Part shown: in pieces, positions 1-64,000 of the stretch
Layout of the letters: each line of letters begins with the position of its first letter
Position numbering within the stretch: position 1 is the first letter of the stretch
DNA from: Rhodothermales bacterium
Lineage (GTDB): Bacteria; Bacteroidota; Rhodothermia; Rhodothermales; JANQRZ01
DNA length: 64,000 bases
Reading direction: 5' to 3'
Assembly: GCA_028284265.1 (NCBI GenBank)
Contig: JANQRZ010000011.1
Location: 62,001-126,000 of the forward strand
Position numbers and translations under genes: made by a program
The notes under the pieces: model-generated
Database searches by the model: none
Seen by the model: the letters and a program-made list of their open reading frames with translations, nothing else
Told to the model about the DNA's origin: nothing

Positions 1-3
1 AGT

Positions 4-906
4 TCATCGGGAGGAGTAGGCGTCGGCGATGGTGGTGGCGATAAGGTAGCGCACGACGGCGTTACGGAGGGCGGGCGGAGCCAGCGGGATCAAACGCCGC
101 AGCGCCGACGCCAGACCGGGGCGCAGCAACCACCGGACGGGCGATACGACGAAGTCGAGGTTGGCTTCCGACGCCATCGCTGGATGCTTTTCGAGGAGAA
201 GTGGCAGGTTGTTGCGTCCGAACTCGCGCAGCTTCCGCAGTCGATCGTCGAGCGTACCGTGGGCGTAGTGATGTACGATGGCTCGGTCGGCATAGACCAG
301 CCCGCCCGGCGCATAGCGGTGGAGCCGAATGGCGAGGTCGATGTCTTCGCCGTAGGTGAACCGCTCGTCCAGCCCCCCGACAGCCCGCATCGCCTCGACT
401 TTGACCGAGGTATAGCCGATGATAAAATACTTGAAGTGGATAGGGGTACCCGCCTGCCTTGATAGAGTCTCGCGCCGGGCACCTAGGTAGCGATGGTACG
501 GATCGGCAGAGTCCAACCCTTCGAGCACCGGATGGGAGATGGCACCAATCAAACTGGCGTCTCGATGCAGTAGCGCATGCTGCCGGACGAAGTCGGACGC
601 TGGACGCATATCGCCGTCGAGAAACAGCAGCACCTCACCCGTCGCCTCGGCGATGCCCGTGTTGCGCGCCGCCGCCCGGCCTCGGTTGGTGCCGTGACTG
701 AGGATGCGAACAGCGTCGTACCCGGCGGTCAAGTCGCGGAGCACATCGCCCGTCGCGTCCGTCGAGCCGTCATCTACCAGCAGAACCTCAGCGGGGTGGT
801 CCTGACCGAGCAGCGCAGGCAGTGTCGTCGGCAGCGTGTCGGCTTGGTTGTAGATCGGGACGATGACCGAGACGCTCGGCAGGTCGTCGGTGTCTCGGGC
901 CGCCAC
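4..906 (-). CDS. Family 2 glycosyltransferase
   Basis: A 300-residue cytosolic GT-A fold glycosyltransferase that would transfer a sugar from a nucleotide donor to an unknown acceptor, probably a surface glycan. The family signature is complete: VSVIVPIYN near residue 12, DDGSTD at 45-50, the NRGRAAARN helix near 74-82 and a metal-binding LDGDM at 96-100. There is no membrane segment strong enough to call it processive. The start codon is GTG, two bases after the TAG stop of the M24 peptidase, so it is the last gene of a run with guaB and that peptidase. The stop lies 4 bases inside the window, so the gene is complete. Substrate cannot be told from sequence. Confidence 0.88.
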   Translation of the reverse strand: MAARDTDDLPSVSVIVPIYNQADTLPTTLPALLGQDHPAEVLLVDDGSTDATGDVLRDLTAGYDAVRILSHGTNRGRAAARNTGIAEATGEVLLFLDGDMRPASDFVRQHALLHRDASLIGAISHPVLEGLDSADPYHRYLGARRETLSRQAGTPIHFKYFIIGYTSVKVEAMRAVGGLDERFTYGEDIDLAIRLHRYAPGGLVYADRAIVHHYAHGTLDDRLRKLREFGRNNLPLLLEKHPAMASEANLDFVVSPVRWLLRPGLASALRRLIPLAPPALRNAVVRYLIATTIADAYSSR

Positions 907-908
907 AG

Positions 909-1975
909 CTACAGAACGAGAAGCGACTTCGTCGTGCGCGTCAGCACCTCCGGCCCGTCTTCCCGCGCCACCACGATGTCTTCGATGCGGATACCGAACC
1001 GCTCAGGCAGATAGACGCCCGGCTCAACCGTGATGGCGGCATTCACCGGCAGCATATCATCGATGTGGTACGACAGGCGCGGCCACTCGTGGACCTGCAA
1101 CCCGACCCCATGACCGAGACCGTGCGAGAAGTAGTCACCCAGTCCGGCGTCTTTGATGATCTCGCGCGCCACACCGTCCACCGCCTTGCCCGATGCTCCG
1201 GCATGGATGGCTTCGATAGCGCGCTCTTGCGCTTCCAGCACGACGCCGTAGGCTTTCCGCGCTTCGTCGTCCGGCTCGCCGACCACCACCGTCCGCGTCA
1301 TGTCCGAGGCGTAGCCGTCGAGCACACAGCCCATGTCGATCACGATGAGGTCGCCGGAGCGAAACGTGCGGCTCGACGCCCGTGCGTGCGGTAGCGCCCC
1401 GTTTGGGCCGGAACCGACAATCGGCTCGAAGGCCATCGCCGACGCACCGCGTTTGAGGTGCTGGTATACGATCTCAGCCGCGAGGTCTTGCTCACTCAGT
1501 CCCGGCTTGATGAACGGCAAGATGGTATCGAACACCTCCTCCGTCACCGCCTGCGCCCGACGAATCGCCTCGATCTCATCTTCCGTCTTCGACGCGATGG
1601 CTTCACGAAGCAGACCCGAGACCGGCTCAAAGGCCATCTCAGGAAAGCGCTCCTGCCAGTCGTTCCACTGGGCGACGGTCACATGGTCGCCCTGTACAAG
1701 CACCGTCGCTGAATCACCGAACAAGCCCTCGCGCTCGATGTGCTCGACGAGGTTGTAGCCCGGCACATGAATCTCTGCGCCCGTGACTTCGGCGGCAGCT
1801 TGTGTCGTGTAACGCCCGTCGGTGAGAAAGTGCGCCGCGTCTGGGGTGACGACGAGGAGTGCGTTGGAGCCGGAGAAACCGACGACCCACCGGATGTCTG
1901 GCAGAAACGTCAGCAGCGCGGCATCAGCCCCGTGCTCGGCAGTGAGGCGACGGATCGTGGCGAGGCGGTCGGACA

Positions 1976-1976
<1 letters not shown>
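909..1976 (-). CDS. M24B Xaa-Pro aminopeptidase/dipeptidase
   Basis: A 355-residue metallopeptidase of the PepP/PepQ (M24B) family, which removes or splits residues next to proline in the cytosol. Residues 1 to about 125 form the creatinase-like N-domain and about 130-350 the pita-bread catalytic domain. The dinuclear metal ligands are visible in order: IDMGCVLDGYASDMT (two Asp), GLGHGVGLQVHE (His), TVEPGVY (Glu) and GIRIEDIV (Glu). The ATG overlaps the guaB stop by one base (TGATG), which indicates translational coupling. The length fits a bacterial dipeptidase/aminopeptidase P-like enzyme; which of the two activities it has cannot be decided here. Confidence 0.92.
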
Positions 1977-3454
<1,478 letters not shown>

Positions 3455-4309
3455 TTAGAATACCAGAGGCTTGAGCTTCACCGAACGGCGAAGCCGGTTG
3501 ATCTCGTGGGGCTTCAGCCGCCGCCACTGCCCCCGCTTCAGCTTGCCGAGTTCCAACCCGGCATACTGCACACGGTCGAGCCGGTGGACCTCGTAGCCGA
3601 GGGCTTCGAACATGCGGCGAATCTGGCGGTTGCGTCCCTCGTGCAAGGCGAGGCCGACCTCGCGGGGATCGTCGGAGACGTACTCGGCACGGTCGGCTTT
3701 GGCGAGGCCGTCATCTAGCTCGATCCCTTTGCGGAGGCTGTCGAGGTCGTGCGGCTTGACAGGCGCGGAGGCGCGGACAAGATACAGCTTCTCGATGGCG
3801 TAGCTCGGGTGCATGAGCCGGTGCGTGAGGTCGCCGTCGTTGGTGAGCAGCAGCAGCCCGGTCGTGTCACGGTCGAGCCGTCCGACCGGCACCACGCCGC
3901 GCTCGCGGGCGTCGTGGTCGAGGAGGTCCATCACGATCTGTCGGTCGCGGTCGTCGTCGACCGTCGTGATGGTGTTCTTCGGCTTGTTGAGCAGGACGTA
4001 GTCGAACGCTTGCTGCTGGATGATCTGCCCCTCGACCTCCACGCGGTCGCTCGGCTCGATCTTCGTCCCGAGTTCGGTGACGACGACCCCACCCACGCGA
4101 ACCTTCCCGGCGGCGATCAACTCGTCGGCTTTGCGGCGCGAGGTGATCCCGGCCTGGGCGATGAAGCGGTTGAGCCGGACGGGCGCGTTCGGATCGGGCG
4201 CAGGCTGAGGCGAGGCATCGGCGCGCTGCTTGCGCTCGGCGATCTTGCGGCGACGGGTCGAGTCGGCCCCTCCCCTACTCTTCGGCTTGTTCGATCTCTG
4301 GTTCGCCAT
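3455..4309 (-). CDS. 23S rRNA pseudouridine synthase, RsuA/RluB family
   Basis: Converts a specific rRNA uridine to pseudouridine. The 284-residue form starts at the ATG at 4309 (MANQRSNK); reading further upstream only adds sequence antisense-like to scpB codons. A basic, Lys/Arg-rich N-tail is followed by an S4 RNA-binding domain (VRLNRFIAQAGITSRRKADE) and the catalytic domain with the GRLDRDTTGLLLLTNDG motif carrying the catalytic Asp. The start overlaps the end of scpB by 35 bases, as is common for the scpA-scpB-rluB order seen in many bacteria. RluB is the likeliest member but RsuA/RluE/RluF specificity cannot be fixed from sequence. Confidence 0.92.
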   Translation of the reverse strand: MANQRSNKPKSRGGADSTRRRKIAERKQRADASPQPAPDPNAPVRLNRFIAQAGITSRRKADELIAAGKVRVGGVVVTELGTKIEPSDRVEVEGQIIQQQAFDYVLLNKPKNTITTVDDDRDRQIVMDLLDHDARERGVVPVGRLDRDTTGLLLLTNDGDLTHRLMHPSYAIEKLYLVRASAPVKPHDLDSLRKGIELDDGLAKADRAEYVSDDPREVGLALHEGRNRQIRRMFEALGYEVHRLDRVQYAGLELGKLKRGQWRRLKPHEINRLRRSVKLKPLVF

Positions 4310-4907
4310 CGGGCGCAGACTCAAGGTTGATGAGTAGCTCAGTACGCTCGGACACGAAGGCAGGATCGTTAAGAAGCTGCTCGATTTCTCGCGGGCGTGG
4401 CAACTCGTCGAGCGCGTTGAGGCCGAACTGTTCGAGGAAAAAGTCGGTTGTCCCGTAGAGCAGAGGCCGCCCGACAGCCTCGGCCCGGCCTGCGATCTCG
4501 ACGAACTTCTTGTCGAGCAGCTTCTTGAGCGCATAGTCCGCATCGACCCCGCGCACGAAGTCGATCTCGGGCTTGGTGACGGGCTGCTTGTAGGCGATCA
4601 CGGCGAGCGTCTCCATCAGCGACCGCGTCAGCCGCCGCTCGGCCTCCTCCGCCACGAACGCCTGTACAAACGGTGCGACTTCCCGAATCGTCGCCATCCG
4701 AAAGCCACCGGCCCACCGCTCGATCCGCATGGCCCGACCGGTCTGCTGGTACGCGAGGTTCAGCACATCGACCGCTTCTTCAATAGCGACCTCGTCCACC
4801 TCCTCATTTCCGGTGACGGATCGGTAGACATCGGCCACGGCGCGCGCCGACACCGGCACGTCGGCGGCAAACACGAGAGCTTCGACTACACGTTCGAGCG
4901 TTTCCAT
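4275..4907 (-). CDS. scpB: Segregation and condensation protein B
   Basis: Kleisin-associated winged-helix subunit of the SMC-ScpA-ScpB chromosome condensin. The 210-residue product starts METLERVVEALVFAADVPVS at the ATG at 4907. The open frame continues upstream, but that part encodes the inverted repeat at 4933-5028 and gives a non-homologous leader. Two winged-helix domains are visible; the second contains the family motif METLAVIAYKQPVTKPEID, then GRPLLYGTT..FLEQFGL. The acidic C-tail overlaps the pseudouridine synthase start. scpA lies directly upstream across a 139-base spacer. Confidence 0.95.
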   Translation of the reverse strand: METLERVVEALVFAADVPVSARAVADVYRSVTGNEEVDEVAIEEAVDVLNLAYQQTGRAMRIERWAGGFRMATIREVAPFVQAFVAEEAERRLTRSLMETLAVIAYKQPVTKPEIDFVRGVDADYALKKLLDKKFVEIAGRAEAVGRPLLYGTTDFFLEQFGLNALDELPRPREIEQLLNDPAFVSERTELLINLESAPDGEPEIEQAEE

Positions 4908-4932
4908 TCGGTAAGCTACGCCGATTTTATTC

Positions 4933-5028
4933 GTCATCCCGAGCGCAGCCGAGGGATCTTTGATGAGGTGCCGGAGGGATCTTTGATGAGGTGCCGGTAG
5001 AGATCCCTCGACTTCGCTCGGGATGACA
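4933..5028. repeat. Inverted-repeat element between scpA and scpB, with internal 23-base duplication
   Basis: The left arm at 4933-4959 and the right arm at 5001-5028 are complementary at all but about two positions (core GTCATCCCGAGCG and its complement). Between and overlapping them a 23-base unit, GAGGGATCTTTGATGAGGTG plus CCG, is repeated exactly at 4951-4973 and 4974-4996. A diverged second copy lies at 37541-37628. It can fold into a long hairpin in the scpA-scpB transcript. It fills the spacer and would read as a false N-terminal extension of ScpB (IPSEVEGS). Confidence 0.85.
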
Positions 5029-5046
5029 CATTCTAGGTTGGCTGCT

Positions 5047-5811
5047 TCACTCCAAATGTCGGGCGCTCTGCACGGCAGCTTCGAGTGAGTCGTGAACGAC
5101 AGGCCGCTCGCCGGGCGCGAGCCAGAAGTCTTCGTCGGCGATCCCATCCACGATCCGCAGCGCGTGCCGCTGGACGAGTTCGAGGATCGCGAGGAAGGTC
5201 GTGATGATGAACGGCTTCGACCGCCGGGCAACGAGCGCGGTGAACGCCGTCCGACCGTTACGGATACGGTCGAGCACGTACTCCTGCTGCTCCTCCATCG
5301 TGTACTCGTAGCGCTGGACCGGGTGGATGAACGCCTCGTCGGGAGCCTGCGCGAGCACGCGCTTGAGGACGGAGATGAGGTCGAAAACCGACACGCGGTA
5401 GCTCGGCTCGGCCGCCTCGAAATGTACCTGCAAGTCGGCAGCGGCCCCGCGGACGAACTGCTCGCCCCGCTCCTCGAACCGATGCCCTAGATGGCCCGCG
5501 GCCTCTTTGTACCGCATGTATTCGAGCAGGCGCTGGACGAGTTCGGCGCGCGGGTCGATGGGTTCGCCCTCCTCATCGAGATCGGGTCGGGGCAGCAGCA
5601 TCTTGGCTTTGATCCCGATCAGGATCGCGGCCATGTAGATGAAGTCGCCGACACCGTCGAGGTCGATCTCTTCGAGGACGCGGACGTAGGCGAGGTACTC
5701 GTCGGTGATGCGGGCGACGGGGATGTCGTGGATGTCCAGCTCATCGCGGCGGATGAAGAACAGGAGCAAGTCGAGCGGCCCCTCGAAGTTCTGAAGCTGG
5801 ACACGATACAT
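5047..5811 (-). CDS. scpA: Segregation and condensation protein A
   Basis: Kleisin subunit that bridges the SMC ATPase heads and recruits ScpB. The 254-residue protein has the diagnostic N-terminal segment FEGPLDLLLFFIRRDELDIHDIPVA in its first 35 residues (quoted in part: FEGPLDLLLFFI), followed by YMAAILIGIKAKMLLP. A C-terminal winged-helix half contains FLAILELVQRHALRI. It starts at the ATG at 5811 immediately beside the epimerase stop at 5812, so the two are likely co-transcribed. No smc gene is in the window. Confidence 0.94.
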   Translation of the reverse strand: MYRVQLQNFEGPLDLLLFFIRRDELDIHDIPVARITDEYLAYVRVLEEIDLDGVGDFIYMAAILIGIKAKMLLPRPDLDEEGEPIDPRAELVQRLLEYMRYKEAAGHLGHRFEERGEQFVRGAAADLQVHFEAAEPSYRVSVFDLISVLKRVLAQAPDEAFIHPVQRYEYTMEEQQEYVLDRIRNGRTAFTALVARRSKPFIITTFLAILELVQRHALRIVDGIADEDFWLAPGERPVVHDSLEAAVQSARHLE

Positions 5812-6765
5812 CTATGCCGCCGCCTCCCGCTCGCGCTTCTCGCGGAACCAATCGACGGTGCGACTGAGTCCAGTCTCTAGCTCCACCTGCGGCTCCCAAC
5901 CGAGGATCGCGCGGGCGTGCGACACGTCGAGGACGCTGCGTTGCTGCTCACCGGGCTTGGCCTCGGCGTGCTGTTCCTCGGCGTGGCTGCCCGTCAGTTC
6001 GTTGAGCACCCGGAACAGCGTGTTGACGCTCGTTTCGCGCCCGGTGCCGACGTTGAATACGTCGGAGGTGTCGTGGTCGAGACCCGCGAGGACGGCGCGG
6101 ACGACATCACCGACATAGACGTAGTCGCGCGTCTGCTCGCCGTGGCCGTAGATCACGGGCTGCTTTCGGTCGAGGAGCCGCTCGGCGAAGATGGCGACGA
6201 CCCCAGCCTCGCCGTGGGGATTCTGGCGCGGGCCGTAGACATTCCCGAACCGCATCGCGGCGTAGCGGATGCCGTAGCTCTGCTCATAGAAGTAGAGGTA
6301 CTTCTCGGTGACGAGCTTGGTGATGCCGTAGGGCGAGAGCGGGCGCTGCGGGTGCTCCTCGGGCTGTGGCCCCCCGTCGTTCACCGCCGGGTCTGGGTCT
6401 CCGTAGATCGCCCCGCCCGTCGAGGCAAAGACGACCTTCTTCAACCCTGCCTCACGCCCGGCCTCCATCAGGTTCAGGAAGCCGACTACATTCACGTCGG
6501 CGTCGAAGCGCGGGTCGGCGACGGAGCGGCGGACGTCCATCTGGGCCGCGAGGTGGACGAGCGCGTCGAACTTCTCGCTGCGCATCAGGTCGGCAGCTTC
6601 GTCCGAGCGGATGTCGAGTTCGTGGAAGGTCGCGCTGTCGGGCACGTTCTCGCGGCGACCGCCGGAGAGGTCGTCCATGACGTGAACGTCGTAGCCGCGG
6701 GCGACGAGCGCGTCGGCGACGTGGGAACCGATGAATCCGGCAGCGCCGGTGACGAGGAACTTCAT
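5812..6765 (-). CDS. NAD-dependent sugar-nucleotide epimerase (GalE-like)
   Basis: Extended short-chain dehydrogenase acting on nucleotide sugars, most like UDP-glucose 4-epimerase. I start it at the ATG at 6765 (MKFLVTGAAGFIGSH), which places the Rossmann GxxGxxG motif at residues 7-13; an upstream ATG at 6828 would add a 21-residue leader that overlaps the preceding gene. Catalytic elements are in order: HLAAQMDVRRSV, the Ser/Thr region VVFASTGGAIYGD, and the YGITK Tyr-Lys pair. GNVYGPRQ and a C-terminal substrate domain follow. The product of about 317 residues is normal for the family. Substrate (glucose, glucuronate or GlcNAc derivative) is not resolvable. Confidence 0.9.
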   Translation of the reverse strand: MKFLVTGAAGFIGSHVADALVARGYDVHVMDDLSGGRRENVPDSATFHELDIRSDEAADLMRSEKFDALVHLAAQMDVRRSVADPRFDADVNVVGFLNLMEAGREAGLKKVVFASTGGAIYGDPDPAVNDGGPQPEEHPQRPLSPYGITKLVTEKYLYFYEQSYGIRYAAMRFGNVYGPRQNPHGEAGVVAIFAERLLDRKQPVIYGHGEQTRDYVYVGDVVRAVLAGLDHDTSDVFNVGTGRETSVNTLFRVLNELTGSHAEEQHAEAKPGEQQRSVLDVSHARAILGWEPQVELETGLSRTVDWFREKREREAAA

Positions 6766-6805
6766 GGGTTGAGTCGGGATGTCGAGGGGCAGGAGTCTAG
6801 GGCTT

Positions 6806-7198
6806 TCAATCGATGTATACGTAGGCATCTGTAACTACGTCAACGTTGTCAAAACTAACCACCAGCATTCGGTCTCTGCTAAGTGTGTAAAACGCACTCC
6901 ATGATTCTATCTCATATGCTAAGTCATCCGGCTCTCCCAGAAGGGCGACTATCTCATTTTTTGTCATTCCCCCAAGCTGATAGCGATCTAGCAGGTCGTT
7001 TACCATACCTAGCCGTGCCGTTGATTCAGATAGAACAGAGATGGTTGAATCAGCCATCCATACATCGGCGTCAAACTCTTGTTGCGGGATACGGGTCATG
7101 CAGGCATGGATGACGAACGGCATAGCTATGATTAGAATGGGCCCGAATGCGCACCCCACACCAAAAGTCGAAAGACCGAGAGCATCCCTGATGGTCAT
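6806..7198 (-). CDS. Small BamE/SmpA-like membrane-anchored protein
   Basis: A 130-residue protein of unknown role. Residues about 8-33 form one hydrophobic segment (GVGCAFGPILIIAMPFVIHA), either an uncleaved anchor or a poor signal peptide. The C-half contains YQLGGMTKNEIVALLGEPDD followed by short strands ending VVSFDNVDVVTDAYVYID. This helix-then-strand pattern with G-M-T/S-x-x-E-V-x-x-L-L-G-x-P is typical of the SmpA/BamE and related small fold; that is inference from the motif. The start overlaps the M16 peptidase stop by 4 bases. Base composition is lower in G+C than its neighbours (one 60-base line counted at 47%), suggesting later arrival or relaxed codon choice. Confidence 0.7.
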   Translation of the reverse strand: MTIRDALGLSTFGVGCAFGPILIIAMPFVIHACMTRIPQQEFDADVWMADSTISVLSESTARLGMVNDLLDRYQLGGMTKNEIVALLGEPDDLAYEIESWSAFYTLSRDRMLVVSFDNVDVVTDAYVYID

Positions 7199-8439
7199 GC
7201 TTCTGGAAGGATAGCCACTGTGGACAGCCGCTCGGGTGCGAAGAGTTCGGCGGCGAGGGCCTGCATCTCGTCGGCGGTGACGGCGTCGATGGCGGCGGTG
7301 ACTTCGTCGAGGGTGAAGTAACGCTCGAAGGTGAGTTCGATCCGTCCGAGGCGCATCATGCGATTGCTCATACTCTCCAGCCCGAGCATCAGCGAGCCTT
7401 TGAGTTGGTTCTTGGCCTGACTCAACGCACGCGGACTGACGGGCTTCGCGGCGAGCTTTTCTAGCTCCCGGACGATCAGCTTGCGCGAGCGCTCGACCTT
7501 CCCGGCGTCGGTGCCCATGTAGACGCCGAAGTCGCCGGTGTCGGAGAACATATTGGCGAAGGAGTAGATGTTGTAGCAGTAGCCGTACTTCTCGCGGATG
7601 TTCTGGCTGAGGCGGCTGCTCATCCCGCCACCGAGGACCGTATTGAGTGTCGTGAGCACGGTCCGGCGGGGATCATCGAGACCAATACTCCGCGCTCCGA
7701 GGACGAGGTGCGCCTGCTGGATCGGCTTTCGGATGAGCGTCTCCTCGGCATCATACCCGTTGGCGGTCGAACGCTGCACCGGCTGTGGGGCGCGCTCTAA
7801 CTCCGCTGTCAGCTTCTCGACCTTGCGGACGACGGCATCGTGCTTGACGTTGCCTGCGATGGCGACGACGAGCCGGTTCGGGGCGTACTTCGTGTCGATG
7901 TAACCGAGAAGTCTGTCTCGCGTGAACGACCGCACCGTCTCGGGCACGCCGAGAACAGGCCGACCGAGCGCGTGGTGCGGATACATCGCCGCCTCGAAGT
8001 GATCGAAGACGTGGTCCTCCGGTGCGTCCTCGTACATCTTCATCTCCTCGACGATGACCTCTTTCTCCTTCTCTACCTCACGCTCTGGCAGCGTCGGGCT
8101 GACGACCAAATCGAGGACGACATCGAGCGCCCGGTCGAGGTGTTCGTCGAGGCCGCGCGCGTAGTAGCAGGTGTACTCTTTCGAGGTGAAGGCATTGAGG
8201 TAGCCGCCGACGGACTCCATCCGCTGCGCGATGTGATGCGAGCGGCGGCGGCGCGTCCCCTTGAACACCATGTGCTCAATGAAGTGGGAGATGCCATTCT
8301 CCTCGGGCGCTTCGTCGCGGCTCCCAGCGGCGAGCCACGCACCAACGGCGACGGAGCGGACAGACGGGATGTGCTCGCTGACGACGCGGACGCCGTTCGG
8401 GAGAGTGGTTTTCTGGAAGCGTGGGGACGAGTCGTTCAT
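7195..8439 (-). CDS. M16 family zinc peptidase
   Basis: Insulinase/processing-peptidase family metalloprotease of about 414 residues, predicted cytosolic because no signal peptide is seen. The inverted zinc motif is present as HFIEHMVFKGT (HxxEH), with the third ligand expected in the ENPDD-equivalent segment KEVIVEEMKMYED about 75 residues later. A C-terminal homologous, catalytically inactive M16 half follows (IREKYGYCYNIYSF, the R/Y pair seen in this family). I prefer the ATG at 8439 over the TTG at 8448. A candidate -10 box TATATTC lies at 8462-8468, just downstream of the pnp terminator hairpin. Confidence 0.92.
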   Translation of the reverse strand: MNDSSPRFQKTTLPNGVRVVSEHIPSVRSVAVGAWLAAGSRDEAPEENGISHFIEHMVFKGTRRRRSHHIAQRMESVGGYLNAFTSKEYTCYYARGLDEHLDRALDVVLDLVVSPTLPEREVEKEKEVIVEEMKMYEDAPEDHVFDHFEAAMYPHHALGRPVLGVPETVRSFTRDRLLGYIDTKYAPNRLVVAIAGNVKHDAVVRKVEKLTAELERAPQPVQRSTANGYDAEETLIRKPIQQAHLVLGARSIGLDDPRRTVLTTLNTVLGGGMSSRLSQNIREKYGYCYNIYSFANMFSDTGDFGVYMGTDAGKVERSRKLIVRELEKLAAKPVSPRALSQAKNQLKGSLMLGLESMSNRMMRLGRIELTFERYFTLDEVTAAIDAVTADEMQALAAELFAPERLSTVAILPEA

Positions 8440-8461
8440 CAAGCGCAATGACGTGGGGCGG

Positions 8462-8468
8462 GAATATA
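8462..8468 (-). promoter_or_regulatory. Candidate -10 box TATATTC of the M16 peptidase gene
   Basis: On the minus strand TATATTC lies 23-29 bases before the ATG at 8439. The same heptamer occurs upstream of rimP (18598-18604) and serC (47342-47348), each time before a first gene of a minus-strand unit. No convincing -35 is visible, so this is a weak call. Confidence 0.35.
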
Positions 8469-8470
8469 AA

Positions 8471-8500
8471 TCACGGGCGGAGCTTGCGCCCCGCCCGTGA
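8471..8500 (-). terminator. Terminator hairpin after pnp
   Basis: TCACGGGCGG at 8471-8480 is a perfect 10-base complement of CCGCCCGTGA at 8491-8500, with a 10-base loop. On the minus strand it is followed by TTTATATT. It lies 26 bases after the pnp stop, so it should end the rimP-pnp transcript. Confidence 0.7.
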
Positions 8501-8526
8501 AGTCTTGGCTGGCGGTGTCGCTGGTA

Positions 8527-10809
8527 CTAACGACGTCCGCCCCGGTTGCCGCCGCGGCCACCGGCGCGGCGGTCGCCGCCACCGCGCCGGTCGCCACCGC
8601 CGTTGCTGCGGCTCTTCTCGCGGCGCTCGCGCATGGCGGCCTTCTCCTCCTCAGTCGGCTCCGGCAGGAACGGCTTCCGGCTGAACCGGAGCTTGCCGTC
8701 GTCGCGGACCTCGATGAGCTGGACCTTGACCTTGTCGCCGACCTGCATCACGTCTTCGGGGTTCTCGACGTAGCCGTGGGCCATCTCGGAGACGTGGAGC
8801 ATCCCCTCCTTGCCCGGCAGCACTTCGAGGATCGCGCCGAAGCCGAGCATCTTGCGGACGGTGCCTTCGTACTCCTCACCGACCTCGGGGACCGTCACCA
8901 TGCCACGCACGATGTCGATCGCGGCGTCGGCGTCGGCTTGGTTCTCGGCGGCGATGGTGACGTAGCCCTTGCCGTCGCGCTCGTCGATATCGACCTTGGT
9001 GTTGGTATCAGCCTGGAGCGCCTTGATGTTCTTGCCGCCCGGCCCGATGAGCGCCCCGATGAAATCGGAATCGATCACGAGTTGGAACAGGCGCGGCGCG
9101 CTGGCAGCGAGTTGCCCACGGGCTTCGCCAATGGTCTTCTCCATCTCGTCGAGGATGTGGAGACGACCTTCGCGAGCTTGGTCGAGCGCCTTCTTCATCG
9201 TCTCGCTGGCGAGACCGTCGATCTTGATGTCCATCTGGCAGGCCGTGATCCCGTCGCGGGTGCCCGTCAGCTTGAAGTCCATGTCGCCGAGGTGGTCCTC
9301 GGTGCCGAGGATGTCGGAGAGGATCGCGATGCGGTCGCCGGACTTGATCATGCCCATCGCGATGCCCGCAACCGGCTTCTTGAGCGGCACACCGCCCGCC
9401 ATCATCGCCATCGAGCCGGAGCAGACGCTGCCCATCGACGAGGAACCGTTCGACTCCAGCACGTCACAGATCAGGCGGATCGTGTAGGGGAACTCGTCCT
9501 CGCTCGGGAGCATCGGCGCGAGGGCGCGCTCGGCGAGCATCCCGTGCCCGATCTCGCGACGACCCGGACCCCGGAGGAACCGCGCCTCGCCGACCGAGAA
9601 CGGCGGGAAGTTGTAGTGGAGGTAGAACCGCTTGTCGGTCTGGTCGAAGAGTTGGTCCACACCCTGCACGTCGCGGCCAGAGCCGAGTGTCATCTGGGCG
9701 AGCACCTGCGTCTCACCGCGCGTGAAGATGGCTGAACCGTGGACGCGCGGGAGGTAGTCCACCTCGGTCCAGATGTCGCGGACCTCGTCGAGACGGCGAC
9801 CGTCGATGCGGCGCCCTTCGCCGAGGATCATCTCGCGCATCACGTCGCTCTCGACCGTCGAGAACGCGTTCTTGATGTCGGAGTCTGACACGGAAGGCTT
9901 GGTCTCGACACCGATGGCTTCGAGGGCATCGCCGACGAAGCTGTCCTGGATCTCTGCGACGACCGCTTTCTTGATCTCACTCAGGCCGCCGTAGAGGCTC
10001 TTCTTGTCGTAGGGCTGGCGGAGGTGGGCTTCGATCCGCTCGGACGCGATGCCGCGTACCTGCTCGACGAGATCATCGTCGGCCATGACCGTCTCGTACT
10101 CCATCGGCTCAATCGCGCCCCGCTCGGCCTCGTAGGCCCGCTTGAGTTCGTTCTGGGCGCGGCAGAGTTGCTTGATGACCTCGTGGCCAAAGTCGAGCGC
10201 GGCGAGCATGTCGTCCTCGCTGGCTTCGTTCATCTCGCCCTCGACCATCACGATGGCGTCTTCCTTGCCTGCTACGACGAGGTCGAAGTCGCCGTTGTCG
10301 CGCTCCTCCTTGGTCGGATTGATGACCCACTCGCCGTTTACACGACCGACGCGGACGTGGGCCGTCGGGCCGTCGAACGGGCCGCCGGTGAGGTTCAGCG
10401 CGGCGGACGCGCCAAGACCGGCGACCACGTCAGCATCGACCTCGGGGTCGGCGGAGAGGACGAAGCAGAGGGCCTGGACCTCGTTGCGGAAGCCGTCCGG
10501 GAAGAGCGGACGGATCGTCCGATCGATGAGGCGCGAGGTGAGAGTTTCTTTGTCCGTCGGGCGGCCTTCGCGCTTGAGGAAGCCGCCGGGGAACTTGCCG
10601 CCCGCGCTGAAGCGCTCGCGGTAGTCGACGGTGAGCGGGAAGAAGTTCTGGCCCTCGCGGACGCTGTGGTCGATGACGGCGGTACAGAGCACCATCGTGT
10701 CGCCTTGGCGGACGACGACGGAGCCGCCCGCCTGCTTGGCGAGCTTGCCGGTCTCGAACGTGATGGATTTGCCTTGACCGATGTCTACGGTCTGCGTAAT
10801 GGCATTCAT
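8527..10809 (-). CDS. pnp: Polyribonucleotide nucleotidyltransferase (PNPase)
   Basis: Phosphorolytic 3'-5' exoribonuclease of RNA turnover. The start is taken at the ATG at 10809 (MNAITQTVDIG), giving 760 residues; the frame continues 21 codons upstream without family similarity. Two RNase PH-like domains are visible (FFPLTVDYRERFSAGG in the first; GHGMLAERALAPMLP and LICDVLESNGSSSM in the second). They are followed by a KH domain (IGALIGPGGKNIKAL) and an S1 domain (YEGTVRKMLGFGAILEV). The C-terminus carries a basic Gly/Arg-rich tail of about 30 residues that is not universal in PNPases and probably adds RNA contacts. It follows rpsO, the classic order. Confidence 0.97.
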   Translation of the reverse strand: MNAITQTVDIGQGKSITFETGKLAKQAGGSVVVRQGDTMVLCTAVIDHSVREGQNFFPLTVDYRERFSAGGKFPGGFLKREGRPTDKETLTSRLIDRTIRPLFPDGFRNEVQALCFVLSADPEVDADVVAGLGASAALNLTGGPFDGPTAHVRVGRVNGEWVINPTKEERDNGDFDLVVAGKEDAIVMVEGEMNEASEDDMLAALDFGHEVIKQLCRAQNELKRAYEAERGAIEPMEYETVMADDDLVEQVRGIASERIEAHLRQPYDKKSLYGGLSEIKKAVVAEIQDSFVGDALEAIGVETKPSVSDSDIKNAFSTVESDVMREMILGEGRRIDGRRLDEVRDIWTEVDYLPRVHGSAIFTRGETQVLAQMTLGSGRDVQGVDQLFDQTDKRFYLHYNFPPFSVGEARFLRGPGRREIGHGMLAERALAPMLPSEDEFPYTIRLICDVLESNGSSSMGSVCSGSMAMMAGGVPLKKPVAGIAMGMIKSGDRIAILSDILGTEDHLGDMDFKLTGTRDGITACQMDIKIDGLASETMKKALDQAREGRLHILDEMEKTIGEARGQLAASAPRLFQLVIDSDFIGALIGPGGKNIKALQADTNTKVDIDERDGKGYVTIAAENQADADAAIDIVRGMVTVPEVGEEYEGTVRKMLGFGAILEVLPGKEGMLHVSEMAHGYVENPEDVMQVGDKVKVQLIEVRDDGKLRFSRKPFLPEPTEEEKAAMRERREKSRSNGGGDRRGGGDRRAGGRGGNRGGRR

Positions 10810-10997
10810 TGCGTTGGGGTTTACGGTGCCACCCTCACTCTCGAACTCGGCCTCGCTCTCCTCTCCGCGCAAAGGCGGAGCATCGAAAATCAGCTTTCAG
10901 GGGTCCGCGCCGAAGCTTATGAGCCGAGGGACGAACTGCTGAAGACTGACTGTCGACAGAGGCGAATAGTGCCGAGCCGCAGCCCGGATGGCGGATG

Positions 10998-11018
10998 AAA
11001 GGCGGCACGCGCCGCCTT
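10998..11018 (-). terminator. Second hairpin in the rpsO-pnp spacer
   Basis: AAGGCGGC and GCCGCCTT arms at 10999-11018 enclose a 4-base loop, giving an 8-base stem. It sits behind the larger hairpin at 11030-11061 on the same minus-strand transcript, so the two could act as tandem attenuating or processing structures in front of pnp. Function is inferred only from position. Confidence 0.4.
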
Positions 11019-11029
11019 GGATAAACGAC

Positions 11030-11061
11030 GGCAGCGGCACCCGATGGTCGGGGCCGCTGCC
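11030..11061 (-). terminator. Hairpin after rpsO
   Basis: GGCAGCGGC at 11030-11038 pairs with GCCGCTGCC at 11053-11061, and the inner CCGA/TCGG extends the stem with one bulged A. On the minus strand it is followed by GTCGTTTAT, a weak U tract. It begins 9 bases after the rpsO stop. It could be a terminator or, as in other rpsO-pnp spacers, an RNase-processed stem. Confidence 0.55.
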
Positions 11062-11070
11062 GAAGGGGTC

Positions 11071-11337
11071 TTACTTACGGATGCCGAGCTTGGCGATGAC
11101 GGCGCGGTAGCGCTCGATGTCGCGGTCGGCGAGGTAGTCGAGCAGGCGGCGGCGCTTACCGACGAGCTTCAGGAGGCCGCGCCGCGAGGCGTGGTCCTTC
11201 TTGTGCGTCTTCAGGTGACCGGTCAGGTCGTTGATGCGCTGCGTGAAAATGGCGATCTGGACCTCGGTGGTGCCGGTGTCGCTGTCGCTGTTGCCGTGCT
11301 CGGAGATGAGCTCTTGTTTGCGTTCTTTGGTGATCAT
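11071..11337 (-). CDS. rpsO: 30S ribosomal protein S15
   Basis: Primary 16S rRNA-binding protein of the platform. At 88 residues it is the family length, with [26 protein letters not shown] (quoted in part: [19 protein letters not shown]) and the C-terminal [13 protein letters not shown]. Its leader holds GGAGG ending 10 bases before the ATG, one of the few recognisable Shine-Dalgarno sites here. It precedes pnp in the usual order. Confidence 0.97.
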
Positions 11338-11462
11338 CGAGAGGGTTCCTCCGGGTGCCTCTTTAGATATTCCATGCTAAAGGAGCGACGCCCTGTGGAG
11401 TCGGGCGAATGCTAAAGGGTGGATATTACGTGTGAACACGCCCGTTTCATTAGAAGTCTGGG

Positions 11463-12395
11463 CTAAATATCCCGCAATGCTCGGCGGCTAGTTTCCTCAT
11501 CCTTCCGCAGCTGAGCAACGAGCGCCTCCGGCCCGTCGAACTTGACCTCGTCGCGGATGCGGGCGGCGAAGGCGACGCGGAGGGTGTCGCCATAGAGGTC
11601 GCGGTCGAAGTCGAACAGGTGGACCTCGACGTTCACGGCACCGTCGGTCTCGAAGGTCGGGCGGCGACCGACGTTCATCATCCCGCCGAACTGCTCCCCA
11701 CCGTGCTCGACGCGGACCGCGTAGACGCCGATCTTGGGGACGAGTTTGCGGTCGCCGTGGACACGGAGATTGGCCGTGGGATAGCCAATCGTCCGCCCGC
11801 GCCCGTCGCCGCGAATCACGGTGCCCGTCAGGAAGTAGGGCTGCCCGAGGAGGTCCGCTGCGGTCGCCACGTCGCCCTCGTCGGCGAGGAGCTTGCGGAT
11901 GCGGGACGACGAGACCGTGGCTTCATGGACGAGCTGTTCGGGAATCACGTCCACGCTAAAGCCGTGCCGCGCGCCGAGCGTTTCGAGCGTCTCGCGGCTC
12001 CCCTTCCGGTTGCGCCCGAACCGGTGGTCGTACCCGATCACCACCTCGCGCAGCCCGACGGTCTCGATGAGAATCTGCTCGACGTAGTCCTCTGGTTCGA
12101 GGTTCGAGAGGTCGCGGGTGAACGGGAGCACGACGAACCGGTCGATGCCGTGCGCTTCGAGCAGGTCGGCCCGCTCGTCGAGTGTGGTGAGCAGTGGTAC
12201 CTGCTCGCCGAGGACGACCTCGCGCGGATGCGGATCGAACGAGACGACGACGCTGCACCCGTCCACCTTCGCTGCCCGCTCTATGAGGTAGGCGAGGATC
12301 GCCTGATGCCCGAGGTGAACCCCATCGAACGTGCCGACCGTCAGCACGGAGCAGTCGTCGCGGGTGATCTCGTCGAAGCCGAACTGTCGTTTCAT
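11463..12395 (-). CDS. ribF: Bifunctional riboflavin kinase/FAD synthetase
   Basis: Makes FMN and then FAD from riboflavin and ATP. The 310-residue protein has the N-terminal nucleotidyltransferase domain with TVGTFDGVHLGHQAIL near residue 20-35 and the ISSTRIR-equivalent VSSSRIRKLL, followed by the C-terminal kinase domain with GRGRTIGYPTANL. It lies between truB and rpsO as in many bacteria. The 42-base spacer from truB contains a perfect palindrome (12414-12441). No FMN riboswitch is visible, as expected for this housekeeping enzyme. Confidence 0.96.
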   Translation of the reverse strand: MKRQFGFDEITRDDCSVLTVGTFDGVHLGHQAILAYLIERAAKVDGCSVVVSFDPHPREVVLGEQVPLLTTLDERADLLEAHGIDRFVVLPFTRDLSNLEPEDYVEQILIETVGLREVVIGYDHRFGRNRKGSRETLETLGARHGFSVDVIPEQLVHEATVSSSRIRKLLADEGDVATAADLLGQPYFLTGTVIRGDGRGRTIGYPTANLRVHGDRKLVPKIGVYAVRVEHGGEQFGGMMNVGRRPTFETDGAVNVEVHLFDFDRDLYGDTLRVAFAARIRDEVKFDGPEALVAQLRKDEETSRRALRDI

Positions 12396-12413
12396 CGAAT
12401 GGATTGTATCGCG

Positions 12414-12441
12414 GTAGGGGTTTGATTAATCAAACCCCTAC
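12414..12441. repeat. Perfect 28-base palindrome overlapping the truB stop
   Basis: GTAGGGGTTTGATT at 12414-12427 is the exact reverse complement of AATCAAACCCCTAC at 12428-12441. The truB TAG stop (12438-12440) is inside it and ribF begins 19 bases beyond. In RNA it would form a 12-base stem with a 4-base loop. It may be a processing stem, an attenuator or a protein-binding site; nothing in the sequence decides between them. Confidence 0.85.
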
Positions 12442-13178
12442 GGTGCATTCATCTCTCGCATCGCTTCCAGCGTCCACGCCTCCTCCACGGTGAACGGCCC
12501 GATGGCGGTACGCCGAAGCGCCGCGAGGTGCGCGCCAACGCCGAGATTTCCTCCGAGGTCGTGCGCAAGCGTACGGACGTAGGTGCCCTTCGAGCACTCG
12601 ACGATGAAATCTACGTCATCGCCTCGCCGCTCCGTCAGGTCGAACCGGTAGACGGTGACAGGGCGGGCGATGCGCTCGATGGTTTCGCCGCGCCGGGCCT
12701 TTTTGTAGAGCCGCTCGCCCTCCACCTTCACCGCAGAGTACATCGGCGGGCGCTGCTCGATCTCACCGAGAAACGCCTGCCGCGCTGCGTCGATATCAGC
12801 GTCGGTGACGTGCGAAGCGTCGCGGGTCTCGACGACCTCGCCCTCGGCGTCGTAGGTCTCTGTGATCTGGCCCAGACGGACCGTACCGGTGTAGGTCTTG
12901 GGCAACCCCATGAACTGGTCTTGCAAGCGCGTAGCTTGCCGTCCGATGAGACAGATCAGCAGGCCCGTCGCTGCCGGATCGAGCGTCCCTGCGTGGCCGA
13001 TTTTCTTGGTCCCGAGAATCGGCCGCAGCCGCCGAATCACCCCGAACGACGACAGCCCATGCGGCTTATCGACAAGCAAGATCGCGGACTCGCCGGGGCT
13101 GGGCAGCGCGTCTGTCTTCGTGATGATAGGTGGCGTCTCCACCTCGACCTCAACCGTCACGTTCCAGTCCTTCGGCAT
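12438..13178 (-). CDS. truB: tRNA pseudouridine55 synthase
   Basis: Forms the conserved pseudouridine of the tRNA T-loop. I start it at the ATG at 13178 (MPKDWNVT), giving 246 residues and a 29-base overlap with rbfA; an ATG at 13211 is also possible, while the longer frame is only rbfA read out of frame. The catalytic Asp motif KIGHAGTLDPAATGLL is intact, preceded by ILLVDKPHGLSSF. PPMYSAVKVEGERLYKKAR and CSKGTYVRTLAHDLG follow. Standard position between rbfA and ribF. Confidence 0.94.
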   Translation of the reverse strand: MPKDWNVTVEVEVETPPIITKTDALPSPGESAILLVDKPHGLSSFGVIRRLRPILGTKKIGHAGTLDPAATGLLICLIGRQATRLQDQFMGLPKTYTGTVRLGQITETYDAEGEVVETRDASHVTDADIDAARQAFLGEIEQRPPMYSAVKVEGERLYKKARRGETIERIARPVTVYRFDLTERRGDDVDFIVECSKGTYVRTLAHDLGGNLGVGAHLAALRRTAIGPFTVEEAWTLEAMREMNAP

Positions 13179-13566
13179 CCGGCGTTTCCGCTTCGTCGCT
13201 ATGGGGTTCATCCCCTCGCTCGGCGCGGATGCGGTCGAAGAGTTCTTCCATCCGGGCGGCCTGCTGCTGCGTCTCGTCAAGGAAGAAGCGGAGTTCGGGA
13301 ATCTTGCGGACCTGGTGGCGGATGCGCTGCGCGAGAGCATGGCGAATCTGAGTCGACAGGTCTTCGACGCGGCGAAACGCGATCTGCCGCCGTCCCTCAT
13401 CTTCGCCGAGCACGCTCAGGTAGACGTAAGCGATGCCAAGGTCGTTCGTGACGCGGACGTTCGTAACGGTGACGAGAGCCTGCGAAGCTTCGAAAAACTC
13501 GTTGCCCAACAGGTCAGCGATTTCGCGCTGCACCATGCGGGACAGCCGCTCGGTTCGGATGCTCAT
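13150..13566 (-). CDS. rbfA: 30S ribosome-binding factor A
   Basis: Cold-responsive 30S maturation factor with a type II KH fold. The 138-residue protein begins RTERLSRMVQREIADLL, continues VTVTNVRVTNDLGIAYVYLSVL and ends the conserved part with RKIPELRFFLDET. A charged, poorly conserved tail of about 25 residues carries the overlap with truB. A palindromic heptad repeat fills the spacer from infB. Confidence 0.93.
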   Translation of the reverse strand: MSIRTERLSRMVQREIADLLGNEFFEASQALVTVTNVRVTNDLGIAYVYLSVLGEDEGRRQIAFRRVEDLSTQIRHALAQRIRHQVRKIPELRFFLDETQQQAARMEELFDRIRAERGDEPHSDEAETPDAEGLERDG

Positions 13567-13569
13567 AAG

Positions 13570-13657
13570 CTATTAGCTCTTGGCCATTAGCTGTTAGCTC
13601 CAAGCACAACCATTGAAGCCGAGAGGCCAACAGCCAAGAGCTTAACAGCCAACAGCC
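13570..13657. repeat. Palindromic heptad repeat in the infB-rbfA spacer
   Basis: The spacer consists of two arms, 13571-13601 and 13625-13657. The first reads as degenerate 7-base units CTATTAG-CTCTTGG-CCATTAG-CTGTTAG. The second is its approximate reverse complement (units like GGCTGTT and AAGCTCTTGG on the other strand). A short related piece, GCTGTTAGCTCTTGG, recurs at 51493-51507. The RNA could fold into an imperfect hairpin ending at the infB stop. Confidence 0.75.
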
Positions 13658-16396
<2,739 letters not shown>

Positions 16397-16516
16397 ACAG
16401 GAGGGTGCGGTGGAAGGCAGCGGCAGCGCTGCGATAGTCTAAGTAAATCAACATCGGGAGCGCTCAGGTTCCCTGATTGGGGCTAGGCCTTAGAAACTAC
16501 AAAATACGGCATGGGG

Positions 16517-17884
16517 CTACTCTGCTCGCTCGGCGTCGGCATCTTCCGATGCACCGGCTTCAACAAGGTCGGCCTCAGCGGCAGTCGACAGCGTTTCTTC
16601 CGCCGGTGGCTCCACTTCTTTCGTCACTGCTTCGGCCTTCTCGTCGGCAAACTCAGCGTTCATGAGAAGAAGAATTTTCTCGGTCTGCTCCTCGGTCAGC
16701 CCGGAGCGACGGGCAAGTTCAGAGGCCGAGAGTTCGAGGACTGCCTTCGCCGTGTCGCAGCCGATGTTCTTGAGTTGCTCGATCACGTCGGGCGGCAGCA
16801 CGTCGCGGAACTCTTCGATCTCGACATCCTCCTCGTCTTCGGCGATGTCGCGGTAGACATCGATTTCGTAACCGGTGATGCGCGACGCGAGGCGGATGTT
16901 CTGGCCGCCCCGTCCGATGGCGAGCGACACTTCTTCGGAGGGCACCGTCACGCGCGCGCGCGGCGGATCGAGTTCATCGTTGAACTCGACGGCAACAGGC
17001 TTGGCCGGGGCGAGGGAGCGCTTGACGAACTCAACCTTGTCCTCGGTCCACGGAATCACGTCGATGTTCTCATTCGACAGTTCGCGGACGACGGCGTGAA
17101 TGCGACTCCCCTTGACGCCGACGCAGGCTCCGACAGGGTCTACGCGGTCGTCGTAGCTGACGACGGCCACTTTGGCCCGATCACCTGGCTCGCGCTCGAC
17201 CTTCTTGATCTCGACGATGCCGTCGTAGATCTCCGGCACTTCCAACTCGAACAGACGCTCGATGAAGACTGGGGCCGTCCGGCTGATCTTTACCTGCGGG
17301 GCGTTGCCCGTCTCGCGCTCGACCTCGTGGACGACGGCGCGGAGCATGTCGCCCTTGCGATAACGGTCCTTGTAAATCTGTCCTTCGCGCGGGAGTAGCA
17401 GTTCGGTCCGGTTGTGGAGCACGAGCACTTCGCGGCGGCGCATCTGGTAGACCTCACCGACGACGATCTCGCCGACCAGCTCCGAGTACTCTTTGTAGAT
17501 GTTGTCCTTCTCGATGTCGCGGATGCGCTGGCGGAAGGTCTGGAGCGCCATCTGGATCGTCCGCCGCCCGAAGTCCTCAATCTGGATCGTCGAGGCCACC
17601 TCGTCCTCGACCTCGTAGTCGTCCTCGATCTTGAGAGCGTCCGAGAGCTCGATCTGGGTGACGGGGTCTTCCACGTCCATGTCCTCCACGACCTCTTGGA
17701 TGTGGATGATCTGAATGTCACCGTTGTCCGGGTTGAAGATGATCTCGAAGTTGTCGTCGGCCCCGTAGCGCTTGCGGATCATCGAGCGGAACACGTCCTC
17801 CAGAATGAGTTGGAGCGTGTCGCGGTCTACGTCTTTCTCGCGCGCGATCTCGGCGAAGGCGGAAACAAGAGCAGTGCTTTGCAT
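16517..17884 (-). CDS. nusA: Transcription termination/antitermination factor NusA
   Basis: RNA polymerase-associated factor controlling pausing and termination. The 455-residue protein has the N-terminal polymerase-binding domain, an S1 domain around 140-200 and two KH domains (GACVGVKGSRIHAVVREL, then LAIGRGGQNIRLASRITGYEID). A C-terminal helix-hairpin segment (IGCDTAKAVLELSASELARR) and an acidic tail follow. Start at the ATG at 17884, 47 bases after the rimP stop; that spacer holds a short heptad repeat (17887-17922). Confidence 0.96.
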   Translation of the reverse strand: MQSTALVSAFAEIAREKDVDRDTLQLILEDVFRSMIRKRYGADDNFEIIFNPDNGDIQIIHIQEVVEDMDVEDPVTQIELSDALKIEDDYEVEDEVASTIQIEDFGRRTIQMALQTFRQRIRDIEKDNIYKEYSELVGEIVVGEVYQMRRREVLVLHNRTELLLPREGQIYKDRYRKGDMLRAVVHEVERETGNAPQVKISRTAPVFIERLFELEVPEIYDGIVEIKKVEREPGDRAKVAVVSYDDRVDPVGACVGVKGSRIHAVVRELSNENIDVIPWTEDKVEFVKRSLAPAKPVAVEFNDELDPPRARVTVPSEEVSLAIGRGGQNIRLASRITGYEIDVYRDIAEDEEDVEIEEFRDVLPPDVIEQLKNIGCDTAKAVLELSASELARRSGLTEEQTEKILLLMNAEFADEKAEAVTKEVEPPAEETLSTAAEADLVEAGASEDADAERAE

Positions 17885-17886
17885 GA

Positions 17887-17922
17887 CAGTCGGGAGTCAG
17901 AAGTCGTGGGTCGGGAGTCCGG
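17887..17922. repeat. Heptad repeat in the rimP-nusA spacer
   Basis: On the plus strand the spacer reads as 7-base units GGGAGTC-AGAAGTC-GTGGGTC-GGGAGTC within 17892-17922. Unlike the 13570 and 50615 sites only one arm is present. It uses a different word from the other sites but the same period. Confidence 0.65.
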
Positions 17923-17931
17923 TGCAGGGAG

Positions 17932-18435
17932 CTACCACGGAAGTTGGACGCGGGCGTCAGTCACGTCGGCGAAGGCGATGCGCTCGGTCTCGCCGTTTAT
18001 ATCTAGGTCGAAAGCGTCGTCATGAACGGCCGTGAGGGTGCCGGTGTGAACCATCGGCTCGTCGCTAGCCTCGGTCGTGACCTTGAGCGAGCGACCTATG
18101 TGTTTGGGGTACTGACGGAGGAGCACGAGCGGCCGGTCGGCACCAGGCGAGGAGACATTGAGAAAGTACTTGCCGCTGACGACGCCCTCCGTGTCGAGCA
18201 AAAACCCGAGGCTCCGCGAGACGCTCGCGAGGTCGTCCGTGCCGATGCCCTCATCGCCATCGACGAATACCTCGATGATGCGCGAGCCTTTCTGGCCTCG
18301 CACATGGAGTTCGACCACGTAGAACCCTGCATCCTCGGCGACCTCATCGGCAAGGGCACGGAGGCGCGTCCGCAGGTCGGCATTCTCGACCTGTGCGGCG
18401 GCGACGTGGGGTTGAACGATTGGATTGTGAGGCAT
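17932..18435 (-). CDS. rimP: Ribosome maturation factor RimP
   Basis: Assists 30S subunit assembly. The 167-residue form starts at the ATG at 18435 (MPHNPIVQPHV); upstream codons in the same frame do not resemble the family. The N-domain has AEDAGFYVVELHVRGQKGSR (part of the conserved start strand) and VFVDGDEGIGTDDLASVSRSLG, followed by YFLNVSSPGADRPL, the strongest family motif. A C-terminal SH3-like domain has GTLTAVHDDAFDLDI. It is the first gene of the rimP-pnp operon. Confidence 0.92.
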   Translation of the reverse strand: MPHNPIVQPHVAAAQVENADLRTRLRALADEVAEDAGFYVVELHVRGQKGSRIIEVFVDGDEGIGTDDLASVSRSLGFLLDTEGVVSGKYFLNVSSPGADRPLVLLRQYPKHIGRSLKVTTEASDEPMVHTGTLTAVHDDAFDLDINGETERIAFADVTDARVQLPW

Positions 18436-18597
18436 GGATACGGAAAACGCCCGTTCCTGCAACGCGAGACGCTGGGAGCGTCGAACGTCCGGACAGGCGT
18501 CTACGAGTAGTTCGTAAACAGAAAGAGGCGGCACGCGGCCCCCTCCTCTCGCAATGCGAGTATCACCCCGCTCACACGATCGTGCGGGAGGCAACTG

Positions 18598-18604
18598 GAA
18601 TATA
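18598..18604 (-). promoter_or_regulatory. Candidate -10 box TATATTC of the rimP operon
   Basis: The heptamer TATATTC lies about 165 bases before the rimP ATG, with TTTGGA 19 bases further upstream as a possible -35. It matches the box before the M16 gene and serC. The rest of the nadB-rimP spacer (18436-18714) shows no other clear element. Confidence 0.35.
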
Positions 18605-18714
18605 CGGGCGCGGCCCGCTCGGCTCCAAACGCAGAACCGGCCAAGTCAACCCTAGTACAGGGCGTAGGTTTCGGCGCAACCGTGCGTTAAAGATGAAGGC
18701 CGTGCGCGTTGATC

Positions 18715-20340
18715 CTAGTCCTGCTCGAAGGCGTAGTCGAGCACGGTGTCATGGCGCTCATAGGGGTCCGGCTCGGGGAAGTCGGCCATATAGTGCAGCC
18801 CCCTGCTTTCGGTGCGCCGCATCGCTGACTTGACGATCAGGTGGGCGACAGCGACGAGGTTTCGCACCTCGCACAGCCCGCTCGACACGGTCGCGCGCTC
18901 ATAGAAATCCTCGGTCTCCTCGTAGAGCATCCCGACCCGTCGCCATGCCCGTGAGAGCCGCAACTTGGAGCGGACGATCCCGACGTAGGCGCTCATCACC
19001 TGCCGTACCTCGCGCCGGTTTTGCGCGACGAGCACCCACTCCTGCGGCTCATCGGTTCCGCTCTTGTCCCACTCCGGCACGGCGTTGTTGATGGTGTGCT
19101 CGGCGGCGTAGGCCACTGCCGGTTCGAGCGCCCGCTCGGCATAGACGAGGGCTTCGAGGAGCGAGTTCGATGCGAGGCGGTTGGCCCCGTGCAACCCGGA
19201 GCACGTCACCTCGCCGCACGCGAACAGACCGCCAATGCTCGTCCGTGCCTGTTGGTCCACGACGACCCCGCCGCAGAGGTAGTGCGCTGCTGGGACGACT
19301 GGAATCGACTCCCTCGTCATGTCGATCCCAAACTTCTTCCGTAGTACACGGGCGATATTGGGGAAATGGCTGAGCACCTCGTCTGGGGGCTTGTGCGAGA
19401 TGTCGAGCCAGACGAAGTCCTCACCGCGCCGCTTGAGTTGTTCGTCGATGGCGCGGGCGACGATGTCGCGGGGGGCGAGTTCGGCGCGATCGTCGTAGTC
19501 AGGCATGAACCGCTCGCCCGCTTGGTTGCGGAGGATGCCCCCATCGCCGCGCACGGCCTCGGTGATGAGAAAGCTCCGCCCGCCGAACTGACTCTCCGAT
19601 CCGAAGAGACTCGTCGGGTGGAACTGAATGAACTCCATGTTGGCGATCCGGGCTTTAGCGCGGTACGCCATCGCCACGCCATCGCCGGTCGCCACGCCGG
19701 GATTCGTCGTGTGGAGATAGACCTGCCCAGCCCCGCCCGCCGCGAGGAGCGTTGCCTTAGCAAGGAGCGTCTCGACCTCACCCGTCTCTTCGTTGAGCAC
19801 GTACGCCCCAAAGCAGTGGAGATCCGGCCAGACTTCGGATACGCGCCGCCCGAGGTGGTGCTCCGTGATGAGGTCCACGGCGAAGTGGTACTCGAACAGG
19901 TTGATGTTCGCGTGCGCCCGGACGGTCGAAAGCAGTGTGCGCTCGACCTCACGCCCGGTCATGTCGGCGGCGTGGACGATCCGGTTGGCCGAGTGCCCGC
20001 CCTCGCGCCCAAGGTGGAGGTCGCCATCGGCCTCACGGTCGAAGTCGGCCCCCATCTGCATCAACTCGCGGACGCGCTCCGGCCCTTCGGTGACGACGAG
20101 GCGGACCACCTCCTCGTCGCACAGCCCGGCCCCGGCTACGAGCGTGTCGTGGATGTGGTCCTCAACCGAGTCCCCTGGGTCCATCACCGCCGCGATCCCA
20201 CCCTGCGCGTAGTTCGTGTTCGACTCCGCCGACGCCTTTTTGGTGATGACGGCGACGGTACCATGCTCGGCAGCGCGGAGGGCGAATGACAGCCCCGCCA
20301 CCCCGCTGCCGATCACAAGGAAGTCGTATCGTTCAGCCAT
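18715..20340 (-). CDS. nadB: L-aspartate oxidase
   Basis: FAD enzyme that oxidises aspartate to iminoaspartate for NAD synthesis. The start is the ATG at 20340 (MAERYDFLVIGSGVAG), giving 541 residues; the open frame runs further upstream without similarity. Visible motifs are the FAD-binding GSGVAGLSFALRA, NYAQGGIAAV and HSANRIVHAADMTG. They are followed by FIQFHPTSLFG, the active-site GDGGILRN region and GLFACGEVTCSGLHGANRLA. The C-terminal helical domain has the RRVGML-type Arg motif. nadA and nadC are not in the window. Confidence 0.95.
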   Translation of the reverse strand: MAERYDFLVIGSGVAGLSFALRAAEHGTVAVITKKASAESNTNYAQGGIAAVMDPGDSVEDHIHDTLVAGAGLCDEEVVRLVVTEGPERVRELMQMGADFDREADGDLHLGREGGHSANRIVHAADMTGREVERTLLSTVRAHANINLFEYHFAVDLITEHHLGRRVSEVWPDLHCFGAYVLNEETGEVETLLAKATLLAAGGAGQVYLHTTNPGVATGDGVAMAYRAKARIANMEFIQFHPTSLFGSESQFGGRSFLITEAVRGDGGILRNQAGERFMPDYDDRAELAPRDIVARAIDEQLKRRGEDFVWLDISHKPPDEVLSHFPNIARVLRKKFGIDMTRESIPVVPAAHYLCGGVVVDQQARTSIGGLFACGEVTCSGLHGANRLASNSLLEALVYAERALEPAVAYAAEHTINNAVPEWDKSGTDEPQEWVLVAQNRREVRQVMSAYVGIVRSKLRLSRAWRRVGMLYEETEDFYERATVSSGLCEVRNLVAVAHLIVKSAMRRTESRGLHYMADFPEPDPYERHDTVLDYAFEQD

Positions 20341-20348
20341 CGTGCCTG

Positions 20349-20780
20349 CTAGTTCACTCGTATTGATCGACCGGCACTCACGAGCATGCAGCGCCCGTTG
20401 ACAAGGTCGAGGCGCTTCGGCGGAGGAAACCCGCGAGTGCGTGTTCGCGGGTCGTGCAGACCGCATGCGTCCTGGTATTCCGCAAACACATACCTGCGGA
20501 TAGCTGCAAGCTCCTCAACTCGCACCTCGTCCGACCGCCACGTCGAGTAGACGATCGACTGGCCTCCAATCCCCACCTTCCGGCACCACTCGATGCGCGC
20601 TGCAAGCGGGTCACCAACCAGACGCTCGATCTCAAGACGCAGCGCCTCTAGCTCCCGTTCGTAGTAGGCCTCATTGCAATACGGCGCCTCGCTCTCGCTC
20701 GCGGAGGAACTCGACTGTGCGAGCGCCCCGCTGCACACGAGCGCGAGCATAAGTGGTGGAAGTACTGTTCGACATTTCAT
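20349..20780 (-). CDS. Small secreted protein of unknown function
   Basis: A 143-residue protein I do not recognise. The first 22 residues form a good signal peptide ending ALVCSGALAQ, so it should be exported to the periplasm or beyond. The mature part has a Ser-rich stretch (SSSSASESE) and four cysteines (CNEAYY, EWCRK, DACGL, GRCML) that could form two disulfides. Its ATG follows the prfB stop by two bases, so it is very probably translated from the same message. The same frame stays open well upstream inside prfB, but that part is antisense noise. Confidence 0.7.
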   Translation of the reverse strand: MKCRTVLPPLMLALVCSGALAQSSSSASESEAPYCNEAYYERELEALRLEIERLVGDPLAARIEWCRKVGIGGQSIVYSTWRSDEVRVEELAAIRRYVFAEYQDACGLHDPRTRTRGFPPPKRLDLVNGRCMLVSAGRSIRVN

Positions 20781-20782
20781 CG

Positions 20783-21890
20783 CTAGTCCTGTCCGAGCCC
20801 TTCCTGCAAGAGGAAGGCTTTGATGAACGGTTCGAGGTCGCCGTCCATGACGCCCTGCACATCGGTGATCTTGACCTCGGTGCGGTGGTCGTTGACCATC
20901 GTGTAGGGCTGGAAGACGTAGGACCGAATCTGGCTCCCCCACTCGATTTTTTTCTTGCCCGCCTCCTGCGCATTCTTCGCCGCCTCCTGAATCTCGCGCT
21001 CCAACTGGTAGATGCGACTCTTGACCATCTGCAAAGCCCGGTCGCGGTTCTGAAGTTGGGAGCGCTGCTCCGTGGACTCGGCGACGACGCGGGCCTCCTC
21101 CCCATTCGAGAGTTGGCCCGTCCAGATGTAGCGCGCGCCGGTCTCGACCTTGTTGACGTTCTGCCCACCCTTGCCGCCGGAGCGGAAGGTCTGAAGTTCT
21201 AGCTCGTCGGGCTTCACCTCGACCTCGATGGAGTCGTCGATTTCGGGGTAGACGAAGACGCTCGTGAACGACGTGTGGCGGCGGCCCGACGAGTCGAACG
21301 GCGAGATGCGGACGAGGCGGTGGACGCCGTTCTCGGCTTTGAGATAACCGTAGGCGAAGCGCCCGGCCACGCGGAGCGAGGCGCTCTTGATGCCCGCGCC
21401 CTCGCCGGGCTGGTACTCGACCATCTCGGGTTTGTAGCCCTCGCGTTCGGCCCAGCGGGTGTACATCCGCAGCAGCATCTCGCCCCAGTCCTGCGCTTCG
21501 GTCCCGCCCGCGCCGGGGTGGATCGTCAGGATCGCATCGCGGTGGTCGTCCGGCCCGGCAAGCATACCGCGCAGTTCGAGCGCGTCGAGCGCACGGGCAA
21601 GTTTCGCAGCTTCTCGTTCGATCTCCCCGGACAGGTCGGCCCCCGGGTCCTCGGCCTGCATCTCCTCCAGCGTCTCGATGTCCTCCTGCATCGCCACGAG
21701 CCGGTCGTAGGCTTCGACCCAATCCTTCTCGGCGGCGATGTCCTGCTCGACCTGCTGCGCGGCTTGGGGGTCGTCCCAGAACGTGGGATCGAGGCGTTGC
21801 TGCTTTAGACCTTCTAGCTTCTCGCGTCGCTGGGCAACGTCAAAGATAGCCTCCGAGCGCGGTGACACGCTCTACGAGTTGGGCATCCAT
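20783..21890 (-). CDS. prfB: Peptide chain release factor 2 with programmed +1 frameshift
   Basis: Class I release factor reading UAA and UGA. Translation starts at the ATG at 21890 and runs 16 codons (MDAQLVERVTALGGYL) to an in-frame TGA at 21840-21842. The site reads CTT-TGA-C with an internal GGAGG at 21850-21854 just before it, the known RF2 autoregulatory +1 frameshift signal. After the shift the frame continues DVAQRREKLEG and gives 368 residues, matching the family length. The GGQ motif (RSGGKGGQNVNKVE) and the RF2-type GGTEAQDW are present. An annotation that starts at the internal GTG (MSPRSEAIFDV) would miss the true N-terminus. Confidence 0.95.
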
Positions 21891-21999
21891 GGGTGAGGGT
21901 AGGGAGTGTGGGGGGATGAGCGTGATAGGTCGCGGCAGAAGGTACGCACGCTGGCCGGTTGCAACCCCCACCCCTCTCATACACTCACACGCTCAAACT
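21891..21999. repeat. Imperfect palindrome in the spacer upstream of prfB
   Basis: A purine-rich arm (GTGAGGGTAGGGAGTGTGG, from 21893) and a pyrimidine-rich arm (CCCCCACCCCTCTCATACAC, from about 21967) face each other across about 45 bases. The two are partly complementary. The layout is like the heptad palindromes elsewhere but the unit is less clear. Confidence 0.5.
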
Positions 22000-22004
22000 C
22001 GCCC

Positions 22005-23093
22005 TCACCGATTCGCCCGCGACCAGCGCTCCTGCGCGAAGGTGTACTTCAGCGAAACGCGGTGCGAGTAGCCCAGCTCCTGCCGAATACCACCGAAGTC
22101 GCCGAAGCCGTAGTCCACGTCGAACGCACCGACGTTCAGGCCCGCGCCGACCGTCGGCGTGACCTCGGTGCCGAAGCGCTCCGACGAGGTTACGTCGGAG
22201 ATGCCTGCGCGGAGGGCGACGATGTTGCGATAGGTCAGTTCGGTCCCGAGGCGCGGGTGGAACGACATGTCGCCCGTGTTGAAGGCATAGGCCCGCTGCC
22301 CGTCGAAGGCGAGGTCGAAGTCCAGCCCGGCGGTGAAGCCGAGGTCTTGGGTCAGCGGCAGCGTCACGCCCGTCCCGAACCGCGCGACCGGGAGCACGAT
22401 CTCCGACCCACCCACCGGCGCGTCCTGCCCGAAAACCTCACTGATGGCCGCAAGCTCTCCGCTGTCCACACTCCACGACTGAAGCATCCCGGTCACGTCC
22501 TGAATGTTCAGCCCGAACTGGAACCGTCCGACCCTGTACTGTGCGCCGAGATCGAATGAGTAGCCCCACGCACTGGCGAAGTCGCCGATGCCCCGGCGCA
22601 CCACCTTCGCCGTAACACCGATGGAAAGGTTGGAGCGCATCTGCCGGGCGTAGGAGACGAAGAAGGCGTAATCAGCGGCGGAGAAGAAGCTGATCGAATC
22701 CGGCGTGGGTCGGTCGTTGGCGGCGTCCCAGGCGTTGAGCGTGTTGGCGATGTCGTCCACCCCGGAGCGGAAAAAGGAGATTCCGACCGTCGAGCGGGTG
22801 TTGATTGGGAATACGCCTGCGCCGTAGTCGAACTGCACGATGCCGTCGAACCGCTCGGCGTGCATGTAGGCGACCTCGGGGTAGGCGGTTGCATTCAACC
22901 CGGCGGGGTTCCAGTATCCGGCGGTCACGTCGCCCGCGAGGGCCACATACGCCCCGCCCATGCCGAGCGCCCGTCCGCCGATACCCCCTGCGAGGAAGTC
23001 GGCTCCGTATTTCGCCACACGCTGCGCCTCAGCAGGCGCAGCAGCGAGTACGAACAGGAGTAGGAAAAGGCCGAGCGAGCGGAGAGCAGGCAT
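22005..23093 (-). CDS. PorV/PorQ-type outer-membrane beta-barrel protein
   Basis: A 362-residue exported protein with a clear signal peptide (SLGLFLLLFVLAAAPAEAQ) and a barrel-type sequence of alternating strands with aromatic ends. The start of the mature part, FLAGGIGGRALGMGGAYVALAGD, followed by GYWNPAGL, is characteristic of the PorV/PorQ family of the type IX secretion apparatus and relatives of the FadL fold. PorV shuttles type IX cargo to the attachment complex in known systems; paralogues of unknown function are common, so this one may not be PorV itself. The lamin-tail protein at 37716 is a possible cargo. Confidence 0.8.
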   Translation of the reverse strand: MPALRSLGLFLLLFVLAAAPAEAQRVAKYGADFLAGGIGGRALGMGGAYVALAGDVTAGYWNPAGLNATAYPEVAYMHAERFDGIVQFDYGAGVFPINTRSTVGISFFRSGVDDIANTLNAWDAANDRPTPDSISFFSAADYAFFVSYARQMRSNLSIGVTAKVVRRGIGDFASAWGYSFDLGAQYRVGRFQFGLNIQDVTGMLQSWSVDSGELAAISEVFGQDAPVGGSEIVLPVARFGTGVTLPLTQDLGFTAGLDFDLAFDGQRAYAFNTGDMSFHPRLGTELTYRNIVALRAGISDVTSSERFGTEVTPTVGAGLNVGAFDVDYGFGDFGGIRQELGYSHRVSLKYTFAQERWSRANR

Positions 23094-23292
23094 AGAAAGA
23101 GATAGCTGCGAGATGTACAGCCAAAGATGGCAAAAACGGGGCCGGAGGGCAAGCGATTTCTACCGCCCCTCCTCTCAACGCTCCAAACACCCGGACTATT
23201 TCGCTCTGGCGAGTACGCGTCTCGTGACCCGCAGCCCCTACCTTCCGCGTTCCCTTGTCGAACGAACTACCACTCTCTCCAGCACCTTGATT

Positions 23293-23505
23293 ATGGATCT
23301 CTCTGCCGACACCAACCAAGCTCGCGGCCTCGATTCCCGCGAACGTGACCGTCTCCGCCAAGCTTTTCCCGGTCCCTACGCTGAAGGACAGACCGCCCAC
23401 GCGAATGGCCTCGACCTGTCGGCCAACCCCTACCGGCAAGGCACCGACGAGCACAATGCCTGGTACGTGGGCTATACCGACGCCGAGAACGCATTCAACG
23501 CCTAG
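23293..23505 (+). CDS. 70-residue RMF-like protein
   Basis: A small soluble protein beginning MDLSADTNQARG at the ATG at 23293. The centre reads AYAEG-type repeats: GPYAEGQTAHANGLDLSANPYRQGTDEHNAWYVGY (quoted in pieces: AEGQTAHANGLDLSANPY, GTDEHNAWYVGYTDA). The order G..A...G....NPY..GT..H.AW..G...A resembles ribosome modulation factor and its relatives; this is inference from spacing and the Pro-Tyr and Trp residues. If so it would bind ribosomes in stationary phase. Its end overlaps the rsmB end by 4 bases tail to tail. The longer open frame upstream is not supported. Confidence 0.65.
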   Translation: MDLSADTNQARGLDSRERDRLRQAFPGPYAEGQTAHANGLDLSANPYRQGTDEHNAWYVGYTDAENAFNA

Positions 23506-24842
23506 CGCCGACGGAGTCGGGCAGCGAAAGCGCCGTCAGTGGCGTGGCGCTGCGGCAGCGCGACGTAGGTGCCTGCTTCGGTAATAAACGTTTCCGGGAC
23601 CAACCCATCGGCTCGCTCTAGGGTAAAGTCGGCGTGCCGGGTGAGGAAGGCAGCGACACGGGCCTCATTTTCCTCTGGCTCCGTGGTGCAGGTGCTGTAG
23701 ACCAAGAGGCCGCCGGGGCGGACGAGCGCGGCGGCGGCATCGAGCAATTCGTCTTGCAGCGCGACCAGCTTGTCGATCTCTTCCGGGGTGCGCCGCCAGC
23801 GGAGGTCGGCGCGCTTGGCGAGAACGCCGAGACCGGAGCACGGCGCGTCGAGCAGCACCCGGTCGCCGGTCGGTGCGTCGGATCGAGCAGCGAGATCGCG
23901 GAGGTCAGAGGCTTCGACCTCGATGGACGCCAGCCCGTGCGCGGTGGCGGCCTCGCGGATCAGGTTGGCCTTACCGGAGTGAAGATCAAACGCTTGAACA
24001 CGCCCCTGATCGCTCATGCGAAGTGCGGCGTAGAGTGCCTTACCACCGGGGGCTGCTGCCACATCCAGCACCGTCCCGCCCGGTCGCGGATCGAGTACGC
24101 GGACGACGAGCGCGGCGGCCTCGTCCTGCACTGCCACTGTGCCATCGGCGAGTAGCCCAGCGTGGAGTATGGGCTGCAGTCGCTCGACCGTCACGAAGTC
24201 GTCGAGCCAGCGCGAAGGGGCCCACTCCACGCCGAGCACGTCCAGCCGCTCCCCGAGCGCTGCCATCGTCGTCTTTAGCGTATTGACACGCAGAGCATAG
24301 CGTGGGCGGGCGTTGTCATACGCAAGCAACGCTGCCGTCTCGGCCTTGCCGTAGCGGTCCAACCAGCGCTTCACCATCCATGTCGGGTGCGAGTGGCGGA
24401 TGGCGAGGTCGCGCGCCGAACGACCCGTATCGGGCACAGGTAGCCGGTCGCGGGCACGCAGGGCAGCGCGGAGGACCGCGTTGACGAGGCCACCCGCTTT
24501 CGGTCGGACTTCGCGCTTGGCTAATTCGACGGTTTCGTTGACAGCAGCATGCGGCGGGGTATGCAGGAACAGGATATCGTACAGCCCAATGCGGAGGATC
24601 TGCCGGAGCGGCGACTCCATCGCGTTGAGATCGCCCCGGTAGAACTGCGCGAGGAGATAGTCCAGCCAGCGGCGCTGCCGGGTGACTCCGGCAACGTACT
24701 CCGACGCCTGTCGCTCCTCACGAGCATCCTCATCGCTCGCCGGCGGGCCACCCTCAAAGGCATCGGCATAGGCTCCATCGCGCTCGATCCGTTCCAATCG
24801 GGCGATGGCGCGCGCACGGGCAGGAATGGGCGAAGCAGACAT
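23502..24842 (-). CDS. rsmB: 16S rRNA m5C967 methyltransferase
   Basis: SAM-dependent rRNA methyltransferase of 446 residues from the ATG at 24842 (MSASPIPAR). Residues 1 to about 150 are a NusB-like RNA-binding domain (LRIGLYDILFLHTPPHAAVNE, in part LRIGLYDILFL), and the rest is the Rossmann catalytic domain. VLDVAAAPGGKA is the SAM site; LLDAPCSGLGV and LVYSTCTTEPEENE carry the two catalytic cysteines of the m5C family. The upstream in-frame region reaches into the divergent promoter area and is not homologous. Confidence 0.92.
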   Translation of the reverse strand: MSASPIPARARAIARLERIERDGAYADAFEGGPPASDEDAREERQASEYVAGVTRQRRWLDYLLAQFYRGDLNAMESPLRQILRIGLYDILFLHTPPHAAVNETVELAKREVRPKAGGLVNAVLRAALRARDRLPVPDTGRSARDLAIRHSHPTWMVKRWLDRYGKAETAALLAYDNARPRYALRVNTLKTTMAALGERLDVLGVEWAPSRWLDDFVTVERLQPILHAGLLADGTVAVQDEAAALVVRVLDPRPGGTVLDVAAAPGGKALYAALRMSDQGRVQAFDLHSGKANLIREAATAHGLASIEVEASDLRDLAARSDAPTGDRVLLDAPCSGLGVLAKRADLRWRRTPEEIDKLVALQDELLDAAAALVRPGGLLVYSTCTTEPEENEARVAAFLTRHADFTLERADGLVPETFITEAGTYVALPQRHATDGAFAARLRRR

Positions 24843-24942
24843 CAGCAGGGCGGCTCTTTTTCTCGGGGCAAGGCGGGAGGATACGCCTGCGCCCGTAGAT
24901 TCTGTCCCCTTTCTCGTCGGCTCCTCCCAACCTATCTCCTCC

Positions 24943-25182
24943 ATGCCCACCTGCGACACCTGCGGCAACGACTACGACAAAGCCTTCAACGTCACCACCG
25001 TCACGGGCGACCAGTACACCTTCGACTCCATCGAGTGCGCGGCCCAGAAGCTCGCGCCCAACTGCGCATACTGCGGCGTCCGTATCCTTGGCCATGGCTT
25101 GGAGGCCGAGGGGACGTTCTACTGCTGCGACCACTGCGCCAAGAAAGACGGCGTCTCCGGCCTCAACGACCGTGTTGGCTAA
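24943..25182 (+). CDS. Cys-rich zinc-binding protein
   Basis: A 79-residue protein starting MPTCDTCGNDYDKAF. Eight cysteines are placed as CDTC, EC, CAYC and CCDHC, together with His residues in ILGHGLE and DHC, a pattern of two zinc knuckles. Similar short proteins with YTFDS-EC and C-x-x-C-G-x-R-I-x-GHG are often labelled prokaryotic metallothionein or TRASH-like; I recall this from family knowledge and cannot check it. It is divergent from rsmB and 54 bases ahead of the Rieske-flavoprotein gene, with which it may be co-transcribed. Role could be metal storage or a regulatory zinc finger. Confidence 0.75.
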   Translation: MPTCDTCGNDYDKAFNVTTVTGDQYTFDSIECAAQKLAPNCAYCGVRILGHGLEAEGTFYCCDHCAKKDGVSGLNDRVG

Positions 25183-25236
25183 CCGAGCGATGCTTGCTCG
25201 GTTGCAGATCAACAGCCATCATTCCGACCCAGCCCT

Positions 25237-26871
25237 ATGCCTACTGACACCTCAGAACGCACCCGCATTGCCACCTGGAGCACGCTCCAAGATCGTGCTC
25301 CCGCCTACGCCCTAGTTGCCGACGTAGACCTCGTCGTGGTCCGCTATGACGATGAGGTCTCGGTACTCTACGGGCGCTGCTTGCACCGTGGCGCGCTGCT
25401 GTCTGACGGACACATCGACGGCGAGAATCTGATCTGCGGCGTCCACCACTGGGACTATCGCTACGACACCGGCGTCAGCGAATACAACAACGCCGAGGCG
25501 CTCCACAAATTCACGGCTTGGATCGACGAGAGCGACGACGCGGTGTACGTGGACGAGGCGGAGGTCCGTGCTTGGGCTGAGGCGCACCCACAGCCCTATA
25601 ACCGCGATGCCTACCTCGGCCTCTATGCCGATGTGCATGGTACGCCCGAAGAGCCGGTTAACAGCTACATCCAAGAATTGGCGCGTAACGGGCTGAAGAA
25701 CTTCGGCCACCACGGCAAGGTCACGGCTATGGGCATCCCCCTGACCGAGCTTCCTCGCTGGGACGACCTGCAACTGCTCACAGCGCAACTCGCCACTCGC
25801 CCCCTCGCCGACGATGCCCCCGTCGGCACCGAACTCGTCATCGGACCTAATGCCAAGAAGCCACTTCGCCTAGACATTCCGCTCTTCGTGAGTGACATGA
25901 GCTTCGGAGCCTTGAGCGAGGAGGCGAAGACCTCTCTTGCGGTCGGCGCAGAGATGGCGGGCACGGGCATCTGCTCCGGCGAGGGTGGTATGCTCCCGGA
26001 AGAGCAACACGCCAACTCGCGCTACTTCTATGAACTGGCTTCAGGCCGCTTTGGCTGGAGCCTCGACAAGGTGCAACATGTGCAGGCGTTCCACTTCAAA
26101 GGAGGTCAGGGCGCGAAGACAGGCACGGGCGGCCACCTGCCGGGCGAGAAGGTCGTCGGGAAAATCGCGGAGGTGCGTGGACTCGAACCCGGCACTCCGG
26201 CCATCAGCCCGTCTCGCTTCCCCGATCTCGCTACCGTCGAAGACTTCCGGCGCGTGGCCGATGAGGTCCGCGCCGAAAGCGGCGGCATCCCCATCGGGTT
26301 CAAGCTCTCGGCCCAGCATATCGAAGCCGACCTCGACTTCGCCCTCGACATAGGCGTGGACTACATCATCCTCGACGGACGCGGTGGTGCGACCGGGGCA
26401 GCCCCGGAGATCTTCAAGAACAACATCTCGGTGCCAACGCTGGCGGCCCTCGCTCGTGCTCGTCGGCACCTCGACGCTCGCAACGCCGACGGCGTGACAC
26501 TCATCATCACCGGGGGCCTCCGCACAGAATCCGACTTCGTCAAGGCACTCGCCCTCGGGGCCGATGGCGTGGCCGTAGCGAACGCCGCGATTCAGGCCAT
26601 TGGATGCCTGGGGATGCGCGCCTGCCACACCAACAACTGCCCGGTTGGTATCGCGACCCAGAAGGAGAGCTTGCGAGCGCGGTTGCAGGTGGCGGCCTCA
26701 GCGCGGTACCTCGCCAACTACTTCGAGGCAACGGTGGAGCTAATGAAGATTCTCGCCCGTGCCTGCGGCCACGATCACCTCAACAGCTTCACTTCGGACG
26801 ACCTGACGACTTGGAAGCGCGACCTCGCCTACCTCACCGGCGTCCGCTACGCAGGCGTCATGCCGCTGTAA
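25237..26871 (+). CDS. Rieske–glutamate-synthase-like flavoprotein fusion
   Basis: A 544-residue fusion. Residues 1 to about 110 form a Rieske [2Fe-2S] domain with Cys48-x-His50 and Cys67-x-x-His70. Residues about 150-540 are the FMN-binding synthase domain of glutamate synthase (GltB/GltS type), with SDMSFGALSEEAK, the FHFKGGQGAKTGTGG loop and IITGGLRTESDFVKALALGAD. The segment GCLGMRACHTNNCPVGIATQ supplies Cys457, Cys463 and Cys468 for a [3Fe-4S] cluster. The amidotransferase domain of true GltB is absent, so ammonia or another donor would be needed, or the reaction differs. The Rieske domain probably passes electrons to the FMN. Neighbour: the zinc protein upstream. Confidence 0.85.
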   Translation: MPTDTSERTRIATWSTLQDRAPAYALVADVDLVVVRYDDEVSVLYGRCLHRGALLSDGHIDGENLICGVHHWDYRYDTGVSEYNNAEALHKFTAWIDESDDAVYVDEAEVRAWAEAHPQPYNRDAYLGLYADVHGTPEEPVNSYIQELARNGLKNFGHHGKVTAMGIPLTELPRWDDLQLLTAQLATRPLADDAPVGTELVIGPNAKKPLRLDIPLFVSDMSFGALSEEAKTSLAVGAEMAGTGICSGEGGMLPEEQHANSRYFYELASGRFGWSLDKVQHVQAFHFKGGQGAKTGTGGHLPGEKVVGKIAEVRGLEPGTPAISPSRFPDLATVEDFRRVADEVRAESGGIPIGFKLSAQHIEADLDFALDIGVDYIILDGRGGATGAAPEIFKNNISVPTLAALARARRHLDARNADGVTLIITGGLRTESDFVKALALGADGVAVANAAIQAIGCLGMRACHTNNCPVGIATQKESLRARLQVAASARYLANYFEATVELMKILARACGHDHLNSFTSDDLTTWKRDLAYLTGVRYAGVMPL

Positions 26872-26887
26872 CGAACCAGCGGGGTCT

Positions 26888-26915
26888 CGGGTATACCGAC
26901 AGGACGGTATACCCG
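26888..26915. terminator. Bidirectional terminator hairpin
   Basis: CGGGTATACCG at 26888-26898 is the exact complement of CGGTATACCCG at 26905-26915, with a 6-base loop. It lies between the convergent stops of the Rieske-flavoprotein gene (26871) and the flavin reductase gene (26919). No U tract follows on either strand. Confidence 0.6.
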
Positions 26916-26918
26916 GCC

Positions 26919-28301
26919 TCAACGACTGCGTCGGATAGCAGCCTTCGCTGCTTTCGAGGCAGCAACCAGAAGCGGGTCCACCGCCGGGGCGAGTGGCGGG
27001 GTATACATCAGGTCAACCTCATCGCGGACGCGCTGCGCCGTGTAGCCCTCGCGGATGAGCGGCACGAGGGTATTGATCCGCAGCGCGGCTCCCTCCTGCC
27101 CCACGCACTCGCCGCCGAGCAAGCGGCCCGACCCCCGCTCGACGAGGAGCCGAACCCAGAGCGGGTTCGCGCCCGGATAGGTCTTCACTCGCGACCAGTG
27201 CTGGACCGACGACGCCACCGCGTCAATTCCGGCTTCGCGGGCCTCGTTGAGGGACACGCCGACGCGGGCTATCTCCATTCCGAAGGCGCGCACGGCGATA
27301 GTCTGCGTGATCGGAGCGAACGTTGCGCGCCCGCCTCGTCCTTGCCGTGCCGCGTTCCGGGCCGCCACCCGCGCCGAGCGGCGGGCGACAGGTGCGAGTG
27401 GGAAATAGACCGGTTTGCCGTCGAGCACGCGGGGCACCTCGATGCCATCGCCGCAGGCCCAGACGTTGGCGACGTTCGTCTGCATCCCATCGTCCACCGC
27501 GATGGCTCCCGTCTTCCCAAGCCGGACGCCCGCGACCTCAGCCAATGTGGTCCGAGGCTCCAAACCGATGGCGACGAGCACGAGGTCGCACCCGATGATC
27601 TCCTTCTTGTCGGTATGCACCGCCTTCACGCGGCCCGTGCGATCCACCTCGAACCGCATCGGCACCTCGCCGCGCACGATGACGCCTCTGGCGCGGACGG
27701 CCTCGCTGACAGGACTGGCGAGATCTTCAGACAGGGCCTTCGACAGAACGCGCCCCGTCTGGGTGAGGATCGTGACCCGGAGGCCGCGCCGCCGAAGCTC
27801 ATCCGCCATCTCCACACCGATGTAGCCCCCGCCGACGATCACGACATGATGCGCTCGTTCGGCATCGAGATACGCCTTGAGGTCGATGGCATTGTCCAGC
27901 GAGCGCAGCGTGAACACATTTGGCGCGTCCTCGCCCTCGATCCCGAGTCGCTTCGCCCGTGCGCCTGTGGCGAGGATGAATCGGTCGAACCGCTCCTCGT
28001 GGACGCTCCCGAAGTCGAGTGCATCGACCGTCAGCGAGCGCTCGCGGGGGCGGATCGTCGTGACGCGGTGCCGGACCTTGACCGTCGCCCCGCGTGTCTT
28101 CTCGAACTCGCTCGGCGTCAGCACTTCCAGGGTCGAAGCTTGCTCGATCCGCCCGCCGATGAAGTACGGGATCTCGCACGCGCCGACCGAGATGTGCGGT
28201 GTCTGCTCGAACAGCACCACCTCCGCCTCGGGATTGGCACGCACGGCCTCCGCCGCGGCAGCGGGTCCGGCAGCGAGGCCTCCGATGACGGCGATACGCA
28301 T
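26919..28301 (-). CDS. CoA-disulfide-reductase-like FAD/NAD(P) oxidoreductase
   Basis: A 460-residue pyridine nucleotide-disulfide oxidoreductase starting at the ATG at 28301 (MRIAVIGGLAAG). The FAD GxGxxG-type site is at residues 7-12, followed by ISVGACEIPYFIGG. Its cysteine lies where the CoA-disulfide reductase/NADH oxidase group has the redox Cys. The NAD site is VVIVGGGYIGVEMADEL, and the second FAD contact is VWACGDGIEVP. A C-terminal dimerisation domain follows. The usual GLPY after the Cys reads EIPY, so exact specificity (CoA disulfide, NADH oxidase, persulfide) is open. The long leader seen upstream of this ATG is low-complexity spacer. Confidence 0.85.
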   Translation of the reverse strand: MRIAVIGGLAAGPAAAAEAVRANPEAEVVLFEQTPHISVGACEIPYFIGGRIEQASTLEVLTPSEFEKTRGATVKVRHRVTTIRPRERSLTVDALDFGSVHEERFDRFILATGARAKRLGIEGEDAPNVFTLRSLDNAIDLKAYLDAERAHHVVIVGGGYIGVEMADELRRRGLRVTILTQTGRVLSKALSEDLASPVSEAVRARGVIVRGEVPMRFEVDRTGRVKAVHTDKKEIIGCDLVLVAIGLEPRTTLAEVAGVRLGKTGAIAVDDGMQTNVANVWACGDGIEVPRVLDGKPVYFPLAPVARRSARVAARNAARQGRGGRATFAPITQTIAVRAFGMEIARVGVSLNEAREAGIDAVASSVQHWSRVKTYPGANPLWVRLLVERGSGRLLGGECVGQEGAALRINTLVPLIREGYTAQRVRDEVDLMYTPPLAPAVDPLLVAASKAAKAAIRRSR

Positions 28302-28321
28302 GGGGGATGGAAGAAGGGCGA

Positions 28322-28391
28322 GAAGAGAGGGCAAAGATAGAGGAGAGAGCATCTCTCTTTTCTATCTCCACTTTCTCCTCTCTCTTTTCTC
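28322..28391. repeat. Pyrimidine-rich degenerate repeat
   Basis: On the plus strand 28352-28391 reads in roughly 9-base units TCTCTTTTC-TATCTCCAC-TTTCTCCTC-TCTCTTTTC. It is preceded by a complementary purine-rich stretch (AGAGAGGGC, GAGGAGAGAG) at 28322-28350, so the spacer can form a hairpin. It lies between the CDF transporter stop and the flavin reductase start on the minus strand. Confidence 0.6.
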
Positions 28392-29354
28392 TTACCCCAA
28401 AGCGTCGTGCCGGTGCTCGGTCTCCTCCGGCGCGTGCTCGTGGGTAACGGGTTCGAGGTGCGATGTCACAAGCACGTCGGCCTCCGTGAAGAGGGCGCGC
28501 ACATCGGCTTCAACGGCGGAGGCCCGGGCGTGGGCTTCGGTAATCGACAGCGAGGACGGAAACAGCAGGTGCATCTCGACCCAGAGTTGGTCGTTGACGC
28601 GGCGGTGGCGAAGCTGGTGCCAGCCCGCGACCGTCCCTGCCTCGCGCGCCGCGTCGAGTTGGGCGACGATGCGTTCGGTGTCTTCAGCATCGGCCTTCTC
28701 CATCAGCCCCTCGTAGGAGCCACGCAGGAGCCGCACCGCCGTCCACAGGATGTTGGCTCCCGCCAGTAGCGCCACCACCGGGTCGAGCCAGAGGATGTCC
28801 GTCACCCAGACGATACCGACGCCGACGAGCACACCCAGACTCGTCCACATGTCCGTCAGGACGTGCTGCCCGTTGGCGACGAGGACCAGCGCGTTCTGCC
28901 GCCTCCCGACGCGGATCAGCGCAAAGCCAAGCACCGCGTTGACCACGGCGAGGGCGGCTGTGATGAGCAGACCCAACCCCAACTGCTGAAGCTCCGGCCC
29001 CGTGATGAGCGCATGGACCGCCGCATAGATAATCCCGAGTGCGGCAATGGCGATTAGCATTCCCTCGAAGCCCGCCGAGAAGTAGGCGATCTTGCCATGC
29101 CCATACGGGTGCTGCGGGTCCGGCGGCTGGGCCGCGTACCACAAGCTCACCGCCGCAATACCCGTCGCAAACAGGTGAATTACCGACTCGAGCGCGTCGG
29201 AAAGAATGGCCGTTGAGCCTGTGATAAAGAAGGCCGTGAGCTTGCCGACGAGCATCAGCACTGCTACGGCGAGGCTGGCCGTGATGGCGATCCGGCTTTC
29301 GTTGCGACCGCCATGATCGTGTGCGTGGGGCGAGCCGTGGTGGTGGTCGTGCAT
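28392..29354 (-). CDS. Cation diffusion facilitator metal transporter
   Basis: Inner-membrane divalent metal/proton antiporter of 320 residues. The start at 29354 gives a His/Asp-rich N-tail (MHDHHHGSPHAHDHGG) typical of zinc-exporting CDF proteins. Six membrane helices follow, with the TM2 site region LSDALESVIHLF and the loop PYGHGKIAYFSAGFE. The C-terminal cytosolic dimer domain (about 215-315) contains HQLRHRRVNDQLWVEMHLLF. Zn, Cd or Fe cannot be separated from sequence; the nearby Cys-rich zinc protein is suggestive only. Divergent from the YbdK-type ligase gene. Confidence 0.9.
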   Translation of the reverse strand: MHDHHHGSPHAHDHGGRNESRIAITASLAVAVLMLVGKLTAFFITGSTAILSDALESVIHLFATGIAAVSLWYAAQPPDPQHPYGHGKIAYFSAGFEGMLIAIAALGIIYAAVHALITGPELQQLGLGLLITAALAVVNAVLGFALIRVGRRQNALVLVANGQHVLTDMWTSLGVLVGVGIVWVTDILWLDPVVALLAGANILWTAVRLLRGSYEGLMEKADAEDTERIVAQLDAAREAGTVAGWHQLRHRRVNDQLWVEMHLLFPSSLSITEAHARASAVEADVRALFTEADVLVTSHLEPVTHEHAPEETEHRHDALG

Positions 29355-29485
29355 GGGTGGTGGGCTAGAAGTTGGGATGCCTACGCCGCGCACGCGGAGC
29401 GGTGCCCGAAAGAATCCAGTTGCACACTAGCTCCTTATCCGTTTTCTTATGGGCTAGGCTTTCTCTTCACCTGCCGGTCCCGCTC

Positions 29486-30649
29486 ATGCCTCTGACGTCC
29501 TCCGACTCCCGCACGTCCATCCCGTTCACCAGCTCGCCCCGCCCCACGATTGGCGTCGAGTTGGAGGTCCAAATTCTGGACCCGGACACGATGAACCTCA
29601 CCGCAGGCTCGCTCGACATTTTGGAGCGCGTGGGCAACGACCACCCGAAGATCAAGCAGGAACTGACCCAGTCCACCATCGAGGTGATCACCGGGATCTG
29701 CGAGAACGTTGCCGAAGCGCGGGCCGACCTCGCGGGGACGCTCGAAGAGGTCTACCAGATCGGCGACGAGGTGGGCCTCGGGTTCGCCCTTGCGGCAACG
29801 CACCCCTTCGCGCAGTGGCGCGACCAGAAGATTTTCCCGAACGACCGCTACCAGATGCTCGTCGACAAAATCCAGTGGCCCGCCCGGCGGCTGCTGATCT
29901 ACGGGCTGCATGTCCACGTCGGCGTCTCCTCCGGCGAGAAGGCCATCGCGCTCTCGAACGCGCTGACGACCTACATCCCCCACATGCTCGCCCTCTCGGC
30001 CTCGTCGCCGTTCACCGACCATGAGGACACCGGCCTCGCCTCGGCGCGCGCCAAAATCTTCGAGGGGATGCCAACGGCTGGGCTGCCGTTCCGCCTCGCC
30101 AACTACGGCGAGTTCCAGGCGTTCATGAACACGCTCATCCGGGCGCAGGCCATCAAGACGATCCGCGAAATCTGGTGGGACATCCGCCCGCACCCCGACT
30201 TCGGCACCATCGAGATCCGCGTGTGCGACGTGCCCTCGACCCTTACCGAGGTCTGCGCGCTGACGGCGCTTATCCAGAGCCTCGTCGTCTCCCTCGGCGA
30301 TGCCTACGACAACGGCAACTACGTCAACATCCTGCGGGCGTGGATCGTCCGCGAGAACAAGTGGCGCGCTGTCCGCAACGGCCTCGACGCCGACCTCATC
30401 ACGGACAACCGGGGCGGCCACTCGCCCCTTCGTACCGAGCTTGCAACGCTGATCGAGAAGGTCTCCCCCTTCGCCGAGAAACTCGGCTGCCTCAGCGAGT
30501 TGGGCGATCTCCAGCCCATCCTCAACGAGGGAGCCTCCTACGAGCGGCAACGGCGCGTCTACGAAGAGACTGAGTCGCTCGAAGCCGTCGTCCGCTCGCT
30601 CTCCAACGAGATGCGGTCTGACCTGTTCGGCAAGCCTGTGACCAGCTAG
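29486..30649 (+). CDS. YbdK-type carboxylate-amine ligase (GCS2 family)
   Basis: Glutamate-cysteine-ligase-like enzyme of 387 residues. I start at the ATG at 29486 (MPLTSSDSRTS) because the upstream frame crosses the divergent promoter region. The GCS2 signature is present: PTIGVELEVQILDP, QELTQSTIEVITG and LLIYGLHVHVGV, then NYGEFQAFMNTLI and IEIRVCDVPST. Members of this group have weak gamma-glutamylcysteine synthetase activity in vitro; the true product is unknown here. It ends 9 bases before the convergent TonB-receptor stop. Confidence 0.87.
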   Translation: MPLTSSDSRTSIPFTSSPRPTIGVELEVQILDPDTMNLTAGSLDILERVGNDHPKIKQELTQSTIEVITGICENVAEARADLAGTLEEVYQIGDEVGLGFALAATHPFAQWRDQKIFPNDRYQMLVDKIQWPARRLLIYGLHVHVGVSSGEKAIALSNALTTYIPHMLALSASSPFTDHEDTGLASARAKIFEGMPTAGLPFRLANYGEFQAFMNTLIRAQAIKTIREIWWDIRPHPDFGTIEIRVCDVPSTLTEVCALTALIQSLVVSLGDAYDNGNYVNILRAWIVRENKWRAVRNGLDADLITDNRGGHSPLRTELATLIEKVSPFAEKLGCLSELGDLQPILNEGASYERQRRVYEETESLEAVVRSLSNEMRSDLFGKPVTS

Positions 30650-30658
30650 CTAAGGCGA

Positions 30659-33373
30659 TCAGCGCCCGATGCGAAGCGTAAGAACCGGCTGGATACCGAA
30701 GCCCGTGCGGGCTATCGTATCATACTCGTTCTCGCCCACGGGACGCAGACTATAGTCGAGCACGTTGGCCCGGTCCAGCACGTTGAGCACGTCGAAACGG
30801 ACAGCGACGTTGGTGCCCGCGACCTGACGGCTGTAGCCAAGGCCAAGGTCGAGTTCGTAGAGCGCGGGCAGCGTGTCGTCTTCGGGAAGCCCTACGAGCG
30901 GTCCGCTGGCGTGGACGAGGAGGAAGTCGTAGTAGGCCTGCCGGTAGCCCCACGTCCGTCCCCACACCCCGCGTCCGCGCATCCGCACGGCAAAGCCACT
31001 GCCGAGGTCAAAGTCGGCGCTCGCTTGCAGGCGGTGCGGCTGATTCCACGGTGCGGGCTGGGTACGCTCGTTGAAACGCGACGGGAAGGTGCGGCGCGAG
31101 AGGCTGTAATCGTAGCCCAGCGTGAACCGGAGCCGGTCGCCCTCCCGCTCGATGCGGGCACCGCCACCATAGGCATACCCCCGCGCATCGCCAATGAACG
31201 CCGCCTGCTCGGCTTCAGCCCCGACGCCCTCCTGATAGTTGAGTAGCACGCCGTAATCGAGCGCCAAAAGGTGCGGGAGGTGCTTGTAGTAGGTCTCCCC
31301 TCGCAGCGTCCAGCCCGGCGCGGGCACCACGAACCCTTCGGCGGTGAGGTGCAGCGCCTGCGGCGGCACGAGGCTCGCGTCCACCGGGAGCCAGAAGCGC
31401 ACACTCGGCACGAGGGCGCTCGGCCCCACGCTAGTCACGTCGAACTGGTTGACGAACTGCCGATACAGTCCAGCCCCGAGGCCGATGGCATACGGCGTCG
31501 CAGCGTTGGGAGCGGCGTCATAGCGGACCGCGAGGCGCGGCTCGGCATAGACGGCACTCCGATCTGGCACCCACGTCAGGCGAAGGCCGCCATCGAGCGT
31601 CACGCGCCGGGAGACCTGAAATCGGTCGTTGACGAACGCTGCGACGCGACCGAGCGTGCTCTCACTGCGGAGGGGACGGAGGTATGGATTGTCGAGATGG
31701 AAGGCGTGATCCACCACGGCCCCTTCAACGCCGAACTCGACAAAGTGGTCGGGCGACAGACTGTAATCCAGCCCGGCCTCGGCTACCCATTCGGTGAAAC
31801 GGTTTGCGTCGTCGGGAAGCGGCTGGGCATCGATGGCCTCGCGCAACGCGGCTTCGGCTACGTCAATCGGCCCGGCTTCCGGCGTGTAGCCGATGTCGGC
31901 GGCATCGAGCGTTTGGTAGCCATGCTCCAGCGTGTGGTGGCTCGCGCGCAGGGTGGCGTGTCCGAGTGCCCGTGCGCCCAGCATGGTTTCGTAGCGGGCC
32001 CGCGCCATCATGTTCATCCATCGGTAGCGGTCCCGCGTGATCGTAAGCTGCTCAGGAACCTCTCCGCTCCCGAATCCTGCCGCCACCAGTTCGGTCTCCA
32101 CTTCGCTCGCTCCCCGGTAGCCGGAGACGCGGAGTGTTTGGAAAGCACCGAACTTCACACGCGCCGCGGCATGCAAGTCATTGAACAGCACATCCGACCC
32201 GTGACGGTGGGGCTGCACGTCAAGCAGCGGTGCCCCTCCTTCGTTCGCCAGCACCGAGGTCAGGAGCGGGTCTACGTCGTTCCACCGGCGGAGCGCACCG
32301 TCGAGTGCATCGGGTCGGTACACGTCCCACAGACTCGTCCGAAAGGCTACCATGCCCGACGCTCTCGATCCGCCGAGGCCAACGAGGGCATTGGCGCTGT
32401 ACGGGTCGAACTGCGTCGTCGCCGTAACGCCTGCTCTGGGGAGCGCCTGTTCCATCTCGATGACGCCCGCCGTGTAGCTGCCGTGCGAGGCACCGAAGCC
32501 CGCCTTCCGCACCGTCACACGCTCGACCGCCAGTGGGTTGAACGCGCCCAGAACCCGACCGAGCGCGACGGGATCGAAAACGGGCGCGCCATCGAGCGTG
32601 GTGACGTGCTCGCCCGATTCGCCTCCTTGGATGTGGAGGTCGGCAAGCAAGGAGCGGTCGCCCACCCCGAGCACGGCACGGGCCATGCGAGGCGGTCCGG
32701 GCAAGGCTGCCTCCACCTCGTCGCTGTCCAGATCAGCTTGTCCGACGAGTGCTGCCGAGGCGCGCTGCTGCATCCCGTCAATGACGACCGGCGTCGCCGA
32801 GAACGGCTTTGGGCGCAGCGCAATCCGGCTGCGGGTTTGGCCGTCGGCAGGCACCCAGACGCTGTCGGCGACCGGCTCATACCCGATGAACGAGGCCATC
32901 ACCACATACGGCCCCGGTTCGAGCGTGCTGAAGGTGAACATCCCGGCCCCGTTCGAGGCCATTCCAGCAGAGGCATCGGCGAGGAGCACGCTCGCTCCCG
33001 GCAACGGCTGACCCGTCTCGCCATCAACGACGACCCCCGCGAGGCTTCCGTAGCGCGGAGCCTGCTCGGCCTGCTCAATCACCACATAGGTGCCCGACGA
33101 CAGGCGATAATAGTCCAGCTCTACGCTTCCGACGATGCACTTGAGCAGCGCCTCGGGGGTCGCCTCGGTCCGTCGGCAGTACACCCTCGCCTCGCCCACC
33201 TCGTCGTCGATCTCGTCGCCATAGACGAGGTTGATCTGCGTCAGTTCAACGAGCGTTTCGAGCGCCTGCTCCAGCGGCACGTCGCGGAGCGCCATCGTAT
33301 AGCGCGCCTCCTGCGCCTGCACTGGAGCGGCGAGGCCTAGGAACAGACACAGGAAGCAGAAACGCAGGCGCAT
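30659..33373 (-). CDS. TonB-dependent outer-membrane receptor with STN signalling domain
   Basis: A 904-residue receptor. A signal peptide (CFLCLFLGLAAPVQAQ) is followed by a secretin/TonB N-terminal (STN) domain at about 22-100 and a carboxypeptidase D-like regulatory domain at about 112-190 (GVVVDGETGQPLPGASVLL). The plug (about 195-310) and a 22-strand-type barrel complete it. The STN domain, together with the sigma factor and FecR gene immediately upstream, makes this a FecA-like transducer that takes up and senses a ligand. Two cysteines in the STN domain (VYCRRTEATPEALLKC) could pair. There is no SusD partner, so an iron chelate or another small ligand is as likely as a glycan. Confidence 0.9.
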   Translation of the reverse strand: MRLRFCFLCLFLGLAAPVQAQEARYTMALRDVPLEQALETLVELTQINLVYGDEIDDEVGEARVYCRRTEATPEALLKCIVGSVELDYYRLSSGTYVVIEQAEQAPRYGSLAGVVVDGETGQPLPGASVLLADASAGMASNGAGMFTFSTLEPGPYVVMASFIGYEPVADSVWVPADGQTRSRIALRPKPFSATPVVIDGMQQRASAALVGQADLDSDEVEAALPGPPRMARAVLGVGDRSLLADLHIQGGESGEHVTTLDGAPVFDPVALGRVLGAFNPLAVERVTVRKAGFGASHGSYTAGVIEMEQALPRAGVTATTQFDPYSANALVGLGGSRASGMVAFRTSLWDVYRPDALDGALRRWNDVDPLLTSVLANEGGAPLLDVQPHRHGSDVLFNDLHAAARVKFGAFQTLRVSGYRGASEVETELVAAGFGSGEVPEQLTITRDRYRWMNMMARARYETMLGARALGHATLRASHHTLEHGYQTLDAADIGYTPEAGPIDVAEAALREAIDAQPLPDDANRFTEWVAEAGLDYSLSPDHFVEFGVEGAVVDHAFHLDNPYLRPLRSESTLGRVAAFVNDRFQVSRRVTLDGGLRLTWVPDRSAVYAEPRLAVRYDAAPNAATPYAIGLGAGLYRQFVNQFDVTSVGPSALVPSVRFWLPVDASLVPPQALHLTAEGFVVPAPGWTLRGETYYKHLPHLLALDYGVLLNYQEGVGAEAEQAAFIGDARGYAYGGGARIEREGDRLRFTLGYDYSLSRRTFPSRFNERTQPAPWNQPHRLQASADFDLGSGFAVRMRGRGVWGRTWGYRQAYYDFLLVHASGPLVGLPEDDTLPALYELDLGLGYSRQVAGTNVAVRFDVLNVLDRANVLDYSLRPVGENEYDTIARTGFGIQPVLTLRIGR

Positions 33374-33394
33374 GGCGAAGGACGGTCAGGACCT

Positions 33395-34339
33395 CTAATA
33401 TATCTCGAACCCTCGGCTTGTCTGGCGATAGTTTAGATCACGGGCCGTACAAATGTCGCGGAGGATGGTCTCGGCGTCGGTCGGCTGCGGGTAGTAGAGC
33501 GTGAGCGTGTCGCCGCTCGACTGCGTAGCGGTCAGGGTCAGGTCGAGTGCATAGCGACGCTCCAGTTCGCCGAGAATGGCGGCGAGAGGTTGCTCCTGCG
33601 CGGCGAACCCTCGGTCGCGCCACGCGAGCGCTTGCGCGGCACCCGACGCCTCGGTCGTTGGCACACCATTTACCACGCGGGCGCGGTCTCCGGCCTCGAG
33701 CACGACACTCTCCGCACCCGACGGATCATCGACTTGCACCCGCCCTTCGGTGACAGTCACGACGGTACCGGCGTCGCGGGTTCGCACGTTGAACGCTGTC
33801 CCGAGCACCCGCACACGGGCGTCCATTGTCTCGACCACAAAGGGTCGCTCGCCATGCTCAACATCGAAATACCCCTCGCCTACCAGACGTACCGTCCGCT
33901 CGTCGGCTTCGACGAACGGCAGCCGCCAGAAACGGCGGTCGTATTCGAGCGCCGAGCCGCTGTTGAGTTCGACCGTCGAGCCGTCGGGCAGCGCCACCGT
34001 CGCAAACGATCCGAGTGGCGCGTTAACCGTCACTGGCGTGCTGAGATAGAGCCACCCCGCGAGGGTCAAGGCTGCCGCAAGGGCGGGCACCCACAGTCGT
34101 CGCATCCGGCGGCGACTCGACCGCACGGCGGGGTGATCTGCCGCCCGGCTGACGGTTCGGGTTGGGGGGCTGAGGACTTCGGCGCGGAGGCGGTCCCACG
34201 CGGCGTCCTGTCCCACGTCTTCGATGGACGGTACGAGTTCGCCTAGAAGGCCCCACACACGCTTAAGTTCAGCGGCGTCAGGTTCCTCGCGGAGGTGCGC
34301 GTCGAGTTCGGGAGGGAGAGCAGGTTTGTGGTTCATCAT
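33395..34339 (-). CDS. FecR-family anti-sigma factor
   Basis: Inner-membrane regulator of 314 residues that holds the ECF sigma factor and receives the signal from the TonB receptor. The cytosolic N-part (1-80) is followed by one membrane helix at about 82-100 (WVPALAAALTLAGWLYL) and a periplasmic FecR domain at about 108-215 (LPDGSTVELNSGSALEYD). At the C-terminus, 255-314, is a second STN/DUF4974-like domain (LGELERRYALDLTLTATQ). Its ATG overlaps the sigma stop by 4 bases, and the receptor starts 22 bases after its own stop, so the three genes form one unit. Confidence 0.9.
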   Translation of the reverse strand: MMNHKPALPPELDAHLREEPDAAELKRVWGLLGELVPSIEDVGQDAAWDRLRAEVLSPPTRTVSRAADHPAVRSSRRRMRRLWVPALAAALTLAGWLYLSTPVTVNAPLGSFATVALPDGSTVELNSGSALEYDRRFWRLPFVEADERTVRLVGEGYFDVEHGERPFVVETMDARVRVLGTAFNVRTRDAGTVVTVTEGRVQVDDPSGAESVVLEAGDRARVVNGVPTTEASGAAQALAWRDRGFAAQEQPLAAILGELERRYALDLTLTATQSSGDTLTLYYPQPTDAETILRDICTARDLNYRQTSRGFEIY

Positions 34340-34977
34340 CGGATCAGGCTCGGCTCGTAGGCCATGGTACAGTCTCGCAGGTACTTGAGCGCCTTGACAA
34401 GGTGGTTATTCACGGTGCGGGGCGAAATGTCCATCACATCGGCGATCTCGTCGTGGCTCATGCCCTCAAAGCGGCTGAGGGTGAGTGCCTCGCGCTGTCG
34501 TTCCGGGAGTTCGGCGATCCACGCTTCCAGACGGCGGCGAAGATCACGCCCCTCGACGTGGGCATCTGGGTTTGGCTCTGTGTGGATGCTGGGGCTATAG
34601 TCCATCAATAGGTCGCGGCGGTTCTGTTGGTCGCGCATGCGATTCAAGGCGAGGTTTCGCACCATCCGGTAGAGCAGCGCCTTGAGCGAGCGCCCTGGGT
34701 CGAGCGCCGTGCGCCGCTCCCAGAGGCGGACGTAGACGTCTTGCACGAGGTCGCTGGCTTGGGTTTGGTCATGGGTAAAGGTCACGGCATAGCGCACGAG
34801 CGGGCCATGCGTAGCACGGAATAGCTCCTCGAAGGCGTTCGAATCAGACGCTGCCAAACGCTGGCACCACGAAACGAACGGATCGGGGTCGGAAGAGGAA
34901 GCAGTCGACACGAAAAGCACGAACGGGCAACAGGTTGAGGATGGGTGCGGTGTGGGTCCGGAGTGAATACACGGCAC
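34336..34977 (-). CDS. ECF RNA polymerase sigma factor (FecI-like)
   Basis: Sigma-70 family factor of the extracytoplasmic-function group. Region 2 is FEELFRATHGPLVRYAVTF to DLVQDVYVRLWERR; region 4 is LPERQREALTLSRFEGMSHDEIADVM followed by PRTVNNHLVKALKYLRD, the helix-turn-helix (long motif quoted in part). The coordinates use the ATG at 34977, but the first 33 residues are Pro/Ser/Cys-rich and unlike the family. GTG codons at 34920 or 34911 (VSTASSSDPDP) are plausible true starts. It heads the sigma-FecR-receptor unit and would activate that unit and possibly other targets. Confidence 0.88.
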   Translation of the reverse strand: MPCIHSGPTPHPSSTCCPFVLFVSTASSSDPDPFVSWCQRLAASDSNAFEELFRATHGPLVRYAVTFTHDQTQASDLVQDVYVRLWERRTALDPGRSLKALLYRMVRNLALNRMRDQQNRRDLLMDYSPSIHTEPNPDAHVEGRDLRRRLEAWIAELPERQREALTLSRFEGMSHDEIADVMDISPRTVNNHLVKALKYLRDCTMAYEPSLIR

Positions 34978-35086
34978 CGCCTGTCAGTGACTATTCTACG
35001 ACGCGACGAACTGTTTGCCTACGCGCCGGAGCCTCGGCCCGATTTTCGCGTAGTAGGCGGCTGCGACGTTCCTCTTAACCTCCAGA

Positions 35087-36286
35087 ATGCTGCTCGTGCT
35101 CGCTGCTCCCACGCCCTCCCTCTCGCCAACCCGCTCCGATGAGACCTTCGGACACTTTCTGATTAGCCTCCGCCGGCACCTCCATCGCCGTCCTGAAATC
35201 GGTTTTCAAGAGGTCGAAACGTCGCGGCACCTCCGCGCTTTGCTGCGGTCGCACGGGTTCGAGACCGTCGGCCCGCTCGCAGAAACCGGGTTCTACGTGG
35301 AGGTCAAGGGCGCGCACCCCGGCCCGACGGTCGCCTATCGCACCGAACTCGACGGCCTCCCCGCACCCGATGGGAAGGACTGCGAATACGCCTCTGTCAA
35401 CCCGGACGCGGCCCATCTCTGCGGCCACGACGCCCACATGGCCGTCGCCGTCGGCGTAGCCCTGTTGCTACAAGAGCGGCGGAAGGATTTGCACGGTACG
35501 GCACGGATTCTCTTCCAGCCGTGCGAGGAGAACAGCCCGTCGGGTGCGCCCGTGATGATCAAGGATGGGGCCATCGACGGCGTCGAGGAAATCTTCTGCA
35601 TCCACGTCGATCCGACACGTCCGGTCGGCACGTTCGGTCTTCGCGTTGGGGCCGCGACGGCAGCGACCGCGCCGTTCATCGTCCGCGTTAGCGGCCCTGC
35701 TGGACACTCGGCGCGCCCGCACGAGACCGTGGACACCGTCTGGGTGGCGACCCAAATCCTGAACACGTTCTACCAGCTTCCGGGCCGCGTTCACGACGCC
35801 CGCCGGAGCGCCGTCCTCACCGCCTGCCGGTTCCGAGGCGGCGAAGCCCTCAACGTAATCCCGCGCGAGGTCGAGTTCGGCGGGACACTCCGGTGCGTCA
35901 ACTTGGAGGGCGCACGAACCCTCGCTGGAGCCATGCGTGAGGCCGCCGAAGAAATCGGGCAGCGCTACGGGGCCGAGGTCGAGGTCGAGATGCACCTCGA
36001 TCTCCCGCCCGTCCTCAACCACGAGGACAGCGTCGAGCACGTCTGCAAGGTGGTGGAAGACCTCTACGGCGAGGACGCCGCGCAGACGATCCACGAGCCG
36101 AGCATGGGCGGCGAGGACTTTGCGTTCTACCTCCAGCAGATTCCGGGGATGCTGCTGCGCGTCGGCACCGCGAGCGGCGAGGCGACGAGCTACCCGCTCC
36201 ACCACACGCTGTTCGACGTGACCGAGGAAGCGCTTCCAGCCGCCGCCCGCCTCATGGCCGAGGTCGTCGCCCGACGATTATCATAG
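35087..36286 (+). CDS. M20 family amidohydrolase
   Basis: Metal-dependent amidohydrolase/aminoacylase of 399 residues, of the group with hippurate hydrolases and IAA-amino-acid hydrolases. The catalytic domain has LHRRPEIGFQEVETSRHL, the ligand motif CGHDAHMAVAVGVALLL (Cys, His), FQPCEENSPSGAPVMI (the Glu pair) and HVDPTRPVG. The dimerisation domain (about 180-295) begins GPAGHSARPHETVD. The final His ligand is in HHTLFDVTEEALP. Substrate is not predictable; the cell location appears cytosolic. It is divergent from the sigma factor gene. Confidence 0.9.
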   Translation: MLLVLAAPTPSLSPTRSDETFGHFLISLRRHLHRRPEIGFQEVETSRHLRALLRSHGFETVGPLAETGFYVEVKGAHPGPTVAYRTELDGLPAPDGKDCEYASVNPDAAHLCGHDAHMAVAVGVALLLQERRKDLHGTARILFQPCEENSPSGAPVMIKDGAIDGVEEIFCIHVDPTRPVGTFGLRVGAATAATAPFIVRVSGPAGHSARPHETVDTVWVATQILNTFYQLPGRVHDARRSAVLTACRFRGGEALNVIPREVEFGGTLRCVNLEGARTLAGAMREAAEEIGQRYGAEVEVEMHLDLPPVLNHEDSVEHVCKVVEDLYGEDAAQTIHEPSMGGEDFAFYLQQIPGMLLRVGTASGEATSYPLHHTLFDVTEEALPAAARLMAEVVARRLS

Positions 36287-36297
36287 GAGCTTCTAAC

Positions 36298-37074
36298 CTA
36301 GCGACTCTTTCTCTTGCTAAAGAGTGCTTCGCTTCTAGCTACGTTGCCAGACTCTCTAATTTCGCTCCAGTAGTCCAGCATCCATTTGTCACCCGCCTCT
36401 GACAAGAACACGGGGAACGTACCATCGCTAGTCAGAAACGGCCTTTTTTTGAGTACGTCGCGCCTTGGTTTTCGGGTGGTGAAGTAATTCCAGTGTAGCC
36501 CACCAATGCTAAATCGAATGATCTCCATACCGCGTCCCCGTGCTACCTCGGGAGCTATCACTTGACCTGAAATGAGTTCTATGATCTTTGGATTAGTTAG
36601 AAGAAGGCATGGGTAGTGATGAGGTGGACCCGGATCAGCATCAAGTAATAGGTATCGCAGATGCTCCTCATCTTGGATATCGAGTGAGACATCTTTGAAT
36701 CCTACACTTTCGCTTACACTGATTCGCCAAAGCAACGAAAGGAGGAAGAGCTTGACAGACGGATAGTCAAGGCCTCGAATAACAAGCCGACCTGGAACCA
36801 CCTCCTCAAGATGGTCTTCAGGGTCGAAAATATTCTCCTTGACGTATTTCTCCCACCCTCCAATAATCCCATTATCACATGGGAAGCAAAGAAGATGCTC
36901 CTTTATCCCGCTCTGGTGAAGTTTGGGCTTCTTCTCGAAATTATCTGTGACTTCAGCGAACCGGCCTAAATCATCATATACCCCCTGATATAAGAATTCA
37001 GGTAAGATGTGTGACCGTATCAACGTGCGATGTTCCTTACAGAGCGCACAGATGCCTTCCCTCGTCCTTCCCAT
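36298..37074 (-). CDS. HNH-like zinc-finger protein of unknown function, probably acquired
   Basis: A 258-residue protein. The N-terminus has CALCKEHRTLIRSHILPEFL and then LLCFPCDNGIIGGWEKYV, i.e. two C-x-x-C pairs and an S-H-I-L-P segment, as in HNH-type zinc-ribbon domains. The catalytic residues cannot be assigned with confidence. The C-part is mixed alpha/beta without a motif I know. Base composition stands out: two 60-base lines I counted are 50% and 45% G+C against 63% for one in the M20 gene next door. No transposase or integrase is beside it. A nuclease or nucleic-acid-binding role is only an inference. Confidence 0.7.
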   Translation of the reverse strand: MGRTREGICALCKEHRTLIRSHILPEFLYQGVYDDLGRFAEVTDNFEKKPKLHQSGIKEHLLCFPCDNGIIGGWEKYVKENIFDPEDHLEEVVPGRLVIRGLDYPSVKLFLLSLLWRISVSESVGFKDVSLDIQDEEHLRYLLLDADPGPPHHYPCLLLTNPKIIELISGQVIAPEVARGRGMEIIRFSIGGLHWNYFTTRKPRRDVLKKRPFLTSDGTFPVFLSEAGDKWMLDYWSEIRESGNVARSEALFSKRKSR

Positions 37075-37248
37075 TTTTCATTGTCCGCGCTGATTGCAGC
37101 GAGCCTTCTCCACACCGCGATTGCCATGCAAGTTCCAGATCGTGTTACTTACTGCCCGGTGACTCGTCGACTGTCTGTCTGAGCCGGTCTCCTCGGTTTC
37201 TCGGCTGTACCTGTTGAGACCCCGTTCTTCACTCGACAGGTAGCAGCC

Positions 37249-37497
37249 ATGAAACCCACAATCCTGAACTTCAGCCGCCGCATTCTCGTCGCCCTCGCGC
37301 TCACCGGCAGTCTCGTCCTCTTCCCCCACTGCACCGGGAACGAGATGATGCGCCCCGACGGGGCCGATGTCTGCGACGATTCCTTCAATCAGGTACTCCC
37401 GGTCGGCACCTCCGAAGCCGACTGCAACGCCTCCTCCCGAGGCGAATGGCTCGACGGCGAGGGCGTCTGCTACTGCTTCGGCCAAGGCGAGGGTTAG
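37249..37497 (+). CDS. Small secreted Cys-rich protein
   Basis: An 82-residue protein with a signal peptide (RRILVALALTGSLVLF). A cysteine (PHC) lies close to the expected cleavage site, but the residues before it do not make a standard lipobox, so lipoprotein status is doubtful. The mature part of about 55 residues has four further cysteines (DVC, ADC, VCYC) and is acidic. I do not recognise the family. It stands alone between the HNH-like gene and the lamin-tail protein, 174 bases from the former. Confidence 0.6.
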   Translation: MKPTILNFSRRILVALALTGSLVLFPHCTGNEMMRPDGADVCDDSFNQVLPVGTSEADCNASSRGEWLDGEGVCYCFGQGEG

Positions 37498-37540
37498 GAG
37501 GCATCAAGCGCGGTCTGCTCTGTTGAACGCCCTGCTTCTT

Positions 37541-37628
37541 GTCACCTCGACAGAGCGAAGCGTCGGAGAGGTCCCCCACGTCATGGTGTTCTGAGGCGGT
37601 GGGGATCCCTCACGTTCGTTCGGGATGA
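37541..37628. repeat. Second copy of the GTCATCCCGAGCG-type inverted repeat
   Basis: The right part, 37600-37628, reads GGGATCCCTCACGTTCGTTC followed by GGGATGAC and matches the right arm of the element at 4933-5028 with a few changes. The left part from 37541 (GTCACCTCGACAGAGCGAAG) is a diverged complementary arm. It lies about 90 bases ahead of the lamin-tail gene and gives a false N-terminal extension there. Confidence 0.7.
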
Positions 37629-37715
37629 CGTTTGAAACAGACTCTCGGAGTAACCGCAGTTCCGCCGGGTGGGCTATACTGTGCGCCGACGTTCTCCCGA
37701 CTCGCTCGCGCCCGG

Positions 37716-40700
37716 ATGCCCGCGCTCGCCCTCCTGCTCTTCCTCCTCGCCCCTGCCGCGCTCGCGCAGGTGCAGGACGATTTCGCCGACGGCGACTTCA
37801 CCGCCAACCCGGCGTGGCAGGGCGACACGGACCGCTTCATCGTCGTCCCCTTCGGTGCGGACTTCGGGCTGCGCTCGGACGGCCTCGCCGAGAACGACAC
37901 CATCGCGCTAGCCACGATCTCCGACGTGGCATCCGGTCGGTGGGCCTTCACGTTCCGCCACGAGGCCAACCTGACCAACGCCAACGGCACCCGCGTTTAC
38001 CTCATCGCCGACACGCCCAACCTGAAGGGCGAAGTGCAGGGCTACTACATCCAGATCGGCACCAACAACTCGGACGAAATCCGGCTCTACCGGCAGGACG
38101 GATTGCCGACCGACCGGACCGAACTCGGCGCGAGCGACGGGGCGGTGGTACCGGGCGACGAGGGCACAATCTCGGTCGAGGTGCTGCGCGACGACGCGGG
38201 TGGCTGGCGCGTGAGCGTAGACGGCACGCCAATCATCGAGGATGTGACGGACGGCACGTACACCGCAAGCGCCGCGCTCGGCGTCTGGCTCAAGCACTCG
38301 ACCGCCAACGGCGCGGCGTTCTTCTGGGACGACTTCGTCGCCGACCCCGACTTCGAGGCCGACCTCTCCCCACCCGTCCCACTCGACGTCACGGTCACCG
38401 ACAACGGCGGCACCCTCCTCGTCCAGTTCGACGAAGAACTCGACCCGATCAGCGTCACGCCGAACGGCTTCCTGCTCGACGGCGGGATCGGCCAGCCCGA
38501 CGCCGCGAGCGTGGTCGGCGACGGCACGGTCGCCCAACTCACCTTCGCCCCTTCAATCCCGACGGACGACTACACCCTCACGATCTCCGGCATCGCCGAC
38601 CTGAGCGGCAACACGCTCGACGAGGCCACGCTCGACTTTTCATTCGAGGCAGACGAGACCCCGCCCGGCCTCATCAGCGCGGCGGCGCTCAGTGCGACCG
38701 AAGTCGAGGTCGTCTTCACGGAACCCGTCCTCGGCTGCGACGGAACGCTCTACGAGATCGCCCCGACGATTGGACAGCCCGGCGACATCCAGTGTCCGGG
38801 CGACGGGACGCGCTACGTGCTCGAACTCGGTGCGCCGCTCTCTGGACCGCAGACGTACACAGTGACCGCGACGGACATCGAAGACCTCAACGGGAACGTC
38901 ACCCTCGAAACCTCGGCGGGCTTTTTCTTCGGCGACTTCGACACGCCTGAGCCACGCGAAATCGTCATCAACGAGGTAATGTTCGACCCGCCCGACATCG
39001 CGAACGACGAGTACGTCGAACTCTTCAACCGGACTGCCGACCGAACCTTCGACCTCAGCGCCCTCACCCTCTCCGACAACGCCAGCACGCCGGTCCCAAT
39101 CACCGATCAGTCGACCGCGCTCGGACCGGGCGACTACGCCGTGCTCGTGCGCGACCCCGACGCCTTCCAGCTTCAATTCCCCGGCGTGCCGTTTATCGAA
39201 GTCACGGGCTTTCCCGCGCTCAACAACTCCGGCGACACACCGACCATCTGGTTTGGCGACACGGTCATCGACTCTGTGGCGTACCTGCCGAGTTGGGGCG
39301 GCACCGATGCCTCGCTCGAACGCAAAGACCCCACCGGGCCGAGCAACAGCGCGTCCAACTTCGCCACCTCCACCGACCCACGCGGCGGCACTCCCGGCGC
39401 AGAGAACTCTGTCTTCGAGGTCGATACCACGCCGCCCGTTCCGCTCGACGCCGAGGTATCGGGCGATGGACAGACGGTCACGGTTTTCTTCGATGAGCCG
39501 CTGAAGCCGGCGACCGTTGTTCCCGGCAGCTTCTCGATTGATGGTGGTGCTCCGGTCGTTGCCGATGCCGCCTATGACGAAGGCCAAGTCGCCGCCATCC
39601 TGACGCTGGCTGCACCACTCGATCCGGGGAGCTACACTGTCACCATCACCGGCGTCGAAGACCTCGCAGGCAACGCGACCGACGGAGCCACCATCGCTAT
39701 CACCTTCGACCCGGACCTGACACCGCCTGCGCTCGCCTCGGTCCGAGCACTCGACGCTACAACTGTCGCCGTCATCTTCACCGAGCCGGTGGCCCCAGCC
39801 TCGGCGGGCACGCCGACGAACTATGCTATCGACAACGGCATCGGGCAGCCGGTGAGCGTGGCAGTGGCCCCCAAAGGCAATCCGACGCGCGTGGTGCTCG
39901 CGCTCGGCACACCACTCATCGGGCCGCAGAGCTATACGCTGACGGCCTCGAACATCGCCGACCTGAACGGCAACGTGCTCGGCTCCGATTCGGCGACGTT
40001 CTTCTTCGGCGAGGGGGATGTGCCGGATGTGCGCGACCTCGTCGTCAATGAAATCATGTACGACCCACCGGACGTGTCGAGCGACGAGTATGTCGAGCTT
40101 TTCAACCGCTCTGACGGCCTCTTCGACCTGAGCGAGTTCACACTCTCCGACGAAAGCGCAACGGTGCCCATCGCCGACGCCTCGCTGTTTCTCTCGCCGG
40201 GCGAGTACGTCGCCCTCGTCCGCGATGCCGAGGCGTTCCAAGTGCAATTCCCCGGCGTATCGTTTGTTGAGGTGCCCGGATTCCCCGGTCTCAACAACGG
40301 CGGCGACGCGGTCGTCATTCGCTATGAGCCGAGCGGCTTGGTGGTGGATTCGGTCCGCTACGAGCCGAGTTGGGGCGGGAGCGACGCCTCGCTGGAGCGC
40401 CGTAGTGCCGATGGGCCAAGCAACGTGTCGTCCAACTTCGCTACCTCTGTCGATCCGCGCGGTGGCACCCCGGCGGCTCCGAACAGCGTCCCGCCCGACA
40501 CCGCTCCGCCGGTACCCACCGACATCGACGTGTCGAGTGACGGAACCACAGTCACTGTCTTTTTCGACGAACCGCTCGACGCAAGCTCGGTCGTGCCGGG
40601 CAACTTCGTGGTTGACAACGGCGCACCCACTATCGGTGAAGCGACCTACCTCGGCGATGAAGAGGCCGCCGTCCAGCTTGTGCTCACCGCTTCGCTCGCG

Positions 40701-42812
40701 GCGGGCGACTACACACTTACGATCACCGGCGTCACCGATCAACTCGGCAATGCCGCCAGTGGCGCAACGATTCCCTTCTCTTTCGAGCCTGATGAGACGC
40801 CGCCTGCGCTGCTACTCGCCTCTGCCACCGCTCCCAACCTCGTGGAGGTCCGCTTCTCGGAACCCGTCGCCGAAGCCTCGGCAGGCGATACGGACAACTA
40901 TGTCGTCGACAACGGCATCGGCCAGCCGACGGTGGTGGAATACGCGCCGGACGGCGACCTCGCCCGCGTCACGCTTGCCTTCACCACGCCGCTCACCGAG
41001 GGTACGCGCTACACGCTCACGGTGAGCAACATCGAAGACCTCGCCGGAAACGTGCTGGTCGAGGCGTCGGCTCCGTTCTTCTTCGGCGAGAGCGAGATGC
41101 CTGCGGTGCGCGAGATCGTCGTCAACGAAATCCAGTTCCAGTCGCCGCAGGGCAACGAGGGTGAGTACGTCGAGTTGTTCAACCGCTCCGACAAGAACTT
41201 CGACCTGAGCGCCTTCACCTTCGCCGACGCCGCGAGTACGCCCGCTGAGATCGCCGCCGCGCCGTTTTTCCTACTCCCCGGCCAGTACCTCGCCCTCGTC
41301 GCCGACGCTAAGACCTTTACCGCTGCATTCCCCGAAGCGGGGCCGTTCCTCGAAGTGGATGGCTTCCCCAACCTCAACGCCGGAGGCGATGCGGTCGTGA
41401 TCCGCTACACGCCGACGGGCGCAACAGTAGACTCGGTGCAATACGAACCCGGCTGGGGCACCTCCGATACCGCCACGCTCGAACGCATCGACCCGGACGG
41501 GCCGAGCAACAGCGGGTTCAACTGGGCCTCGTCGGAAGATCCGAACGGCGGAACACCGGGGATAGAAAACTCGGTATTCGCGCCCGACACCGGCGCGCCG
41601 TCCGTTGTCTTCGCTGAGCAACTCACCGAGACCAGCGTTCGGGTGTACCTCACCGAGCCGCTCGATCCCGCGTCTGTGCAGTCCGACGACTTCGCGCTAT
41701 CCGGTGGGGCGACGCCGGACTCGGTGCGCGTCAGCAGCGACGAGCCGACGGTAGACCTCGTCTTCGCGGGCGGCGTGAGCGGCGGCACGCTCACTATCGG
41801 CCCCATCGCAGACTTCGTCGGCAATCCCGGCGGCGAAACGACCGTAACGCTCGCTCGCCTCGCGCCGGTCGGTGGACTCGTCATCAACGAGACCATGTTC
41901 GACCCGCTCCGCGACGCCAACGACGGTCGGCTCGACGGGACCGAGTACATCGAGCTGCTCAACACGACGGACCTGACACTGACACTGACGCGAGTGCAGG
42001 TCACCGACGCGCAGGACGAAAATGGGAGTGTCCGCGACATCGACATCGGCGGTCGGCTGACGGGCGCCGTGCCGTTCGCCGCGCTGGAACCCGGTGGCTA
42101 TGCTGTCGCCTTCGCCGACACCAGCGTCTTCGGCGACCGCTTCCCCTCGCCGCCGAGTCAGAGCGCGCTCGCTGACTCATCGCTCATCGCCCGGTTCTAC
42201 TCGGCGACAGATTTTTCCGGCACGCTCCTCCTCCCCGTCGACCGAACGACCCTCTCGCTCACCAACTCCGAAGACACGATCCGCTTGCTTCGAGGCGATA
42301 GCCTCCTGGTCGACAGCGTGGCCTATGCCGACGACTGGCACCGGCTCGAACTCGACGATGCGACCGGCATCGCTCTCGAACGGATCAGCCCCGATGGGCC
42401 GAGCAGCGACGCGAGCAACTGGACCAGCAGCCTCGATCCCTCGGGCGGGACGCCGGGGCGACAGAACAGCGTCTTCCTACTACCGGGTGAGATGCCTGCT
42501 GCGCCCGGCCTGACAATCTCGCCTTCGCCATTCAATGCCCAGGTTGGGACGCAAATCAGCTACACGCTAGAGGCCGAAGCGGCCCTCGTCCGCGTTCGCA
42601 TCTTCGACGGGGCCGGGCGGCTGGTCCGCACGCTCGAAGACGCCGCGCTCGGCGGCAACACCGTCACCGGCACCCTGACGTGGCAGGGCCGCGATGACGA
42701 CGGGCGACAACTTCGCATTGGCATCTACATCGTCTTTCTCGAAGCCCTCGACCTACAAGGCGGGCGGACCGAGGCCTACAAAGAAGTCGCCGTGCTCGCA
42801 CGAACGCTGTGA
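37716..42812 (+). CDS. Giant secreted lamin-tail/Ig-like repeat protein
   Basis: A 1,698-residue exported protein starting at the ATG at 37716, which opens a signal peptide (MPALALLLFLLAPAALAQ). An N-terminal domain of about 200 residues resembles a lectin/laminin-G-like beta sandwich (inference). Then come Ig-like (SbsA_Ig-type) domains marked by TPP-x-L and DL-x-GN motifs, alternating with lamin-tail domains starting (V/I)(V/I)NE(V/I)(M/Q)F. Lamin-tail starts are at nucleotides 38955, 40032, 41109 and about 41876; the first three are exactly 1,077 bases apart. The last 90 residues are a FlgD-like Ig domain (VRIFDGAGRLVRTLED, GIYIVFLEALD) as found at the C-terminus of type IX-secreted or surface proteins. 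Likely a surface adhesin or scaffold; no enzyme motif is seen. Confidence 0.9.
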   Translation: MPALALLLFLLAPAALAQVQDDFADGDFTANPAWQGDTDRFIVVPFGADFGLRSDGLAENDTIALATISDVASGRWAFTFRHEANLTNANGTRVYLIADTPNLKGEVQGYYIQIGTNNSDEIRLYRQDGLPTDRTELGASDGAVVPGDEGTISVEVLRDDAGGWRVSVDGTPIIEDVTDGTYTASAALGVWLKHSTANGAAFFWDDFVADPDFEADLSPPVPLDVTVTDNGGTLLVQFDEELDPISVTPNGFLLDGGIGQPDAASVVGDGTVAQLTFAPSIPTDDYTLTISGIADLSGNTLDEATLDFSFEADETPPGLISAAALSATEVEVVFTEPVLGCDGTLYEIAPTIGQPGDIQCPGDGTRYVLELGAPLSGPQTYTVTATDIEDLNGNVTLETSAGFFFGDFDTPEPREIVINEVMFDPPDIANDEYVELFNRTADRTFDLSALTLSDNASTPVPITDQSTALGPGDYAVLVRDPDAFQLQFPGVPFIEVTGFPALNNSGDTPTIWFGDTVIDSVAYLPSWGGTDASLERKDPTGPSNSASNFATSTDPRGGTPGAENSVFEVDTTPPVPLDAEVSGDGQTVTVFFDEPLKPATVVPGSFSIDGGAPVVADAAYDEGQVAAILTLAAPLDPGSYTVTITGVEDLAGNATDGATIAITFDPDLTPPALASVRALDATTVAVIFTEPVAPASAGTPTNYAIDNGIGQPVSVAVAPKGNPTRVVLALGTPLIGPQSYTLTASNIADLNGNVLGSDSATFFFGEGDVPDVRDLVVNEIMYDPPDVSSDEYVELFNRSDGLFDLSEFTLSDESATVPIADASLFLSPGEYVALVRDAEAFQVQFPGVSFVEVPGFPGLNNGGDAVVIRYEPSGLVVDSVRYEPSWGGSDASLERRSADGPSNVSSNFATSVDPRGGTPAAPNSVPPDTAPPVPTDIDVSSDGTTVTVFFDEPLDASSVVPGNFVVDNGAPTIGEATYLGDEEAAVQLVLTASLAAGDYTLTITGVTDQLGNAASGATIPFSFEPDETPPALLLASATAPNLVEVRFSEPVAEASAGDTDNYVVDNGIGQPTVVEYAPDGDLARVTLAFTTPLTEGTRYTLTVSNIEDLAGNVLVEASAPFFFGESEMPAVREIVVNEIQFQSPQGNEGEYVELFNRSDKNFDLSAFTFADAASTPAEIAAAPFFLLPGQYLALVADAKTFTAAFPEAGPFLEVDGFPNLNAGGDAVVIRYTPTGATVDSVQYEPGWGTSDTATLERIDPDGPSNSGFNWASSEDPNGGTPGIENSVFAPDTGAPSVVFAEQLTETSVRVYLTEPLDPASVQSDDFALSGGATPDSVRVSSDEPTVDLVFAGGVSGGTLTIGPIADFVGNPGGETTVTLARLAPVGGLVINETMFDPLRDANDGRLDGTEYIELLNTTDLTLTLTRVQVTDAQDENGSVRDIDIGGRLTGAVPFAALEPGGYAVAFADTSVFGDRFPSPPSQSALADSSLIARFYSATDFSGTLLLPVDRTTLSLTNSEDTIRLLRGDSLLVDSVAYADDWHRLELDDATGIALERISPDGPSSDASNWTSSLDPSGGTPGRQNSVFLLPGEMPAAPGLTISPSPFNAQVGTQISYTLEAEAALVRVRIFDGAGRLVRTLEDAALGGNTVTGTLTWQGRDDDGRQLRIGIYIVFLEALDLQGGRTEAYKEVAVLARTL
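38955..41875 (+). repeat. Tandem 359-residue coding repeats in the lamin-tail protein
   Basis: Units start at 38955, 40032 and 41109, with exact 1,077-base spacing. Each has one lamin-tail domain (EYVELFNR, then DPRGGTPG or a variant) and two Ig-like domains (FFDEPL, then DNGIGQP). The third unit is shortened by about one Ig-like domain before the fourth lamin-tail domain near 41876. Confidence 0.85.
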
Positions 42813-42825
42813 GATTACTGAGCGA

Positions 42826-42875
42826 TTCGGGATACACTCAATCACCCAAACAGCCAATCCCTCAATCACTCAATG
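42826..42875. repeat. Octamer degenerate repeat
   Basis: The plus strand reads in 8-base units AATCACCC-AAACAGCC-AATCCCTC-AATCACTC-AATG within 42840-42875. It lies just after the lamin-tail gene stop and before the IscA-type gene. Only one arm is present. Confidence 0.6.
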
Positions 42876-42942
42876 TTAAAGGAACTGCCCCCGCGCGGCC
42901 CGGTTGTAGCGGGGCATCAAGACCAAGCCTCTACCGTGTCCC

Positions 42943-43314
42943 ATGAGCACGACAGCCGTATCCCCCACTGAGCCGACCTCCCGCCCTGCGCCGATCACAA
43001 TTTCTGACCGCGCGGCGTCCGAGGTCAAGCGCATCGTCGCCAACAAGCAGATTCCCGACGGCTATGGTCTCCGCGTCGGGGTCAAAGGCGGCGGCTGTTC
43101 GGGGATGAGCTACGTGCTCGGCTTCGACAAGGCGCGTGAGCACGACCTCCACTTCGAGATCGACGGCATTACCGTGTACCTCGACAAGCGTCATGGTCTG
43201 TATCTCATGGGTACCACCGTCGACTACCACGATGGACTCGACGCGCGCGGTTTTGTCTTTGACAACCCTAACGCCACGCAGACGTGTGGCTGCGGGTCCA
43301 GCTTCAGCGCCTGA
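42943..43314 (+). CDS. Iron-sulfur cluster assembly accessory protein (IscA/ErpA family)
   Basis: A-type carrier that delivers Fe-S clusters to apo-proteins. Of its 123 residues, the first 17 are a Ser/Thr/Pro-rich tail and the rest is the HesB-like domain (ITISDRAASEVKRIV). The three conserved cysteines are present in GGGCSGMSY and TCGCGSSF. It stands alone between the lamin-tail gene and clpC; there is no isc or suf cluster in the window. SufA, IscA and ErpA types cannot be separated. Confidence 0.93.
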   Translation: MSTTAVSPTEPTSRPAPITISDRAASEVKRIVANKQIPDGYGLRVGVKGGGCSGMSYVLGFDKAREHDLHFEIDGITVYLDKRHGLYLMGTTVDYHDGLDARGFVFDNPNATQTCGCGSSFSA

Positions 43315-43541
43315 CGGCTCGCTCAGCGCGGGCCGCCGTTCGGCAGCACGGAGCAACCGTTCATCCAGAGGGCACCGCCCCTCGCGCATCAACAGCGGCA
43401 GGCGGTGCGTTTGTTTTACGAAGCGCACCGTCCTCGGCCCGTTCTTTGTATCTATCGGGGTTGGCGACCTGATCCGCACCGCGTGCGGCCCTCCGTCGCT
43501 GTTTTGCCCCACCACCCGGCCCAGGCCAAGCAACTCCCTCC

Positions 43542-46082
43542 ATGGAAGGTAACTTTTCGAACCGCGTCCGCGACGTAATCTCCTACAGCCGGGAGGAAGC
43601 GATCCGGCTCGGGCACGACTACATCGGGACGGAGCACTTGCTCCTCGGCGTCATCCGCGAGGGCGAGGGCATCGCGGTCAAAATCCTCCGCAACCTCGGG
43701 GCGGACCTCCTCAAGCTCAAGAAGGCTATCGAGGACAGTGTTCGCTCCAGCGGTGGCACCCTCACGGTCGGGAACATCCCGCTGACGAAGCAGGCCGAGA
43801 AGGTGCTCAAGATCACCTACCTCGAAGCCAAGCTCTACAAGAGCGACGTGATCGGCACCGAGCACCTGCTGCTGAGTCTCCTGCGTGACGATGAGAACAT
43901 CGCCGCCCAGATTCTCCAGCAGGGCTTCTCGATCACTTACGACGCCGTCCGCGCCGAACTCGACTCGATCATCTCCGGCACCAGCTCCGGCCGCTCCTCC
44001 TCGCGCGGCGGTAGCTCGTCCGGTTCAGCCAGAGAGCGCAGCAAAATGGCAGAAAAAAGCAAAACCCCCGTCCTCGACAACTTTGGCCGCGACCTCACCA
44101 AGCTGGCCGAAGACGACAAGCTCGACCCCATCGTGGGCCGCGAGCGCGAGATCGAGCGTGTGGCTCAGGTCCTGAGCCGCCGCAAGAAAAACAACCCGGT
44201 ACTCATCGGTGAACCGGGCGTTGGTAAGACTGCCATCGCCGAGGGCCTCGCGCTCCGCATCGTCCAGCGCAAGGTGTCGCGTGTGCTCTATGACAAGCGC
44301 ATCGTCACGCTCGACCTCGCCGCTCTCGTCGCTGGCACCAAGTACCGAGGCCAGTTCGAGGAGCGGATGAAGGCCGTGATGAATGAGTTGGAGAAATCGC
44401 CCGAGGTGATTCTCTTCATCGACGAACTGCATACCCTCGTCGGCGCGGGCGGTGCGTCTGGCTCGCTCGATGCATCGAATATGTTCAAGCCCGCCCTCGC
44501 GCGCGGCGAGATTCAGTGCATCGGCGCGACGACACTCGACGAGTACCGCCAGTACATCGAGAAAGACGGTGCCCTCGACCGACGCTTCCAGAAAATCCTC
44601 GTCGAGCCGGCCACACCCGAGGAGGCGCTCGAAATCCTCAACAACATCAAGGATCGCTACGAGGACCACCACAATGTCCTCTTCAGCGAGGAAGCGCTCG
44701 ACCTTGCCGTCAAGCTCTCGGACCGCTACATCACCGACCGCCACCTCCCGGACAAGGCCATCGACGTGATGGACGAGGCAGGCGCGCGTGTCCACCTCTC
44801 CAACATCAAGGTGCCCGCCGAAATCCTCACTCTCGAAGCGCAAATCGAGGAGATCAAGGAGGAGAAGAACCAGGTTGTCAAGAGCCAGAAGTTCGAGGAG
44901 GCGGCCCAACTCCGCGACAAGGAGAAGAAGGTGCAGGAGGAGTTGGAAAACGCGAAGGAAGAATGGGAGCGTCAGGCCGAGACTGAGGTCCACGACGTTT
45001 CCGACATCGACATCGCCCAAGTCGTGGCGATGATGACAGGCATTCCGGTGGACAAGATTTCGTCGCCCGAGGGCCAGAAGCTGATGAAGATGGGCGAGGC
45101 GCTCATGGGCACCGTCGTCGGTCAGGACGATGCCATCGAGAAGCTAGCCCGTGCGATCCGCCGCACCCGCGCCGGTCTCAAAGACCCGAAGCGGCCCATC
45201 GGTTCGTTCATCTTCCTCGGCCCCACCGGCGTCGGCAAGACCGAGTTGGCGAAGCGTCTCACCGAGTTTCTCTTCGACAACCAGGAGTCGCTCATTCGGA
45301 TCGACATGTCGGAGTACATGGAGAAATTCTCCGTGTCCCGCCTCGTCGGTGCGCCTCCCGGCTACGTCGGCTATGAGGAGGGCGGCCAGCTTACCGAGAA
45401 GGTCCGCCGCAAGCCGTACTCGGTCGTGCTGCTCGACGAAATCGAGAAGGCGCATCCGGACGTGTTCAACATCCTGCTTCAGGTGCTCGATGACGGCATC
45501 CTCACCGACGGCCTCGGTCGCCGGGTGGACTTCCGCAACACGATCATCATCATGACCTCGAACATCGGTGCCCGCGACATCAAGAGCATGGGCAAAGGCA
45601 TCGGCTTCTCGCAGAGCAGCGACACGTTCGACTACAAGAAGATGAAATCGACGGTCGAGGACGCGCTCAAGCGGGTCTTCAACCCCGAGTTCCTCAACCG
45701 AATCGACGATGTGATCGTCTTCCACCCGCTCGAGAAGAAGCACATCTTCGAGATCATCGACATCATGCAGAAGGACCTCTTCTCGCGTGTCGAAGAGTTG
45801 GGGATCACGATCAAGATGGACAAGAAAGCCAAGAGCTTCCTCGTCGACAAGGGGTACGACCCGCAGTTCGGGGCGCGTCCGCTCCGCCGGGCGATCCAGA
45901 AGTACGTCGAGGACCCGATGGCCGAGTCCATCCTCTCCGACGACCTCGGCGAGGGCGACACCATCACGGTTTCCCACAAAGAGGGCGAAGAGTTGATCTT
46001 CAAGACTAAGAAGGCTCCGAAGGCCAAGGCGAAGAAGCCTGATGCGCCCGAAGAGGAGGAGCCTGCTGAAGAGCAGGAGTAG
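43542..46082 (+). CDS. clpC: ATP-dependent Clp protease ATP-binding subunit ClpC
   Basis: Hsp100 unfoldase of 846 residues that feeds ClpP. It has a double Clp-N domain ([15 protein letters not shown] at about 24-38; [14 protein letters not shown] at about 101-114) and a Ser/Gly/Arg linker (145-168). The first AAA+ module has Walker A GEPGVGKT at 223-230, and a UVR-containing middle domain ([18 protein letters not shown]) identifies it as ClpC rather than ClpB or ClpA. The second AAA+ module has [14 protein letters not shown]. An acidic tail ends the protein. No mcsA, mcsB or ctsR gene is nearby, and no CtsR operator is evident in the 227-base upstream spacer. Confidence 0.96.
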
Positions 46083-46101
46083 CCGCCTCGGCTGCAACCT
46101 C

Positions 46102-46137
46102 AAGCGCCCCACTACCGACTCTGGTAGTGGGGCGCTT
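46102..46137. terminator. Strong terminator between clpC and serC
   Basis: AAGCGCCCCACTACC at 46102-46116 pairs perfectly over 15 bases with GGTAGTGGGGCGCTT at 46123-46137 around a 6-base loop. CGCTTT follows on the plus strand. It lies between the convergent stops of clpC and serC and probably serves both. Confidence 0.88.
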
Positions 46138-46160
46138 CGCTTTAGGCGATCAGGCTACGT

Positions 46161-47300
46161 CTAGCCGTTGGTCCGCTCGAACTCCTGCATGAACTGCACG
46201 AGCGCCTCGACGGACTCCTGCGCGCAGGCGTTGTAGATTGAAGCACGAAGACCGCCGACAGAGCGATACCCTTTGAGCGCGAGTAGCCCCTCTCCTTTGG
46301 CCTCTTGAATGAATCGGGCTTCGAGGTCTTCATCGCCACCCTTGATGCGGAAGGTGACGTTCATCTTCGAGCGAGAGTCTTCCCGCGCTGTGCCTTGGTA
46401 GAAATCCGTTGCATCGATAGCCCCGTAGAGACGGGCGGCCTTCTCCTCGTTCTGCTTCTGGATGGCCGGAAGCCCGCCGAGGTTCTGGAGCCAGCGGAGC
46501 ACCTTCTCGATCATGTAGACCGCGAAGACGGGCGGCGTGTTGAACAACTTGGCTGTGTGCGTTCGATAATCGAGCATCGTTGGGAGGCCGTCGCGTCGCT
46601 GCTGGAGGAAGTCCTCCTTAACGAGAACGACCGTGGCTCCGGCGGGGCCGATGTTCTTCTGCGCCCCAGCGTAGATCAGCCCGTAGCGCTCGACCGACAT
46701 AGGGCGGCTGAGGAAGTCCGAGGAAGCATCGCAGACGAGCGGCACATCAACGTCCGGCTCTTCGGCGAACTCGGTGCCGAAGATAGTGTTGTTCGAGGTG
46801 TAGTGCAGGTAAGCCGCGTCGGGGCTGAGGTCCCAAGTCGCTGGCTCCGGGATGTAGTTGAAGTTCGACGCTTCGGACGAGGCCGCGACGTGCGGTGCGG
46901 CGTTCCGGCTCTGCCCGACGATCTGCGCCTCCTTGATCGCCTTCTTACTCCACGAGCCTGTGTTGAGATAATCCGCCGAGCCACCCTCGGGCAGGAAGTT
47001 GAGCGGCACCTGATGAAACTGCATCGACGCCCCGCCCTGAAGAAAGAGGACGTGCCAGTCGTCGCCGAGACCAAGGAGTGTTCTGAGGTGCGCGACGGCG
47101 CGCTCGTTGACCTCGGTGTAGGCGGGCGAGCGGTGGCTGATCTCCATGATCGACGAGCCGAGGTCACCGTAGACCGGCAACTGGTCGCGGACCTCCAGCA
47201 TGACCTCTAGCGGGAGCGTGCCGGGACCGGCGGAGAAATTGTGTAGCCGCTTGTGATCGGCGGCAGCAGGCGTGGAATCGTAGGCGACAGGCTGCATCAT
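46161..47300 (-). CDS. serC: Phosphoserine aminotransferase
   Basis: PLP-dependent aminotransferase making phosphoserine from 3-phosphohydroxypyruvate in serine synthesis (and acting in pyridoxal synthesis in some bacteria). The 379 residues start MMQPVAYDSTP and enter the family at HNFSAGPGTLPLEVM. The PLP lysine is in YAGAQKNIGPAGATVVLV, with FLQGGASMQFHQVPLNFL before it and EGLLALKGYRSVGGLRAS near the end. A candidate -10 box TATATTC lies at 47342-47348. serA and serB are not in the window. Confidence 0.95.
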   Translation of the reverse strand: MMQPVAYDSTPAAADHKRLHNFSAGPGTLPLEVMLEVRDQLPVYGDLGSSIMEISHRSPAYTEVNERAVAHLRTLLGLGDDWHVLFLQGGASMQFHQVPLNFLPEGGSADYLNTGSWSKKAIKEAQIVGQSRNAAPHVAASSEASNFNYIPEPATWDLSPDAAYLHYTSNNTIFGTEFAEEPDVDVPLVCDASSDFLSRPMSVERYGLIYAGAQKNIGPAGATVVLVKEDFLQQRRDGLPTMLDYRTHTAKLFNTPPVFAVYMIEKVLRWLQNLGGLPAIQKQNEEKAARLYGAIDATDFYQGTAREDSRSKMNVTFRIKGGDEDLEARFIQEAKGEGLLALKGYRSVGGLRASIYNACAQESVEALVQFMQEFERTNG

Positions 47301-47341
47301 GGCGATGGGCAGAGGGTCAAATGGAAAAAGGAAAGCTGCCC

Positions 47342-47348
47342 GAATATA
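47342..47348 (-). promoter_or_regulatory. Candidate -10 box TATATTC of serC
   Basis: TATATTC on the minus strand lies 42-48 bases before the serC ATG. It is identical to the boxes before the M16 gene and rimP; a -35 element is not convincing. Confidence 0.35.
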
Positions 47349-47449
47349 CAGTGACCGCCATCGCCGGCGAAGCTAGACGCTACTCATTTCCTTTCATTTC
47401 CCCAAGTCACTCGAACGATAGAGCATCGCCTCTGATCTTACTCTAGCCA

Positions 47450-47971
47450 TCAAGGTGAGCCATCCCCGATATCGAGGCGCACTGGTAGATCGAAGTTGCC
47501 TGCTGTGATGTTGATGATCGGATCACCCTCATCGAATCCCGGCACGTTGACCGTGAAGGTGCCTCGCACACGCTCTCGGCTGAACTCTTGAAGCATCACG
47601 CTTCCGCCGAAGGCACCACCCGCCAGATCTGCGGTATTCGATATCTCCCCACCATCACTGTATTGTGCTTGGTTAGTGCTACCCGGACCGAGGGCGAGCG
47701 TGGCCTCGCCAAATCCAATGGGCTGCAGTTCGAAGAGCAGACCATCTCCAAACAATCGGCACGATATGCTGAGTACGCTGCCCTGATCGTTGGTGGTAGC
47801 ACTCGGAGACTGGGCCTCAAAGCTTCTTCCATTGACGCTCGCCGAACAGTCCGCGACTTCCATCATCCCACCGCCGCCACCCGGCGGATCGTCATCCTCC
47901 TCCAATGCGCTTCGATCACAGGCAGTCAGTGTGAGGGCAAGGCACAGGCAAAGCAGGAAGCGGAACGACAT
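47450..47971 (-). CDS. Small lipoprotein
   Basis: A 173-residue exported lipoprotein: the signal peptide ends in the lipobox LTAC at about residue 18, followed by an acidic then Gly-rich linker (EEDDDPPGGGGG). The mature domain begins DCSASVNGRSFEAQ and is made of short strands (LSISCRLFGDGLLFELQPI, in part). This beta-rich layout resembles DUF6252-type lipoproteins of Bacteroidetes, which is inference by pattern only. Two cysteines in the domain could pair. It lies 21 bases after the DsbD-like stop on the same strand, so it is likely in that unit. Confidence 0.75.
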   Translation of the reverse strand: MSFRFLLCLCLALTLTACDRSALEEDDDPPGGGGGMMEVADCSASVNGRSFEAQSPSATTNDQGSVLSISCRLFGDGLLFELQPIGFGEATLALGPGSTNQAQYSDGGEISNTADLAGGAFGGSVMLQEFSRERVRGTFTVNVPGFDEGDPIINITAGNFDLPVRLDIGDGSP

Positions 47972-47992
47972 CGGGGGTTTCAGAGAAAAGGA

Positions 47993-49972
47993 TTACCGGG
48001 CGGCGAGGTCGTTGGACTCGTCGAAGGTAACGGTGCCAGCATCGAGAAAAGCAGCGTATCGCTCCAGCGACGTCACACCACTGAGTTGGCTGACAAGCTG
48101 GCCGTCAGGCGCGACGATGGCGTAGGTCGGAAGCGCGATCCGGCCCGTCAGTTCGAGCTGGTAGCGCTGGAGGTCCGGACCATCCTCGGCATTATCTGTC
48201 CAAAGCTGGAGCGGGACAAAGTGCCGGTCGATGCGTTCGGCGATTTCCGGTCGGGAGAGCACCGTCGCTTCCATGTGACGGCAGTTGGTGCAGGTGTAGC
48301 CCGTGAAGTCGATGAGAACAGGGCGTCCGGTACGACGTGCCTCCTCAAAGGCTGTCGCCCGGTCTTGGTGCCACGCATGCTTACCTACTCCATCCGACCG
48401 TTCGGCGAACCCGGCGAGCAGACTCACATCGGTCGCTTGGCGCGGCGGCAGAAACGCATCGAAGCCGCCGAGCGGCGCACCGAGCAAGCCTGGCACGAAG
48501 TAGAACGCGAGACCAAAGAACGCCATCGCTGTCAGCAGCCGCAGTCCGCCGATGGGCACCGGTCGCACCTCGCCGTAGTCCGAGTCCGGCCCCTTGAGAT
48601 GCAGCTTGCCGATCAGGTAGAGGCCTGCGAGCGCAAAAATCACAATCATGAGCGCAATGGCAAGCGGGCGCGGGAGCAGCCCGGTCCCCCACACGAGATC
48701 GGCGTTCGAGAGAAACTTCAGCGCGGCAGCGATCTCGATGAATCCGAGTACGCCTTTGAGCGCACCCATCCATGACCCAGACTTCGGCAGCCGGGTGAGC
48801 GCGTTCGGGAACGCAGCGAACAACACGAACGGCAGCGCAAAAACCGACGAAAAGACGACCATCCCGATCAACGGTCGCGCCCATCCACCCTGAGACGCCG
48901 CTGCGAGAAGGCCTCCGACAAACGGCACTGTGCAGGAGAATGAGACAAGCACCAGCGTCAGGCTCATGAACATCACGCCGAGATAGCCCCCACGTTCATC
49001 GCCCTGCCGGTTCAGTGCGTTCGCCCACGCAGCCGGCATCCGAAGCTCAAAGAAGCCGAGCAGCGAGAACCCGAAGACGACGAGCACGAGGCCGATGAAC
49101 AGATTCACCCACGGGTTTGCCGCGATCAATTGCGGCCCTGCCGCCCCGACAACAAGCGCCATCACCACACCGAGCAGTGTGAACAGGCCGACGATGGCGA
49201 GACCGTAGACACCCGCCATCCGCGCGGCCTTGCGTCGGTCGCCCGCATGGTGGAGGAAGTACGACACCGTAAGCGGAATCATCGGGAAGACGCATGGAGT
49301 CAGGAGCGCCACGAGGCCCGCTCCGATGGCAAGCAATAGAAAGCCCCACAGTCCACCCCGCTCCGGCGTAGCCGGCTCAAAGGGAGACGCATTCGGTTCG
49401 GCGAGTGCTGCACTTCTCGGCGTGTCAAACTGCACCAGCACGCTATCCTGAGTCGAAGCATCCGAGGCAATCACTGGCTCCTCGGGTAGCGTAGCGACAG
49501 GAGAGCCGCGCACGTCCACCGACACGGCGAACCGCTCCTGCATCGGCGGCAGGCAGATTTCATCGTTACAGACCATGTAGTGAACCACGCCCTGGATCGG
49601 CGTAGAGCCGCCCGGTGCGTTCGGAGCCACCCGGAGCGTCTGCATCACCTCCGCCGTACCCGAGAAATAGGTATAGGCACTCTCGACTAGTTCGTCGTAC
49701 CCTTCCTCCGGGGTGCCCTGCCGCACGCCCCCAACAGGAGTGAGGCTCGCGTTCTGCTCCAAGCGAAGATCAAGCGCGCGGCCAATCGGTGAGTCAATCG
49801 CGTACATCCGCCAATCGCCCACGATCTCCCCGAAGAGCACCACCTCTACCGTCTCCCCCGGCCGTGCGGTCTCCGGCTCCACCAGTGCCGTCCACACCAC
49901 CGGCTCGCTCTCTGGCACCTGCGCCGAGGCAGGCACAAAGAGCATGGACATGAAAAAGACGAGCAAGCGCAT
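47993..49972 (-). CDS. DsbD-like thiol:disulfide interchange protein
   Basis: Membrane electron carrier that passes reducing power from cytosolic thioredoxin to the periplasm. I start at the ATG at 49972 (MRLLVFFMSMLFVPASAQ), a signal peptide, giving 659 residues; upstream ATGs add only a leader. The N-terminal periplasmic domain contains YMVCNDEICLPP, the DsbD-alpha cysteines. About eight membrane helices follow, with TPCVFPMIPLTVSYFL and FSCTVPFVGGLL carrying the two membrane cysteines. A C-terminal thioredoxin-like domain has YTCTNCRHMEATVL (CxxC). It lies downstream of the ribosomal protein genes. Confidence 0.92.
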   Translation of the reverse strand: MRLLVFFMSMLFVPASAQVPESEPVVWTALVEPETARPGETVEVVLFGEIVGDWRMYAIDSPIGRALDLRLEQNASLTPVGGVRQGTPEEGYDELVESAYTYFSGTAEVMQTLRVAPNAPGGSTPIQGVVHYMVCNDEICLPPMQERFAVSVDVRGSPVATLPEEPVIASDASTQDSVLVQFDTPRSAALAEPNASPFEPATPERGGLWGFLLLAIGAGLVALLTPCVFPMIPLTVSYFLHHAGDRRKAARMAGVYGLAIVGLFTLLGVVMALVVGAAGPQLIAANPWVNLFIGLVLVVFGFSLLGFFELRMPAAWANALNRQGDERGGYLGVMFMSLTLVLVSFSCTVPFVGGLLAAASQGGWARPLIGMVVFSSVFALPFVLFAAFPNALTRLPKSGSWMGALKGVLGFIEIAAALKFLSNADLVWGTGLLPRPLAIALMIVIFALAGLYLIGKLHLKGPDSDYGEVRPVPIGGLRLLTAMAFFGLAFYFVPGLLGAPLGGFDAFLPPRQATDVSLLAGFAERSDGVGKHAWHQDRATAFEEARRTGRPVLIDFTGYTCTNCRHMEATVLSRPEIAERIDRHFVPLQLWTDNAEDGPDLQRYQLELTGRIALPTYAIVAPDGQLVSQLSGVTSLERYAAFLDAGTVTFDESNDLAAR

Positions 49973-50060
49973 AGCGTAGAGGAGAAGCGAGAGCCGAGAC
50001 ATCAACTCAAGAGACGCCGCCTCGGTTCGCTTCGTATGCGTCACATTTTATGAACAACAG

Positions 50061-50102
50061 CGGGGCGTCCGCGCCCGGCCTACCGGAACAACGAACGCCC
50101 CG
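50061..50102 (-). terminator. Hairpin after rplI
   Basis: CGGGGCGT at 50061-50068 pairs with ACGCCCCG at 50095-50102; an inner CCGG/CCGG pairing extends the fold. It lies 43 bases after the rplI stop on the minus strand, without a strong U tract. A partial stop for the rpsF-rpsR-rplI transcript is likely. Confidence 0.5.
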
Positions 50103-50144
50103 CCGGGGGTGTTGCCTAATAGCATCGCCTGATGCGAGGGCGAC

Positions 50145-50606
50145 CTAAAGCGCTTCGGTGAGCGACTCCGGCACGACCTGCACGGTGAGCGAGCCGCTGT
50201 GCTCCGGGTGGAGCTTGACCGTCGCCGTGTATTCGCCCGTCGTCCGAATGTCGGAGTCGAGCGAGATTTTGCGACGGTCCACCTCGATCCCGCGCCCAGC
50301 GAGGGCATCGGCGATCTGCTGCGTCGTGATGGTGCCGAAGATGCGGTCCTCTTCGCCGACCGGAGCTTGGAGAACGATCTCCATGTCGTTGATCCGCTTG
50401 GCAAGGGCTTCGGCGTCCTTGCGGGCCGATTCGAGCTTGACGGCCTGCTGGCGCGTCTCCTCTTCGTAGCGCTTGACGTTCGACGGGTTGGCGACGACAG
50501 CAAGGCCGCGCGGGATGAGGAAGTTGCGCCCGTAGCCGTTCTTGACGGAGATGACCTCGCCTTTCTGGCCGAGGTTGTCAACGTCCTGCGTGAGAATGAT
50601 GTTCAT
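50145..50606 (-). CDS. rplI: 50S ribosomal protein L9
   Basis: 153 residues beginning MNIILTQDVDNLGQKGEVI, with the highly conserved VKNGYGRNFLIPRGLAV (in place of the usual VxxGYxRNYLxPxxxA). A long connecting helix (VKRYEEETRQQAVKLE) and the C-terminal rRNA-binding domain (IFGTITTQQIADAL) follow. It is the third gene of the rpsF-rpsR-rplI set; a palindromic heptad repeat separates it from rpsR. Confidence 0.97.
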   Translation of the reverse strand: MNIILTQDVDNLGQKGEVISVKNGYGRNFLIPRGLAVVANPSNVKRYEEETRQQAVKLESARKDAEALAKRINDMEIVLQAPVGEEDRIFGTITTQQIADALAGRGIEVDRRKISLDSDIRTTGEYTATVKLHPEHSGSLTVQVVPESLTEAL

Positions 50607-50614
50607 GTGATCGG

Positions 50615-50672
50615 GTCTTTTGTCATTGGTCCTTCGTCATTCGCAAATGACCAGTGACGAGTGACAAAGGAC
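50615..50672. repeat. Palindromic heptad repeat in the rpsR-rplI spacer
   Basis: The left arm, 50617-50641, reads in 7-base units TTTGTCA-TTGGTCC-TTCGTCA-TT. The right arm, 50646-50670, is its approximate reverse complement (AATGACC-AGTGACG-AGTGACA-AAGG), about 18 of 25 positions. Same structure as the site at 13570-13657 but with a different word. Confidence 0.75.
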
Positions 50673-50950
50673 TATTTGATGTTGTCCGCGACGAAGGGCA
50701 GCAGCGCCATGTGGCGGGCGCGCTTGACAGCAATCGTGAGCTGACGCTGGGACTTCGCCGAGACGCCGGTGACGCGCCGGGGCAGAAGCTTGCCCTGCTC
50801 GTTCAGGTAGCGCTTGAGGGTCTCGGTGTCCTTGTAGTCGATGTACTCGATGCCTTCGGACTCGAAGGGACAGACGGGGCGGCGTTTCGCGCCGGGGACG
50901 GCAGCGCGAGCGATAGGCTCGGTCTGCTTCTTGCGTTCGTTTCGTGCCAT
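50672..50950 (-). CDS. rpsR: 30S ribosomal protein S18
   Basis: 92 residues with a basic N-tail and the S18 core [23 protein letters not shown] followed by [26 protein letters not shown] (quoted in part). The segment [15 protein letters not shown] keeps one cysteine but no zinc-binding set. Partner of S6 in the platform; 45 bases after rpsF. No ssb gene lies between rpsF and rpsR, as in many Bacteroidetes. Confidence 0.96.
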
Positions 50951-50995
50951 GATGGGTTCTGGAGTCTGAGCAGAGCGTCCGCTCCGCGAGGAGGG

Positions 50996-51373
50996 TTACG
51001 CTTCGGCTTCGGCAGCTTCAGCCTCAGCCACAGCGGGCTGGCTCTGCTGCTTCTCGAAATGGCGCATCATCTTGGCGTCGTAGCGCAGGATGATGTGGCG
51101 CATGATGTCATCGTTGATCCGAAGCGCGCGGTCGAAGCGCTCGATGAAGTCGCCGTCGGCGCGGAAGTACGTCAGGGCGTAGTACCCGTTGCGCTTCTTC
51201 TCGATGGGATAGGCGAGCCGCTGGCTCCCCTTCTCCTGCACTTCAACGATGTCGCCATCGTTCTCACGGATGAACGCCGTGACGCGCTCGACGATGTCCT
51301 TGATCTGGTCGTCGTTCAGAACGGTGTTGACCACGTACATCAACTCGTACATGGGTCGGTCTTGTGTAGCCAT
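50996..51373 (-). CDS. rpsF: 30S ribosomal protein S6
   Basis: 125 residues with the S6 fold: YELMYVVNTVLNDDQIKDIV, then KGSQRLAYPIEKKRNGYYALTYF (quoted in part: RLAYPIEKKRNGYYALTYF) and FDRALRINDDIMRHIILR. The Ala/Glu-rich tail of about 15 residues is typical. First gene of the S6-S18-L9 unit. The leader upstream can form two small hairpins (51401-51431). Confidence 0.96.
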   Translation of the reverse strand: MATQDRPMYELMYVVNTVLNDDQIKDIVERVTAFIRENDGDIVEVQEKGSQRLAYPIEKKRNGYYALTYFRADGDFIERFDRALRINDDIMRHIILRYDAKMMRHFEKQQSQPAVAEAEAAEAEA

Positions 51374-51400
51374 AGGGGATCCCTCTGGAATACGGTGAGT

Positions 51401-51431
51401 GCCGGAATCGGCGAAAGCCGTATGCCTACGG
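51401..51431 (-). promoter_or_regulatory. Structured leader ahead of rpsF
   Basis: On the minus strand CCGTAGGCATACGG (51418-51431) and GCCGATTCCGGC (51401-51412) each form a short perfect stem, 28-58 bases before the rpsF ATG. Many bacteria have an S6:S18-binding leader RNA here. I cannot match the conserved bulge with certainty, so this is only a candidate. Confidence 0.3.
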
Positions 51432-51490
51432 TCGATATGCCGCAGGCAGGGCGTGAAAAGAGCCTTAAAGGTACGGCGACTATGAGCCAG

Positions 51491-51512
51491 GGGCTGTTAG
51501 CTCTTGGTGAAT
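51491..51512. repeat. Partial copy of the TTAGCTC heptad word
   Basis: GGGCTGTTAGCTCTTGG at 51491-51507 matches the word used in the infB-rbfA spacer (13571-13601). It lies 13 bases after the stop of the E1 fusion gene read on the minus strand. Confidence 0.5.
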
Positions 51513-51525
51513 GAGCGTCGCTCGC

Positions 51526-53523
51526 TCAGTACGCCAACACACGCTCGATACCCTCTCTCAGCTTGCCGCTTGCCGAATAGATGTCGCGCTCCAGCCCTCT
51601 CGAGAATGGAATCGGCAGGTCTTCGGAGGCGACGCGGACGGGCGGCGCATCGAGGTGCTCGAAGCCCTCTTCGATGACCTGGGCGGCGACCTCGGCCCCG
51701 AACCCGGCGGTGCGCTGCGCCTCGTGGAGCACGACGAGCCGGTTCGTCTTCGCGAGCGAGCGTAGCACCGTCGCCCGGTCCCACGGCACGAGGGTGCGGA
51801 GGTCCACAACCTCGATAGCCACACCCTGCTCGGTCCAATGGTCAGCCTCTTCCAGCGCCCACTGCACACCAACGCCCCACGTCACGAGCGTCAGGTCGCT
51901 GCCTTTGCGGGCGATGTTCGCCTCACCGAGTGCGATGGCATACGGTGCGTCCGGTACCTCGCCTTTGAGCGAGCGGTAGAGGTGCTTGTGCTCGAAAAAC
52001 AACACCGGGTTCGGGTCTTCGATAGCGGCCATCAGCAGTCCTTTTACATCGGCGGGCGTGCCGGGGACGACGACTTTCAGGCCGGGCGCGTGGGCGAACC
52101 ACGCTTCGGGCGATTGTGAGTGAAATGGTCCGGCCCCGATGCCGCCACCAAACGGGGCACGGATCGTCACGTTGAGCGGCTCGCCCCAGCGGTAGTGCGT
52201 CGTGCCGAGGTTGTTGACGATCTGGTTGAACCCGCAGGTGATGAAGTCGGCGTACTGCATCTCGACCACTGGCTTCAAGCCTTCGAGCGCGAGACCCATC
52301 GCACAACCAATCGCCCCGCTCTCAATGATCGGGGTGTTGCGGACCCGCTCGCGCCCGAACTGCTCGACGAAGCCCTGCGTGACCTTGAACACGCCGCCGT
52401 ATTCAGCTACGTCCTGCCCCATAACGAGGACGCGGTCGTCGGCCTCCATCGCCTGCCACAACCCGTCCTGCACGGCGTCGATGAATCGCTTTTCTGAGAC
52501 AGCTCCTTTCGCGGGCGAGGTCGTGACGAGTGACGGTGCGAAGAGCGCGGCGCGCTCGGCAGCGAGGGTGCTCTCGACCTCGGGCTGCCGAATGGCCCAC
52601 TCGGCGGTCTCCTCGATCTCAGCCGCGAGCGCCTCGTCGACCTGGGCCATTGCCTCTTCCGAGAGCCACCCTTCAGCGAGGCATGTCTTTTTGTATTGCA
52701 ATAACGGGTCTCGGTCGCCCCATTCGTCGAACAGCGCCTCGGGCACGTACTTCGTCCCGCTCGCCTCCTCGTGCCCGCGCATCCTGAACGTCTTCATCTC
52801 CAGCAGCGTCGGTCCCTCTCCGGCCCGCGCCCGTTCAGCGGCCCGGCTGACGGAGTCGATCACCGCGAGCACATCGTTGCCATCCACGACCTCGCCCGGC
52901 ATCGCGTAGCCCGCCGCCGCATCGGCGATGTCTTCGACCGCCATCGCCTCACCCGTCGGCGTGGAGAGGCCGTACTGGTTGTTCTCGACCACGAACAGGA
53001 CCGGCAGCTTCCAGACGGCGGCGAGGTTGAGCGCTTCGTGGAAATCCCCCTCTCGTGTCGCCCCCTCGCCGACGAACGCGCACGCCACGAAGTCCTCATC
53101 CTTTAGTTGCGAGGCGAGGCCGAAGCCCGTCGCGACGGGCAGCATCGCTGCGAGGTGCGAGATCATCCCAACGATCCGGTGCTCCATCGTGCCGAAGTGG
53201 AAGGTTCGGTCGCGCCCGTTTGTGAAGCCGCCCTCTTTGCCCATGAGCTGACAGAAGAGCGGGCGGAGCGGGAGACCGCGCGTGGTCCAGACGCCGAGGT
53301 TGCGGTGCATCGGTAGGATCACGTCGCGCTCACGGAGCGCCCACACGCAGCCGACGGCAATCGCCTCCTGCCCGTAGCCGGAGAACCACTTCGAGAGGCG
53401 GTTCTGCCGAATGAGGCGGAGCATCTTTTCCTCAACGGTGCGCGGAAGCTGCAGGGCGCGGTAGAGCGCCGCGTGGTCGAGGGAGGCATCAGAAGGCACA
53501 GGCACCGCCGTAGACTTGGGCAT
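51526..53523 (-). CDS. Fused E1 alpha/beta 2-oxoacid dehydrogenase
   Basis: Thiamine-diphosphate E1 component of a 2-oxoacid dehydrogenase complex (pyruvate or branched-chain 2-oxoacid type), with both subunits in one 665-residue chain. The alpha half (1 to about 330) has the ThDP/Mg motif VGEGATREGDFHEALNLAAV followed by VVENNQYGLSTP. The beta half (about 345-665) has VLVMGQDVAEYGGVFKVTQG and the C-terminal transketolase domain DLTLVTWGVGVQWALE to VDLRTLVPWD. Fused forms are known in Bacteroidetes. No E2 or E3 gene is in the window. The alpha part starts at the ATG at 53523. Confidence 0.92.
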   Translation of the reverse strand: MPKSTAVPVPSDASLDHAALYRALQLPRTVEEKMLRLIRQNRLSKWFSGYGQEAIAVGCVWALRERDVILPMHRNLGVWTTRGLPLRPLFCQLMGKEGGFTNGRDRTFHFGTMEHRIVGMISHLAAMLPVATGFGLASQLKDEDFVACAFVGEGATREGDFHEALNLAAVWKLPVLFVVENNQYGLSTPTGEAMAVEDIADAAAGYAMPGEVVDGNDVLAVIDSVSRAAERARAGEGPTLLEMKTFRMRGHEEASGTKYVPEALFDEWGDRDPLLQYKKTCLAEGWLSEEAMAQVDEALAAEIEETAEWAIRQPEVESTLAAERAALFAPSLVTTSPAKGAVSEKRFIDAVQDGLWQAMEADDRVLVMGQDVAEYGGVFKVTQGFVEQFGRERVRNTPIIESGAIGCAMGLALEGLKPVVEMQYADFITCGFNQIVNNLGTTHYRWGEPLNVTIRAPFGGGIGAGPFHSQSPEAWFAHAPGLKVVVPGTPADVKGLLMAAIEDPNPVLFFEHKHLYRSLKGEVPDAPYAIALGEANIARKGSDLTLVTWGVGVQWALEEADHWTEQGVAIEVVDLRTLVPWDRATVLRSLAKTNRLVVLHEAQRTAGFGAEVAAQVIEEGFEHLDAPPVRVASEDLPIPFSRGLERDIYSASGKLREGIERVLAY

Positions 53524-53563
53524 GGAGGCAGAGATCGGGAAAACGGAGCGGCGGAAAATACCA

Positions 53564-53594
53564 CGCCCGGCGGCGCACGAAGCACCGCCGGGCG
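53564..53594 (-). terminator. Terminator hairpin after the CPWV thioredoxin-like gene
   Basis: CGCCCGGCGG at 53564-53573 pairs over 10 bases with CCGCCGGGCG at 53585-53594 (loop 11). On the minus strand TGGTATTTTCC follows. It is 26 bases after the stop at 53620 and 40 bases before the E1 start. Confidence 0.75.
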
Positions 53595-53619
53595 GATTGA
53601 GTCGATGGCAATACCGGGC

Positions 53620-54240
53620 CTAGTAAAACTTGATCGTGCAGCCGAAGGCGTTGGTCTTCTGTACCGTGATCTCGGTACCCGCGATGAGTTGGTTCATCGC
53701 ATCGCGAAAAAACTCTTCTTCCACACCGCTCGGGTCAGAGGGGCTGTCATCCACCGTGCCCTCGTAAACCAGCGCGTTGCTCGTATCGAAGAGAAAGATT
53801 TGCGGCGTGCGCGAGGCCCCGAACGCCTTGGCTGCCTCCGAGCCTTCATCTACCACATAGGGAAAATCGTAGCCGTTGCTGGAAACGCGCTGCTGCATCG
53901 TGGCGAAGTTCTCCTCGGGATAGGCTCCCGGATCGTTCGCGTTGACGATGACGAAGCCGATACCCGCCGCCTCGTACTCCTCGGCGAGGTCGCGGACGCG
54001 CTCGTCATACTTCGCCACCCACGGGCAGGTGTTGGACCAGAAGATGACCGCAAGCCCTTGGTCACCCATCACTTGCCCGAACGTCGTGGCACTGCCGTTC
54101 GCATTCTGCATGGACCGGTCCGCAAGAGGAAGCGCGGCACCGACATCAAGTGGCTGGGCCGTCTGCGCGGCGACAGTTTGGCCAAGCACGATGGCGAAAG
54201 CAAAGATCGCAACGCGACGAAGAGTCTGCTGAAACGTCAT
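53620..54240 (-). CDS. Exported peroxiredoxin/thioredoxin-like protein (CPWV type)
   Basis: A 206-residue protein with a signal peptide (IFAFAIVLGQTVAAQ). The AhpC/TSA-like domain carries a single-cysteine site FWSNTCPWVAKYDERV instead of CxxC, and the cis-Pro segment GASRTPQIFLFD. A second cysteine lies in the last residues, FGCTIKFY; this C-terminal GC-(S/T)-I-K ending is conserved in the group, so it may be the resolving residue (inference). The ATG overlaps the upstream TlpA-like gene by 4 bases, so both are translated together in the periplasmic redox unit. Confidence 0.88.
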   Translation of the reverse strand: MTFQQTLRRVAIFAFAIVLGQTVAAQTAQPLDVGAALPLADRSMQNANGSATTFGQVMGDQGLAVIFWSNTCPWVAKYDERVRDLAEEYEAAGIGFVIVNANDPGAYPEENFATMQQRVSSNGYDFPYVVDEGSEAAKAFGASRTPQIFLFDTSNALVYEGTVDDSPSDPSGVEEEFFRDAMNQLIAGTEITVQKTNAFGCTIKFY

Positions 54241-54779
54241 AGCGAAGTTGAATTGGTGGACACGGATTCAGTGGACTGGCGGACGGTGCGGACGCGCTCA
54301 GCGAGTTGATCGTAGGTGACAATGCCTTCCCAGAAGCCGACGAGGTCACCGTCGCGGTCGTAGAGCGCCGTTGCGGGAATCGCGCCGGACCACTCGGAGT
54401 ATATGGCGCTGATAAACGGACCATCCTTGCCGTCTTTGACAAAGGTCGTGCCGCTGATCCCATGCTCGCGGAGAAACTCGGCGGCGTGCGGGAGGTCCTC
54501 CTCGAAGTCGATGGAGACGAACCGCACCTGGGCCTCGCCCGGATCGGCTTCCTCGCTGAAGCGAATGAACTCGGGAAACTCGGCGCGACACGGCAGGCAC
54601 CACGACGCCCAGAAGTTGACCACGACGATGTCCGAGTCGATAGCGCGAACCTCATCCATCAGCTCTTCGGCGGAGACCGGCTCGATGACGAGATCACCCA
54701 CTGGCTCCTGCCCCGTGCACGCCGCAAGGGCAAGCATACCGATCAGCAGCAAGCGTGGTGAAGTAGAGAAACGATTCAT
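54237..54779 (-). CDS. TlpA-like thioredoxin lipoprotein
   Basis: A 180-residue periplasmic thioredoxin. The signal peptide ends with a lipobox AAC (LALAACTGQ), giving a lipid anchor. The redox site is NFWASWCLPCRAEFPEF, and the cis-Pro segment is GAIPATALYD, so an active CxxC oxidoreductase is expected. Such proteins reduce periplasmic cysteines, for example in cytochrome c maturation. It is the first of two coupled thioredoxin-fold genes and follows the M14 peptidase gene by 37 bases. The DsbD-like protein at 47993 could be its electron source. Confidence 0.9.
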   Translation of the reverse strand: MNRFSTSPRLLLIGMLALAACTGQEPVGDLVIEPVSAEELMDEVRAIDSDIVVVNFWASWCLPCRAEFPEFIRFSEEADPGEAQVRFVSIDFEEDLPHAAEFLREHGISGTTFVKDGKDGPFISAIYSEWSGAIPATALYDRDGDLVGFWEGIVTYDQLAERVRTVRQSTESVSTNSTSL

Positions 54780-54815
54780 AGGGCAGTGATACGAGCGGGA
54801 TGGTAGAGAGTTCGG

Positions 54816-56414
54816 CTATTGGTCTGGGCGAAGCGAGCGCGGCACACGCGGGTCGGGGCCTCGACGAATCGGGTACGGCTCTCCCGCTTCGGTTCCGACG
54901 ATGCCCCAGTTGGCGAACCCGCTGTCGGAGCGGGGTTCGAGGAGGCTGAATACAAGTCGTCCGAGCGGCTGGTTCACGGGCACGATAAGGGTACCTCTCG
55001 GAATCTGGGCGGAGACACGCTTGTAACGTCCAAAGACCTCGCGTTCGTACCGCCCCTGAAAGGGTCGCTCCGCCACCCGCACGCTATCGACTTGGAATGT
55101 TTCGATCCAACTCCCCCTCTGCGACGCCGCATTGGTGCGAAACGACTGGACGCCGTGCGCGGTGAGCAGGTCGATCACCGCCGTGAGGCTATCCGGGATG
55201 AGGTAGGCGGGCGCGACCAGCCCCGGATCGGCTCCGCTGAAACGCCCGTAGATGGCCATCTCGGTCGGCGTTTGTACATCGGTGCGACGAAGCATCGGCT
55301 CGCCGGTGTGCGGGTTCGGTTCCTCTACGACCTCGCCGAGCAGAATCGTCCCCGGTTTCTCCTCTGCCTCCCACGTCCGCGCTGAGCGCAGGAAGAGGTG
55401 CTGCTCGACAATCGGCTCGGCATCAGCCTGACTGACTACACGACGGACCTGGCTCGCGTGTTCATGCGCCCAATCCAGTGTCTCGGTGACGAATTGGAGC
55501 GTGGCAAGCACGCGGTCCTCGAACGTGGCATAGCTATACGCCTCGCTGAGAATGGCGATGCGGTTCCGCAGTCCGACGTAGTTCGTCCCGAAGCGTGGGC
55601 GTGGGTCGAAGGTCGCCCAGCCGCGAGGCTGCCCCCATTCCGGCTTGTCATTCCCGTAATACATGAGGTCCCAGCCGTACTTCTCTTTATAGCTTGTGGT
55701 TACATCGGGCAACCACGCCTTGCGAAGTAAGCTATCGATGGCGACAGACGTATTGGGGTGCAGCGGCGGTGCATAGGTGAGATGGTAGCCGTGAATGGTC
55801 CCGTTCGTCGTGTGCAAGTCGATCACGACGTGCGGATCGACCTCGTCAATCACCCGGACGAGTGCTCGTGATTCCGGCGCATCGAGCTTGACAAAGTCGC
55901 GATTGAGGTCGAGACCCTCCGCATTCGGACGCTGCCCCATGCCATCGACCGGTCCGTGCTGGTACGGGCGGTTGGCAGGATCGAAGCGTTCATTGCCGTC
56001 GGCGTTGTAGATCGGGGCGACGAGCAGCGTGAGCGAATCGCCCCACGCCGCGTGCTCACCCATCGCCAATTCGCGGAGCAGCATCAGCGAGGCCTCCTTC
56101 CCCGCCACCTCGCCCGCGTGGATGTTCGCCACGATGAGCACGCGGAGCTTCTCGTTCGCCCGAACCGTCTCAGCCGCTGTCCCTTCTGCTCCCCAGACGA
56201 CGAGCGGGAGGCTGCGCCCCTCGACGGTCGTTCCAAAGGTCATCGCGTGGAAGCCCGGCTCTGCATCAATCGTGCGGACGAACTCCATTACCTCGTCATA
56301 AGTCGATGTGGCGCGGTAGTCCGACTGCTCGGCGCGGGTGCGAAGCGTATCGGGCTGCGCGGCGACAAACGGCGCAGCGGCGAGGAGGCAGATGAGGGAG
56401 AAACAGCGTGACAT
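54816..56414 (-). CDS. M14 family zinc carboxypeptidase, exported
   Basis: A 532-residue metallocarboxypeptidase. The ATG at 56414 gives a signal peptide (SLICLLAAAPFVAAQ); an open frame of 87 more codons upstream overlaps the divergent PKS gene region and is rejected. Zinc ligands are in IHAGEVAGKE (HxxE) and the later VVIDLHTTNG (His). The catalytic Glu is in AILSEAYSYATFEDRV. The family insert DSLTLLVAPIYNADGNERFD precedes the substrate site RPYQHGP. The last 150 residues form an extra beta-rich domain. Likely acts on peptides or cell-wall peptides in the periplasm. Confidence 0.9.
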   Translation of the reverse strand: MSRCFSLICLLAAAPFVAAQPDTLRTRAEQSDYRATSTYDEVMEFVRTIDAEPGFHAMTFGTTVEGRSLPLVVWGAEGTAAETVRANEKLRVLIVANIHAGEVAGKEASLMLLRELAMGEHAAWGDSLTLLVAPIYNADGNERFDPANRPYQHGPVDGMGQRPNAEGLDLNRDFVKLDAPESRALVRVIDEVDPHVVIDLHTTNGTIHGYHLTYAPPLHPNTSVAIDSLLRKAWLPDVTTSYKEKYGWDLMYYGNDKPEWGQPRGWATFDPRPRFGTNYVGLRNRIAILSEAYSYATFEDRVLATLQFVTETLDWAHEHASQVRRVVSQADAEPIVEQHLFLRSARTWEAEEKPGTILLGEVVEEPNPHTGEPMLRRTDVQTPTEMAIYGRFSGADPGLVAPAYLIPDSLTAVIDLLTAHGVQSFRTNAASQRGSWIETFQVDSVRVAERPFQGRYEREVFGRYKRVSAQIPRGTLIVPVNQPLGRLVFSLLEPRSDSGFANWGIVGTEAGEPYPIRRGPDPRVPRSLRPDQ

Positions 56415-56546
56415 CGAAGTAGCGATGAGGAGACTTGCCAAACTACACCCGGACGCACTGTGGGTTAGTTCGGGGCATATAGAACTCCCCTCTACCCTCT
56501 CCCGTACCACCGCCTCGCCACTCGTGGCTCCGCCATCTGCTACGCT

Positions 56547-57617
56547 ATGCCCTTTATCGCTGCCACCGCCACCGGCTTCCCGCCGCACTTCTACTCGCAA
56601 GAGACCATCAGCGAAGACCTCCAGATGCTTTGGTCGGCGTATGGAGTCAATACGGATCGCGTAGCCCGCCTGCACGAAAACACGACGGTGGAGAGCCGTT
56701 ACATCGCCGTCCCGAAGGAGGAGTACTACGATCTCAAGGGCTGGGAGGCCCCGAACGCCATCTTTGGTCGCGTTGCCTTTGAGCTAGGCAAGGAAACACT
56801 GAACAAGCTGTTTGCCAAGACCGACCTTGGCCCCGAAGACATTCGCCTGCTCACCTTCGCCACGACGACCGGTCTTGCCATCCCGACCATCGACGCGCTC
56901 CTGCTGAACCGGATGCCGTTCGCGCCAGACACGAAGCGGATGCCGCTGTTCGGGCTAGGCTGCGTGGCGGGCGTGGCAGGGCTGGCCCGCGTGGCCGATT
57001 ACCTGCGCGGCCATCCAACCGAGGCCGCTGTCCTCCTCGCCGAAGAGTTCTGCTCGCTCACCATCCAGAAGCACGACGTATCCATCGCCAACCTGATCGC
57101 TTGTGGTCTGTTCGGCGATGCCGCCGGAGCTGTTCTCGTCGTCGGCGATGAGCACCCGATGGCCCGGCAGAACGGACACCCGATGCCGGAAGTGGTCGCC
57201 ACGCGCTCGGTGCTCTTCCCCGACTCTGAGCATTTCATGGGCTGGGAGATCAAGGAAACGGGCATGCAGATCGTCCTCTCCGCCGACGTGCCCGAGGCGT
57301 CACGCGGACCACTCAGCAATGAGATCGCCCGCTTCCTCGGCGACCACGATCTAACCGTCGGCGACATCGGGCGCTGGGTGTGCCACCCCGGCGGGCCGAA
57401 GGTGATCGAAGCCCTCGAAGACGGTCTCGGCCTGAACGGCACGACACTCGAACGAAGCCGCGAGGTGCTCCGCACGGTTGGCAACGTCTCGTCGGTCTCG
57501 GCGCTGCTGATCCTCGACGCCGTGATGCACGATGATCCACCGCCGCCGGGCACATGGGGTTTGATGCTAGCGATGGGACCCGGCTTCGTCGCCGAACTCA
57601 TCCTGCTGCGGTGGTGA
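56547..57617 (+). CDS. Type III polyketide synthase
   Basis: Chalcone-synthase-like enzyme of 356 residues, which condenses an acyl-CoA with malonyl-CoA units. The catalytic triad is in place: Cys139 in FGLGCVAGVAGL, His280 in WVCHPGGPKV and Asn313 in VGNVSSVSALL. The helix segment RYIAVPKEEYYD and the cyclase-type GPGFVAELILL ending are typical of bacterial alkylpyrone or alkylresorcinol synthases (BpsA-like). Its TGA overlaps the ATG of the next gene by one base, as in bpsA-bpsB pairs. Product probably a lipid-like alkylpyrone; chain length is unknown. Confidence 0.93.
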   Translation: MPFIAATATGFPPHFYSQETISEDLQMLWSAYGVNTDRVARLHENTTVESRYIAVPKEEYYDLKGWEAPNAIFGRVAFELGKETLNKLFAKTDLGPEDIRLLTFATTTGLAIPTIDALLLNRMPFAPDTKRMPLFGLGCVAGVAGLARVADYLRGHPTEAAVLLAEEFCSLTIQKHDVSIANLIACGLFGDAAGAVLVVGDEHPMARQNGHPMPEVVATRSVLFPDSEHFMGWEIKETGMQIVLSADVPEASRGPLSNEIARFLGDHDLTVGDIGRWVCHPGGPKVIEALEDGLGLNGTTLERSREVLRTVGNVSSVSALLILDAVMHDDPPPPGTWGLMLAMGPGFVAELILLRW

Positions 57618-58180
57618 TGGATACCAAGCTGCTCTTTCTCGGCCTCATCGTACTCATCGCCGTGCAGCGGGTGATGGAGCTTCGCCTGAGCAAGCACAAC
57701 GCCGAGGCCCTCCAAGCGCAGGGCGGCTACGAGGTCGGCGCAGGGCATATGCCGTGGATGAAAGCGATGCACACAGCGTGGTTCATCGCCATACTCGCCG
57801 AGGTGGTTCTGCTCAACCGGCCGTTTGTGCCGTGGCTGGCTGTTGTCGGGTTCATCGGTCTCGGCATCGGGCAGGCGCTGCGCTACGCGGCGATTCGCAC
57901 GCTCGGGCCGCGCTGGACGACCAACATCATGATCCTCCCGGAGGCTCCGCCTATTTCGAGCGGCCTCTACCGTCGCATCCGTCACCCGAACTATCTCGGC
58001 GTGATCCTCGAAATCGCTGCCGTGCCGCTGATCCACACGGCGTGGCTGACGGCCATCGTCTTCACCGTCCTGAATGGGCTCGTACTCCGCGTCCGCATCC
58101 GAGCCGAGGAGCAGGCGCTCCGCGAGGCGAACGCCTACGATGCGAGTGTTGGACAGCAGCCCCGGTTTATTCCGAGTTGA
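57617..58180 (+). CDS. ICMT-like methyltransferase coupled to the PKS
   Basis: A 187-residue membrane methyltransferase of the isoprenylcysteine carboxyl methyltransferase family, starting at the ATG at 57617. It has about five hydrophobic segments and the SAM-binding signature SSGLYRRIRHPNYLGVILEI near residue 115-135 (RHPNY) plus RIRAEEQALRE at the end. In type III PKS cassettes such enzymes O-methylate the alkylpyrone. The TGATG coupling to the PKS supports this. Its tail overlaps the convergent NSS transporter by 14 bases. Confidence 0.9.
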   Translation: MDTKLLFLGLIVLIAVQRVMELRLSKHNAEALQAQGGYEVGAGHMPWMKAMHTAWFIAILAEVVLLNRPFVPWLAVVGFIGLGIGQALRYAAIRTLGPRWTTNIMILPEAPPISSGLYRRIRHPNYLGVILEIAAVPLIHTAWLTAIVFTVLNGLVLRVRIRAEEQALREANAYDASVGQQPRFIPS

Positions 58181-59660
58181 CCCCGAGCGTGCGCCGCGCC
58201 ATCCAGCGGTTGAGCGCGATGAAGCACGCGAGCGCAATCGCCCACTGGACGAGGCAGGTCATCGGGCTGAACGGGTCGAGCGGGTTGTACCACGTATCGG
58301 GCGCGTAGACCGTCGCGGCCAGACCCAGCCACCAGACGAGCAGCACGACGGCTTCGAGCGGGATCAGGTAGCGGATCATCCCGTCCCACACCGAATGCAA
58401 CCGCCAGTCCTCGGGGGTCGCCAGTTCGTTTCGCAGCCGGGCCGCGCCGTGGCGGATGACAGCGAAGGCGACGAACGCACCGGAGATCATCAGCGCCACA
58501 CCCCACACAAAGTCTTGGTTGGCGAAGAAGTTGAGGTTCAATGCACTCGGCACGCCGAGGACGAATCCGACACCGGCGACCGTCGCCACGGCCCGCGTGC
58601 GAGGCAGGCCGAAGTCGACGAGTGCGCGACTCGCCAGCTCGATCATTGAGATCAGCGACGATAGCGCAGCGAAGGAGAGCGCGAGGAAGAACAGCACGGC
58701 GAGCACCTTGCCGAAGGCCATCTGCGCGAAAAGCTGCGGCATCCAGATGAACGTCAGCCCCGTCGAGGCGGGACCGCTCGACTTCATCACATCGAGAATC
58801 TCGCCCCGGCTCATCTCGGCTCCGAGGACGGCGAAGACGGTTCCGAAAATCATCGTCGCCGCTAGCAGCGACACCATGTTGTTGCCGATGCCTGTCAGGA
58901 AAGCGTTGCGGACGACGCCGTGCTCCTTCTTCATGTAGGCCGCGTAAGTCAGGATCAGCCCCCACCCTGCGCCGGTATCCCATGCGTTCTGCGTCAGCGC
59001 CTCCAGCCACAGCTTCGGCTGCGAAAGCTGACTCCACTCGGGCGTGAAGAGGTAGGCCAGCCCCGCGCCCGATCCCGGCAGCGTGAGCGCCCGCACGACC
59101 GCGATTACCACGATCACGAGCAGCGTCGGCACCAGAATCCGGTTGGCGCGCTCTATGGAGCGGACTCCCTGCCAGCAGGCGAGCGCGCCGAGAATCATCG
59201 CCGACGCATGGAAGACGAGCGGCCACCCGCTCGCCTGAAAGCCATCCCACGTCGCCATCGCCGACTCGGTCGTGAGCGGCAATCCGGCAAAGAGCGACTC
59301 CGTCGTGTAGTAGAAGCACCACCCCGCGACGACCGCATAGTAGAACATGATCGCCGTCGCCACGAACCCGACGAACGCACCCATCCACGCGAATCTCTCG
59401 CCTGCCATCTTCGCAAACGTGCCGACAATGCCCATCCGCCCGCGCTGTCCAAGGGCATACTCGGCGATGATGAGCGGAATGCTCCAGATGAGCAGGAAGA
59501 TCAGCCACGCGAAGAGGAACGCCCCCGCCCCGTCATCCCCACCGTTCTGTGCCGCGATGCGTGGGAATCGCCAGATGTTGCCCGTCCCGACCGCGATGCC
59601 GAGCACGCTCAACAGTAGCGCCCAGCGCGAAGAAAAGCGTTGCTCAGTCGCGTTTTGCAT
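58167..59660 (-). CDS. Sodium-dependent NSS-family transporter
   Basis: Neurotransmitter:sodium symporter (LeuT-fold) of 497 residues with about 12 membrane helices. TM1 is SVLGIAVGTGNIWRFPRIA, with the unwound GxxGNxWRFP motif. The transport core follows to MDSSGP-equivalent segments (DVMKSSGPASTG) and SLSFAALSSLISMIELAS, the TM8 sodium-site region. A final helix (FIALNRWMARRTLG) is cytosolic. Amino acid or amine import coupled to Na+ is expected, consistent with a saline habitat. The ParA gene ends 7 bases upstream of its start. Confidence 0.93.
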   Translation of the reverse strand: MQNATEQRFSSRWALLLSVLGIAVGTGNIWRFPRIAAQNGGDDGAGAFLFAWLIFLLIWSIPLIIAEYALGQRGRMGIVGTFAKMAGERFAWMGAFVGFVATAIMFYYAVVAGWCFYYTTESLFAGLPLTTESAMATWDGFQASGWPLVFHASAMILGALACWQGVRSIERANRILVPTLLVIVVIAVVRALTLPGSGAGLAYLFTPEWSQLSQPKLWLEALTQNAWDTGAGWGLILTYAAYMKKEHGVVRNAFLTGIGNNMVSLLAATMIFGTVFAVLGAEMSRGEILDVMKSSGPASTGLTFIWMPQLFAQMAFGKVLAVLFFLALSFAALSSLISMIELASRALVDFGLPRTRAVATVAGVGFVLGVPSALNLNFFANQDFVWGVALMISGAFVAFAVIRHGAARLRNELATPEDWRLHSVWDGMIRYLIPLEAVVLLVWWLGLAATVYAPDTWYNPLDPFSPMTCLVQWAIALACFIALNRWMARRTLGVNSE

Positions 59661-59666
59661 AGGGCC

Positions 59667-60554
59667 TTAGAGTCGATTCAAGGTCATCCACATACCGCCC
59701 GTCAACATACTGGAGTCCGGGTCGGAAGACAGCACGTTCGCTGGCGTCTGCTCTGACTCGTCCGGCAAGCTGGTTGGTACGCCGTTGGACGCTGACGGGG
59801 TCGGAAAGAGATAGCGGTTTAGCTCATCGGCGGCATTGGCGTAGTCGCGGGCACCCCGTGAGGCGATGTCACGGTCGAAGACAGTCTCGCCACCGTGCGT
59901 GCTCTCGGCAAGCGAGGCACTTGTGCGAATTTCGCTGGCGAGAACGTGGCTGCCGTAGGTCTCTCGGATATAGTGCGTATACCGGGCGTGGTCGCGCTTG
60001 CGAGCATCCACCTGGGTCAGCAGAAACAGCGGCTCGTCGAGTGACGGGTTCAGCTTGTCTTGCACGAGCTTGGCGGTCGCGTAGGTCTGCTCGGCCCCGA
60101 CGACCGGTTGGTATTCCGGTGTGACCGGGATGAGCACCGAATCGCTTGCCACGAGCGCGTTCAGGCTGAAGACCGTCATCGCCGCCGCAGTGTCGAGGAG
60201 GATCAGATCGTAGTCGTGCCCCTGCTCTAAGGCCTCCTTGATCCAGAGCACATCGGTCGGGCGACTCAGCTTGCGCGCAGCCTTCGTCATGTTGTACGAG
60301 GCCGGGAGCAGCTCGAATCCATGCAGCGGCACCACGTCGAGGTCACGCGGCATCACGTCGGGATCGAACAGCGCGAGCGACGAGCGCTCCTCCGGTGGCT
60401 CTTCCACGCCGAGCAGTCGCGTCAGGAAGCCCTGCGGATCGAGGTCCACGGCGAGAACGCGGCGGCCGCTTAGGCCAAAGGCCGCCGCCGTGTGGATCGT
60501 CGTGGTGGTTTTGCCCGTCCCGCCTTTGTGGTTGCAGATACTGAGAACGGGCAT
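59667..60554 (-). CDS. Orphan ParA-family ATPase
   Basis: A 295-residue deviant-Walker ATPase starting at the ATG at 60554 (MPVLSICNHKGG). The P-loop is NHKGGTGKTTTTIHTA, with the signature Lys in KGGTGKTT; the switch is LAVDLDPQGFLTRLLG and ILLDTAAAMT is the Walker B region. There is no ParB, no parS-like palindrome and no replication gene near it, so it is not part of a plasmid or chromosome par set here. Such orphans often position surface or cytosolic complexes. It precedes the NSS gene on the same strand. Confidence 0.9.
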   Translation of the reverse strand: MPVLSICNHKGGTGKTTTTIHTAAAFGLSGRRVLAVDLDPQGFLTRLLGVEEPPEERSSLALFDPDVMPRDLDVVPLHGFELLPASYNMTKAARKLSRPTDVLWIKEALEQGHDYDLILLDTAAAMTVFSLNALVASDSVLIPVTPEYQPVVGAEQTYATAKLVQDKLNPSLDEPLFLLTQVDARKRDHARYTHYIRETYGSHVLASEIRTSASLAESTHGGETVFDRDIASRGARDYANAADELNRYLFPTPSASNGVPTSLPDESEQTPANVLSSDPDSSMLTGGMWMTLNRL

Positions 60555-60751
60555 AGGGGAGCGCATGGATGAGTGAGAGCCGGGCGAAATTACCCTTCCC
60601 CCTCTTCCGAATCAACCCGACTCCCAGCGAATCTGCCAGGCTTTAGTTCACATACCTAACAACCGATATTCGCCTAGAGGTATCCATTCGCTACTTTAGT
60701 GAAGCCGCCGGAAGCGTTTTAACTTTCTTCCACCTCCCCCACCACGCCCCT

Positions 60752-62431
60752 GTGAACGCCCTTCCTCGCTACCGCTTCGTCGACCAGTTCAATGGCTCGA
60801 TCTGGGTGCTTATATCGGGCGTCATGCTCGGCCTAAGCTTCCCACCGTTCCCAACATGGTGGCTGGCCTATGTAGCGCTCGTGCCGCTAATCGCCCGCTG
60901 GAGCAGGTTGCCGCTCGGCTGGATGCTGCTGCGCGAAGCGTACTCCACATTCCTCATTATGGCGGCGATAGCCGGGCACTGGGTTCTGTTCCATGAGCAG
61001 GTGCTGACGGCGCTCACGTCCGGCCTTGGCCTGCTGCTGCTGCCGGTACCGATGACGTTGCCCATCGTGGCAGCAGGCTTAGCGAAACGGCGCTTCGGAT
61101 TCAAGGTCGGCTTTGTCGTCCTTGTCTCATTCTGGCTGGCGATGGAATACGTCATGACGCACGGCCCGGTCGCCCTCCCGTGGTTGCTCCTCGGGAACAC
61201 GCAGGCTGCTGCCATGCCGTTCAACCAGTTCGCAGATATTGCCGGGGTAGGTGGCTTGACGCTGTGGATCTGGGTCGTCAATGGCTTGATCTACTGGTCG
61301 CTGGAAGCGCGCCACCAGCTAGCGAAAGCCGCGCTGGCCGTTGCCACCGTTGCGGTTGTTGCCGCCCCTGTCGGCTACGGCTGGTGGCGACTAGACAACA
61401 TGGAAACGTCCACGGCATCGCTGGAGGTCGGCCTCGTGCAGCCCGCCGTCGCGCCGAACCGCTGGTCGGACGTGACGAACGGTGCCCGCGTGGACCTCAT
61501 GGCTTCGCTCTCTGTGCAGAAGCTGCAAGAGAGCGAGCGTACCGCCCGCCGCCCCAGCCTGCTCGTCTGGCCCGAAACGTCGCTCCCGGTCTACGCCGAT
61601 ACGCGCCGCCAGCGTGCGCTGTACAATCGTCTCGGACGGTGGACCTCCCGACACAATGTTGCCCTGCTGACCGGAGCCATCACCCGCTACGATTCGGCTC
61701 CTTCGCTGACAGTGGATGCTGTAGTGGCCGAGAAGTACGCGCAAGTCACGCCGTATTACAACAGCGCGCTGCTCTTTCAGGGCGCTGGCCGCACCCAGCA
61801 GATCGACAAGATCCACATGATCCCGTTCGCCGAGCGGGTTCCGCTCGTGGAATGGCGCCCCGCCCTCGCGGCACTCGGCGTCGCCTCGGGCGGGGTTGGA
61901 GCCTATGGCATCGGGCGGAGAATCCGCGTTATGGAAACCGGCCCCAACCGCTTTGGGACGCTAATCTGTTACGAGTCGCTCTTCGGCGATCACGCCCGGA
62001 AGCTTGTTGAGCAAGGAGCCGAGTTCCTGACTGTGCTTTCGCAGGATGGCTGGTGGGGCCAGTCCGCAGGCTACCGGCAGCACTTCGCGCTCACGCGGCT
62101 GCGAGCTATCGAAACACGGCGAGCCGTCGTGCTGGGCACCGTCACGGGCCGGAGCGGCCTCATCGGCCCTGATGGCGGCGTCCAAGAGACAACCGACTGG
62201 ATGGAGCAGACCGTGCACCAAGTCTCGGTTCCCCTCCTCCATGCACCGACCTACTACTCGCTCCACGGCGACTGGGTTGGTCGGGTTGCCCTCGTGCTCT
62301 CGCTGTTACTGAGTGTGGTCTGGGGATTCCTGACGCTCTTCTTCCCGAACTGGCGCGTCCCCTCGGAGCGGCAGCAGCGCGCGCCATCGCAGCCACAAAT
62401 CTTCGGGTTCAAGCGGTCGCCGATTCCGTAG
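60752..62431 (+). CDS. lnt: Apolipoprotein N-acyltransferase
   Basis: Inner-membrane enzyme that adds the third acyl chain to lipoproteins. The 559-residue protein starts at a GTG and opens with about six membrane helices. A nitrilase-like domain (220-480) follows, with the Glu-Lys-Cys triad at Glu275 (VWPETSLP), Lys353 (DKIHMIPFAERVP) and Cys406 (TLICYESLFG). A last membrane segment (ALVLSLLLSVVWGFLTLF) precedes the tail. It is divergent from parA across a 197-base spacer (60555-60751) in which no clear element stands out. Several lipoproteins in the window are potential substrates. Confidence 0.93.
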   Translation: MNALPRYRFVDQFNGSIWVLISGVMLGLSFPPFPTWWLAYVALVPLIARWSRLPLGWMLLREAYSTFLIMAAIAGHWVLFHEQVLTALTSGLGLLLLPVPMTLPIVAAGLAKRRFGFKVGFVVLVSFWLAMEYVMTHGPVALPWLLLGNTQAAAMPFNQFADIAGVGGLTLWIWVVNGLIYWSLEARHQLAKAALAVATVAVVAAPVGYGWWRLDNMETSTASLEVGLVQPAVAPNRWSDVTNGARVDLMASLSVQKLQESERTARRPSLLVWPETSLPVYADTRRQRALYNRLGRWTSRHNVALLTGAITRYDSAPSLTVDAVVAEKYAQVTPYYNSALLFQGAGRTQQIDKIHMIPFAERVPLVEWRPALAALGVASGGVGAYGIGRRIRVMETGPNRFGTLICYESLFGDHARKLVEQGAEFLTVLSQDGWWGQSAGYRQHFALTRLRAIETRRAVVLGTVTGRSGLIGPDGGVQETTDWMEQTVHQVSVPLLHAPTYYSLHGDWVGRVALVLSLLLSVVWGFLTLFFPNWRVPSERQQRAPSQPQIFGFKRSPIP

Positions 62432-62486
62432 CCAAGGCACAGAGCAGCGGTCTATCTTACGGACCTCGCTTGACACCCTGCTGGCT

Positions 62487-63095
62487 GTGCTCCGTCTTCG
62501 TGTTCCCTTTGTTCTCGCCTCCCAGTCGCCTCGACGAAAGCAGCTTCTGGAACGCCTCGACCTCGCGTTCGAGGTGCACCCAAGCGATGCGGACGAAACG
62601 CTCCCGCCGGACATCTCGCCCGAAGACGCGGTGCGCTTGCTCGCCAAGCAGAAGGCCGAGGCCGTCGCCCCGAAACATCCCGATGCATTGACACTCGGGG
62701 CCGACACGATCGTCGTGCTCAACGGCGATGTACTCGGCAAACCCACCGATACAAGCGAGGCCATTGCCATGTTGGAGCGCCTGAGCGGGCGCTCGCACAC
62801 GGTCCACACGGGTCTCGCGCTCGTCTATGCTGGACGCACCATCACAGCACATGAAGCGACGGAGGTCACGTTCGCTCTGCTCACTGACGAGGAGATCGCC
62901 GCCTACGTCCAGACCGGCTCCCCGATGGACAAGGCTGGAGCCTACGGCATTCAGGATGACCTAGGCGCACTGTTCGTCGAGCGCGTCCGGGGCGACTACT
63001 ACAACGTGGTCGGCCTTCCGCTACACCGGCTATACCGGACGCTTCGCACCTATTTCGCCGATCTTCTCGCCCCCCTCGGCGTTCAGGAGGCCTGA
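62487..63095 (+). CDS. Maf-like nucleoside triphosphate pyrophosphatase
   Basis: A 202-residue house-cleaning pyrophosphatase that hydrolyses non-canonical or UTP/TTP-type NTPs. A GTG start is used. The signature begins VLASQSPRRKQLLERL, followed by LGADTIVVL, the SGRSHTVHTGLALV segment and the conserved PMDKAGAYGIQD. Family members YhdE- and YceF-like differ in the residues of the nucleotide pocket, which I cannot assign. It stands between lnt and the amidotransferase gene, 55 bases after lnt. Confidence 0.93.
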   Translation: MLRLRVPFVLASQSPRRKQLLERLDLAFEVHPSDADETLPPDISPEDAVRLLAKQKAEAVAPKHPDALTLGADTIVVLNGDVLGKPTDTSEAIAMLERLSGRSHTVHTGLALVYAGRTITAHEATEVTFALLTDEEIAAYVQTGSPMDKAGAYGIQDDLGALFVERVRGDYYNVVGLPLHRLYRTLRTYFADLLAPLGVQEA

Positions 63096-63120
63096 CCGAC
63101 CGCCTCTTGATTTCCGTGCT

Positions 63121-63864
63121 ATGGCCCCCAACTACGACCAACTCCGCATCCGACTTATCCAAGTCCGCGAGCGCCCCGCAGTCATTCAGGAAGAGCAGCA
63201 GACGTTCTTGGAGCGCTGCCACATCCGCCCCGAGCAGCTCCTGACAGTCAACGCCCTCTCGGATACACTCGACGAGTCGCTCCTCGATGGGGTGGATGCG
63301 GTCATGATCGGGGGAGCTGGGGCCTATTCAGTCACGCAGACCTACCCGTGGACCGACGACCTCATCCGACTCGTCGAAGGATGCTACGAACGATATCTCC
63401 CTCTCTTTGGGTCGTGCTGGGGCCACCAGTTTATCGCCCGCGCGTTCGGGGGCACAGTCATCAAAGACTTGGACCGGAGCGAGATGGGAACGCAAGAAGT
63501 GTTTTTGACAGAGGCTGGCTGCACCGACCCGCTCTTCCGTGACTTTCCGCGTCGATTCTCGGCCCAGATGGGTCACCAGGACCGCGTCAGCGTGCTGCCC
63601 TCGGGAACCATCGAGCTTGCCCGCAATGCGACGGCCCCGTTTCAATCGTTCCGCATCGCGGACCGCCCGATCTACGGCACACAGTTCCACAGCGAACTCG
63701 ACGCCGAACGCGAGCGCCAGCGACTCGTCGCCTATCGGGCCTATTACACCGAGACCCAGAGCGAGGCCGAGTTCGAGCGTACCCTTGCCGAGCTACGCGA
63801 CACACCGGAGGTGGACGGCCTGCTCTCGACGTTCCTGCTCCGCTTCGCCGTAGAGCCGGAGTAA
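63121..63864 (+). CDS. Class I glutamine amidotransferase-like protein
   Basis: A stand-alone GATase1 domain protein of 247 residues. The nucleophile Cys99 is in LFGSCWGHQFIARAFGG, and His190 and Glu192 are in GTQFHSELDAE, completing the triad. There is no fused synthetase domain, and no partner synthetase gene is beside it. Proteins of this kind act as glutamine hydrolases or gamma-glutamyl hydrolases (YfcJ/GuaA-like), so the substrate is open. It starts 25 bases after maf, consistent with co-transcription. Confidence 0.88.
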   Translation: MAPNYDQLRIRLIQVRERPAVIQEEQQTFLERCHIRPEQLLTVNALSDTLDESLLDGVDAVMIGGAGAYSVTQTYPWTDDLIRLVEGCYERYLPLFGSCWGHQFIARAFGGTVIKDLDRSEMGTQEVFLTEAGCTDPLFRDFPRRFSAQMGHQDRVSVLPSGTIELARNATAPFQSFRIADRPIYGTQFHSELDAERERQRLVAYRAYYTETQSEAEFERTLAELRDTPEVDGLLSTFLLRFAVEPE

Positions 63865-63874
63865 GGCGGGCGGT

Positions 63875-64000
63875 TCAGACTTGCTGCCGGACGGCTTCGC
63901 GAAGCATCGCAAACAGTTCGTCCTTGACGAACGGCTTGCTGACATAGCCCCCGAATCCGGCATCGAGAAAGTTCTCGCGGTCGCCGGGTAGCGCATAGGC
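63875..64000 (-). CDS. Response regulator receiver domain, C-terminal part (cut by the window edge)
   Basis: The last 41 codons of a minus-strand gene that continues past the window end. They read AYALPGDRENFLDAGFGGYV, then SKPFVKDELFAMLREAVRQQV before the TGA at 63875-63877. A-x-P-G-D-R-x-x-x-L-x-A-G and Y-x-S-K-P are the standard end of a CheY-like receiver, with the invariant Lys in SKPF. The domain ends the protein, so it is a single-domain regulator or the C-terminal receiver of a hybrid kinase. It is convergent with the amidotransferase gene. Confidence 0.85.
   Translation of the reverse strand, partial: AYALPGDRENFLDAGFGGYVSKPFVKDELFAMLREAVRQQV

Follow-up and report, generated by a model that had tools for sequence, protein, structure and literature searches.

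The spacer between infB and rbfA is filled by two arms of degenerate heptamers that face each other (TTRGCYN / NRGCYAA), and the explanation that we put first, at about even chances, is a dispersed non-coding palindrome, REP-like in a loose use of the term, whose facing heptamer arms act as an intercistronic hairpin. This explanation is supported by the presence of multiple copies with a near-zero control, the fixed order of the arms (48 vs 0) and the strong fold, by the location of 15/15 copies in same-strand gaps and the hairpins with other words kept in the gaps of relatives, by the likeness of the loops and the abundant word that each genome has of its own, and by the hairpin count of 0/50 in divergent spacers, the G-rich 5' arms and the C-rich, SD-poor starts. 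In the gaps compared, slot and architecture persist and the word turns over. More tentatively, facing-heptamer palindromes may constitute a distinct and widespread intergenic class with lineage words, among which TTRGCYN is multi-phylum, and with an architecture kept for function while both arms are rewritten.

Structure of the infB-rbfA element

The features of the window, i.e. the whole stretch of 64,000 nucleotides that was analysed, are listed in Table 1. The original prediction described a palindrome of facing arms of 7-base units that fills the infB-rbfA spacer, and both the sequence and its period agree with this description. The plus-strand sequence is TAAGCTA TTAGCTC TTGGCCA TTAGCTG TTAGCTC in the left arm; the right arm is AGGCCAA CAGCCAA GAGCTTA, followed by AACAGCCAACAGCC. 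Lag 7 was the best period of both halves of the spacer (0.62 vs at most 0.33 for lags 5, 6, 8, 9 and 10), and by this test a 7-nt tandem unit is present in both arms. A hairpin in the operon mRNA right behind the infB stop had also been claimed, and the predicted fold of the sense RNA bears it out (-45.6 kcal/mol, z -5.8; 0/200 shuffles equal); the DNA fold has a z of -3.2. The predicted hairpin comprises about 25 bp and extends from 7 nt past the infB stop to 1 nt short of the rbfA start, with the sequence immediately ahead of this start paired. A search of the element against Rfam returned sub-threshold chance matches only, none above the gathering score.

Table 1. Features of the heptamer palindrome and its surroundings in the window
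Feature	Coordinates	Strand	Basis or description
infB-rbfA spacer, whole	13567..13657	minus	91 nt, filled by heptamer-armed palindrome
infB (translation initiation factor IF-2), upstream gene	13658..16396	minus	NCBIfam TIGR00487
rbfA (ribosome-binding factor A), downstream gene	13150..13566	minus	NCBIfam TIGR00082
Hairpin 5' arm, mRNA sense, TTRGCYN units	13626..13650	minus	RNA fold pairing
Loop region between arms, partly paired itself	13592..13625	minus	RNA fold
Hairpin 3' arm, mRNA sense, NRGCYAA units	13568..13591	minus	RNA fold
Two-unit half arm of TTRGCYN-type word, upstream of rpsF, no clear partner arm	51491..51507	plus	

The recurrence of part of the word at 51491-51507, which had been noted before, is present, but it amounts to merely a two-unit half arm. 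The earlier reading of the window overlooked another complete heptamer palindrome at 50614-50673, of the word TTNGTCN / NGACNAA, which fills the gap at 50607-50671 in the rpsR-rplI spacer; its flanking genes were confirmed by profile as S18 and L9.

Copies of the element in the genome

The pattern searches covered the whole 3.69-Mb genome, and the spacer statistics were obtained from a 464-kb sample (the window plus twenty 20-kb stretches). The two-arm search pattern (GCYNTTRGC, a gap of 4-34 and GCNAAYRGC) gave 28 forward and 20 reverse matches (48) vs 2 and 1 for the reversed control, and arms in swapped order gave 0. The 48 matches merged into 17 sites, 15 of which were clear elements. No enrichment of 7-base periodicity in the spacers had been named in advance as the result that would speak against the element; about 15 copies stand against the near-zero control, and palindromes of other heptamer words were found in the sampled spacers too. 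Lags 6, 9 and 12 of an unmasked period scan were mostly linked to coding sequence and were left out.

All 15 clear copies sit in gaps between same-strand neighbours, 13 after a protein gene and two after a tRNA gene. Their locations include rpsG-fusA, pheS-pheT, rplB-rpsS, rpoA-rplQ, atpD-atpC, the gap before tpiA, a tRNA-tRNA gap and a tRNA-yicC gap, where gene names beyond the profile-confirmed ones are readings of the translated ends. The copies abut stops and starts, and in the protein-gene cases the upstream stop codon often lies inside the outermost unit. TAG stop codons showed no significant excess at the elements (7/13 vs 127/343, p 0.14).

TT and GC within the units were demanded by the search pattern, and their constancy is partly by construction. 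Among the free positions in the copies of this genome, R was A in 34 and G in 44 cases, and N was spread over all bases. Likeness between adjacent units did not exceed the random level (N 4/26, R 19/52); the arms thus do not consist of fresh tandem copies. The variable positions of the two arms showed no covariation beyond that between arms of different elements. Stem mismatches on the sense strand comprised 16 G-T and 21 A-C pairs; this is no excess of G-U over A-C, no tolerance of wobble at the RNA level is visible in it, and the mismatches therefore do not establish selection on the sense RNA.

The same gaps in related genomes

Comparison of the same spacer in sister strains had been proposed as a check. 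In the sister species G001, whose RbfA is 89% identical, the infB-rbfA gap does hold a heptamer palindrome, but the word differs (GAGYGTC/GACRCTC). The same gap holds TTTTGGG/AACCCCN in G002, a member of the same family, GCGGATT/AATCCGC in G007, GGGACTG/CAGTCCC in G013 and TCAGCYN in G009, and it is short or AT-rich in the remaining relatives. The rplB-rpsS gap of G001 contains GGATRGA, the rpoA-rplQ gap contains TTTCTGG in G001 and TTRGCYN in G002, the atpD-atpC gap contains GAGCGAC in G001 and GAGTGAC in G002, and the tRNA-yicC gap of G001 contains an octamer palindrome (GSTGATTG). At rpsG-fusA the element is kept in G001, and none is found in G002. The words in comparable gaps of the relatives thus include GARYGAC, GGATRGA, GGTTYGG, TTTCTGG and the octamer GSTGATTG.

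In comparable gaps delimited by hand, with some non-syntenic ones excluded, hairpins (z < -2.5) were found in 9/11 cases in G001 and 9/13 in G002, mostly with another word, vs 11/65 and 10/57 (17-18%) of the background same-strand spacers, which cover a wider length range (Fisher p 5e-5 and 5e-4, respectively).

The HAD-thiolase and pheS-pheT gaps of this genome hold the heptamer element. The former holds GGTTCGG in G002 and a GTAG-type REP palindrome in G001 (L398), and another GTAG-type palindrome occupies the pheS-pheT gap of G002 (L385).

Lineage words and distribution over phyla

Each genome has its own abundant word. GARYGAC palindromes gave 40 matches per strand in G001 (more than 20 loci), 11 in G002 and none in this genome, with a control count of 0 in all three, and GGATRGA palindromes were confined to G001 among 22 genomes. 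Within a genome or genus, the loops of same-word elements are more alike than shuffled loops (0/200, three sets), which suggests common descent of same-word elements, although residual arm units may add to the likeness of the loops.

A stricter TTRGCY palindrome pattern, for which few chance matches were estimated in the whole genome collection, matched at least 119 stretches across that collection. Records among the matches listed came from Bacteroidales, Prevotella, Hymenobacter, Saprospiraceae, Acidobacteria, Gemmatimonadales, Planctomycetota, Anaerolineae, Levybacteria, Uhrbacteria, Acetothermia and others, and at the level of phyla the TTRGCYN palindrome occurs, among these same matches, in Bacteroidota, Acidobacteriota, Gemmatimonadota, Planctomycetota, Chloroflexota and candidate phyla. 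The original prediction named no description for this lineage; the word palindrome is not confined to one lineage but occurs in many phyla. Forward counts reached 98 with controls of at most 5 in 18 genomes picked for having a match, and 61/61 sampled genomes from the genus of one Hymenobacter carrier had matches, several of them merely at control level. The order with the T arm first exceeded the reverse order by about 10:1 in 12 of these genomes, but not in every one. Elements in other phyla occupy gaps of all orientations, including convergent and divergent ones; the preference for same-strand gaps is weak there (80/109 vs 68% of background spacers), and within such gaps the elements lie at a median of 13 nt from the upstream stop by simple ORF calls.

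Hairpins in spacers

Strong hairpins (z < -3) were found in 43/378 same-strand, 13/43 convergent and 0/50 divergent spacers (1.26 Mb sampled). A subset of them fills the gap from stop to start and is built of repeated 7- or 8-nt words or of polypurine arms. In same-strand hairpins, the 5' arm contained more G than C in 36 vs 13 cases (p 0.001), and the gap-filling palindromes have a G-rich 5' arm. Start regions in this genome are C-rich and SD-poor, an SD-like 4-mer being present at 25/276 ATG starts; with a C/A-rich 3' arm, a typical start region is thereby placed inside that arm.

Comparison with known repeats

Cyanobacterial STRRs are short tandem direct repeats of heptamers in spacers, with the words CCCCART, TTGGTCA and CAACAGT. 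The last of these is one base from the CAACAGC found here. As here, STRRs are tandem heptamers in spacers, but they are not described as facing arms. The likeness to STRRs drawn by the original prediction thus holds for the 7-nt tandem units and the spacer location and fails for the arrangement, which has one direction in STRRs and TAACTGA repeats and consists here of facing degenerate arms. The core of integron attC sites, GTTRRRY, was unmatched, and this identity was dropped.

TAACTGA heptamer direct repeats have a scattered phylogeny (Beggiatoaceae, some cyanobacteria and Bacteroidetes) and occur in genomes poor in canonical ribosome-binding sites; they comprise 2 to 6 or more units and are intergenic, often directly ahead of a start codon (PMC4679880). 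They have one fixed word in one direction, with a single indirect repeat reported (PMC4679880). The infB-rbfA element resembles them in unit length and position, but they have no facing arm and a different word. The facing arms in all 15 clear copies rule out a one-direction repeat of the STRR or TAACTGA type, and the free R and N positions and unlike adjacent units do not match a type with a near-constant word. In Geobacter metallireducens, runs of four to five heptamers in tandem, with the words GGACCGG and MTYCTGA, form multicopy elements (PMC2700814); they are multicopy like TTRGCYN but have other words, and they are not known to have facing two-arm heptamers.

GTAG/CGTC REPs are dispersed palindromes that lie inside operons and at the 3' ends of genes, in many cases within 15 nt of a stop codon (PMC3733652, PMC12306157), and untagged palindrome families exist (PMC3733652). 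The heptamer element shares the dispersed, 3' location, with about 15 copies of the TTRGCYN word all in gene gaps, but it is untagged and its arms are tandem heptamers. No GTAG/CGTC tag was present at the ends of the infB-rbfA spacer or in the listed copies, which excludes a tagged REP. An origin from a RAYT/REP system was rejected, as the Y1 transposase (PF01797) is absent from this genome (97.86% complete) and from G001; in other genomes, PF01797 was neither flanked by nor near heptamer arms, and no transposase or other spreading factor for the element was found. A literature search by sequence words gave chance matches only, and no description of facing heptamer arms was found in the open-licence literature.

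Function and origin

On the explanation put first, such palindromes would settle at gene 3' boundaries, in this case between the stop and the start of same-strand neighbours, and may have spread by copying and 7-nt slippage. The mRNA copy of the infB-rbfA element would fold into a gap-filling hairpin, which could hide the rbfA initiation region until the ribosome finishing infB opens the stem, and which might also provide an mRNA boundary for decay or processing. The predicted geometry at rbfA fits a start region paired in the stem; the mismatch pattern lends coupling no support. Against this explanation stand the lack of arm covariation and the mismatch counts, in which RNA-level selection is not visible, the convergent and divergent copies in other phyla and the failure to find a spreading factor. 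Coupling to a terminating ribosome cannot apply to the two copies after tRNA genes; together with the missing wobble bias, these copies tell against a purely translational role, and for this reason the repeat reading is ranked first and a dedicated RNA device second.

The latter would be an RNA device selected for translational coupling, in which any hairpin bridging stop and start suffices, the sequence drifts freely and the start region stays paired until the ribosome ends on the upstream gene. We regard it as unlikely. In its favour, slot and fold are kept as the word changes, the predicted stem reaches almost to the start codon, start regions are C-rich and SD-poor, the first arm in some cases includes the stop codon of the upstream gene, and the genes on either side of several gaps encode subunits of a single complex (pheS-pheT, rplB-rpsS, rpoA-rplQ, atpD-atpC). 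Besides the tRNA-gene copies, the unbiased mismatches and the arms without covariation, however, such a device alone would explain neither the 15 loci with one word nor the occurrence of that word across phyla. Slightly less likely still is a by-product of replication, i.e. 7-nt slippage and hairpin-templated copying tolerated in gaps under weak selection. It would account for both arms changing word together, for mismatches without strand preference and for the longer pure arrays (L086, G009), and in many genomes heptamers make up the most common class of longer simple tandem repeat (work cited in PMC4679880); but adjacent units here are no more alike than random, unlike fresh slippage, the arm order is fixed, one word recurs over many phyla, and the hairpin slots are common to species above background. 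A protein that recognizes the 7-nt word in DNA or RNA, for which the palindrome would provide an array of two opposed rows of binding sites, would suit the degenerate units with their constant period and variable N and R positions, the fixed arm order and the same word over phyla, but this is improbable because replacement of the word at the same gaps in the sister species is incompatible with a word-specific reader. An intrinsic transcription terminator behind infB is very improbable, for the strong predicted hairpin after the stop codon is followed on neither strand by the U-run that defines such terminators, and the element lies between infB and rbfA with the rbfA start codon abutting the stem.

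If a gap keeps its hairpin while both arms switch word, searches for sequence repeats and RNA families would miss an intercistronic layer of structure; the genome in question has few Shine-Dalgarno sites. In close relatives, the comparable gaps have other words and similar structure and represent a natural experiment on hairpins between stop and start. It also has to be explained, by mobility or by biochemistry, why a single 7-nt word recurs over many phyla.

Other palindromes and arrays

A gap-filling palindrome with a polypurine 5' arm and a polypyrimidine 3' arm lies at 28302-28391 of the window, flanked by two minus-strand genes, and similar ones occur in stretches L322 and L326. Octamer-armed palindromes of the GSTGATTG type were found in L390, L346:7302-7363, L334:10528-10585 and L332:19516-19591, so the arm unit is not always 7 nt. 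Long palindromes beginning GTCATTCTGAGCGAAG / GTCATTGCGAGG (L321:10594-10745, L321:12069-12216 and L333:5010-5196) presumably resemble repeats known from several phyla. At L086:998-1077, G001 has about 11 GGCTGTT units in one direction, an almost pure array that directly follows a stop codon and lacks a facing arm, and long heptamer arrays of up to about 190 nt are present in G009, from another family of the order (L357, L358, L359, L362). Finally, positions 51526-53499 of the window encode a 657-aa protein, an apparent fusion in which the first half corresponds to pyruvate dehydrogenase E1 alpha and the second to E1 beta.

Follow-up and report, generated by a model that had tools for sequence, protein, structure and literature searches.

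A conserved hairpin beside the Shine-Dalgarno-like element of the prfB frameshift site in a Rhodothermales bacterium and other Bacteroidota

Introduction

Frameshifting in prfB, the gene coding for the release factor RF2, represents the classic bacterial case of a +1 shift and is explained by pairing between a Shine-Dalgarno (SD) element of the mRNA and the anti-SD. In the E. coli-type arrangement, a short reading frame (ORF0) meets an early in-frame TGA in the string CTT-TGA-C, an SD-like element lies 3 nt upstream, and RF2 continues in the +1 frame. A premature stop in prfB is given for 8,164 of 12,753 genomes in the accessible part of one paper (PMC12421855). Taken together, the available passages of four papers name the SD, the spacer codon, the CUUU and the fourth-base C as elements of the RF2 site (PMC12421855, PMC5009743, PMC13245932, PMC3711429); an upstream hairpin is mentioned neither in those passages nor in the ones available from PMC8710568. 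A search of the literature, covering full texts in part, retrieved no natural hairpin at an RF2 site, which does not prove its absence from print.

Two described systems come close to such an element. In the available portion of PMC6321510, a synthetic hairpin upstream of CUUUGA gave in vitro about 60% of the +1 stimulation of the SD with which it was compared, and only without RF2; it was an engineered, GC-rich stem of 12 bp. Like it, the hairpins described below lie on the E-site side, 5' of CUUUGA, and the type found at SD-less sites is the closest to it; they differ in that they are natural, measure 4-8 bp, are usually accompanied by an SD, and are predicted from sequence. The 5' stem-loop of T4 gene 60, according to the accessible text of PMC5009743, is a hairpin at the mRNA exit for which a 5'-ward pull on the mRNA was proposed; there the ribosome bypasses a gap in the coding sequence of a phage gene, whereas at the RF2 site, in a housekeeping gene, it slips by a single base.

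As for the Bacteroidia, the passages available from PMC8710568 state that SDs are rare at gene starts and that the SD is retained in prfB, as exemplified by Flavobacterium johnsoniae, a member of the Bacteroidota like the organism studied here; the ribosomes occlude the anti-SD, the frameshift is kept despite this sequestration, and unknown cis elements or trans factors were postulated. Those passages do not mention a hairpin; a primer sequence printed there for F. johnsoniae contains the same hairpin arms as G399 (see below).

In this work we analysed a stretch of 64,000 nucleotides (hereafter, the window) from a Rhodothermales bacterium (assembly GCA_028284265.1, 3.69 Mb; contig JANQRZ010000011.1), whose prfB site shares the E. 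coli-type elements and differs in that here, as in relatives, a conserved hairpin abuts the SD.

Materials and Methods

The sample consisted of 277 prfB sites, 234 with the frameshift (FS+) and 43 without it (FS-). The former comprised 77 sites from the order of the window, 73 from the rest of its class, 64 from other Bacteroidota and 20 called outgroups; the corresponding FS- figures were 10, 0, 28 and 5. The groups were set by us, L005-L008 being assigned to the own order by identity (65-71%). Three loci without hairpin (L009, L010 and L020) were first counted as outgroups and later moved, on the basis of title or phylum, to the Bacteroidota, whose FS+ sites rose from 214 to 217 while those of the outgroups fell from 20 to 17. 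The site of the window itself (L085) is among the 214, as is that of L282, a second copy of prfB; L171, L230 and L242 (no RF2 hit) and the truncated L283 were left out.

For each site, hairpins that end close to the SD were sought within the 27 nt 5' of it and the score of the best one was taken, a score of 13 or more being called a strong stem. The null consisted of 400 synonymous recodings with the codon usage of the gene itself, and windows from the gene body served as a second comparison.

Results and Discussion

The prfB frameshift site of the window

The prfB gene lies on the minus strand. Its start codon, ATG, is at 21890-21888, and ORF0 (21840..21890) runs from there to an in-frame TGA, coding for 16 residues (MDAQLVERVTALGGYL). 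An SD-like element, GGAGGC (21849..21854, minus), stands 3 nt upstream of the shift codon; the following stretch (21839..21848, minus) includes the spacer TAT, the shift codon CTT (21845-21843), which is codon 16, the TGA (21842-21840) and the fourth-base C (21839). The +1-frame ORF (20783..21841, minus) codes for RF2 from Asp17 to the stop; its product scored 448 bits against the NCBIfam prfB profile TIGR00020 (cut-off 370), and its top PDB matches are solved RF2 chains. If CTTT is read as one step, a single RF2 of 368 residues results, with the stop at 20783, and no further in-frame CTTT was found in that frame. All the sequence elements of a prfB +1 programmed frameshift site are therefore present, i.e., the early stop after CTT, the fourth-base C, the SD 3 nt upstream and RF2 in the +1 frame.

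The top-scoring relative is a Rhodothermus MAG (L005; 70% identity). The same frameshift site occurs in one genus mate and in one family mate, and this identity indicates that it is not a stray indel; an indel or a pseudogene as the cause of the in-frame TGA was ruled out by the conservation of the site in relatives. A relative without the frameshift (L006) has a similar N-terminus and continues uninterrupted through the junction residues (MDDLIERVDALARYL-DLDARRQRLEAL), so that relatives do not align only from the internal GTG.

The initial annotation had described the ATG at 21890, the 16 codons, CTT-TGA-C, the upstream GGAGG and the +1 frame into RF2, all of which we found on the minus strand. 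Its reading of the site as a programmed +1 frameshift of prfB agrees with the recurrence of CTT-TGA in relatives and with the uninterrupted alignment of L006 through the junction. It had also stated that a gene call from the internal GTG loses the first 16 residues; this holds, but it is incomplete, since the ORF from that GTG (21868) also gains nine wrong residues (MSPRSEAIF). The prfB of the window is thus supported as a standard, textbook RF2 +1 programmed frameshift; the hairpin described below is the part that goes beyond that annotation.

Some variants were observed among the surveyed loci. One relative harbors a second, diverged prfB (L282, G010:C34:1520-2533; 46% identity) with its own GGGAGG-CAT-CTT-TGA-C site. 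In an Ignavibacteriales MAG (L020) and in Monoglobus (L310), both called FS+, CTT-TAA replaces CTT-TGA, and these may be UAA versions of the frameshift; in L259 (G228) the site reads CTT-TGA-T, without the usual C after the stop. A weak PCRF match (PF03462) in L003 (G000:C8:22388-22627) falls in an open frame of 941 residues, a size that argues against a release factor. The Rfam search of the window gave no match. In viral contigs, seven loci carry AGGGGGTATCTTTGAC, none of which is prfB by its printed translation, and a scan of viral proteins retrieved one partial relative without its N-terminus.

A hairpin abutting the SD-like element

The sequence GAGCGTG-TCAC-CGCGCTC directly abuts GGAGGC and can form a hairpin of 7 bp, including one G-U (21855..21872, minus), with the 5' arm GAGCGTG at 21872-21866, the loop TCAC at 21865-21862 and the 3' arm CGCGCTC at 21861-21855; the stem begins 15 nt after the ATG codon. 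It is present in the predicted MFE structure of the 90-nt context, a fold that is ordinary as a whole (z -1.02) and in which part of the SD is paired. Taken singly, the hairpin of the window is not striking (synonymous P of 0.030 and 0.055, MFE P of 0.103 and 0.125, in two runs); it is, however, conserved and covarying in relatives. Position and stem place the predicted hairpin on the E-site side of CUUUGA, as is the case for the type-2 hairpin described below.

The contact with the SD might suggest that the hairpin acts as an insulator, keeping the SD free of upstream mRNA for the 16S tail, a role suggested for the 5' stem-loops of another frameshift site, that of BYDV, in the available text of PMC5009743. 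Under this reading the SD should be more accessible than in synonymous shuffles, but its predicted accessibility was not clearly higher (0.244 vs. 0.272 in the own order, 0.247 vs. 0.362 in the rest of the class, 0.417 vs. 0.406 in other Bacteroidota), and the sites lacking the SD would be left unexplained; we consider an insulator quite improbable.

Stem strength and presence of the frameshift

The survey revealed a mean stem score of 14.9 in the 234 FS+ sites, against 7.8 in recoded sequences and 6.5 in the gene body; these sites are not phylogenetically independent, most of those of the class were found with patterns requiring an SD, and some genomes were counted twice (L005/L205, L008/L211). 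In the 43 FS- sites the mean was 6.9, with 6.9 in recoded sequences and 6.5 in the gene body. A P of at most 0.05 was reached by 138 of the 234 FS+ sites against synonymous recodings and by 179 against the gene body; the corresponding FS- figures were 2 and 4 out of 43. The hairpin is therefore absent from most FS- genes: strong stems occur in 184 of the 217 Bacteroidota FS+ sites vs. 4 of the 38 FS- ones and, within the own order, in 76 of 77 vs. 2 of 10 (L248 and L250, which keep the stem). When RF2 clusters at 70% identity were represented by one site each, 38 of the 41 Bacteroidota FS+ clusters lay above the null (Wilcoxon, 9e-10; 37 of 37 before the regrouping of L009, L010 and L020), compared with 6 of the 11 FS- clusters (p 0.58). 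The outcome had been similar in a previous run with 196 sites.

The position of the stem is also fixed. Although a gap of up to 3 nt was allowed, the 190 FS+ sites scoring at least 13 have either no nucleotide (140) or one (50) between stem and SD, and in a positional profile of representatives (88 FS+, 21 FS-) only the FS+ sites show a maximum at the SD edge.

Codon usage and covariation in the stem

In the FS+ genes of the own order, the third codon positions within the stem are almost invariable: Ala-6 is encoded by GCG in 42 cases out of 42 (expected fraction 0.29), Thr-6 by ACG in 24 out of 24 (0.43), Leu-5 by CTC in 75 out of 77 (0.31) and Glu-10 by GAG in 70 out of 70 (0.57). The control Leu-12, two codons 5' of the stem, is not frozen in the same genes (CTC in 17 of 74; expected 0.31). 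In FS- genes, GCG encodes Ala in 6 of 18 cases (0.21) and CTC encodes Leu in 13 of 28 (0.29).

The alignment of 134 distinct sequences of the class, most of them found with a pattern requiring an SD-like hexamer, has such a hexamer at the SD position, and pairing holds in 86.0% of the cells of its 7-bp stem. Covariation scored 0.207 vs. 0.141 in shuffled alignments (none of 500 reached it) and at most 0.113 in slid registers; two of the five measures in this test were no higher than in the shuffles. RNAalifold predicted no structure from all 134 rows. From 37 rows of the own order, chosen by eye for spread among 70 distinct ones (33 were omitted, including L222, L280, L281 and L282), it predicted the hairpin, with six pairs kept in 37 of 37, together with a second helix in which the SD pairs with the slippery CTTT. 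According to parsimony on the RF2 tree, pairing at the most variable of the inner six pairs survived 10 double and 19 single changes and was broken by 14; at the loop-closing pair, breaks exceed pairing-kept changes (20 vs. 13). Different stems occupy the same place even within one genus (GAGTAC/GTACTC in L222, GAGCAC/GTGCTC in L280 and L281) and in other clades (CAGCGC/GCGCTG; GGACC/GGTCC vs. GGACA/TGTCC; AAAGCC/GGCTTT). Selection on the hairpin structure, beyond the encoded amino acids, is well supported by these sequence comparisons.

The inverted repeat might instead be a by-product of a conserved RF2 peptide (E-R-x-x-A-L), maintained by coding or nascent-peptide selection and with no role of the RNA, given that this peptide is conserved in the class and that GAG CGN .. 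GCG CTC are complementary by an accident of the code. The hairpin, though, lies far above a null that preserves the amino acids, the freezing of third positions seen in FS+ genes is for the most part not shared by FS- genes, and other clades combine other peptides with other stems (L222, L156, L067, L044, L301), so that we give this explanation very little credit.

It is also conceivable that the hairpin acts elsewhere, i.e., in initiation at the nearby ATG (the stem starts 15 nt after it), in transcription pausing or in mRNA decay, or that it is a DNA-binding palindrome, as constraint on the RNA and constraint on the DNA look alike in a test at the level of codons. Any such function appears unlikely in view of the fixed position at the SD edge, of the 8 out of 10 own-order FS- prfB genes that have no strong stem, and of the tolerance of G-U pairs, which fits RNA.

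Sites lacking the SD in Flavobacteriaceae

The F. johnsoniae primer given in the accessible part of PMC8710568 agrees in sequence with the prfB context of G399, whose family was on this basis taken as Flavobacteriaceae. In 42 of the 397 genomes of this family we found a pattern in which CAV replaces the second SD codon. Fifty SD-less loci were fetched, 30 being the matches listed for the CAV pattern and 20 being chosen by eye, including the two clearest covarying ones; 49 were confirmed as RF2 and 40 are distinct (L348 was dropped). We distinguished the SD-adjacent hairpin (type 1) from one whose 3' arm takes the place of the SD (type 2).

The type-1 hairpin is absent from the SD-less sites (3.8 vs. 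5.5 in recoded sequences; 0 of 40 significant). The type-2 hairpin scored 12.4 vs. 5.9, with P of at most 0.05 in 26 of the 40 sites, whose sequences mostly look closely alike; among the 29 usable loci of the 30 listed for the CAV pattern, P was at most 0.05 in 20 and at most 0.1 in 27. Arg-9 is CGC in 34 of 40 (expected 0.16), and variant stems still pair (GTCTA/TAGAC in L365, GCTTAAG/CTTAAGC in L366); the hairpin is missing in L358, L359, L368 and L371. The stem Leu-8 (36 of 38) is no more biased than the control Leu-12 (CTN in 38 of 40; expected 0.48), ten SD-containing Flavobacteriaceae sites also lie somewhat over the type-2 null (11.3 vs. 8.9), and codon -4 is AGG in 35 of 38, which may be a relic of the SD. 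These data are suggestive of a type-2 hairpin in place of the lost SD in most SD-less sites. Naeem is said to have reported in 2024 that, in F. johnsoniae, an SD-less site from Winogradskyella and the native site work equally well, an activity that the type-2 hairpin could explain.

Sites outside the Bacteroidota

Strong stems were retrieved in 6 of the 17 outgroup FS+ sites, namely in all four Alphaproteobacteria and in E. coli and Enterobacter; as a set, the outgroup FS+ sites were not significant (p 0.28; 18 clusters, before regrouping). The alphaproteobacterial stems scored 17-21, with synonymous P of 0.025-0.092, and consist of AGCAG-type hairpins of 7-8 bp before AGGAGG, with varying inner pairs (L299, L301, L306, L308); Alphaproteobacteria are thought to use SD initiation. 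The E. coli and Enterobacter stems scored 14 and 13 (synonymous P 0.17). By eye, one beta-proteobacterium has AGCGCG/CGCGCT. No strong hairpin was found in the five Bacillota FS+ sites, in Aeromonas and Legionella, or at four single sites from other phyla; one is also missing from Kapabacteria, Ignavibacteria and others.

Use of the SD in the lineage

In the window, an SD precedes the start of 3 of the 45 ORFs, and a control position gave 5 of 45, the start being taken, in these counts, as the naive first ATG, GTG or TTG. The same holds for the own-order loci (27 of 295 vs. 29 of 295) and for the other loci of the class (28 of 331 vs. 31 of 331), whereas 49 kb of E. coli gave, by the same method, 15 of 31 vs. 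1 of 31. Gene starts in the lineage of the window show no SD use. The remark of the initial annotation, that an SD is kept in prfB where most starts of the window lack one, is borne out by these counts and agrees with the available passages of PMC8710568.

An exception is rpsU (coding for bS21) of the host genome, where GGAGG lies 5 nt upstream of the TTG that serves as start (L004:1479-1491; G000:C16), in line with what the accessible text of PMC9976891 reports for rpsU of Bacteroidota. Sequestration of the anti-SD would mean a 16S tail with CCTCC that is bound by bS21, bS18 and bS6. The bS21 gene is present in the host genome; 16S rRNA was not found by Rfam in that genome, nor in a search of three genomes, and the 16S tail (...GGATCACCTCCTA) is visible in 1 of the 117 class genomes.

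These counts bear on the simplest reading, that of a plain E. coli-type frameshift in which the SD does the work and the hairpin is neutral or a minor tuner. The canonical CTTTGAC plus SD and the five Bacillota FS+ sites without a strong hairpin speak in its favor; against it stand the strength of selection on the stem, the SD-less sites with a relocated hairpin and gene starts that make no use of the SD, and we assign to it a small, though not negligible, chance.

A possible role of the hairpin in the frameshift

The hairpin 5' of the slip site probably helps the slip. We favor the reading, to which we give a probability of roughly 0.65, that, with the ribosome paused at UGA, the hairpin forms again behind it and promotes slippage into the +1 frame, either in support of SD-anti-SD pairing or in its stead. 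From the patterns described above we infer both the stimulation and its manner: the hairpin, whose 3' arm ends 0-1 nt 5' of the SD, would re-form as the mRNA exits the ribosome and would then either block backward movement or zip its last pairs and pull the mRNA 5'-ward. Either effect may favor a forward slip of one base, jointly with SD-anti-SD pairing; in those Flavobacteriaceae whose sites lost the SD, this task may have passed to a hairpin that places its 3' arm where the SD used to be.

More tentatively, and with somewhat less than even confidence, we propose that a natural hairpin represents a third element of RF2 frameshifting in much of the Bacteroidota and, convergently, in part of the Pseudomonadota, and that in the SD-less Flavobacteriaceae it may have replaced SD-anti-SD pairing, so that RNA structure alone would drive a regulated +1 slip.

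Conclusions

A conserved hairpin at this place would offer a simple and testable answer to the question of how the Bacteroidia keep the RF2 frameshift despite an occluded anti-SD. The SD-less sites, where one duplex may have given way to another, represent a natural experiment.
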